From Bacillota bacterium (GTDB lineage Bacteria > Bacillota > Clostridia > Oscillospirales > Oscillospiraceae), in the NCBI GenBank assembly GCA_021200975.1, contig JAJQFT010000033.1, positions 1 through 35,197 on the forward strand: a DNA stretch of 35,197 nucleotides, written 5' to 3'. The notes under the pieces are model-generated. The model had not been told where the DNA came from and ran no database searches. It saw only the letters and a program-made list of their open reading frames with translations. Position numbers and translations under genes: made by a program. Positions 1 through 35,197 of this stretch are shown in pieces (position 1 is the first letter of the stretch; each line of letters begins with the position of its first letter).

Positions 1-83
1 TTATAATACCAATTTCCAGGGGAAAAGTCAATAAAAATATTCAAGCTGCCTCCAGAAAGTGCGCATGGCCTCCCTGGCCGCGG

Positions 84-1157
84 CTAGCCGGCCTCCTCCG
101 GCGCGGATGGATACAGAAGAACGGTAAAGCGGCAGCCGCCGTGCGGCAGATCCTCCACGCTTACCTCGCCGCCAACGCCCGTGACGATTCGCTTCACCAG
201 CGCCAGCCCCAGCCCGTTGCCCTCGGCCTTGTGGGAGGTATCAGCCTGATAAAATTTGTCGAAAACGTGCTTCTTCGCCTCCTCGGAAAGCCCCGGCCCC
301 TGGTCCTCCACGGTAAAGCGAAGTACCGCGTCGCTCGCATATAGGCGGATTTTTACCGTCCCGCCTTGGGGGCTGAACTTGATGGCGTTGCTCATCAGGT
401 TCATCCAAACGTGGTAGAGGAGGTTCTCATTGCCAAAATAGCTGACCTCGGCCAGATCCACGTCAAAATCAATCTCCTTCGGCTCCCACATGGATTCCAG
501 CGCAAGGATTGCCTCCCGCACCTGCTCATCAAGCCGATAGAGCGCGCGGTTTGTGGGAATGGTTTGGTTCTCAATCTTGGAAAGCAGCAGGATGTTGCTC
601 ACAAGGGAGGAAAGCCGCCGGGTATTGAACAGGATTTTCTCGATGTATTCATTCTCCACCTCGTCGATATTGTCGGTGTTTTGCAGCAGGGTCGTGTAGC
701 CCTCGATGGCGTTGATGGGTGTTTTGAACTCGTGGGATACGTTGGAAACGAAGTCGGACTGCAAAATTTCGGTGGATTGCAGCTCCTGCACCATTCGGTT
801 AAATCCAGCAAACAGCTCCTGAATCTCCCCGGATTTCGATTTGGTTTCGAGCTGTACGGAAAAATCCCCGCCCGAAACCTGCCGCATCCCCATGCAAAGC
901 TGTCGGATTGGCTCGCTGAAAACCTGCGTAACAAAGCGGGCGACAATGGTGGCGATTACAAAGCTGTAGAGATTCAGCTGCAATAGTGCTGGCAGATTGC
1001 GAAGCACCGGGAAGCACATCTCCAGCAGATATTCCAGCAGCAGAGCCAGCGCAATGCTTACCACAACCACCAGCCCAATAATTAATGTAAGCTGAGCCCG
1101 CAGGCTGAGCCGCTTTTTCTGCTCCTGCAGGCGCTGCAAATCCGGCTGCTTTTTCAT
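84..1157 (-). CDS. Sensor histidine kinase (two-component system)
   Basis: This is a 357-aa membrane histidine kinase that autophosphorylates and passes phosphate to the adjacent response regulator. It has two predicted membrane segments (about 22-46 and 60-80) with only a short loop between them, so there is no large extracellular sensor. A HAMP linker follows (about 80-130), then a HisKA dimerisation domain with the phospho-acceptor His142 in the motif SHEFKTP, and a HATPase_c domain with N-box (NLMSNAIKFS), G1 (DQGPGL) and G2 (GNGLGLALV) motifs. The start has an AAGGTGG ribosome site 7 nt upstream, and its ATGA overlaps the regulator's stop, so the two are translationally coupled. The input signal cannot be read from the sequence. 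Confidence 0.93.
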   Translation of the reverse strand: MKKQPDLQRLQEQKKRLSLRAQLTLIIGLVVVVSIALALLLEYLLEMCFPVLRNLPALLQLNLYSFVIATIVARFVTQVFSEPIRQLCMGMRQVSGGDFSVQLETKSKSGEIQELFAGFNRMVQELQSTEILQSDFVSNVSHEFKTPINAIEGYTTLLQNTDNIDEVENEYIEKILFNTRRLSSLVSNILLLSKIENQTIPTNRALYRLDEQVREAILALESMWEPKEIDFDVDLAEVSYFGNENLLYHVWMNLMSNAIKFSPQGGTVKIRLYASDAVLRFTVEDQGPGLSEEAKKHVFDKFYQADTSHKAEGNGLGLALVKRIVTGVGGEVSVEDLPHGGCRFTVLLYPSAPEEAG

Positions 1158-1825
1158 TGCTTTACCACCTTATATCCAATGCCGCGCATGGTTACGATTT
1201 TGAAATCGGGATTGCCGCGGAAGCGCTCGCGCAGGCGCCCGATATGCACGTCCACGGTGTGGGAATCGCTGTCGCTGTCGTAGCCCCAGACGTCGTCCAT
1301 GAGCTGCTGGCGCGTAAAAATTTTCCCCGGATAAGAGGCCATCTTGTACAGCAGCAGGAATTCCTTCTGTGGCAGAACCTGACTCTTACCGTTCGCGGTT
1401 ACGGTGAAGGTGTCATATTCCAGTACCGTGCCGCCGATGGTCTGGCTTCGCTCGCTAATCATCTGCGAGCGGCGAAGCAGCGCCTGCACGCGAAGCACCA
1501 TCTCGTTGACGTTGACGGGTTTCACCATATAGTCATCCGTGCCGGAGAGAAAGCCGAGCCGCAAATCGTCGAAGGCGTCCTTGGCGGTAATCATCAGCAC
1601 GGGCGTGTTGTTCCCCACCTCGCGCAGCAGACGCACGAACTCGTAGCCGTCCATGACGGGCATCATGATGTCGGATAAAATCAGGTCAAAATAGTCGTGT
1701 TCCATCGCGTCCAGTGCTTCCTGCCCATTGGCAACCTCCTTAACGGTGTAGCCGTTCTTAATCAGCACATGGGCAAAGAGCCGCCTGAGCTCGCGGTCAT
1801 CCTCTGCAATCAAAATTTTGAGCAT
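1154..1825 (-). CDS. OmpR/PhoB-family response regulator
   Basis: This 223-aa DNA-binding response regulator has a receiver domain (about 1-115) with the acidic pair in AEDD, the phospho-acceptor Asp52 in LILSDIMMP and the conserved Lys in MVKPVN. A winged-helix trans_reg_C domain follows (about 130-223), with the typical DSHTVDVHIGRLRERF recognition region. A longer reading frame begins 20 codons upstream, but I chose ATG 1825 because AAAGGGGAG lies 6 nt before it and MLKILIAEDD is the usual family N-terminus. The kinase gene follows with a 4-bp overlap. A phased operator at 1934-1960 upstream suggests autoregulation. PhoB-family regulators characteristically bind 11-bp-spaced direct repeats, which fits this operator and the one at 4184-4241. 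Confidence 0.95.
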   Translation of the reverse strand: MLKILIAEDDRELRRLFAHVLIKNGYTVKEVANGQEALDAMEHDYFDLILSDIMMPVMDGYEFVRLLREVGNNTPVLMITAKDAFDDLRLGFLSGTDDYMVKPVNVNEMVLRVQALLRRSQMISERSQTIGGTVLEYDTFTVTANGKSQVLPQKEFLLLYKMASYPGKIFTRQQLMDDVWGYDSDSDSHTVDVHIGRLRERFRGNPDFKIVTMRGIGYKVVKQ

Positions 1826-1916
1826 ACTTTGCTCCCCTTTCTCGGCTTCTGCAAATATTTTACCCACTTCGGTAAAGACTGTCAAGCGCGATTTCGGGCA
1901 AAAAGGCGCAACATAA

Positions 1917-1969
1917 AGGATAGGTAAATTGTATCAACTGTTTCTCAACTGAATATCAACAGAAGTTGA
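1917..1969 (-). promoter_or_regulatory. Phased direct-repeat operator and promoter of the response-regulator operon
   Basis: TCAAC occurs on the plus strand at 1934, 1945 and 1956, exactly 11 bp apart (GTTGA in the direction of transcription). Eleven bases beyond the last unit is a -10-like TATCCT (complement of 1917-1922). The repeats replace a normal -35, as in PhoB/OmpR-activated promoters. A single opposite-facing GTTGA lies at 1965-1969. The same arrangement recurs at 4184-4241. Autoregulation by the adjacent regulator is inferred. Confidence 0.6.
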
Positions 1970-1986
1970 TTTTCCCCATGATGCGC

Positions 1987-2025
1987 AAAAAAGGCGCTGC
2001 CCGGCGGTTCAGACCCGGCAGCGCC
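1987..2025 (-). terminator. Rho-independent terminator of the HdeD-like gene
   Basis: On the minus strand just past the HdeD-like stop codon there is a GC-rich stem (GGCGCTGCC against GGCAGCGCC, with a bulge), followed by a run of six T (complement of 1987-1992). Confidence 0.8.
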
Positions 2026-2049
2026 CGAGAGGAAGAGATACATGCGATT

Positions 2050-2589
2050 TTATTTGCCCTTGCGGGAGAAAAAGCAGGTAAGGATGTCCAGAACGGCCTC
2101 TACAATCAGAGCTACTCCTATGAACGTCCACAGCACAACCGTGGAGGTGAAGGGATTGCAGATAATCAGGATGGCAAATAGGAGCGTCACTACCGCGCCA
2201 ATCAGGGCGACATACCAGTACTTCTGCTTCAGGCGAAGCAGGTCAACGGACACCTGAAGCTTCGCAACGCCGGAAACCAAAATTAGGATGCCATACAGGA
2301 CTGTAATCACCGGGAAGGCCGCAATCAGCCAATCGGAGCGGAATGAGCAGAATGCGCCCAGCCCGATAAAGAGGAGGCCGCTGCCCAGCAGCCCGTTCTG
2401 CGCCGCCTCCTCGGCGCTGCTTGTAAAGTAGCGGAAGATTTCCACAATGCCGATGACCATCATCACGATGCCGAACACGACCAGGATGCCGGAGGTAAAC
2501 CCCACGGGATTGATTAGCAACAGAATGCCGATGATGACCTCAATCACGCTCATAATCAGGCTGGCTGCTCCGTTTGTTGCTTTTTTCAT
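2050..2589 (-). CDS. HdeD-family (DUF308) membrane protein
   Basis: This is a 179-aa very hydrophobic protein with about six membrane helices and a short basic C-terminus (FFSRKGK). The paired glycine-rich helices with VVFGIVMMVIGIVEI match the HdeD/DUF308 family. In enterobacteria HdeD is linked to acid resistance, but no biochemical activity is established, and the role here is unknown. GAGG lies 9-10 nt before the start. The radical SAM gene lies 58 bp upstream on the same strand, so the two may share the operator-controlled promoter near 4170. A terminator follows the stop. Confidence 0.8.
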   Translation of the reverse strand: MKKATNGAASLIMSVIEVIIGILLLINPVGFTSGILVVFGIVMMVIGIVEIFRYFTSSAEEAAQNGLLGSGLLFIGLGAFCSFRSDWLIAAFPVITVLYGILILVSGVAKLQVSVDLLRLKQKYWYVALIGAVVTLLFAILIICNPFTSTVVLWTFIGVALIVEAVLDILTCFFSRKGK

Positions 2590-2626
2590 GATTTTTTCCT
2601 CAACTTTCTAATTTTTGATTTTCCTT

Positions 2627-2652
2627 ATATTACTATATATTACTATATTACT
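2627..2652. repeat. AT-rich 10-bp tandem repeat
   Basis: ATATTACTAT is present at 2627-2636 and 2637-2646, followed by a partial third copy that runs into the stop codon of the radical SAM gene. It fills the gap between that gene and the HdeD-like gene and is strikingly AT-rich against its surroundings. On the minus strand it offers several TATAGT-like -10 boxes, so it may hold a promoter for the downstream gene, but I see no clear -35. Confidence 0.5.
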
Positions 2653-4030
2653 TGGATGAATTGCAGCCGGTGCAGCCGGCGCACGGATGGGAGACGCTCC
2701 AAAGCTCGTCCGCTTTCGGTGTCCAGCGCTCGGCATAGGGCTTGCATTTGGCATAGAGGTTCTGAATATCCTCTGGGGACTGCATATCGGTTGAGTGCGC
2801 GCCGGAGCTGGTGACCATATCGCGCATAGCCTCGGGATTTTCCAGCATCGGGCAGGGGCGGAGCATATTCTCGTTAAAGGGCTGGCCCTGTCTGTAGGCC
2901 ATAAACAGCGGGCGCTTGTAGGCCTCCAGAAGCGTGTGCTCGCGGATATTGGAATCGGCGTAATGGATGAAGGCGCAGGGCTCGATGTCGCCGTTGGCAT
3001 TAATGTGCAGGTAGCTCCTGCCGCCGGCAATGCAGCCGCCTACATACTCTGCGTCGTTCTGGAAGTCAATGGTGAAGATGGGCTTTGTGCTGCGGTACTC
3101 GCGGATTTTACGGTACATGGTTTCGCGCTGCTCGGGGCTGGGCAGGAGCGCGGGCACAGCCTCGTTTCCAACCGGCATATAATGGAAAAACCACGCAAAT
3201 TTCACACCGTTGTCTACCAGCATATCGATGTATTCTTCCGAGGAGATGGAATCGACGTTCGCCGAGGTATAGCAGCACGAAGCGCCAAAGGGCAGCTTCT
3301 TCTGCTTCAGAATGTTCATGGCGCGGATGACGGCCTGGTAGGTTCCCTTTCCGCGGCGGGAATCGGTGGCCTCCCCGAAGCCCTCGATGCTGATTGCCGG
3401 GACAAAATTCTTCACGCGCAGCATTTCGTCGGCAAAAGACTCGTCAATGAGCGTACCGTTGGTAAAGGCAAGGAATTCGCAGTCCGGATGCGCTTCGCAC
3501 AGGCGGATGATGTCCTTCTTGCGCACCAGCGGCTCGCCGCCGGAGAACAGATACATGTAGGTGCCCATTTCCTTGCCCTGCCGAATCACGATGTCGAGCA
3601 GCTCGTATTCTAAATTGAGCTTCTGACCATATTCCGCTGCCCAGCAGCCGGTGCAGTGCAGGTTGCAGGCGGAGGTAAGGTCAATCAGCATCGCCCAGGG
3701 GATATTGCAGTTTTGCTCAGCCTTCCACTTTTCCTCCCGGCTGTAGCCGATTAGGGCAGTGTTGACAATGAAGTTTTCGAAGAATACCTTCCGCACCTGC
3801 GGGTCAATGTCCGTCCAGAAGCTCTTGACCAGCCGGTACCAGTTGCTCTCCGGGTCGCTTATCACAGTGTGAATCGTGTTCCTCTGGGTGAGAAAGCGAT
3901 TGTCCTTATCGAACTTGTCCGCCCATTCCATCAGCTTGGGAAAGCTCTTGTCCGGATCCTCATCGAGATAGTGCAGCACGCGCTTCACGGCGATGGCCTG
4001 CATGGTTTCTTTTACGGTTTTTTCGCTCAT
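2648..4030 (-). CDS. Radical SAM protein with Cys-rich C-terminus
   Basis: This 460-aa protein has the radical SAM cluster motif CNLHCTGC (Cys122, Cys126, Cys129), which binds a 4Fe-4S cluster and S-adenosylmethionine, followed by the GGEP motif (FSGGEPLVRKKD) of the core barrel. A second Cys region (CIAGGRSYLHINANGDIEPC, then CP and CKP further on) resembles the SPASM-type auxiliary cluster domain. The protein ends in CAGCTGC, a further possible metal or redox site. I preferred ATG 4030 over a start 46 codons upstream because AGAAAGGAAAG precedes it by about 7 nt and the upstream extension is low-complexity. The substrate is unknown. A leader of about 135 nt with a hairpin separates it from an operator-controlled promoter near 4170. 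Confidence 0.85.
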   Translation of the reverse strand: MSEKTVKETMQAIAVKRVLHYLDEDPDKSFPKLMEWADKFDKDNRFLTQRNTIHTVISDPESNWYRLVKSFWTDIDPQVRKVFFENFIVNTALIGYSREEKWKAEQNCNIPWAMLIDLTSACNLHCTGCWAAEYGQKLNLEYELLDIVIRQGKEMGTYMYLFSGGEPLVRKKDIIRLCEAHPDCEFLAFTNGTLIDESFADEMLRVKNFVPAISIEGFGEATDSRRGKGTYQAVIRAMNILKQKKLPFGASCCYTSANVDSISSEEYIDMLVDNGVKFAWFFHYMPVGNEAVPALLPSPEQRETMYRKIREYRSTKPIFTIDFQNDAEYVGGCIAGGRSYLHINANGDIEPCAFIHYADSNIREHTLLEAYKRPLFMAYRQGQPFNENMLRPCPMLENPEAMRDMVTSSGAHSTDMQSPEDIQNLYAKCKPYAERWTPKADELWSVSHPCAGCTGCNSSK

Positions 4031-4092
4031 TGTAATCTTTCCTTTCTGTTTTCGGCGTGTTTTACATGGAAAACCTGAATCCATCGCCTTCG

Positions 4093-4125
4093 GCGGATTG
4101 CACCGCCTTTCGCGCCGCAATCCGC
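4093..4125 (-). other. Hairpin in the 5' leader of the radical SAM mRNA
   Basis: GCGGATTGC (4093-4101) pairs perfectly with GCAATCCGC (4117-4125) across a 15-nt loop, inside the roughly 135-nt leader between the predicted promoter and ATG 4030. No T-run follows, so it is not a standard terminator. It could be a stability or regulatory element, or a chance pairing. Confidence 0.35.
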
Positions 4126-4166
4126 TCCTGCCGATTTGTTCAGAGCCTCTTTGGATTACGAGGCAC

Positions 4167-4258
4167 ACTTTACCCGATGTTCTTCAAATTTTGATCAACT
4201 GAATCTCAACAATCGTTGACCTTCAGTTGCAAATCTGTTGAGCTTTGCTCTGTAGAAT
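4167..4258. promoter_or_regulatory. Divergent phased-repeat operators between the radical SAM gene and the Ca-ATPase
   Basis: Two back-to-back arrays are visible. Facing left: TCAAA at 4184, TCAAC at 4195 and TCAAC at 4206 (11-bp steps), with TAAAGT (complement of 4167-4172) as a -10, 11 bp beyond. Facing right: GTTGA at 4215, GTTGC at 4226 and GTTGA at 4237 (11-bp steps), with TAGAAT at 4253-4258, again 11 bp beyond. The geometry equals that at 1917-1960. PhoB-type regulators recognise such direct repeats in place of a -35. Control by the regulator at 1154-1825 is inferred. Confidence 0.65.
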
Positions 4259-4292
4259 ATTGCAAATTCAAAATAGCATGGAGGTATGTAGA

Positions 4293-6902
<2,610 letters not shown>

Positions 6903-6937
6903 GCGCGCAGAATTCCACAAAGAAACGGTGAGGCATT

Positions 6938-7615
6938 TTGAAGGAACGAACAAAAGGAGCGCTGCGCATCGCCCTGCGGCTGCTTCCGCTGGCGGCCTGC
7001 ATGGCTTGCATGGGGATCTATCTGCTCGCGGGGCCGGAAATCAGCGCGGAAGGCCTGCAAAACTTTGCGCCGGAAAAACCGCTGTATGCGGCTGCGTTCC
7101 TGCTGCTGCTCTATGCTGCCAAGAGCCTGACGGTGGTGTTTCCGATTGCCGTGCTGCACATCCTCGGCGGCTACCTGTTCGATGCGCCCGTCGCCCTGCT
7201 TGTCAATACCGCGGGCGTGCTGGTGACGCTGTCCATCCCCTATTGGATTGGCAGAGCCTCGGGCGCAGGGCTTGCCGATAAGCTTCTGCGCAAATATCCG
7301 AAGATCGAGGAATTTCTCGGCGGCAGCGGGAGCGACTTCTTCCTGAGCTTTTTTCTGCGGGTTATCTCCTGCCTGCCGGGTGATATCGTGAGTATGTGCT
7401 TCGGTGCGCGGCGGATGCCGTTCCTGAGCTACCTGATTGGCAGCTTCTTGGGAATTTTACCCGGGATGATCGCCACCACCCTGCTCGGTACGAGCATCAC
7501 AAACCCGACTTCACCGCGGTTTTGGATCTCCATCGGCCTAACGGCCGGAATCTCGGTGCTGTCGTTTAGCATATATGTCTTTCGGCGTAAACATAGAAAG
7601 GGGGTGCCGGAATGA
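6938..7615 (+). CDS. TVP38/TMEM64-family (VTT/DedA-like) membrane protein
   Basis: This 225-aa integral membrane protein has an N-terminal helix, a central VTT domain (about 45-190) with the re-entrant region FPIAVLHILGGYLF and the glycine-rich F-LR-ISCLPGDIVS and GSFLGILPGM motifs, and a basic C-terminal tail (RRKHRKGV). DedA/VTT proteins have been linked to lipid scrambling and membrane homeostasis. The substrate here is not determinable. The start is TTG 6938 with GGTGAGG about 4 nt upstream. It begins 35 bp after the ATPase stop, which implies co-transcription, and its stop overlaps the start of a 45-aa ORF. Confidence 0.85.
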   Translation: MKERTKGALRIALRLLPLAACMACMGIYLLAGPEISAEGLQNFAPEKPLYAAAFLLLLYAAKSLTVVFPIAVLHILGGYLFDAPVALLVNTAGVLVTLSIPYWIGRASGAGLADKLLRKYPKIEEFLGGSGSDFFLSFFLRVISCLPGDIVSMCFGARRMPFLSYLIGSFLGILPGMIATTLLGTSITNPTSPRFWISIGLTAGISVLSFSIYVFRRKHRKGVPE

Positions 7616-7749
7616 TTCTGCTGACGCATAGAAGAAGATCTGCGCTGCGTTCGGCCGGAAAGGCGGCTGCCTGTATCTGGCTGTGCCACGGCGTACACCG
7701 CTGCGTAAAGCGGCACAGGAAGCACCTGCCGTTTCTGCGCGCGCTGTAA
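7612..7749 (+). CDS. Small basic Cys-containing protein, 45 aa, unrecognised
   Basis: This short ORF begins with an ATGA overlap on the stop of the TVP38-family gene and has an excellent ribosome site (AAAGGGGG, 7 nt before ATG). The product starts MILLTHRRRSALRS and has a short Ala/Cys/Trp segment (AAACIWLCHGVHRC) and a basic tail rich in Lys, Arg and His. A terminator follows 12 bp after the stop. It is too short to assign. The hydrophobic middle could lie at the membrane surface, and the Cys/His residues could bind metal, but neither is shown. The coupling and the ribosome site argue that it is translated. Confidence 0.55.
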   Translation: MILLTHRRRSALRSAGKAAACIWLCHGVHRCVKRHRKHLPFLRAL

Positions 7750-7754
7750 GACGT

Positions 7755-7800
7755 AAAAAGCAACGCACCGCTTTTGCGCGGTGCGTTGTCTATGTCTTTT
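7755..7800. terminator. Bidirectional terminator between converging operons
   Basis: A perfect 11-bp stem CAACGCACCGC (7761-7771) pairs with GCGGTGCGTTG (7778-7788) across a 6-nt loop. On the minus strand it is followed by CTTTTT, and on the plus strand by a T-rich stretch ending TCTTTT. It separates the ATPase operon from mutS2. Confidence 0.85.
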
Positions 7801-7806
7801 GAGAGA

Positions 7807-10185
7807 TTACTTGAATTCGGCGATGGTCACGCCATCCTCCCCCTCGCCATATACGCCAAGGCGGAAGGATTTGATGGACTTATTGCGGCGCAGTTCCTCC
7901 CGCACGGCGTTGCGCAGGACGCCGGTGCCCTTGCCGTGGATGATGCGCACGCTCGGTGCGTTCGAGCGCATAGCCTGGTCAAGGTAATTGTCGAGCACGT
8001 TGATGGCCTCGATTGCGTCCATGCCGCGCAGGTCGATTTCCATCGGCGTAGGCTCAAGCTTCATCTCGCGGCCGGAGTGAGCGGGGTGCGGCTTCTCCTT
8101 CTTGTAGGGGTTCTCCTCCTCTAGCAGGTAGATTTCGTCCTTCTTCGCCGTAATTTTCAGGATGCCCGCCTGCAATTCGTAGCTTCCATCCTTGCCGATG
8201 GCGAGTACGCTCGCCTTCGTGCCGAGCTTTAATAGCTCTACCGTATCGCCTACGAGGATTTCCCGCTTCGGCTTGGGACGCGGAGCCTTCTGCTGCCCGG
8301 CGCGGATACGATCCTCCGCCTCGTTCAGGCTCTTGCGCAGCTCGGCCTGCCGCTGGTTGTAGCCGCTGACATCGGCGTTGTACTGCATCTGCTTACGAAG
8401 CTGCTTCAGCTCCTCAGCGGCGGCATTTGCGGTGCGGCGCGCATCGTCAATGATTTCCTGCGCCTGTCTGCGCGCGGCCTCCAGCGCCTTGCCCTTTTCC
8501 TTTTGCAGCTGCTGGTTAAATTGCTCGCTCTGCTGGCGGATTTGCGCGGTCTCCGTGCGCAGACGCTCGGCCTCCCGGCGGGCGGCCTCCATCTGCTGAC
8601 GCTGCTGCTCAAGTTGGGAAAGCACATCCTCGAAATCCTTGTCGTTCTTGCCGACAAGGTCGCCGGCTTGCTTGAGAATCTCTTCGCTAAGGCCGAGCCT
8701 GCGGGAGATGGCGAAGGCGTTCGATTTGCCCGGGATGCCAATCAGCAGCTTATAGGTCGGCTGTAGGGTCTCCACATCGAATTCGCAGGAGGCGTTGCTT
8801 ACGCCCATTTCGCGCATGGCGTAGAGCTTCAGCTCGGCGTAGTGCGTGGTTGCGGCCACGCGGCTGCCCATTTTGCGGCAGAATTCAATCAGCGCGATGG
8901 CCAGCGCGGCGCCCTCCGCCGGGTCGGTGCCGGCGCCCAGCTCGTCGAACAGCACGAGCGTTCGGCTGTCGCATTGACCGACAATCTCCACGATGGTTTT
9001 CATGTGGCTGGAGAAGGTTGATAGGCTCTGGGCGATGGACTGCTCGTCGCCAATGTCGGCAAGCACCGCGTCGAAGGTGGATAGGCAGCTCCCGTCCCCG
9101 GCCGGGATATGCAGCCCGCACTCAGCCATCAGTGTGAGCAGGCCGATGGTTTTCAGCGTGACGGTCTTTCCGCCGGTATTTGGGCCGGTGATAATCATGG
9201 TGTCGAAGCTGGTGCCAAGCTCCAGCGAAATCGGAACCACGGTTTGGGCGTCGATCAGCGGGTGGCGTGCCTTGCGCAGGACAATGCGCCCGCTGTCATT
9301 TATCTCGGGCGGGCAGGCGTCCATGCGGAAGGAAAGCTTCGCCTTGGCGAAGATCACATCCAGCTCAGTAAGCAGCTTCCCGTCGAGCGCGATGTTGTCC
9401 CGATAGGCCGCCGCATCCGCTGACAGCTCGGCGAGAATGCGAGCAATTTCCTTTTGCTCCTTCAGTTCCAGCTCGCGCAGGGCATTATTGGCATTTACGG
9501 AGGAAATCGGCTCGATAAAGTAGGTCGAGCCGGTCGCGGAAACGTCGTGCACCAGCCCGGGCACGTCGCCCTTGTGCTCGCTTTTTACCGGCACGACGTA
9601 GCGCCCCTGCCGGATGGTGATGATCGGGTCACGCAAATATTTGGAATAGGCGGGCGAATTGATTATCTTTTGCAGGCTTTCGCGCACCTTGCCCGCCTGA
9701 ATGCGCTCATGGCGGCGCAAATCCGCGAGCGTCGGCGAGGCGGCGTTGGCAATCTCCTCCTCGGAGAGGATGGAGCCGAAAATTTTATCCTCCAGGTGCT
9801 TGTTGGCGACGAGGCTATGGAACAGGGGGTCGAGAACGGTTTGCGGCTCGTCCTCAGCCAGATATCCCTTTGCTGTGCGGGCGCAGCGAAGCACTCCGGC
9901 GATATGCAGCAGCTCCGCCGGCTGCAGCACGCCGCCGCGATCCGCCCGCTCCAGCGCGGCGGATACATCCCGGCTATCGGCAAAGGAGGGGCTCCCCTTC
10001 TTTGCACAAAGCTCGCAGGCGGCGGAGGTCTGCGCGAGCATGGCGCGCACGTCCGCAGCGTCGCCGCTCGGGCGCAGGCTCCGGCAGGCCGCCTTGCCGG
10101 CCTCGCTCCCCGCGCAGTCGGCCAGCTGGGCCAGCACCGCGTCCAGCTCTAATTTTCCTATGCTTTTTTCGTATAATTCAGACAT
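7807..10185 (-). CDS. mutS2: MutS2 ATPase/nuclease
   Basis: The 792-aa MutS2 protein lacks the mismatch-recognition domain of MutS. It has the core and clamp regions, an ABC ATPase with Walker A GPNTGGKT (334-341) and the signature/Walker B region (TLVLFDELGAGTDPAEG), a long Gln/Arg/Glu-rich coiled coil (about 515-625), and a C-terminal Smr domain (about 718-792) with DLRGM and IIHGKGTGVLR. Family members act on recombination intermediates or on collided ribosomes. Which role applies here cannot be told. AGGAGC precedes the ATG, which overlaps the end of recO by 8 bp. Confidence 0.95.
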   Translation of the reverse strand: MSELYEKSIGKLELDAVLAQLADCAGSEAGKAACRSLRPSGDAADVRAMLAQTSAACELCAKKGSPSFADSRDVSAALERADRGGVLQPAELLHIAGVLRCARTAKGYLAEDEPQTVLDPLFHSLVANKHLEDKIFGSILSEEEIANAASPTLADLRRHERIQAGKVRESLQKIINSPAYSKYLRDPIITIRQGRYVVPVKSEHKGDVPGLVHDVSATGSTYFIEPISSVNANNALRELELKEQKEIARILAELSADAAAYRDNIALDGKLLTELDVIFAKAKLSFRMDACPPEINDSGRIVLRKARHPLIDAQTVVPISLELGTSFDTMIITGPNTGGKTVTLKTIGLLTLMAECGLHIPAGDGSCLSTFDAVLADIGDEQSIAQSLSTFSSHMKTIVEIVGQCDSRTLVLFDELGAGTDPAEGAALAIALIEFCRKMGSRVAATTHYAELKLYAMREMGVSNASCEFDVETLQPTYKLLIGIPGKSNAFAISRRLGLSEEILKQAGDLVGKNDKDFEDVLSQLEQQRQQMEAARREAERLRTETAQIRQQSEQFNQQLQKEKGKALEAARRQAQEIIDDARRTANAAAEELKQLRKQMQYNADVSGYNQRQAELRKSLNEAEDRIRAGQQKAPRPKPKREILVGDTVELLKLGTKASVLAIGKDGSYELQAGILKITAKKDEIYLLEEENPYKKEKPHPAHSGREMKLEPTPMEIDLRGMDAIEAINVLDNYLDQAMRSNAPSVRIIHGKGTGVLRNAVREELRRNKSIKSFRLGVYGEGEDGVTIAEFK

Positions 10186-10936
10186 TGCTTGCTCCTAGGT
10201 TCAGCGATTTGTAAAAATCGAGGGTCGAAAATCCGTGCTCTAGCTGCGTGAGCAGGTAGCTCTCTGTCACCTGACTAAGCTGCTGCAAATTCTCCGCCCC
10301 CAGCCGGAAGGAGAACAGCCTTTTCGGTTCGCACGAGCAGATATAGCGCATGGCCTGCAGCGTACCGGCGCTGATTGGCAGGCGAATGCCGGAAAGGCTC
10401 GCGTCGCGGCAGACGGCGCACTCCAGCGCGCCGGCGGAAATCGCGAAGCAATCGGGGTTTGGATTGCCGCAGGAATGGCAGGCCGACAAATCCGGCTGGA
10501 AGCCGGCAAGGCAGGCCAGCCGCAGCTCGAACACCGCTTTCACCATCTCCTCCGGCAGCGCCGTGCCAGACAGCGCGTGCAGGCAGTTGAGCGTGAGGCT
10601 CAAAAGCTCGGGGTTCGGCAAATCCTCCTGCGAAATCAGCTCCGCCGCCTGCGCAAAATAGGTTCCGAGCGAGAGCTTCCCCAAATCGCGCCGCAGGTTG
10701 GGAAACAGCTCGATAGCGGCAGCCTCGTTGACGGTGTAGCTGCCGCGGTATTCAAACAATGTGTACTCCCCGTAGGCCAGAAGCTGGCCCGGGGCAATGA
10801 GCGGGCTGTTTTTTCGCCGCAGGCCGCGCGCCTTGGCGGTAAGGCGGCCGTGGCTGGGGGTGAGCAGGGTAAGAAGCGCGTCCCGGTCAGGAACATCCGT
10901 CACCCGCAGCACCAGTGCCTTGGTGGTCAGATACAT
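10178..10936 (-). CDS. recO: DNA repair protein RecO
   Basis: This 252-aa RecO acts with RecF and RecR in RecA loading during recombinational repair. It has an N-terminal OB fold (about 1-80, starting MYLTTKALVLRVTD) and an alpha-helical C-terminal part with a zinc finger whose cysteines are visible as CHSC (about 158-161) and, 16 residues on, CAVC. GGAG precedes the ATG by 7 nt. The gene sits between yqzL and mutS2. The era-yqzL-recO order is conserved in Firmicutes. Confidence 0.95.
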   Translation of the reverse strand: MYLTTKALVLRVTDVPDRDALLTLLTPSHGRLTAKARGLRRKNSPLIAPGQLLAYGEYTLFEYRGSYTVNEAAAIELFPNLRRDLGKLSLGTYFAQAAELISQEDLPNPELLSLTLNCLHALSGTALPEEMVKAVFELRLACLAGFQPDLSACHSCGNPNPDCFAISAGALECAVCRDASLSGIRLPISAGTLQAMRYICSCEPKRLFSFRLGAENLQQLSQVTESYLLTQLEHGFSTLDFYKSLNLGASNV

Positions 10937-11030
10937 TTTGATTCTCCGTTTTTCGTGCGTTGGTAAATAGCAGATATACCTCCGGCGCGCCGGTTTCCAA
11001 AAATAAACGCCAGTAATCCATGCTGTTCAT
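10887..11030 (-). CDS. yqzL: YqzL-family small protein
   Basis: A 47-aa ORF lies between era and recO, overlapping the start of recO by 50 bp in another frame. GGAGGG sits 6 nt before ATG 11030. The N-terminus, MDYWRLFLETGAPEVYLLF, fits the YqzL family (aromatic/basic start, 'TG' turn, 'YLLF' end), a short protein of unknown function found at this position in Bacillus and many Clostridia. The C-terminal half is low-complexity and looks unconserved because it shares DNA with recO. The call rests on position plus the motif, so it is good but not certain. Confidence 0.65.
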   Translation of the reverse strand: MNSMDYWRLFLETGAPEVYLLFTNARKTENQNVSDHQGTGAAGDGCS

Positions 11031-11093
11031 CGTCCACCCTCCCGGTATCTTTCCGGATTAGGGTGTGCGCGCACGGCAAAAATAAACTGGAAA

Positions 11094-11972
11094 TCAGTCC
11101 CGGTAGCCGAAGTTGCGAATGAGGAAGTCGCTCTCACGCCAGTTTTCCTTGACCTTCACCCAAGTGGTCAGGTAGACCTGCGTGCCCATGAACTTTTCGC
11201 AGTCGAGCCGCGCCATGGTGGAAATCTTTTTGAGCATTTCCCCGTTTTTTCCAATGATGATGCCCTTATGGCTGCGCTTTTCGCAGTAGATGGTCGCGTC
11301 CATGTCGATGATGCCGTTGTCCCGCTCGGAGAATTTCGTGATTTCCACGGCCGTGCCGTGCGGAACCTCCCGGTCGAGGCACCACAGCAGCTTCTCGCGC
11401 AGGATTTCCGCCATCACCTGCCGCTCTGGCTGATCGGTGGTGACATCCTCCGGGAATAGGAATGGCCCCGGCTGCGCATAGCGCGCGAACAGGCGCATCA
11501 GCTCGTCCACGCCGTCGCCGGTCTTTGCGCTGATGGGCACAATCGCCTCAAATTCGCACTTTTCGGCGTAGGCGGCAATTACCTCGAGCAGCCTTTCCTT
11601 TTCTACAGTGTCGATTTTATTAATTACGAGCAGGCACTTGCCATGGATTTGCGCGAGCAGCTCTTCCTCCTGCCGGCCGATGTTTGCAATCGGCTCTACC
11701 ATCAGCACGGTCAGATCCACGTCGGAGATGGATTCGCGCGTGACATTTACCATGTAGTCTCCGAGCTTCGTGCGAGGCTTGTGGAAGCCGGGCGTATCGA
11801 GGAAAACATACTGCGTCTGTCCCTTCGTGACGATGCCGCAGATACGGTTGCGGGTGGTTTGGGGCTTATTGGAAACAATGGCAATTTTTTCCCCGACAAG
11901 AAGATTGGTCAGCGTGGACTTGCCCACGTTGGGTCTGCCGACAATGGCAATCATAGCGGTTTTGGTATTCAT
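11094..11972 (-). CDS. era: GTPase Era
   Basis: This 292-aa GTPase is needed for 16S rRNA maturation and 30S assembly. The GTPase domain has G1 GRPNVGKST, G3 DTPGF, G4 NKID and G5 SAK. The C-terminal KH RNA-binding domain carries GIIIGKNGEMLKKI. AAGGAA precedes the ATG. It lies between ybeY (upstream) and yqzL/recO (downstream), and ybeY, era and 16S rRNA processing are functionally linked. Confidence 0.97.
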   Translation of the reverse strand: MNTKTAMIAIVGRPNVGKSTLTNLLVGEKIAIVSNKPQTTRNRICGIVTKGQTQYVFLDTPGFHKPRTKLGDYMVNVTRESISDVDLTVLMVEPIANIGRQEEELLAQIHGKCLLVINKIDTVEKERLLEVIAAYAEKCEFEAIVPISAKTGDGVDELMRLFARYAQPGPFLFPEDVTTDQPERQVMAEILREKLLWCLDREVPHGTAVEITKFSERDNGIIDMDATIYCEKRSHKGIIIGKNGEMLKKISTMARLDCEKFMGTQVYLTTWVKVKENWRESDFLIRNFGYRD

Positions 11973-12023
11973 GGAGTTTCCTTTCCTTTTCTGTTCTTTT
12001 AAGAAGAAGCGGCCGCGGGCGGC

Positions 12024-12527
12024 TTATTCCGGCTTTTCCAGATGGAGCTGCGCGGCGATGGCCTCCTCCCGCGCGCGCATCTGCGCTTTCTGCACGCCCT
12101 CGTCAAGATGGTCGTAGCCAAGAAGATGGAGGATGGAGTGGATGGTCAGATATCCTACCTCCCGCCGGAGGCTGTGCCCGTATTCCGCCGCCTGCGCGCA
12201 GGCATGGTCATAGCTCAGGCACAGGTCTCCCAGCGGACAAAGCCCGGTCTCGGGGTCAAGGTACTCGTCCCAGCATGCGGGCGGGTTGCCGGCCTCCAGC
12301 GCGAACATGGGAAAGCTCAGCACGTCCGTCGCCCGGTCAATGGCACGCATATCGCGGTTGATTTCGCGAATATGCGCGTCGTCAGTAAGAAGGACGTTGA
12401 TCTCGCAGCGAGCGCGCACGCCCTCAGCCTCAAGCGCAGCGCAGATGCAACGGCGAATGTGCCGCTGAAGCCGAAATCGGCCGGGAATTTTACATTCGCA
12501 GGAAAAACGAATTTTATGCCTGATCAT
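12024..12527 (-). CDS. ybeY: Endoribonuclease YbeY
   Basis: This 167-aa zinc-dependent RNase is involved in 16S rRNA 3'-end processing and ribosome quality control. The family motif H-x3-H-x5-H is present as HSILHLLGYDH near the C-terminus, together with the upstream DVLSFPMF strand typical of the family. I set the start at ATG 12527 (GGAG about 9 nt upstream). The longer reading frame runs back into phoH and is not supported. The gene overlaps the end of phoH by 14 bp, the usual phoH-ybeY-era arrangement. Confidence 0.95.
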   Translation of the reverse strand: MIRHKIRFSCECKIPGRFRLQRHIRRCICAALEAEGVRARCEINVLLTDDAHIREINRDMRAIDRATDVLSFPMFALEAGNPPACWDEYLDPETGLCPLGDLCLSYDHACAQAAEYGHSLRREVGYLTIHSILHLLGYDHLDEGVQKAQMRAREEAIAAQLHLEKPE

Positions 12528-13536
12528 GGTATTTTCTCCGTTCGGTTCTGGGTTCATGCGGCTTCGCCGCGGCGCGCGAGCGCTCCGCCTTTTCATAGGC
12601 GTTGATAATCTGCTGCACAAGCGCGTGGCGAACAACGTCGGCGCTTGTCAGGCGGCAGACGGCGATATCCTTCACGCCGTCAAGCACGCGAATCGCATCC
12701 TTTAGGCCGGAAACCTTGTCCTCCGGCAAATCGATTTGCGTCACATCGCCCGTAATGACGATTTTGGAATTGAAGCCGAGGCGGGTGAGAAACATCTTCA
12801 TCTGCTCGCGGGTGGTGTTCTGCGCTTCGTCGAGGATGATGAAGCTGTCGTCCAGCGTGCGGCCGCGCATATAGGCGAGCGGCGCAACCTCAATGGAGCC
12901 GCGCTCCTGATACTTCTGAAAGGATTCGGCACCCAGCATATCATACAGTGCATCGTAGAGCGGGCGCAGATAGGGATCGACCTTGTTTTGCAGGTCGCCC
13001 GGCAGAAAGCCAAGCCGCTCCCCTGCCTCCACGGCCGGGCGGGTGAGGACGATCCGGTTGACGGAGCGTTCGCGGAAGGCCGCCACCGCCGCCGCGACGG
13101 CGAGATAGGTTTTGCCTGTGCCGGCCGGGCCGACCCCGATGGTGACGATGTTGGAGAGGATGGCCTTCATATAGTCCTGCTGGCCGACCGTCTTGGCCTT
13201 GATGGGCTTCCCCTTTGCGGTGATGCAGACCACGTCCTTAGCCATCCGGTGTACCAGCGCCTCATTCCCCTCCTGCACGAGGGTAATCAGGTAGCGCACC
13301 CGCTGCTCGTCGATTGCCTCGCCCTTCGACGAGAGCGCAATCAACCCCTCCAGCGTGCGTGCGGCCTTGTCGGCGGCCTCCTCCTCGCCGCTGATGCGCA
13401 GCTGGTCGCCGCGGTTGACAATGGCAACGCCCAGCGCCTTCTCAATATATTTGATGTTGGCGTCGAAGGAGCCGAAAACCGAAATCATATCCTCGACCCG
13501 CTCCACATTTACAAATCGTTCAATCTGACTGGCCAT
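12514..13536 (-). CDS. PhoH family protein
   Basis: This 340-aa PhoH-like ATPase has an N-terminal KH-like segment (about 10-75) and a P-loop domain with Walker A GPAGTGKT and Walker [10 protein letters not shown], followed by the family's T-R-G-SK-V-TGD-Q motif region. The biochemical role of PhoH is thought to involve RNA but is not settled. Its start overlaps the end of yqfD by 17 bp. The nearest ribosome-site match (GGAG) is 13 nt upstream, longer than usual, so initiation may depend on coupling. Confidence 0.93.
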
Positions 13537-14716
13537 TGGGTAAAATTATCTCCTCTTGCTGGGATCTGCTGATTAGCTCCCGGCAGGCGTAGCTCCCCAC
13601 GAGGGTGGCGCTCCCCTCCCCGCTTTCGAGCTGCTCTTGCGCGCAGAGGATTTCCCCGGCAATCATTTGCTCCGTAAGATACTGCGCGGCAAATGCTGTG
13701 AGAATTTCCTCCTCTCGCTGCTCGGAAACCGAAGTAGCAGAATCGGTATAGTACAAATATTCCTCCCGAACCAGCGTGACAGGGAGCACAAAGCCACCCG
13801 GCAGGGTCAGGGGATACTCTGCGTATATTCTATCACAAGTTGTATCCAAATTTCTACTGCCAAAATACAAATTCACCCGAAAATTTCCCAGCAAAAGGGA
13901 AAATTTTGTCTCGCCGGAGGTATAACTCTGCTTTTCGGAGGCGGTCTGCATGGCGATGGTCGTAAGCTCGCGCGTTGTAAAGGCGTATATTTCGCCCTGC
14001 GCCGCCTGCGCGCAGATGACGTAGCCCCGGTCGGAGTAGCCGGATACCAGAAGCTGCCCCGCCTTCACGGCCTGCCCGGGCTTGCACAGCGAGGTTCCGG
14101 CGGTGACGGTAGCGGAGAGAATGACCCCGTCGCGCAGGGCGTAGAGGCCGCTCACGCCGCCGCTCCCCTCCTCACGCTCGGCGGTGGCGCGCTCGCGCAC
14201 GGTGATCACCGCCGTGCAGCCGGAGGTGTTGATGCCCGCCCAGCTCAGCACGGGCATGGCGGTGAGCAGGGCGTTTTTCAGCCTCTCGCTGCGAACCTCG
14301 GAGCGGTCAGCGCCGAAATAGATGCCGCAGGCGGCGGCCTGCTCCAGAATCTGCGCGGTGGGGATGCTGCTGTTGCCCTCCACGCGGATGAAAAGCACCT
14401 TTGTCGGCAGGTAGAGGGTAAGCACTAGGTAGGCCAGCATTCCCACAAGCAGCACCGGGCGGCGCAGCAGGGAGAAAAACGCGAAATAGATTCCAATTTT
14501 CCGCCGGATTTCGACCGTATCGCCGCGCCGCTCGAACAATTCGCGCGCGAACGCTGCGTCCGCGCGGCGCAGGGTAATGCTTGCGTGCAATTCATCGTGC
14601 GCGGTAGCGCGCAGAACCGGAACCCCGGCGGCGGTGAGCGCAGATAATCCCGCCGGAACATCTGCCCCCTCTACCGCCAGCTCCACCACCCCGGCCAGTG
14701 AGGTCCATATGCTCAT
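13520..14716 (-). CDS. yqfD: Sporulation protein YqfD
   Basis: This 398-aa protein of the YqfD (SpoIV-associated, DUF) family has a soluble N-terminal region (1-80), one membrane helix (about 88-108, PVLLVGMLAYLVLTLYL), and a large extracytoplasmic part containing the PVLSWAGINTSGCTAVITVRE motif and a beta-rich domain. In Bacillus the gene belongs to the mother-cell SigE regulon and acts in engulfment or later. The exact activity is unknown. ATGA overlaps the yqfC stop and GGAGG sits 7 nt upstream, so the pair is coupled. Confidence 0.9.
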   Translation of the reverse strand: MSIWTSLAGVVELAVEGADVPAGLSALTAAGVPVLRATAHDELHASITLRRADAAFARELFERRGDTVEIRRKIGIYFAFFSLLRRPVLLVGMLAYLVLTLYLPTKVLFIRVEGNSSIPTAQILEQAAACGIYFGADRSEVRSERLKNALLTAMPVLSWAGINTSGCTAVITVRERATAEREEGSGGVSGLYALRDGVILSATVTAGTSLCKPGQAVKAGQLLVSGYSDRGYVICAQAAQGEIYAFTTRELTTIAMQTASEKQSYTSGETKFSLLLGNFRVNLYFGSRNLDTTCDRIYAEYPLTLPGGFVLPVTLVREEYLYYTDSATSVSEQREEEILTAFAAQYLTEQMIAGEILCAQEQLESGEGSATLVGSYACRELISRSQQEEIILPNGQSD

Positions 14717-14973
14717 TCGCGTTCCTCCAAGCCGACTTCCTCAATTTTTCCCAAAATCACCAGCTTTTCGCCGTTCATCTGGCCAAGCCGCAGATTTTTG
14801 CCCCGGATAGAGATTTGCCCGTGCTTGACCCGCACGCAGATTCGCTCCTGTCCGTATTCCGTAACGCCGAGCTGGTGCTCAATCAGCGCGCGGGAATTCC
14901 AGCACAGCTCCACCAGCGGCAGCGCGCGGCCGGGCTCGCCCAAATCCGTCAAAAAGGCGTCGAGAAATTTCAT
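14713..14973 (-). CDS. yqfC: Sporulation protein YqfC
   Basis: This 86-aa YqfC-family protein (YabP/YqfC type) has a short beta-rich body with the pattern VELCWNSRALIEHQLGVTEY and GKNLRLGQMNGEKLVILGKI. The start is ATG 14973, since GGAGG lies 7 nt upstream. An ATG two codons earlier would leave only 1 nt of spacing. It is the first gene of a mother-cell operon with yqfD, behind a SigE-like promoter at 14997-15025. The molecular role of the family is unknown. Confidence 0.9.
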   Translation of the reverse strand: MKFLDAFLTDLGEPGRALPLVELCWNSRALIEHQLGVTEYGQERICVRVKHGQISIRGKNLRLGQMNGEKLVILGKIEEVGLEERE

Positions 14974-14996
14974 GCGCATCCCTCCTGCTTTGCGAA

Positions 14997-15025
14997 AGTC
15001 TATGCCGCTGGAGGGATGAATTTGC
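14997..15025 (-). promoter_or_regulatory. SigE-like promoter of yqfC-yqfD
   Basis: On the minus strand, -35 GCAAATT (complement of 15019-15025) fits the SigE consensus KMATATT at 6 of 7 positions. After exactly 14 nt comes -10 CATAGACT (complement of 14997-15004), fitting CATACAAT at 6 of 8. yqfC is a known SigE target in Bacillus. A 14-bp palindrome (TGCGCCCGGGCGCA, 15023-15036) adjoins it. Confidence 0.6.
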
Positions 15026-15059
15026 GCCCGGGCGCATAGATTCTCCCGAGGTGAAAAAT

Positions 15060-16058
15060 ATGGTCTTAGCCGCAATTCTGGGGATGCTCGCCCTGATTCT
15101 GGATGCGCAAACCGCCCTGAATGGGGCAAAGGAGGCGGTTTTGCTCTGCCTGAATGTAGTTGTGCCCTCGCTTTTCCCCTTCTTTTTCCTATCCGCGCTG
15201 CTTGTCGCAGCGCTCTCCGGGGCGCGAAGCCAAGTTCTGCGCCCGCTAGGGAGACTGAGCCGTATGCCGGAGGGTTCCGAGGGGTTGCTTCTGCTGGGCC
15301 TGCTCGGCGGCTATCCAAGCGGTGCGCAGGCGGTAACGCAGGCTTGGCGGGGCGGTATGCTCTCGCGCCGGCAGGCGCGGCGGCTGCTGGGCTTTTGCTC
15401 GAATGCGGGCCCGGCCTTCCTGTTCGGTATCGTTGCCCGGCAATTTACTTCGCCTGCGGCGGAATGGGTGCTGTGGGGCATCCACATGCTATCGTCACTG
15501 GCGGTGGGGATGCTCCTGCCGGGCGAGCCGCAGGGGCATGTGCAGCTGGCGCGCGAGCGGATTACGCTTACCGGCGCGCTCGACCGCGCTCTGAAAACAG
15601 CGGCGCGGGTGTGCGGCTGGGTAATTGTATTCCGCATCGTACTTGCCTTTGCCGAGAAGTGGCTGCTATGGCCGCTGCCGCAGGTCTGGCGCGTTGCCAT
15701 CATGGGATTCGCCGAGCTTACATACGGCTGCACCCAACTCGGACAGATCACCTCCGAGCCGCTGCGAATGTGCGTTTGCAGCGCCATGCTCGCGCTCGGC
15801 GGCGTTTGCGTAACGATGCAGACGGCCTCGGTGACCGGTGCTCTGGGGCTGGGTATGTACATTCCCGGCAAGCTCCTGCAATGCGCGCTTTCGGTTGCGC
15901 TGTGCGCGCTGTACCTTTGGGGCTTGCCGGGGTGGATTCTCGCCGGAATTTTTGCAGTTGGCATCGCCGTCGCCAAAAAAAGAGTAGATTTTTCACGGAA
16001 GCTGTGGTATTCTAATAGAAAATCATCCGCGGAGAGTGAAGGGTATGCTGTTTCGTAA
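15060..16058 (+). CDS. YlbJ-like sporulation integral membrane protein (nucleoside-recognition/Gate family)
   Basis: This 332-aa protein has about eight membrane helices. Family landmarks are VVVPSLFPFFFLSALL near the start, LGLLGGYPSGAQAVTQAWRGG and the gate motif FCSNAGPAFLFG. It most resembles YlbJ, a mother-cell membrane protein of Bacillus spores. The length is shorter than typical YlbJ and I cannot exclude a paralogue. I prefer ATG 15060 (AGGTG 6 nt upstream) over an in-frame GTG at 15051, which has no ribosome site. It is divergent from yqfC with only 86 bp between them. The small Cys-rich gene overlaps its 3' end by 14 bp. Confidence 0.75.
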   Translation: MVLAAILGMLALILDAQTALNGAKEAVLLCLNVVVPSLFPFFFLSALLVAALSGARSQVLRPLGRLSRMPEGSEGLLLLGLLGGYPSGAQAVTQAWRGGMLSRRQARRLLGFCSNAGPAFLFGIVARQFTSPAAEWVLWGIHMLSSLAVGMLLPGEPQGHVQLARERITLTGALDRALKTAARVCGWVIVFRIVLAFAEKWLLWPLPQVWRVAIMGFAELTYGCTQLGQITSEPLRMCVCSAMLALGGVCVTMQTASVTGALGLGMYIPGKLLQCALSVALCALYLWGLPGWILAGIFAVGIAVAKKRVDFSRKLWYSNRKSSAESEGYAVS

Positions 16059-16251
16059 AAAGATGGAAAGAAGCTGCGAATATTGCCGGTTTGGTACGGC
16101 GCTGGAGGGCGGGCGCGTCCTTTGCGCCAAAAAGGGCGATGTGGAAATCGGCTCCTGCCGCCGATTTTCCTACGACCCCTGCAAGCGTGTGCCGCCGCGC
16201 CCGGCGGCGCCGGATTTCGCGCAGTTTGAAGGCGAGGATTTTTCGCTCTGA
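16045..16251 (+). CDS. Small Cys-rich protein, possible zinc-ribbon, 68 aa
   Basis: The product has CEYC near residue 10, then single cysteines in VLCAKKG, GSCRRF and DPCKR, spaced as in a small metal-binding fold. A Pro-rich linker and an acidic tail (FEGEDFSL) follow. A ribosome site is present (GGAG and AAGGG just upstream), and the start overlaps the YlbJ-like gene. An in-frame GTG at 16036 is the alternative start. I recognise this as the type of conserved hypothetical seen in Clostridia but cannot give a function. Confidence 0.7.
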   Translation: MLFRKKMERSCEYCRFGTALEGGRVLCAKKGDVEIGSCRRFSYDPCKRVPPRPAAPDFAQFEGEDFSL

Positions 16252-16276
16252 TCGGCAGGGCAAATAGGTAGGAAAT

Positions 16277-16302
16277 AGAGCGGCCGCGAACGGCCGCTCT
16301 TC
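16277..16302. terminator. Terminator hairpin between converging genes
   Basis: A perfect 10-bp stem AGAGCGGCCG (16277-16286) pairs with CGGCCGCTCT (16291-16300) across a 4-nt CGAA loop, followed by a weak T-rich end (TTCTCC). It lies after the small Cys-rich gene and before the 3' end of ligA, so it may serve both strands. Confidence 0.6.
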
Positions 16303-16370
16303 TCCATGTGCCGCGTTCCGTTCATTGACCGACATGCCGAGATCCGCGCGATATAGGAAAGCTTAATCCC

Positions 16371-18966
<2,596 letters not shown>

Positions 18967-18983
18967 AGCCCTCACCTCCCGGT

Positions 18984-19012
18984 AGACTATGCGCCGCTTG
19001 AAAAAAATATGT
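18984..19012 (-). promoter_or_regulatory. SigE-like promoter of yunB
   Basis: On the minus strand, -35 ACATATT (complement of 19006-19012) matches KMATATT at 6 of 7. It is followed by 14 nt and -10 CATAGTCT (complement of 18984-18991). The spacing is identical to the yqfC promoter, and the -10 boxes of the two share CATAG-CT. Confidence 0.6.
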
Positions 19013-19033
19013 GGAGGAATCCTTTTCGGATTT

Positions 19034-19137
19034 TAAGGAAGCTCTGAATAATTGGCTAGAACGGATTGTGCTTTCTTTTGTGTTGCAAAAAGGTTTGAAA
19101 AATGGAGGAATACTTTGTTTATTTCCCATTTTTCAAA
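19034..19137. repeat. Intergenic region with a dispersed 16-bp repeat and an AT-rich inverted repeat
   Basis: The region between yunB and the helicase gene holds no ORF I support. TAAGGAAGCTCTGAAT (19034-19049) recurs exactly at 30824-30839, right at the stop codon of the serine recombinase, with further similarity past the 16 bp. A 12-bp perfect inverted repeat follows: TTTGAAAAATGG (19094-19105) against CCATTTTTCAAA (19126-19137). This may be a short non-autonomous element or remnant. No transposase is present. Confidence 0.45.
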
Positions 19138-19181
19138 GCGCATTTGCGGCGCAAAAGGCGGTGCAAGGCGCCGTAGACGAT

Positions 19182-21575
19182 TTATTGTACCTTCTTCATG
19201 TAAGCGGAGGCGGTTTTTGCCATCAGCTTCTTGGTGCCGACCTTGTCGAACGCGACCTCCAGCAGTGCATCGCCGCTGAGCTTCAGAACCGACAGCACCA
19301 GCCCCCGCCCGAACGCCGAATGCTCAACCATGTCGCCCTTGCTCAGCTCGAGGCAGGGCGCGTGGGAGCCGCCGGAGGGCGTGCTGGATAGCGTGTGATG
19401 CGCAGCGGTGCGCGGCTTTTGTGCCTCGTGCCGGATTGGCTCGGCGCGATAGCCCCCTTCGGCGGCATAGCCGCCCCGGCGCACAATTTCACCGGCAGGA
19501 AGCTCTTTGAGAAAGCGAGAGGGCAGCGCGGCGTTCGTGCGGCCGTAGAGCATCCGCTGGCGCGCATGGGAGATGGTGAGGGTTTTCTTCGCGCGGGTGA
19601 TGGCAACATAGCACAGCCGCCGCTCCTCCTCCATCTCCTCCCGGTCGCCGATGGCGCGCATTCCCGGGAACAGCCCGTCCTCAAAGCCAACCAGAAATAC
19701 ATGCGGAAATTCTAGACCCTTCGACGAATGCATGGTCATCAGCACCGCCGCGTCGTCGGAGGCGTTGTATTCCTCAATGTCGGTATACAGCGCGATTTCC
19801 TCAAGAAATGCAGCCAAAGTGGGCTCTTCGGCGCTTTTTACGAAGTTTTCGATGCTGGATTTCAGCTCCTTCACGTTCTCAAGGCGGCCGAGATTTTCCA
19901 TGTCGGGCTTTGCCTCCAGCATGGTGACGTAGCCCGTGCGGCGCAGCAGCTCCTCGTAAAAGTCCGGCAGGCTCATTCCGTCGGCAAGCAGCTGCTGCAT
20001 GGAGGCGACTATCGAGGCAAAAGCGCGGAATTTTGCCGCGCTCTTTTCCAGCGGGGCGTAGTTTTCCGGGTGGCTGACAACCTGATAGAGCGGTACGCCC
20101 TCCGCCTGCGCCAGCCGCTCGGCGGTTTCAATGGATTTAGCGCCGAGGCCGCGGGGCGGATTGTTAATAATGCGCTTTAGGCGCAGATTATCTGACGGAT
20201 TGTGAATAACGCACAGGTAAGAAAGCATATCCTTAATTTCGGCGCGGTCAAAAAATCGCGTGCCGCCGATGACGCGGTATGGAATGCCATTGCGCTTCAG
20301 CGCAAATTCCACGGCGTTAGACTGGGCGTTCGTGCGGTAGAGCACGGCGCAGTCGCGGAAGGCGGCGGTTTTGCTGAGCGCGAGAATCTGCCCGGCGACA
20401 AAATTTGCCTCTGCCCGCTCATCCGGCGCTTCGTAGACCGTGATGGGCTTACCGGAACCGTTGGAGGTCCACAGGTGCTTCCCCTTGCGCCCCGTGTTGT
20501 TGGTAATCACGGCGTTGGCGGCGTTGAGAATTGCCTGCGTTGAGCGGTAGTTCTGCTCCAGCCGGATGGTGCGCGCCGCGGGGTACTGCTTCTCAAAGTC
20601 CAGAATATTTGCGATGGTCGCGCCGCGAAAGCGGTAGATGCTCTGGTCGTCGTCGCCGACCACGCAAAGATTTTCTCGCCCGCCCGCGAGCAGCGCCGCG
20701 AGCAGATATTGCAGGTGGTTGGTATCCTGGTATTCGTCCACCAGCACATAGCGGAACTTGCGCTGGTAGTAGGCGCGCACCTGCTCGTCGCTCTGCAGCA
20801 GCTGGACGGTGAGCAGGATGATATCGTCAAAATCCAGCGCGTCATTTTCCTTCAGCCGCGCCTGATAGCGCTTGTAGGCGCGGGCAATGGGGAGCATCTT
20901 CAGGTCGTTTTGCTCCTGCGCCGTCTGCGCAAGCTCCTCGGGCAGCACCATGCTGTCCTTTTCGCGGCTGATGATATTGAGCACATACTTGGGCGGGAAG
21001 GTCTTGTCGTCCAGCCCCATTTCGCGCAGCACCTCCTTCATCAGCCGCTCGGAATCGGCGGTGTCGTAGATGGTGAAGTGCTTTGTGTAGCCAAGCTTTT
21101 CAATGTTGCGGCGCAGGATGCGGCAGCAGGCGGCATGAAAGGTCATCGCCCAGATGTCCTGTGCCTCGGGCCCCAGCATACCGATTAGCCGCTCCTTCAG
21201 CTCGCCCGCAGCCTTGTTGGTGAAGGTGATGGCGAGAATGCTCCAAGGCGCGGCAGGCTCGAGCGCGCAGAGGTAATCCGCCCGCTGCCGCTGCGAATCC
21301 GACAATTCGGCCGGCAGATTTTCTAGAAAATCGACATCCTCGGCCTCGATATATTCGGGAATCTCGCTCGCGTCGCTCGCGCGACCAAAGCGGATGAGAT
21401 TCGCAATGCGGTGAATCAGCACGGTGGTCTTGCCGCTGCCTGCGCCCGCAAGCAGAAGCAGCGGCCCCTCGGTGGTGAGCACGGCCTCCAGCTGCCGCTC
21501 GTTCAGGTCGGAAAAATGGGACGCGATATAGCTTCGCCGTGCGGCGAGAAATTGTTTCTCTTTTGTAATCTCCAT
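19182..21575 (-). CDS. pcrA: ATP-dependent 3'-5' DNA helicase, PcrA/UvrD type
   Basis: This 797-aa superfamily 1 helicase has motif I AGAGSGKT (43-50), motif Ia ITFTNKAAGELK, motif II VDEYQDTN, motif III VVGDDDQSIYRFRGA, motif IV LEQNYRST, motif V MTMHSSKGLEFPHVFLVG and motif VI RRLCYVAITRAKK. A C-terminal UvrD-type tail ends in a basic segment with the VEHSAFGRGLV motif that in PcrA contacts RNA polymerase. An acidic insertion of about 48 residues (61-108) lies between motifs I and Ia. The start is ATG 21575 (AGGAG 6 nt upstream). It functions in repair and in clearing replication and transcription conflicts. Confidence 0.94.
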   Translation of the reverse strand: MEITKEKQFLAARRSYIASHFSDLNERQLEAVLTTEGPLLLLAGAGSGKTTVLIHRIANLIRFGRASDASEIPEYIEAEDVDFLENLPAELSDSQRQRADYLCALEPAAPWSILAITFTNKAAGELKERLIGMLGPEAQDIWAMTFHAACCRILRRNIEKLGYTKHFTIYDTADSERLMKEVLREMGLDDKTFPPKYVLNIISREKDSMVLPEELAQTAQEQNDLKMLPIARAYKRYQARLKENDALDFDDIILLTVQLLQSDEQVRAYYQRKFRYVLVDEYQDTNHLQYLLAALLAGGRENLCVVGDDDQSIYRFRGATIANILDFEKQYPAARTIRLEQNYRSTQAILNAANAVITNNTGRKGKHLWTSNGSGKPITVYEAPDERAEANFVAGQILALSKTAAFRDCAVLYRTNAQSNAVEFALKRNGIPYRVIGGTRFFDRAEIKDMLSYLCVIHNPSDNLRLKRIINNPPRGLGAKSIETAERLAQAEGVPLYQVVSHPENYAPLEKSAAKFRAFASIVASMQQLLADGMSLPDFYEELLRRTGYVTMLEAKPDMENLGRLENVKELKSSIENFVKSAEEPTLAAFLEEIALYTDIEEYNASDDAAVLMTMHSSKGLEFPHVFLVGFEDGLFPGMRAIGDREEMEEERRLCYVAITRAKKTLTISHARQRMLYGRTNAALPSRFLKELPAGEIVRRGGYAAEGGYRAEPIRHEAQKPRTAAHHTLSSTPSGGSHAPCLELSKGDMVEHSAFGRGLVLSVLKLSGDALLEVAFDKVGTKKLMAKTASAYMKKVQ

Positions 21576-21654
21576 GATAGGCTCCTGCAAATGTAGTCGC
21601 CTGTATTTTACATCATTTTCGCCGAAAGGTAAAGAAAAATTTTTGCCCACGCGC

Positions 21655-22359
21655 CTACAGCATCGCCTCGCGCAGCAGGCCGATGGCCTTCTTTTCAATC
21701 CGGCTTACCTGCACTTGGCTCACGCCCAGCACGCGGCTTACGCGCTCCTGCGTGAGGCCGTGGAAATAGCGAAGCTGTACCACGGTGCGCTCGCGCTCCG
21801 GCAGGGAGTCGATGGCCTGCCGCAGCGAAAGCCGCTCGGCCATTTTTTCCTCCGACTCGGTGTCGGTGAGCACGTCCTCCAGGGAGAAGCCCTCCTCCCC
21901 GCTCTCGCGCTGGATGGATTCGGTGGCGGCGGTGGCGGCCTGCGCGTAGGCGATTTCCTCGGCGCTGAGGCCGCAGCGCTCAGAAATTTCGGAAATTGCC
22001 GGCTCGCGGCCAAGCTCTTGGGTGAGCGCCGCCTGCGCCATTTTCACGGCCGAAGCCTGCTCCTTTACCGAGCGGGAAACCTTGATTGCTCCGTCGTCGC
22101 GCAGAAATCGGCGGATTTCACCGGAAATTTTCGGCACGGCATAGGTGGAAAACTGGGTGCCAAAGGCCGCGTCATAGCCCTGCACGGCCTTCAGAAAGCC
22201 GAGGCAGCCGAGCTGGTACAGGTCATCCGACTCCACGCCCCGCCCGACAAAGCGCTTCACGATTGCCCAAATCAGTCCGTTATTTTCCCGAATCAGCCGT
22301 TCCCCCGCCTCCCGGTCGCCGCCGCGGTAGGCCACAATCAGGGAGTATACGTCGCTCAT
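21655..22359 (-). CDS. sigF: RNA polymerase sigma-F factor (forespore)
   Basis: This 234-aa sigma-70-family factor has region 2 (DLYQLGCLGFLKAVQGYD...FSTYAVPKISGEIRRFLRDDG), region 3 (VSRSVKEQ) and region 4 with a helix-turn-helix (LTQERVSRVLGVSQVQVSRIEKKA). Sequence alone could also suit SigG. The identity as SigF rests on its place as the third gene of spoIIAA-spoIIAB-sigF. The ATG overlaps the spoIIAB stop (ATGA). No good Shine-Dalgarno is visible, so it is probably translationally coupled. It directs the first forespore-specific transcription and is held inactive by SpoIIAB. Confidence 0.95.
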   Translation of the reverse strand: MSDVYSLIVAYRGGDREAGERLIRENNGLIWAIVKRFVGRGVESDDLYQLGCLGFLKAVQGYDAAFGTQFSTYAVPKISGEIRRFLRDDGAIKVSRSVKEQASAVKMAQAALTQELGREPAISEISERCGLSAEEIAYAQAATAATESIQRESGEEGFSLEDVLTDTESEEKMAERLSLRQAIDSLPERERTVVQLRYFHGLTQERVSRVLGVSQVQVSRIEKKAIGLLREAML

Positions 22360-22787
22360 TTTCGCCGCTGGATTTTGCGGCGCATATGCACCGTTGTGCC
22401 CTTGCCCGGCTCGCTTGTAATCTCGAAGGAGGTCATGAAGCTCTCCATGATGGTGATGCCCATGCCGCTGCGCTCCGCGCCGCCGGTGGTGAACATGGGT
22501 TTCTTTGCCTGTTCAAGGTCTGCGATGCCTACGCCGCGGTCTTTCACCACAATGTCCAGCATCTGCTCTTTCAGGATCCGGCAGCGCACGGTGATGCTGC
22601 CGATCGTATCAGGATAGGCGTGGACAATGCAGTTCGTTACCGCCTCGGAAACCGCGGTGCGGATATCGCCAAGCTCCTCCACAGTGGGGTCGAGCTGCGC
22701 GGCAAAGCAGGCTACCGCCGCCCGGGCAAAGGCCTCGTTACTCGATTTGCTCGGAAATTCTAATATCATGTAGTTCTCAAATTTCAT
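22356..22787 (-). CDS. spoIIAB: Anti-sigma-F factor SpoIIAB (serine kinase)
   Basis: This 143-aa GHKL-type protein binds and inhibits SigF and phosphorylates SpoIIAA. The N-box is TAVSEAVTNCIVHAYP, G1 is VKDRGVGI and G2 is GAERSGMGITIMESFM. The start is ATG 22787 (GGGAGGT 5 nt upstream), within the last codons of spoIIAA (11-bp overlap), giving MKFENYMILEFPSKSSNEAFAR, a normal family N-terminus. Confidence 0.97.
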   Translation of the reverse strand: MKFENYMILEFPSKSSNEAFARAAVACFAAQLDPTVEELGDIRTAVSEAVTNCIVHAYPDTIGSITVRCRILKEQMLDIVVKDRGVGIADLEQAKKPMFTTGGAERSGMGITIMESFMTSFEITSEPGKGTTVHMRRKIQRRK

Positions 22788-23100
22788 GCTGTACCTCCCG
22801 AAATTCCACCAGCCGGTCGATACCGGAGGTGCGGAATACCTTCTTTGGCTGCTCGCCGAGATTGGAAAGGATGAGCTTCCCCTCAATCTGGCTCATGCTG
22901 CGCAGGGCGTTGATCACGACCGCTACGCCGGAGGAATCGATAAATTGCACATCCTGAAAGTCCAAAATGCAGACCTCCGGGGTGTAGGCCTCGATTTTTC
23001 CGGCGATGGCCTCGATGTAGCCCTTGGCGCAGTGATGGTCGATTTCCCCGGTCAATGCCACCGTTAGGCAGCCGTTTTCGAGAAAACTGGTAAATTTCAT
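22777..23100 (-). CDS. spoIIAA: Anti-anti-sigma factor SpoIIAA
   Basis: This 107-aa STAS-domain protein, when dephosphorylated, displaces SigF from SpoIIAB. The phospho-acceptor serine is in FIDSSG (Ser57 by the usual alignment), followed by the helix VAVVINALRSM. AAAGGAGG lies 8 nt before ATG 23100. The longer frame upstream overlaps promoter sequence and is not supported. A SigH-like -35 (GCAGGAAAG, complement of 23143-23151) lies upstream but I see no convincing GAAT -10. Early operon expression by SigH is known in Bacillus and only assumed here. Confidence 0.97.
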   Translation of the reverse strand: MKFTSFLENGCLTVALTGEIDHHCAKGYIEAIAGKIEAYTPEVCILDFQDVQFIDSSGVAVVINALRSMSQIEGKLILSNLGEQPKKVFRTSGIDRLVEFREVQHEI

Positions 23101-23214
23101 AGCAAATGCCTCCTTTGGTGATTGCGAAAACGAGTATATCACCTTTCCTGCGGGTATTCCGTCGGAATCGGTGCGCAGCGCAGAAGAATTTTTGCATTTT
23201 CGCACCCGAAGCGC

Positions 23215-23255
23215 AAAAAAAGCATATCACCCCCAAAGCACGGGGATGATATGCT
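23215..23255 (-). terminator. Rho-independent terminator of radA
   Basis: On the minus strand the stem AGCATATCA...CCCC pairs with GGGGGTGATATGCT (one bulge; arms at 23221-23234 and 23242-23255) and is followed by seven T (complement of 23215-23221). It insulates the spoIIA operon from radA. Confidence 0.85.
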
Positions 23256-23283
23256 CTATGCGTTCTATATGATAAACCAGCGA

Positions 23284-24645
23284 TTACATCGCGACCTCGA
23301 TTGCCTCGCGCAGATTGCGGACGCGGTAAACCGTGAGCGCCGCTGGGATCTCGAGGTTTTCCGAGCCGTTTTTCGGCACGATGCACTTCGTAAAGCCCAG
23401 TCGCGCGATTTCTGAAAGCCGCTGATTCATGTGGGTAACGCTGCGGATTTCACCGGTAAGCCCCACCTCGCCGACTGCCACGAGGTCGGATGGAATCACG
23501 GCGTCACGGTAGGAGCTCGCGAGCGCGAGCACTACCGGCAAATCCGCGCCGGGATCGTCCAGCCGCAGCCCGCCGATAACGTTAATGTAGGCGTCGAAGA
23601 GGTTCATTTTCATGCCGCCGCGCTTTTCCAGCACCGCCAGCAGCAGCACCGCGCGGTTGTAGTCGAAGCCGTCGGCCGCACGGCGCGGGACATTCATTGT
23701 GGTTTTGGATACCAGCGCCTGCACCTCTGCCAGAAGCGGCCTTGTGCCCTCCATCACACAGGCGACGCAGGTGCCGGACGAGCCCTCCGGCCGCCCGTTA
23801 AGCAGCATCTGGGAGGGATTCGGCACCTCGCTCAGCCCCCGCTCCCCCATCTCAAATACGCCGATTTCATTCGTAGAGCCGAAGCGGTTCTTTGCCGCGC
23901 GCAGCAGGCGGTAGGAGGTGTTCTGGTCGCCCTCAAAATACAGCACGCAGTCTACCATGTGCTCAAGCACCTTCGGGCCGGCTATGTTGCCGTCTTTGTT
24001 GATGTGGCCTACGACGAATACGGTAAGCCCCTCCTGCTTACTCAGGTTCATCAGCGACATCGTGCAGTCTTTCACCTGCGAGATGCTGCCAGGGCCGGAG
24101 TCGTTCTCGTCCATATACATGGTTTGGATGGAGTCAATAATCAGAATATCCGCCTTCGTTTCCTCCACGGCGTCCAGCACATCGTGCATCCGCGTTTCCG
24201 ATACCACCAATAGCTCGCCGGAATTTACGCCCAGCCGCTCGGCGCGCATTTTGATTTGCCGCTCGCTTTCCTCACCGGAAACGTAGAGCACACGCCGCTC
24301 ACGGCACAGCTCGCGGCAAATTTGCAGCAGCAGCGTGGATTTGCCAATGCCCGGCGCGCCGCCGACCAGCACGAGGCTCCCGCTTACTGCACCGCCGCCA
24401 AGCACCCGGTCCAGCTCGCCCATGCCTGTGGGGAAGCGGATCTCTTGGCTGTCGTCCACCTGCGTGATGCGCTGCGGCTTGCGGCTGAGCCCCACCGGGG
24501 CCGACTTGGCTCTGCCTGCCGGGGCGGGCTTCTCAATGTGCTCCTCAAGCGTGTTGTATGCGCCGCAGCCGGGGCAGCGTCCCATCCAGCGGGGGTACTC
24601 GCTTCCGCAGGCGGTGCAGAAAAATACCGTTTTTGTCTTGGCCAT
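23284..24645 (-). CDS. radA: DNA repair protein RadA (Sms)
   Basis: This 453-aa RecA-like helicase branch-migrates recombination intermediates. It has an N-terminal C4 zinc finger (CTAC...CPGC), a RecA-type ATPase with Walker A GGAPGIGKST, the diagnostic KNRFG motif (KNRFGSTNEIGVFEM), and a C-terminal Lon-like domain (about 280-453). The start is ATG 24645 with GGAGG 8 nt upstream. A further upstream ATG lacks support. Confidence 0.96.
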   Translation of the reverse strand: MAKTKTVFFCTACGSEYPRWMGRCPGCGAYNTLEEHIEKPAPAGRAKSAPVGLSRKPQRITQVDDSQEIRFPTGMGELDRVLGGGAVSGSLVLVGGAPGIGKSTLLLQICRELCRERRVLYVSGEESERQIKMRAERLGVNSGELLVVSETRMHDVLDAVEETKADILIIDSIQTMYMDENDSGPGSISQVKDCTMSLMNLSKQEGLTVFVVGHINKDGNIAGPKVLEHMVDCVLYFEGDQNTSYRLLRAAKNRFGSTNEIGVFEMGERGLSEVPNPSQMLLNGRPEGSSGTCVACVMEGTRPLLAEVQALVSKTTMNVPRRAADGFDYNRAVLLLAVLEKRGGMKMNLFDAYINVIGGLRLDDPGADLPVVLALASSYRDAVIPSDLVAVGEVGLTGEIRSVTHMNQRLSEIARLGFTKCIVPKNGSENLEIPAALTVYRVRNLREAIEVAM

Positions 24646-24693
24646 GCGCGGTTCCTCCGTCCTTTTTTCTGCCATTATACCGCGCCTTTGGGG

Positions 24694-25401
24694 TTAAGTC
24701 AAGCCCGTACTCAGGTGCGCGGCAAGCGTCGCGGCAATTACGCAGCAGAGCTTTTTCTGGTATTCGGCGTCGCGCAGCGCCGCCTCTTCCTCGGGATTCG
24801 ACAGGAAGCCGCACTCCACCAGAACACCCGGGCAGGTGATATTTTCCATCAGGTAAACGCCGTCCGCGCGCTTGCACTGCCGTGTGCTGCCGGGGTTGAC
24901 GGATTGTGCAAAGGCTTCCTGAAGCTCGGCTGCGAGAATGGCGCTATCTGCCGTAGCTGCATAAAAAACCTGCGCGCCGCTGTAGCGGCTGTCAGCGAAA
25001 ATATTTTGGTGAATGCTCACAAGCACCGCGCCTGCGCATTCGTTGCAGATTTTCACGCGCTCATGCAGGTCAGAAATCTTTTTCTGTGAGAGCGTCTGCC
25101 CCTGCGTGTAAATCTGGGTGTCCGTCGTGCGGATGGACTTGGTTTCGTAGCCCAGCAGCTCCAATAGAGGCGCAAGCCGCAGGGTGATTTGCAGATTCAG
25201 GCTGCTTTCCAGCACACCAGTACAGGAGGTTGCGCCGCCGTCCTCCCCGCCATGCCCGGCGTCAAGAATGATTACATGGGACGATTCGGTAGCCTCCGCG
25301 CCCGCGGAAACCGACCGGCTCACGCATTCCACCAGTCCGATCGCTACAATACAGACAAGCAGATAAAATGGCAGCGCCGCCACAAAAGAGTCCTTCTTCA
25401 T
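24694..25401 (-). CDS. cwlD: N-acetylmuramoyl-L-alanine amidase CwlD
   Basis: This 235-aa Amidase_3 enzyme has an N-terminal membrane anchor (about 6-27). Zinc ligands and the catalytic Glu are visible in ILDAGHGGEDGGA, GVLESSLNLQ, VSIHQN and GVLVECGFLSN. CwlD removes stem peptides from spore-cortex peptidoglycan as the first step in forming muramic-delta-lactam, which is needed for germination. The start is ATG 25401 (GAGGTGG 5 nt upstream); the 73-codon upstream extension runs into cotJ DNA and is not supported. A possible SigE-type promoter (TCTAATT, 13 nt, GCTACAAT) lies just upstream on the minus strand. Confidence 0.93.
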   Translation of the reverse strand: MKKDSFVAALPFYLLVCIVAIGLVECVSRSVSAGAEATESSHVIILDAGHGGEDGGATSCTGVLESSLNLQITLRLAPLLELLGYETKSIRTTDTQIYTQGQTLSQKKISDLHERVKICNECAGAVLVSIHQNIFADSRYSGAQVFYAATADSAILAAELQEAFAQSVNPGSTRQCKRADGVYLMENITCPGVLVECGFLSNPEEEAALRDAEYQKKLCCVIAATLAAHLSTGLT

Positions 25402-25445
25402 CCGAACCACCTCAGAGCATTGTAGCGCCCGCGGCGAAAAATTAG

Positions 25446-25474
25446 AACCATCCGCCAAAATCCGGCATAGTATG
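25446..25474 (+). promoter_or_regulatory. Mother-cell sigma (SigE/SigK-like) promoter of the cotJ operon
   Basis: AACC (25446-25449), 16 nt, then CATAGTATG (25466-25474) fits the SigK pattern mACm-N16-CATAnnnTA except the last base. The same -10 box (CATAGTAT) also fits SigE, but a SigE -35 14 nt upstream (GAACCAT) is weak. cotJ in Bacillus is SigE-driven. The ribosome site and start codon lie about 35-50 bp downstream. Confidence 0.45.
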
Positions 25475-25520
25475 ACCTGGAACGACTGTTCTATGTTGTC
25501 CGAAAAGGAGGTTTCAGCAA

Positions 25521-25964
25521 ATGGAGCAACAAAAAGACGGACGCTGCGGACTGGGGCATCTCCCCTCCCCAGCGCCGATGGCGTATCCCTATGTACCCTA
25601 TCAGCGGGAGAATCCGCCAAAGTACGAAGCGCGCAAGGGCTTGGTGCGCGGCACGCTTTTCCCGGGGCTTGACCTGCCCTTCATGGGCATGGTAAACCGG
25701 CAGGAGAAGCCTGTCACGCCGAAAACCGAGCTGCAAGCTCTGGGCTTCGCGGTGCAGGAGCTGACGCTCTACCTCGATACCCATCCCGGCGACCGGGAGG
25801 CGTTGGAGCTTCTGCGCAGCTACCAGAGGCTATACCGCCAATGCCAGGCGGAATACGCCGAGAAGTACGGCCCGCTGAACAATACCGACGGCACCAACGC
25901 CCGGGAATACCGGTGGCTTGACGACCCGTGGCCTTGGGAATTTGCGGCGAACAAGGAGGCTTAA
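25521..25964 (+). CDS. CotJA-CotJB fusion spore-coat protein
   Basis: This 147-aa protein joins two coat proteins that are usually separate. Residues about 20-60 (YVPYQRENPPKYEARKG, GTLFPGLDLPFMGMV) are CotJA. Residues about 70-140 (LQALGFAVQELTLYLDTHPGD, YQRLYRQCQAEYAEKYGPL, YRWLDDPWPWE) are CotJB. Both sets of landmarks are in one uninterrupted frame with a short Lys/Pro/Thr linker. AAAAGGAGG lies upstream of ATG 25521. cotJC starts 3 bp after the stop. In Bacillus the CotJ proteins form part of the inner coat. Confidence 0.88.
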   Translation: MEQQKDGRCGLGHLPSPAPMAYPYVPYQRENPPKYEARKGLVRGTLFPGLDLPFMGMVNRQEKPVTPKTELQALGFAVQELTLYLDTHPGDREALELLRSYQRLYRQCQAEYAEKYGPLNNTDGTNAREYRWLDDPWPWEFAANKEA

Positions 25965-25967
25965 GCG

Positions 25968-26429
25968 ATGTTTATCTATGATAAGAAATTGGAGTACCCC
26001 GTGCGTATCCGCCGGCCAAATCCTCGCTTGGCGGCGATGATTATCACGCAGTACGGCGGGCCGGACGGCGAACTGGGCGCATCACTGCGCTACCTGTCCC
26101 AGCGCTACAGTATGCCCTTCGATGACCAGCGCGCCCTGCTTACCGACATCGGCACGGAAGAGCTCGGGCATTTAGAGATGATTGGCGCGATTGTGCACCA
26201 GCTTACGCGGAACCTGAAAACGAAGGATATTGAGAATAGTATGCTCGCTCCCTATTTTGTCGATCACACCGTTGGCGTGTATCCGGCTGCCGCGAGCGGC
26301 TTCCCTTACACCGCGGCGAGCATGGAGGTAAAGGGCGACCCCATCGCGGACCTCACAGAAGACCTCGCAGCAGAGGGTGCGCCTGCGCAAGAGCAACCTA
26401 CGGTGGGCGCGCTCCTAAGGAGGCTCTAA
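25968..26429 (+). CDS. cotJC: CotJC, 5' part (gene interrupted by a mobile element)
   Basis: Codons 1-136 encode the N-terminal part of CotJC, a manganese-catalase-like spore-coat protein (YDKKLEYPVRIRRPNPRLA, ITQYGGPDGELGASLRYLSQR, DIGTEELGHLEM, GDPIADLTEDLAAE). The Mn-ligand motifs E (DGELG), E-x2-H (EELGH) and E (LAAE) are here, but the fourth-helix E-x2-H motif is missing. After codon 136 the frame enters the inserted element and adds 17 unrelated residues (GAPAQEQPTVGALLRRL) before a stop. The missing 62 codons lie at 30903-31091. AAGGAGG is 8 nt before the ATG. As it stands the protein should be inactive, and excision would restore it. Confidence 0.93.
   Translation: MFIYDKKLEYPVRIRRPNPRLAAMIITQYGGPDGELGASLRYLSQRYSMPFDDQRALLTDIGTEELGHLEMIGAIVHQLTRNLKTKDIENSMLAPYFVDHTVGVYPAAASGFPYTAASMEVKGDPIADLTEDLAAEGAPAQEQPTVGALLRRL
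26364..26375 (+). repeat. Left attachment-site core (attL) in cotJC
   Basis: CTCGCAGCAGAG encodes Leu-Ala-Ala-Glu of CotJC and is repeated exactly at 30891-30902. Flanking bases differ on both sides, so 12 bp is the full identity. The two copies bound the inserted element. Confidence 0.85.
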
Positions 26430-26681
26430 ACGGAACGGCTGCGGCGTCTTGTCCTTACCCCTGCTGTGCTGGTTGCGGTGCGCGGCAGCGGTTGCTGCAT
26501 TAGCGAAGCGGCACAGGCCAGAATCCTTGAAAAGCTATATCAGGGCGATTCACCCTTCTGCGCTGCCGGACATATGAGGCAATAGCTCCCGAAGAATGCT
26601 GGCAGCATTCGCAAATGGTAGATGGGCTTCTCATGGCCGGTCATTTCGCGGGTTCCCTCGCAAAAATTCCGCTCGAAACGA
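26430..26681. other. Element left-end region without a supported gene
   Basis: No ORF here has a start codon with a ribosome site. One plus frame stays open for about 50 codons (26431-26586, reading TERLRRLV... to HMRQ) but lacks a plausible start; it may be a degraded gene or chance. A small perfect hairpin (GAATGCT, GGC loop, AGCATTC, 26594-26610) is present. The ogt promoter follows. Confidence 0.4.
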
Positions 26682-26710
26682 TTGCATTTCCGTCGAATAT
26701 GTGCTATCCT
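26682..26710 (+). promoter_or_regulatory. SigA-type promoter of ogt-tag
   Basis: TTGCAT (26682-26687), 17 nt, TATCCT (26705-26710), located 24 bp before the chosen GTG start. This suggests vegetative expression of the repair cargo, independent of the recombinase. Confidence 0.55.
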
Positions 26711-26733
26711 ATTCCAGCGAGGGGGTGGCGCGC

Positions 26734-27246
26734 GTGCAGAAGCGATTTTACGATTCTCCAATCGGGGAGATCGTTTTGGCCGCAGATGCGGCGGGTCTGA
26801 CCGGGCTGTGGTTTGTCGGGCAGAAATATTTTCCGGCCAATCTGGAAAATACGCCTTGTGAAGCGGCGGATCCCATTCTGGCTGAGGCGGCGCGATGGCT
26901 GGACATGTACTTTTCAGGCAGGGAGCCGGACTTTATGCCGCCGCTGCACGCGGTAGGGACGGTTTTTCAGCATAGCGTCTGGCAGATTCTGCGCACGATC
27001 CCCTATGGCACGACCACAACCTACGCGGAGATTGCGCGCGCTCTTGCCGCGCAGTTGGGCGGCGGGCGTGGATCGGCGCGGGCGGTTGGCGGGGCGGTTG
27101 GAAGAAATCCAATCTCCATCCTAGTGCCCTGTCATCGCGTTGTGGGTGCGGACGGCAGCCTGACGGGCTACGCCGGCTCCCTAGAAAAGAAGCGCGCTCT
27201 GCTTGAGCTGGAATTGGCCGGGGCGCGCGCTCTGCGCCGGCCATAG
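26734..27246 (+). CDS. ogt: Methylated-DNA--protein-cysteine methyltransferase
   Basis: This 170-aa suicide enzyme transfers the alkyl group from O6-alkylguanine (or O4-alkylthymine) to its own cysteine. The active site is Cys133 in VPCHRVVG, preceded by the helix-turn-helix region PYGTTTTYAEIARAL and the Asn hinge GRNPISIL. The N-terminal domain is short (1-70), as in Ogt. GTG 26734 was chosen since GAGGGGG lies 7-8 nt upstream; a GTG at 26725 overlaps that site, and the long upstream extension is not supported. It is element cargo in tandem with tag. Confidence 0.9.
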   Translation: MQKRFYDSPIGEIVLAADAAGLTGLWFVGQKYFPANLENTPCEAADPILAEAARWLDMYFSGREPDFMPPLHAVGTVFQHSVWQILRTIPYGTTTTYAEIARALAAQLGGGRGSARAVGGAVGRNPISILVPCHRVVGADGSLTGYAGSLEKKRALLELELAGARALRRP

Positions 27247-27259
27247 AGGAGGATATGTT

Positions 27260-27817
27260 ATGCGTGAAATCCGCAAACGCTGCGCGTGGGTGAACTTGAA
27301 AAACCCGCTCTATGTCCGCTATCACGACGAGGAGTGGGGCGTGCCCGAGCATCGCGACGAAAAGCTATATGAGCTTTTGATTTTAGAGAGCTTTCAGGCG
27401 GGTCTATCGTGGGAATGTGTGCTCAATAAGCGCGAGGCTTTTCGCGAGGCCTTCGACGGTTTTGCGCTCGACAGGGTCTGCGCATACGGCGAGGAAAAAG
27501 TGGACGAGCTGATGCACAATCCCGGCATTATCCGCAACCGCAGAAAAATAGAAGCAGCGATTGCGAACAGTCTTGTTTTTCGGCAGATTCAAGGAGAATT
27601 CGGCAGCTTTGACGCCTATATTTGGGGCTTCAGCGCCGGGGAAACCGTGCGGGAGGATTACCACCTGCGTACCACCTCTCCCCTGTCGGACGCCATATCC
27701 GCCGACCTCAGGCGGCGCGGCATGAGATTCGTCGGCTCTACGATTATCTATGCCTATCTGCAATCGATTGGCATGATTTTCGCGCACGGTCGAGAATGCG
27801 ACTGCGCGGCACAATAA
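27260..27817 (+). CDS. tag: DNA-3-methyladenine glycosylase I
   Basis: This 185-aa enzyme excises 3-methyladenine from alkylated DNA. The family N-terminus is RCAWVN...YVRYHDEEWGVPEHRDEKLYE, with zinc ligands Cys8, His22, His176 and Cys180 (HGREC) in the positions known for E. coli Tag. The catalytic Glu is in LLILESFQAGLSW, and the ring-binding motif appears as GMRFVGSTIIYAYLQSIGM. GAGGAGG precedes ATG 27260. It follows ogt by 13 bp, forming a two-gene alkylation-repair operon inside the element. Confidence 0.95.
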   Translation: MREIRKRCAWVNLKNPLYVRYHDEEWGVPEHRDEKLYELLILESFQAGLSWECVLNKREAFREAFDGFALDRVCAYGEEKVDELMHNPGIIRNRRKIEAAIANSLVFRQIQGEFGSFDAYIWGFSAGETVREDYHLRTTSPLSDAISADLRRRGMRFVGSTIIYAYLQSIGMIFAHGRECDCAAQ

Positions 27818-27819
27818 TA

Positions 27820-27856
27820 CGGCAGCAGGAGAGAAATCCTGCTGCCGCCTTTTTAT
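27820..27856 (+). terminator. Rho-independent terminator of ogt-tag
   Basis: The perfect stem CGGCAGCAGGA (27820-27830) pairs with TCCTGCTGCCG (27837-27847), followed by CCTTTTTATT. It sits 3 bp after the tag stop, between converging genes, and overlaps the end of the XRE gene. Confidence 0.9.
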
Positions 27857-28953
27857 TCCTTACAAGCCTTCACCCAAGCATCCCAGCGGGAATCCGCATG
27901 GATCTCCAGCGCAACATCTGCGCTGCTTGGCACACACCACCATGGCCAGACCTCGGGAAGCTGAGCAGCAATCCCGCCCGCCGGGGCGGAATCGGAGGCC
28001 GTGTCAAATTTCCGGGCGAGTATTCGCGCATTTTCGAGCGCATCGAAGGCTCCGTCGCGGTCACCTGCTCGCCAAAGATACTCCGAAAGGTAGAGATGCA
28101 GGCTCGACATTTGCGCGTAGTAGGGTACTTGGCTTTCCAATACGGCGAAGATCCCAATCGCATCCTGAATCCGCGCCGCCGATTTTTCGGCGCTATAGTG
28201 GTTCTTATTGGCAATCACCGCCCAAACCAGCAGGTCAGCTGCCATCGAAACCACCTTGCCCAGAACACGCTCATATTCCTCGGCGCGCGACCTGCCGTCG
28301 CAGCAGTTGAGCGAGAGCATTTCCCGCGAGGCGCAGAGCGCCGGGACGCTGCTCACGATTTCCCTTGCTTTTTCGTGCGCGCCCGTGTTTGCATATAGCT
28401 GCACAAGCTCCCGCATGGCGGTTTGCCGCAGCTGGCCTTCACCGAGTGAGGAAAGAAGCTTTTCATAAATCCCAATTGCCTCCTGCCACTCGGTATATTG
28501 CTTGTGCCGCGCGGTGTCGAGAATGTCGTAGCCGTCGGCGTCCGTGAGGTGATGCTCGCCGTGGCGGACATAGCCCGCGTTGTAGAGGGTGGATGCTAAG
28601 CAAAGCATCAGCTTCTCGTTGCCCGGGAATTCCAGCAGCGCGCTGCGCGCGTCGGCGATGCACTCGTCCACGCATACATCCACGCCGTTGTTGCGCTTAT
28701 TTTTTTCGGTAATGGCCTGCAGCATCGCGTCGAGCTTGCTCTGCCGGTCGCTCTCGTAGCCAAACAGCTCGTCGATGGTGACGCCGAAGTAGTTGGCGAT
28801 GGCGGGGATCAGCTCCAGATCCGGGCAGCCCCCGTTCGCCTCCCAGCGGGAGATGGCCTGCGCGGTTACGCCGATGGCGTTCGCCATTGCCTCCTGCGTG
28901 CGCCCATCGCGCTTGCGCAGCTGCTTGATTTTTGCTCCGATTTGTACTTGCAT
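27853..28953 (-). CDS. XRE-family transcriptional regulator with C-terminal helical (TPR-like) region
   Basis: This 366-aa protein has an N-terminal Cro/C1-type helix-turn-helix (about 5-62: IKQLRKRDGRTQEAMANAIGVTAQAISRWEANGGCPDLELIPAIANYFGVTIDELFG) followed by a long helical region (about 95-330) resembling TPR-type sensor domains seen in peptide-responsive regulators of Firmicutes. AGGAGG lies 8 nt before the ATG. It is divergent from the 48-aa ORF/recombinase operon, with 176 bp between them, and is a good candidate to control that operon. Its ligand is unknown. It could equally be independent cargo. Confidence 0.85.
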   Translation of the reverse strand: MQVQIGAKIKQLRKRDGRTQEAMANAIGVTAQAISRWEANGGCPDLELIPAIANYFGVTIDELFGYESDRQSKLDAMLQAITEKNKRNNGVDVCVDECIADARSALLEFPGNEKLMLCLASTLYNAGYVRHGEHHLTDADGYDILDTARHKQYTEWQEAIGIYEKLLSSLGEGQLRQTAMRELVQLYANTGAHEKAREIVSSVPALCASREMLSLNCCDGRSRAEEYERVLGKVVSMAADLLVWAVIANKNHYSAEKSAARIQDAIGIFAVLESQVPYYAQMSSLHLYLSEYLWRAGDRDGAFDALENARILARKFDTASDSAPAGGIAAQLPEVWPWWCVPSSADVALEIHADSRWDAWVKACKE

Positions 28954-29073
28954 GAGAAAAACCTCCTGAATTTTTCCACCGATGTAGGGCTATTATAGCG
29001 GCAAATGGGAGAGATTTCAATTATCAATTTCTTGTTTAAAAATACACGAATCGTTGAGTTTTCGCCCGGCGCA

Positions 29074-29102
29074 GCCTATTGCCCGGCGCGCCGCGTATTC
29101 TA
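29074..29102 (+). promoter_or_regulatory. Candidate mother-cell-type promoter of the recombinase operon
   Basis: GCCTATT (29074-29080) matches the SigE -35 consensus KMATATT at 6 of 7. After 13 nt comes CGTATTCTA (29094-29102), close to CATANNNTA of SigE/SigK with one core mismatch. Two direct copies of GCCCGGCGC (29064-29072 and 29081-29089) flank the -35. Spacing is 1 nt shorter than in the yqfC and yunB promoters. Suggestive only. Confidence 0.35.
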
Positions 29103-29129
29103 TAGGAGTCTATGCGGGAGGTGTATATT

Positions 29130-29276
29130 ATGGCAGGTGAAAATTCAGAGCGCAGCTGCAAGAGCATATTTCGCAGCGGCGAGGCCTCGCCCACGCGCGA
29201 AGCAATTACGCGCGCTTGGGCTGCGCTGATCCGGCAGCTTGAGCGCGGCAAGGCATCGCGCCGGGGCGACGCATGA
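29130..29276 (+). CDS. Small basic protein coupled to the serine recombinase, 48 aa
   Basis: This short ORF has a strong ribosome site (GGGAGGTG, 6 nt before ATG 29130) and ends in an ATGA overlap with the recombinase start. The product reads MAGENSERSCKSIFRSGEAS, then a predicted amphipathic helix with conserved-looking TREAITRAWAALIRQLERGK and a basic end. I do not recognise it. Its position and size suit a recombination directionality factor or another partner of the recombinase, but nothing in the sequence proves this. Confidence 0.65.
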   Translation: MAGENSERSCKSIFRSGEASPTREAITRAWAALIRQLERGKASRRGDA

Positions 29277-30826
29277 GAGCCGCTATCTACTGCCGCTTAT
29301 CCGAGGAGGACCGAAACAAGCAGTCACAAAGCGACGATTCGGCCAGTATTCAGAACCAGAAGGCGATGCTGCTGGCCTATGCGGCACAGCAGGGCTGGGA
29401 GGTTTCGGGCATTTACAGCGACGACGACTATACCGGCTCCGACCGCCGCCGCCCGGCCTTTAACCGCCTTCTGCGCGATGCGCAGCAGCAGCAGTTTGAG
29501 GTGATTCTGTGCAAGACGCAGTCGCGCTTCACGCGCGAGCTGGAGCTGGTGGAGAAGTACATTCACGGTCTGTTTCCAATCTGGGGGATCCGCTTCGTAA
29601 GCATCGTGGATAACGCCGATACCGCCAACAAGGGCAATAAGAAATCCCGGCAAATCAATGGGCTTGTCAACGAATGGTACTTAGAGGATATGTCTGAGAA
29701 TATCCGCAGCGTGCTCACGAGCCGACGGCTGGGCGGCTTCCATATCGGCGCATTTGCTCTGTATGGGTACAGAAAAGACCCCAATCAAAAGGGGCATCTG
29801 CTGATTGACGAGGAGGCCGCAGCAGTCGTTCGGGAGGTATTTACCCTTTTTTCTGGCGGCTACGGCAAGACCGCCATTGCGCGGCTTCTGAACGAGCGGG
29901 GGATTCCAAACCCAACGGAGTATAAGCGCCTGCACGGCCTGCGCTATCGGCAGCCCGGCGGAAGGAACAGCACCCTGTGGAAATACGGTGCGATCTCGGA
30001 TATGCTGACAAACGAAATCTACATCGGCAACATGGTGCAGGGAAAGTACGGCAGCGTTTCCTACAAGACGAAGCAGAACCGTCCCCGCCCGCGGGAGAGC
30101 TGGTATATCGTGCCGGGCACACACGAGCCGATCATCGACCGCGAGCTTTGGGACCGGGTGCAGCGCTGCATCGCGCAAAGGGCAAAGCCGTTCGCCGGCG
30201 GCACGATCGGGCCATTTGCGGGAATCGCCCGCTGTGCCAACTGCGGCTATGCCATGCGTTCGAGCAAAAGCCGCGGGCGGCACTACCTGCAATGCCCCAG
30301 CCGGTATATTGCCAAGGAGGCCTGCATCGGCTCGTTCATTGCGGTGGACTGGCTGGAGCAGCTTGTGCTATCTGAGCTTCGGCGGCTGACCGAGGCGTAC
30401 CTCGACACGGAAGCGCTCGCGAAGAGCCTACCCATTGCCGATGATTTTCAAGCGCAAAGGAAGATCCTGCGCTCGGAATTAAAGGACTGCCAGAGAAAGA
30501 TTGACGAATATACCGAGGGAATCGGCGCGCTGTACATAGACCGGATTCGGGGCGAGCTGCGCGAGAGCGACTACCGCGCAATGCACGCGGATTTCGAAAA
30601 AAAGCGCGCGAATCTGGAAACGCTGGCGGCGCAGCGCGCGCGGGAATTGGAGGCGCTGGAGGAAACAGCGCGCCTTGGCGACCAACGCATGGAGCTGGCG
30701 GAGCAGTACCTGCACCCGGCGCAGCTCACGCGGGAGATGAGCGAAATCCTGATTGAGCGAATCAGCGTAGGTAAGCGGAAAAAGGGAGAAAAGCATCCCC
30801 CTGTCGAAATCTATTGGAATTTCTAA
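29273..30826 (+). CDS. Large serine recombinase (element excision/integration)
   Basis: This 517-aa site-specific recombinase has an N-terminal resolvase catalytic domain (1-150) with nucleophile Ser10 in YCRLS and the arginine-rich QSRFTRELELVE. A recombinase DNA-binding domain follows (about 160-300; GFHIGAFALYGYRKDP, IARLLNERGIPNP, ISDMLTNEIYIGNM). A zinc ribbon has Cys321, Cys324, Cys341 and Cys351, and a coiled coil spans about 395-480. This is the domain set of SpoIVCA and TnpX-type enzymes. Translation is coupled to the 48-aa ORF. The gene lies next to the right attachment site, as usual for an integrase. Confidence 0.95.
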   Translation: MRAAIYCRLSEEDRNKQSQSDDSASIQNQKAMLLAYAAQQGWEVSGIYSDDDYTGSDRRRPAFNRLLRDAQQQQFEVILCKTQSRFTRELELVEKYIHGLFPIWGIRFVSIVDNADTANKGNKKSRQINGLVNEWYLEDMSENIRSVLTSRRLGGFHIGAFALYGYRKDPNQKGHLLIDEEAAAVVREVFTLFSGGYGKTAIARLLNERGIPNPTEYKRLHGLRYRQPGGRNSTLWKYGAISDMLTNEIYIGNMVQGKYGSVSYKTKQNRPRPRESWYIVPGTHEPIIDRELWDRVQRCIAQRAKPFAGGTIGPFAGIARCANCGYAMRSSKSRGRHYLQCPSRYIAKEACIGSFIAVDWLEQLVLSELRRLTEAYLDTEALAKSLPIADDFQAQRKILRSELKDCQRKIDEYTEGIGALYIDRIRGELRESDYRAMHADFEKKRANLETLAAQRARELEALEETARLGDQRMELAEQYLHPAQLTREMSEILIERISVGKRKKGEKHPPVEIYWNF

Positions 30827-30862
30827 GGAAGCTCTGAATCAATCGGCGGATTCCGAGCTTCC
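30827..30862. repeat. Imperfect inverted repeat after the recombinase stop
   Basis: GGAAGCTCTGAATC (30827-30840) pairs with GATTCCGAGCTTCC (30849-30862) with one mismatch, loop AATCGGCG. It starts immediately after the recombinase stop codon and ends 12 bp before the attP dyad arm at 30875. No T-run follows. The left arm is part of the 16-bp repeat also present at 19034. It could be a factor-binding site or a weak terminator. Confidence 0.5.
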
Positions 30863-30890
30863 CGACAGGATAGCAGGTTGCTCCTGTGCG

Positions 30891-30902
30891 CTCGCAGCAG
30901 AG
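30891..30902 (+). repeat. Right attachment-site core (attR)
   Basis: This is an exact second copy of CTCGCAGCAGAG (first at 26364-26375). It is followed directly by the in-frame remainder of cotJC (CAG AAG GCG, Gln-Lys-Ala). On its left, AGGTTGCTC (30875-30883) mirrors GAGCAACCT (26391-26399) at the other end of the element. Confidence 0.85.
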
Positions 30903-31091
30903 CAGAAGGCGCGCGCGACCTACGACAACATCCTGCGCCTGAGCGACGACCCGGACGTGAATGACGTAATCAAATTCCTGCGCGAGCGGGAGGTCGTGCA
31001 TTTCCAGCGCTTTGGCGAATCGCTCGAGCAGCTGCGTGACAAGCTCAACGAGAAAAATGTGTACTATATGAACGCGTCCTTTGATATGTAA
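30903..31091 (+). pseudogene. cotJC: CotJC, 3' part (separated from its start by the mobile element)
   Basis: These are the last 62 codons of CotJC with no start codon of their own: QKARATYDNILRLSDDPDVN, then a helix with the Mn-ligand motif EREVVHFQRF, ending NASFDM and TAA. Joined to codon 136 at 26375 through the shared 12-bp core, it gives EDLAAEQKARATYD, the expected CotJC sequence, and a 198-aa protein of normal family length. No frameshift or stop is present, so the segment is under coding constraint rather than decayed. Listed as a gene fragment only because it is detached here. Confidence 0.92.
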
Positions 31092-31106
31092 AACGCGCAT
31101 AGGAAA

Positions 31107-31130
31107 CGGGCTGCGGATTTCCGCAGCCCG
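31107..31130 (+). terminator. Hairpin after cotJC (weak terminator)
   Basis: CGGGCTGCGG and CCGCAGCCCG form a 10-bp perfect stem with a 4-nt ATTT loop, 15 bp after the cotJC stop. It is followed by GGAGAAATTTG rather than a T-run, so termination may be partial. Confidence 0.5.
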
Positions 31131-31180
31131 GGAGAAATTTGTCACTTTACACAAATAGCAGCTAAAAAAAGGAAAAGAAC

Positions 31181-31209
31181 TTGTAATCCTCCGCAGCTTC
31201 TGCTACAAT
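31181..31209 (+). promoter_or_regulatory. SigA-type promoter of gdhA
   Basis: TTGTAA (31181-31186), 17 nt, TACAAT (31204-31209), about 38 bp before the ATG, with AGGAGG between. Confidence 0.75.
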
Positions 31210-31211
31210 AG

Positions 31212-32582
<1,371 letters not shown>

Positions 32583-32583
32583 T

Positions 32584-32721
32584 CTATTTGCAGCAAGACG
32601 AGCATCTGGCGCAGTCGCCGCAGCAGCCCTTGCCCTGCTTCCTGCGCCGGCGGCGGAAAAACAGCCCTGCCAGCACAGCGCAGGCAAGCGCGGCGAGGAG
32701 CAGATAATCCACGATTCCCAT
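32584..32721 (-). CDS. FeoB-associated Cys-rich membrane protein, 45 aa
   Basis: This tiny protein has one N-terminal membrane helix (VDYLLLAALACAVLAGLFF), a basic stretch (RRRRRK) and a Cys-rich tail (CCGDCARCSSCC). This is the form of the FeoB-associated Cys-rich proteins that follow feoB in many Firmicutes and Bacteroidetes, probably assisting ferrous iron handling at the membrane. GGAGG lies 5 nt before ATG 32721, which overlaps the feoB stop region. Its end nearly touches the end of gdhA on the other strand. Confidence 0.85.
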   Translation of the reverse strand: MGIVDYLLLAALACAVLAGLFFRRRRRKQGKGCCGDCARCSSCCK

Positions 32722-32722
32722 T

Positions 32723-35065
32723 TTAGCCTCCAATCGCCAAGCCGATTAGCCGTACGAGAAACGCCGCGAACCATGCAATCAGGCATTGGACGGCCACCAT
32801 GCTAATCGCCCACTTCCCTCCCAGCTCGCGCTTGACCGCGCTGATGGCGGCAACACAGGGCGTATACAGCAGGCAGAAGGCCAGCATGGAGGCGGCGGAA
32901 ACCGGGGTGAGAATCGTATTCACCGCGCCGTCAAAGAGGATTTCCATCGTGGAAACCACGCTCTCCTTCGCCAGAAAGCCGCTGATGAGGCTCGTGCAGA
33001 TGCGCCAATCGCCCAAGCCGAGCGGCGCGAGCAGCGGGGCAAGCAGGCCGGAAAGCCGGGCGAGGATGCTCTGCTCGGAATCCGTCACGAGATTCAGCGT
33101 AAGATCGAAGCTTTGCAGGAACCAAATCACGATGGTCGCAATCAGGATGATGGAAAATGCCCGCTGCAGGAAGTCCTTTGCCTTCTCCCACAATAGCTGC
33201 GCCACATTTTTAGGGGTGGGCAGGCGATAGTTCGGAAGCTCCATCACGAACGGCACGGCCTCGCCTCGGAAGGCGGTGCGCTTCAAAAGCAGCGCCATGA
33301 CAATACCGACGGCAATGGAACCGAAGTACAGTAGCGCCATCACCAGCGCGGAGTAGGACGGGAAGAACGCCGAAACGAAGAAGCCATAGATAGGAAGCTT
33401 CGCCGTGCAGCTCATGAAGGGCGTGAGCAGGATGGTCATCCGCCGGTCGCGTTCGCTCGGCAGGGTGCGCGTGGCCATTACGGCAGGCACGGTGCAGCCG
33501 AAGCCAATCAGCAGCGGCACGATGCTCCGGCCGGAAAGCCCGATTTTGCGCAGGAGCTTATCCATGAAAAAGGCCACACGGGCGATGTAACCGCTGTCTT
33601 CCAGCAGCGAGAGGAAGAAAAACAGGCAAACGATGATGGGCAGAAAGCTCAATACGCTGCCGACGCCGCTGAAAACGCCGTCAATAATCAGGCTTTGCAC
33701 GGCGGGATTGACGTTCGCAGCGGTAAGCGCGCGGTCGGCAAGGGTGGTAAGCCCATCGATGCTGTACTCGAGAACATTTTGCAGGAACAGCCCTATTACA
33801 TTGAAGGTCAGGAAAAACACTGCCAGCATGATGGCAATGAAGCAGGGAATCGCGGTATACTTGCCGGTGAGGATGCGGTCGATTTTTTCGCTGCGCGCTC
33901 GCTCTCTGGATTCGCGCGGCTTGACAACCGTCGCCTCGCAGAGCTTTTCAATAAAGTCGAAGCGCATATCGGCCATTGCTGCGCTGCGGTCAAGCCCGCG
34001 CTCCGTTTCCATCTGCTTGACGATGTGCTCGAGCATCTCCTGCTCGTTTGGATCCAGCTCGAGCTGCTGCAAAACGAGGCTGTCGCCCTCAATGGCCTTG
34101 CTGGCGGCAAAGCGCACCGGCAGCCCCGCGCGCTCGGCATGGTCGCAAATCAAGTGGTTGACGGCGTGGATACAGCGATGCACAGCGCCGCCAAAATCGT
34201 CCTTGCCGCAAAAATCGCGCGGCTGCGGCTTCTCCTGATACCGTGCGATGTGAACGGCATGCCGCACAAGCTCGTCTACGCCTGAATTTTTCGCCGCAGA
34301 GATGGGAACCACCGGCACGCCGAGCGCGGACTCCATGGCGTTGATGTCAATCGAGCCGCCGTTACCGGTAACCTCGTCCATCATGTTCAGGGCGACCACC
34401 ATCGGGATATCCATCTCAAGCAGCTGCATCGTCAGGTAAAGATTTCGCTGGATGTTTGTTGCATCGACAATGTTGATGATAGCCTTCGGCCTCGTCAGCA
34501 GGATGTGGTTGCGCGATACGATTTCCTCCGAGGAGTAGGGCGACATGGAGTAGATGCCGGGCAAATCCGTGACGACTGTGTTGGGATTTCCCCGGATGGG
34601 GCCGTCCTTGCGGTCAACCGTTACTCCGGGGAAATTGCCGACGTGCTGGTTCGCGCCGGTCAGGCAATTAAACAGGGTGGTCTTGCCGCAGTTTTGGTTA
34701 CCAACAAGGGCAAAGGTAAGCGGCGTCCCCTCCGGCAGCGGGTTTTCGGAGCGTTTATCGTGGTACTTGCCCGTTTCGCCCAGACCGGGGTGCGCGACAG
34801 CGCGCAGATTTTCCGGCCCCAAGTGCGCGTTCGCCCGCGCAGCAATCGGCTCTACTGCAATCTGCGCCGCGTCCGCTAGCCGGAGCGTTAGCTCGTAGCC
34901 GTGGATTTGCAGCTCCATCGGGTCGCCCATCGGCGCGAACTTGACTACCGTTATTTCCGCCCCGGGCACAACGCCCATATCCAGAAAATGCTGGCGAAGC
35001 GCCCCTTCCCCGCCGACGGTGAGGATGCGGGCATGATCGCCGACGTGTAATTCATCAAGGTGCAT
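32723..35065 (-). CDS. feoB: FeoA-FeoB fusion ferrous iron transporter
   Basis: This 780-aa protein imports Fe2+. Residues about 1-75 are a FeoA SH3-like domain (DELHVGDHARILTVGG...LRQHFLDMGVVPGAEITV...ELTLRLADA). A linker leads to the FeoB G domain with G1 GNQNCGKTT (122-130), G3 DLPGIYS and G4 NMMD. Then come the GDI-like helical segment (about 280-380) and two Gate regions with eight or so membrane helices (LLIGFGCTVPAVMATRTL, FMSCTAKLPIYGFFV, SLISGFLAKESVVSTME). FeoA and FeoB are usually separate proteins. ATG 35065 was chosen because the FeoA domain starts there with AAAGGA upstream; the upstream frame runs through the promoter. Confidence 0.94.
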   Translation of the reverse strand: MHLDELHVGDHARILTVGGEGALRQHFLDMGVVPGAEITVVKFAPMGDPMELQIHGYELTLRLADAAQIAVEPIAARANAHLGPENLRAVAHPGLGETGKYHDKRSENPLPEGTPLTFALVGNQNCGKTTLFNCLTGANQHVGNFPGVTVDRKDGPIRGNPNTVVTDLPGIYSMSPYSSEEIVSRNHILLTRPKAIINIVDATNIQRNLYLTMQLLEMDIPMVVALNMMDEVTGNGGSIDINAMESALGVPVVPISAAKNSGVDELVRHAVHIARYQEKPQPRDFCGKDDFGGAVHRCIHAVNHLICDHAERAGLPVRFAASKAIEGDSLVLQQLELDPNEQEMLEHIVKQMETERGLDRSAAMADMRFDFIEKLCEATVVKPRESRERARSEKIDRILTGKYTAIPCFIAIMLAVFFLTFNVIGLFLQNVLEYSIDGLTTLADRALTAANVNPAVQSLIIDGVFSGVGSVLSFLPIIVCLFFFLSLLEDSGYIARVAFFMDKLLRKIGLSGRSIVPLLIGFGCTVPAVMATRTLPSERDRRMTILLTPFMSCTAKLPIYGFFVSAFFPSYSALVMALLYFGSIAVGIVMALLLKRTAFRGEAVPFVMELPNYRLPTPKNVAQLLWEKAKDFLQRAFSIILIATIVIWFLQSFDLTLNLVTDSEQSILARLSGLLAPLLAPLGLGDWRICTSLISGFLAKESVVSTMEILFDGAVNTILTPVSAASMLAFCLLYTPCVAAISAVKRELGGKWAISMVAVQCLIAWFAAFLVRLIGLAIGG

Positions 35066-35082
35066 TCTGAAGAAATCCTTTC

Positions 35083-35128
35083 TGTTAGCTTGCGCTAACA
35101 TTATAAGAGGCTTCCCCACAGAAGTCAA
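35083..35128 (-). promoter_or_regulatory. SigA promoter of the feo operon with a DtxR-like operator
   Basis: On the minus strand, TTGACT (complement of 35123-35128), 17 nt, TATAAT (complement of 35100-35105) forms a near-consensus promoter. Directly abutting the -10 and covering the likely start point is an 18-bp perfect dyad, TGTTAGC-N4-GCTAACA (35083-35100). TTAGC/GCTAA dyads are typical of DtxR/IdeR/MntR-family metal-dependent repressors, so iron repression is likely. Confidence 0.75.
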
Positions 35129-35168
35129 GAGGAATTTTCGGAAAAATTTTGGTTCTATAATAAATGTT

Positions 35169-35192
35169 GGGGTCAGGTGTGAGCCTGACCCC
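35169..35192. repeat. GC-rich hairpin at the window edge
   Basis: GGGGTCAGG (35169-35177) pairs perfectly with CCTGACCCC (35184-35192), 6-nt loop. It lies upstream of the feo promoter and may be the terminator of a gene beyond the window or a dispersed palindromic repeat. The context is cut off. Confidence 0.45.
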
Positions 35193-35197
35193 ATGAA

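Follow-up and report, generated by a model that had tools for sequence, protein, structure and literature searches.

In the window (the whole stretch of 35,197 nucleotides analysed here), the spore-coat gene cotJC is interrupted after codon 136 by an intervening element of 4.5 kb with five ORFs, and direct reading places its remaining 62 codons 4,527 bp downstream, as the initial annotation had noted. The element encodes a large serine recombinase (LSR) predicted to be active, and LSR-driven excision that rebuilds cotJC at the time of sporulation is the probable explanation of the locus as a whole. The relevant features are as follows:

25447..25473, forward strand: sigmaK-type promoter of the cotJ operon (AC-N17-CATAnnnT; motif match)
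25521..25964, forward strand: fused cotJA-cotJB, first gene of the operon (a single ORF matching PF11007 and PF12652)
25968..26375, forward strand: cotJC 5′ part, codons 1-136, in an ORF continuing to 26429 (direct reading, Pfam)
26364..26375, forward strand: left repeat in attL, crossover GA at 26373-26374 (repeat search, junction comparison)
26376..26404, forward strand: left attP arm, inverted repeat with the right arm (19/28 positions complementary)
26596..27246, forward strand: cargo gene, Ogt-like O6-methylguanine methyltransferase (PF01035, PF02870)
27260..27817, forward strand: cargo gene, TagI-like methyladenine glycosylase (PF03352)
27853..28953, reverse strand: HTH_3 regulator with weak TPR matches (Pfam)
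29130..29276, forward strand: 48-residue protein, candidate recombination directionality factor (conserved 5′ of the LSR)
29273..30826, forward strand: LSR of 517 aa (Resolvase, Recombinase, Zn_ribbon_recom and DUF4368 domains)
30869..30899, forward strand: right attP arm (junction and arm comparison)
30891..30902, forward strand: right repeat in attR, crossover GA at 30900-30901 (repeat search, junction comparison)
30903..31091, forward strand: cotJC 3′ part, codons 137-198 and stop (direct reading, Pfam)

The 12-bp repeat CTCGCAGCAGAG occurs in exactly two copies in the window, at 26364-26375, where it forms codons 133-136 of the cotJC 5′ ORF (start 25968), and at 30891-30902, past which the 62 codons run in frame to the stop at 31089-31091. 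A third similar site, with one mismatch, lies at 24925; 0.32 sites with at most one mismatch are expected by chance. Joining the two parts in silico at the common GA removes 4,527 bp and yields 198 codons without a stop, so that excision would leave no scar, in line with the earlier prediction. Both parts match PF05067, the 5′ part at profile positions 1-151 and the 3′ part at 147-198 of 284. The joined product also resembles natural intact proteins, with a best identity of 88% (97-98% for the joined product of a related locus, L106); none of the matches listed is an intact copy of this species' own cotJC (best 88%). A second intact cotJC, which the initial annotation had held would make this copy dispensable, was not found: the two pieces give the only cotJC matches in the host metagenome-assembled genome (MAG; 97.6% complete, 123 contigs). 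The same MAG encodes SpoIIID and SpoIVA. That the two parts might instead be made separately and then assembled into a split protein is consistent with sequence conservation in both, but deserves almost no credence: the interruption falls within a motif conserved in the catalase fold, and the 3′ part in the window has no start that would cover it, its longest ORF with a start of its own being 44 aa, from codon 155.

Comparison of junctions across the family refined the anatomy of the attachment sites. The 67 right-hand junctions compared and the 32 distinct left-hand ones (L028 and L045 have the same left junction) fall at the same site and place the crossover at the GA of the Glu136 codon; the proposal that the 12 bp constitute the true core was thus rejected. 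The longer identity in the window copy arises because the attP arm resembles cotJC. The arms are complementary at 19 of 28 positions, compared with at most 18 in 20,000 shuffles, and attP is a near-palindrome centred on the GA crossover within the Glu136 codon. The element thus combines a short shared core with att arms, and the join across this core restores the reading frame. A regular-expression search for the attP dinucleotide recovered only 2 of 69 loci and was not used. The earlier description of the element as non-phage agrees with a Pfam scan of its five ORFs, which revealed no phage-family genes besides the recombinase; in a search of phage records, all 779 with a match were below 60% identity. 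The HTH_3 regulator, preceded by a sigma70-like promoter at 29020-28992 on the minus strand, may act as a repressor. For the Ogt-like gene, an alternative GTG start is possible near 26734. An Rfam scan of positions 25000-31500 yielded nothing at the gathering score.

The LSR lies just inside the right repeat, as first reported, and carries Arg8 and Ser10 of the catalytic motif. Relatives of this protein in named genomes number 388, and among the best 80 of these, 76 share their locus with half a cotJC gene interrupted at codon 136, located within 700 nt after the LSR in 69 cases and elsewhere in the locus in 7 more, whereas cotJC is absent nearby in 4. By contrast, none of the loci retrieved for 27 further LSRs of related genomes contained cotJC. 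This fidelity to a single codon supports the earlier suggestion that the element is a cotJC-targeting one in a clostridium. Carriers of the split belong to Lachnospiraceae, Oscillospiraceae and other groups, and include the cultured Anaerotignum lactatifermentans DSM 14214, Parablautia intestinalis D8-82, Blautia sp. An249 and Flintibacter muris DSM 110149. The window was drawn from a 123-contig MAG, as might favour an assembly artefact, but recurrence of the same-codon break in many separate assemblies, cultured isolates among them, refutes this at the level of the family and leaves it a negligible probability here. Contig ends lie within about 5 nt of a break point in L033, L056, L096 and L123; such ends would arise if two DNA forms coexisted, and were not counted as evidence.

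Codon 136 is not the only position affected. Other LSR lineages interrupt cotJC near codons 29, 64 and 175, and at some loci the gene is in three pieces; hosts of the L060 and L131 types hold two elements in it. cotJC is a hotspot for LSR insertion. We lean, if only slightly, towards a broader reading in which cotJC across Clostridia is a gene in pieces: no fewer than five lineages of serine recombinase would each have specialised on a single codon of its 198 (~29, 64, 136 or 175), some genomes would carry two or more elements, and successive excisions by sigmaE-timed recombinases would restore the gene in the mother cell ahead of its activation by sigmaK.

Another reading makes cotJC a dying gene, broken by the element and without function. 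A high-identity cotJC is indeed missing in 10 of 36 genus-mates (incomplete MAGs included), and the 3′ halves of L077 and L116 end early. However, 56 of 67 3′ halves are open to their natural end (L033, which aligns at 97% but begins at a contig end, was left out of this count), and the median dN/dS is 0.24 versus 0.23 for intact genes, in an analysis of 53 3′ halves sharing a single layout and 23 5′ halves. Furthermore, the 5′ parts of L120 and L129 differ by a dS of 0.58 but a dN of 0.008, and the cotJ promoter is retained in the window. The broken halves are thus mostly under purifying selection, and loss of function is very unlikely.

A small protein of ~48 residues usually precedes the recombinase (76 of 84 LSR entries). 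The eight entries lacking a small-ORF call comprise the window, in which the ORF is present but was missed by the search pattern, its duplicate L002, four loci with little or no DNA upstream of the LSR (L067, L069, L115 and L121), L119 and one of the two LSRs in L041. The protein matches no known family in Pfam or NCBIfam; its conserved position makes it a likely candidate for the recombination directionality factor.

Promoter motifs suggest when excision would take place. A sigmaE-type motif is found upstream of the small protein in 57 of 75 family members (74 of the 76 upstream regions, those of at least 90 bases, plus the window), as against at most 4 in shuffles, figures that overstate the promoter case because related sequences are not independent. 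It is missing in the other 18 and is not recognisable upstream of the small-ORF/LSR operon of the window (best score -4.6). Among the site-C and site-Z LSRs tested, it was found in 0 of 4 and 0 of 3, respectively. None of the 49 cotJ operons displays a sigmaE-type motif, and a sigmaK-type motif was therefore tested; it is present in 35 of the 49, including that of the window, and in all 24 genus loci examined. With sigmaE-type motifs at the small-protein/LSR operon and sigmaK-type motifs at cotJ, excision is predicted to precede cotJC transcription. The window copy may likewise be under sporulation control. We propose the following mechanism for this compact gene-intervening element, which splits cotJC within the Glu136 codon and has no recognised phage genes. 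The sigmaE-type operon would act first, and its LSR, probably directed by the upstream-encoded small protein, would recombine attL with attR across the GA in the mother cell, releasing a 4.5-kb circle and rebuilding an unscarred cotJC, to be transcribed later from the sigmaK-type cotJ operon. The forespore would retain the element, and its loss from the mother cell would therefore cost nothing.

Alternatively, the element could be a selfish cassette that uses a conserved spore gene as a landing site and excises for transfer only, with any rebuilding of cotJC occurring outside sporulation. In 44 of 45 pairs, hand-picked among related LSRs and compared in three larger sets, the LSR shows lower divergence than the 3′ half of cotJC, pointing to horizontal spread in most of them; selection before insertion may thus explain part of the open 3′ halves. 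Consistent with a cassette of this kind, the LSR family also occurs at the codon-136 site in prophage-sized relatives, in records up to 69 kb long from viral collections, and the window copy lacks the sigmaE-type motif. On the other hand, that motif, so frequent in the family, precedes only 1 of 25 other LSRs (the length of upstream sequence searched differing from that in the family test), and compact elements, the smallest of ~3 kb, conserve the small protein and the LSR but few other genes. In addition, shared descent of the split gene with its LSR fits the data for L102, L120 and L129, in which both parts are constrained. We therefore regard a purely selfish cassette as unlikely, albeit the most serious competitor of sporulation-time rebuilding.

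Programmed rebuilding of genes during sporulation has been described in a few separate systems, and the cotJC element, which like skin, gin and yin interrupts a sporulation gene, appears to be a variant of the skin/gin kind. In the skin element of Clostridioides difficile, as described, a serine recombinase (CD1231) likewise rebuilds a mother-cell gene, sigK, with a small directionality factor (CD1234) under the control of sigmaE and SpoIIID (PMC5025042). From its description, skin differs in being larger, prophage-like and directed to another gene; furthermore, several LSR lineages use four sites within cotJC. The gin element in gerE of Bacillus cereus ATCC10987 similarly lacks phage genes, splits a small sporulation gene and employs a serine recombinase with an extra factor, but is reported to span 28.6 kb, with three recombinases and a 9-bp core, compared with 4.5 kb and one recombinase for the cotJC element (PMC5595907). 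Sporulation genes are also interrupted by yin (yabG of Clostridium botulinum, reportedly unique to one strain), SPbeta (spsM) and vfbin (spoVFB), which excise as circles; each is described as targeting one gene and as prophage or prophage-like, unlike the cotJC element (PMC10747680). In C. difficile R20291, the phi027 attachment site adjoins CDR20291_1465, a CotJC-homologue manganese catalase gene, described as adjacent rather than split or rebuilt (PMC11222575).

The nearest NCBIfam relatives of the LSR are the Ccr recombinases of SCC elements (CcrB, 110.6 bits) and XisF of the fdxN element (87.4 bits), both far below the curated cut-offs of 900 and 375, respectively; the score against the equivalog cut-off rules out assignment as an SCC recombinase CcrB. 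None of the titles and abstract openings listed from open-access PMC names cotJC as an insertion target. If the proposed mechanism is correct, gene rebuilding would be widespread and repeatedly evolved in gut spore-formers, focused on one coat gene, with an order of sigmaE-type excision and sigmaK-type target expression testable in cultured commensals. It would also supply a large family of recombinases that share a conserved target site, together with a ready candidate reversal factor. These observations further suggest that, in many genomes able to rebuild cotJC, the gene may be annotated as truncated or absent.

Direct reading of the sequence confirmed, with agreeing positions, the split of cotJC described in the initial annotation. 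The gene starts at 25968 and its codons 133-136, CTCGCAGCAGAG, occupy 26364-26375; a second copy of these 12 bp lies at 30891-30902, and the 62 codons that follow complete cotJC, ending at 31091. Rejoining at the shared GA removes 4,527 bp and restores 198 codons with no stop, as had been claimed, and both parts match the Pfam family Mn_catalase. A second intact cotJC was also sought: the host MAG (1.89 Mb, 97.6% complete) holds no CotJC match at E ≤ 0.001 besides the split pieces, and it encodes SpoIIID and SpoIVA, both above cut-offs. At the sequence level, the split gene and the family of its large serine recombinase (LSR) are established, and the predicted excision of the element in the mother cell is the best explanation and is probable.

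The predicted working resembles that of skin, SPbeta/spsM, vfbin, gin and yin as outlined in PMC5595907 and PMC10747680, and C. difficile offers a near-precedent in phi027, which PMC11222575 places next to a CotJC homologue. What is new is cotJC as the target gene, the compact, phage-gene-free form in Clostridia and its breadth, together with multiple LSR lineages on a single gene, cotJC in three pieces, and a small protein and promoter order common to the family. Searches of the open-access PMC literature gave no description of a split cotJC among the titles and abstract openings listed.

The LSR family is faithful to codon 136 (site B). A scan of named genomes yielded 388 LSR relatives, of which we retained the best 80 (67-72% identity). 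In 69 of these, half of a cotJC interrupted at codon 136 lies within the 700 nt that follow the LSR stop; seven have such a half elsewhere in the locus, and four loci (L063, L067, L117, L119) contain none. As judged by eye, the attP arm of L063 and L117 continues into other DNA and L067 carries an entire attP-like palindrome. None of the loci fetched for 27 other LSRs of related genomes (29-35% identity) contains cotJC. Hosts of the relatives include Blautia, Parablautia, Roseburia, Anaerotignum, Flintibacter, Pseudoflavonifractor, Caproiciproducens, Anaerotruncus and many MAGs. In the viral collection, six of 10 related loci (L162-L167) contain a cotJC piece; in five of them (L163-L167) one end of the piece falls on codon 136 or close to it, and such records are up to 69 kb long. 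Among deposited phages no match reached 60% identity. One locus, L041 (genome G018), has a tandem pair of site-B recombinases (1635-4904) beside the cotJC 5′ half, the 3′ half being on that contig too, at a distance of ~46 kb.

Comparison of junctions showed that most left ones read ..GCAGCAGAT / GGGGCGAT..GTAAGAACAAC and right ones ..GTTGTTCTTATATGATTGCAGCAGAG / CAAAAGGC. At the third position of codon 136 most left copies have T, and right copies have G or A, which places the crossover at GA. The attP arms form a near-palindrome (19/28 matching positions in the window; at most 18 in 20,000 shuffles). In 57 of the 69 adjacent cases the LSR and the 3′ half are neighbours on one strand; in the other 12 the LSR is next to the 5′ half and on the opposite strand. 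The LSR-side arm is similar in both layouts, which, we infer, a non-palindromic centre flipped within the palindromic site would explain.

In 76 of 84 LSR entries the LSR is directly preceded by a candidate directionality factor, a small protein (43-71 residues) that shares the motif CKSVFKSGExTT...FTxKWIELINxLEKxK (alignment of 12 sequences). It has no significant match in Pfam or NCBIfam. In the protein collection it has 199 relatives, and the 120 among the matches listed are all named only 'hypothetical protein'. The C. difficile skin factor CD1234 has 72 residues and is described in PMC5025042 as controlled by sigmaE and SpoIIID. According to PMC3789822, sigmaE and sigmaK promoters of C. 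difficile have a common -10 element but distinct -35 elements (ATA versus AC), and two cotJC-type operons are sigmaK-dependent. The sigmaE-type motif ATA-N16-18-CATAnnnT precedes the small ORF in 57/75 loci (200 shuffles: mean 0.7, maximum 4; 108/4,000 random 300-nt windows from the same loci), counts drawn from non-independent relatives, 54 one-spacing sites merging into 29 distinct ones. In the 500 nt preceding the LSR, the motif was present at 20/27 site-B, 2/8 site-A, 0/4 site-C and 0/3 site-Z LSRs and at 1/25 other LSRs. Sites A, C and Z are further break sites in cotJC, and LSR lineages other than that of site B break the gene near codons 29, 64 and 175. Upstream of cotJ operons the sigmaE-type motif is absent (0/49), and the sigmaK-type AC-N16-18-CATAnnnT is found at 35/49 (shuffle mean 1.4, maximum 5), including 24/24 loci of the window's genus, the window among them. 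The two motifs thus predict an order in which sigmaE would drive excision first and sigmaK would then transcribe the cotJ operon. The main gap for the window copy is its own LSR operon, upstream of which the sigmaE-type motif is absent (best score -4.6); divergence of the promoter may account for this, or control may lie with the divergent HTH protein.

Elsewhere in the window, the top match to the family promoter matrix (11.7) falls at 20206-20233, plus strand, inside or near a minus-strand ORF. A sigmaE-type match (ATA-N17-CATAnnnT; 25494-25467, minus strand) lies upstream of a divergently oriented CwlD-like amidase gene (identity by eye; likely start near 25404). CotJA and CotJB form a single fused 147-aa ORF (25521-25964), alignable over most of its length in other loci of the genus.

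Besides the 48-residue small ORF and the 517-residue LSR, the window element encodes an Ogt-like methyltransferase and a TagI-like glycosylase, plus an opposite-strand HTH regulator with a sigma70-like promoter. Its proposed non-phage nature was borne out by a Pfam scan of these five ORFs, which returned no phage family besides the recombinase. Across cotJC elements of ~3-7 kb, cargo genes vary:

Cargo of other cotJC elements
L120: metallo-beta-lactamase-fold hydrolase (ORF of equal length in L129)
L131 and L073: GmrSD
L073: Schlafen AlbA_2
L104: GpsA-like
L075: Na/Pi cotransporter
L127: hemerythrin-response regulator and histidine kinase

The GmrSD-type restriction and Schlafen-type genes suggest that the compact elements L073 and L131 may carry phage defence.

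By our count, the 67 site-B 3′ halves comprise 56 that stay open up to the natural end, five that a different element interrupts at codon 175, four that run to a contig end and two (L077, L116) that end early. Split 3′ halves gave a median dN/dS of 0.24 (87 pairs), against 0.23 for equivalent codons of intact genes (29 pairs); for 5′ halves the medians were 0.18 when split (7 pairs) and 0.27 when intact (21 pairs). In 44/45 pairs from three larger sets, silent-site divergence of the cotJC 3′ half exceeds that of the LSR or is saturated, which argues for horizontal spread. The pair L096/L098 shows the opposite (LSR dS 1.20, cotJC dS 0.25), whereas L102, L120 and L129 are concordant, as joint descent would give (LSR dS 0.35-0.42; cotJC dS 0.27-0.45, dN 0.019-0.031; L120/L129 5′ half, dS 0.58, dN 0.008). 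Among 36 genus-mates, by our count, 13 have full-length cotJC, 13 a piece ending near codon 64 or 136, several of them one-sided at contig ends, and 10 no such match. Full-length proteins at 97-98% identity exist for the joined product of L106; for that of the window, the best among the matches listed has 88%.

Downstream of a complete 3′ half, L053 (3265-3339) and L124 (8742-8813) carry a duplicate of the final ~24 cotJC codons, as if brought by a site-C element. In L033, L056, L096 and L123 the contig stops no more than ~5 nt from a break in cotJC, which could reflect a mixture of strains or of excised and integrated forms of the DNA. In G088:C1 and G145:C7, cotJC parts meeting near codon 64 lie ~157 kb and 118 kb apart, respectively, each pair on one contig.
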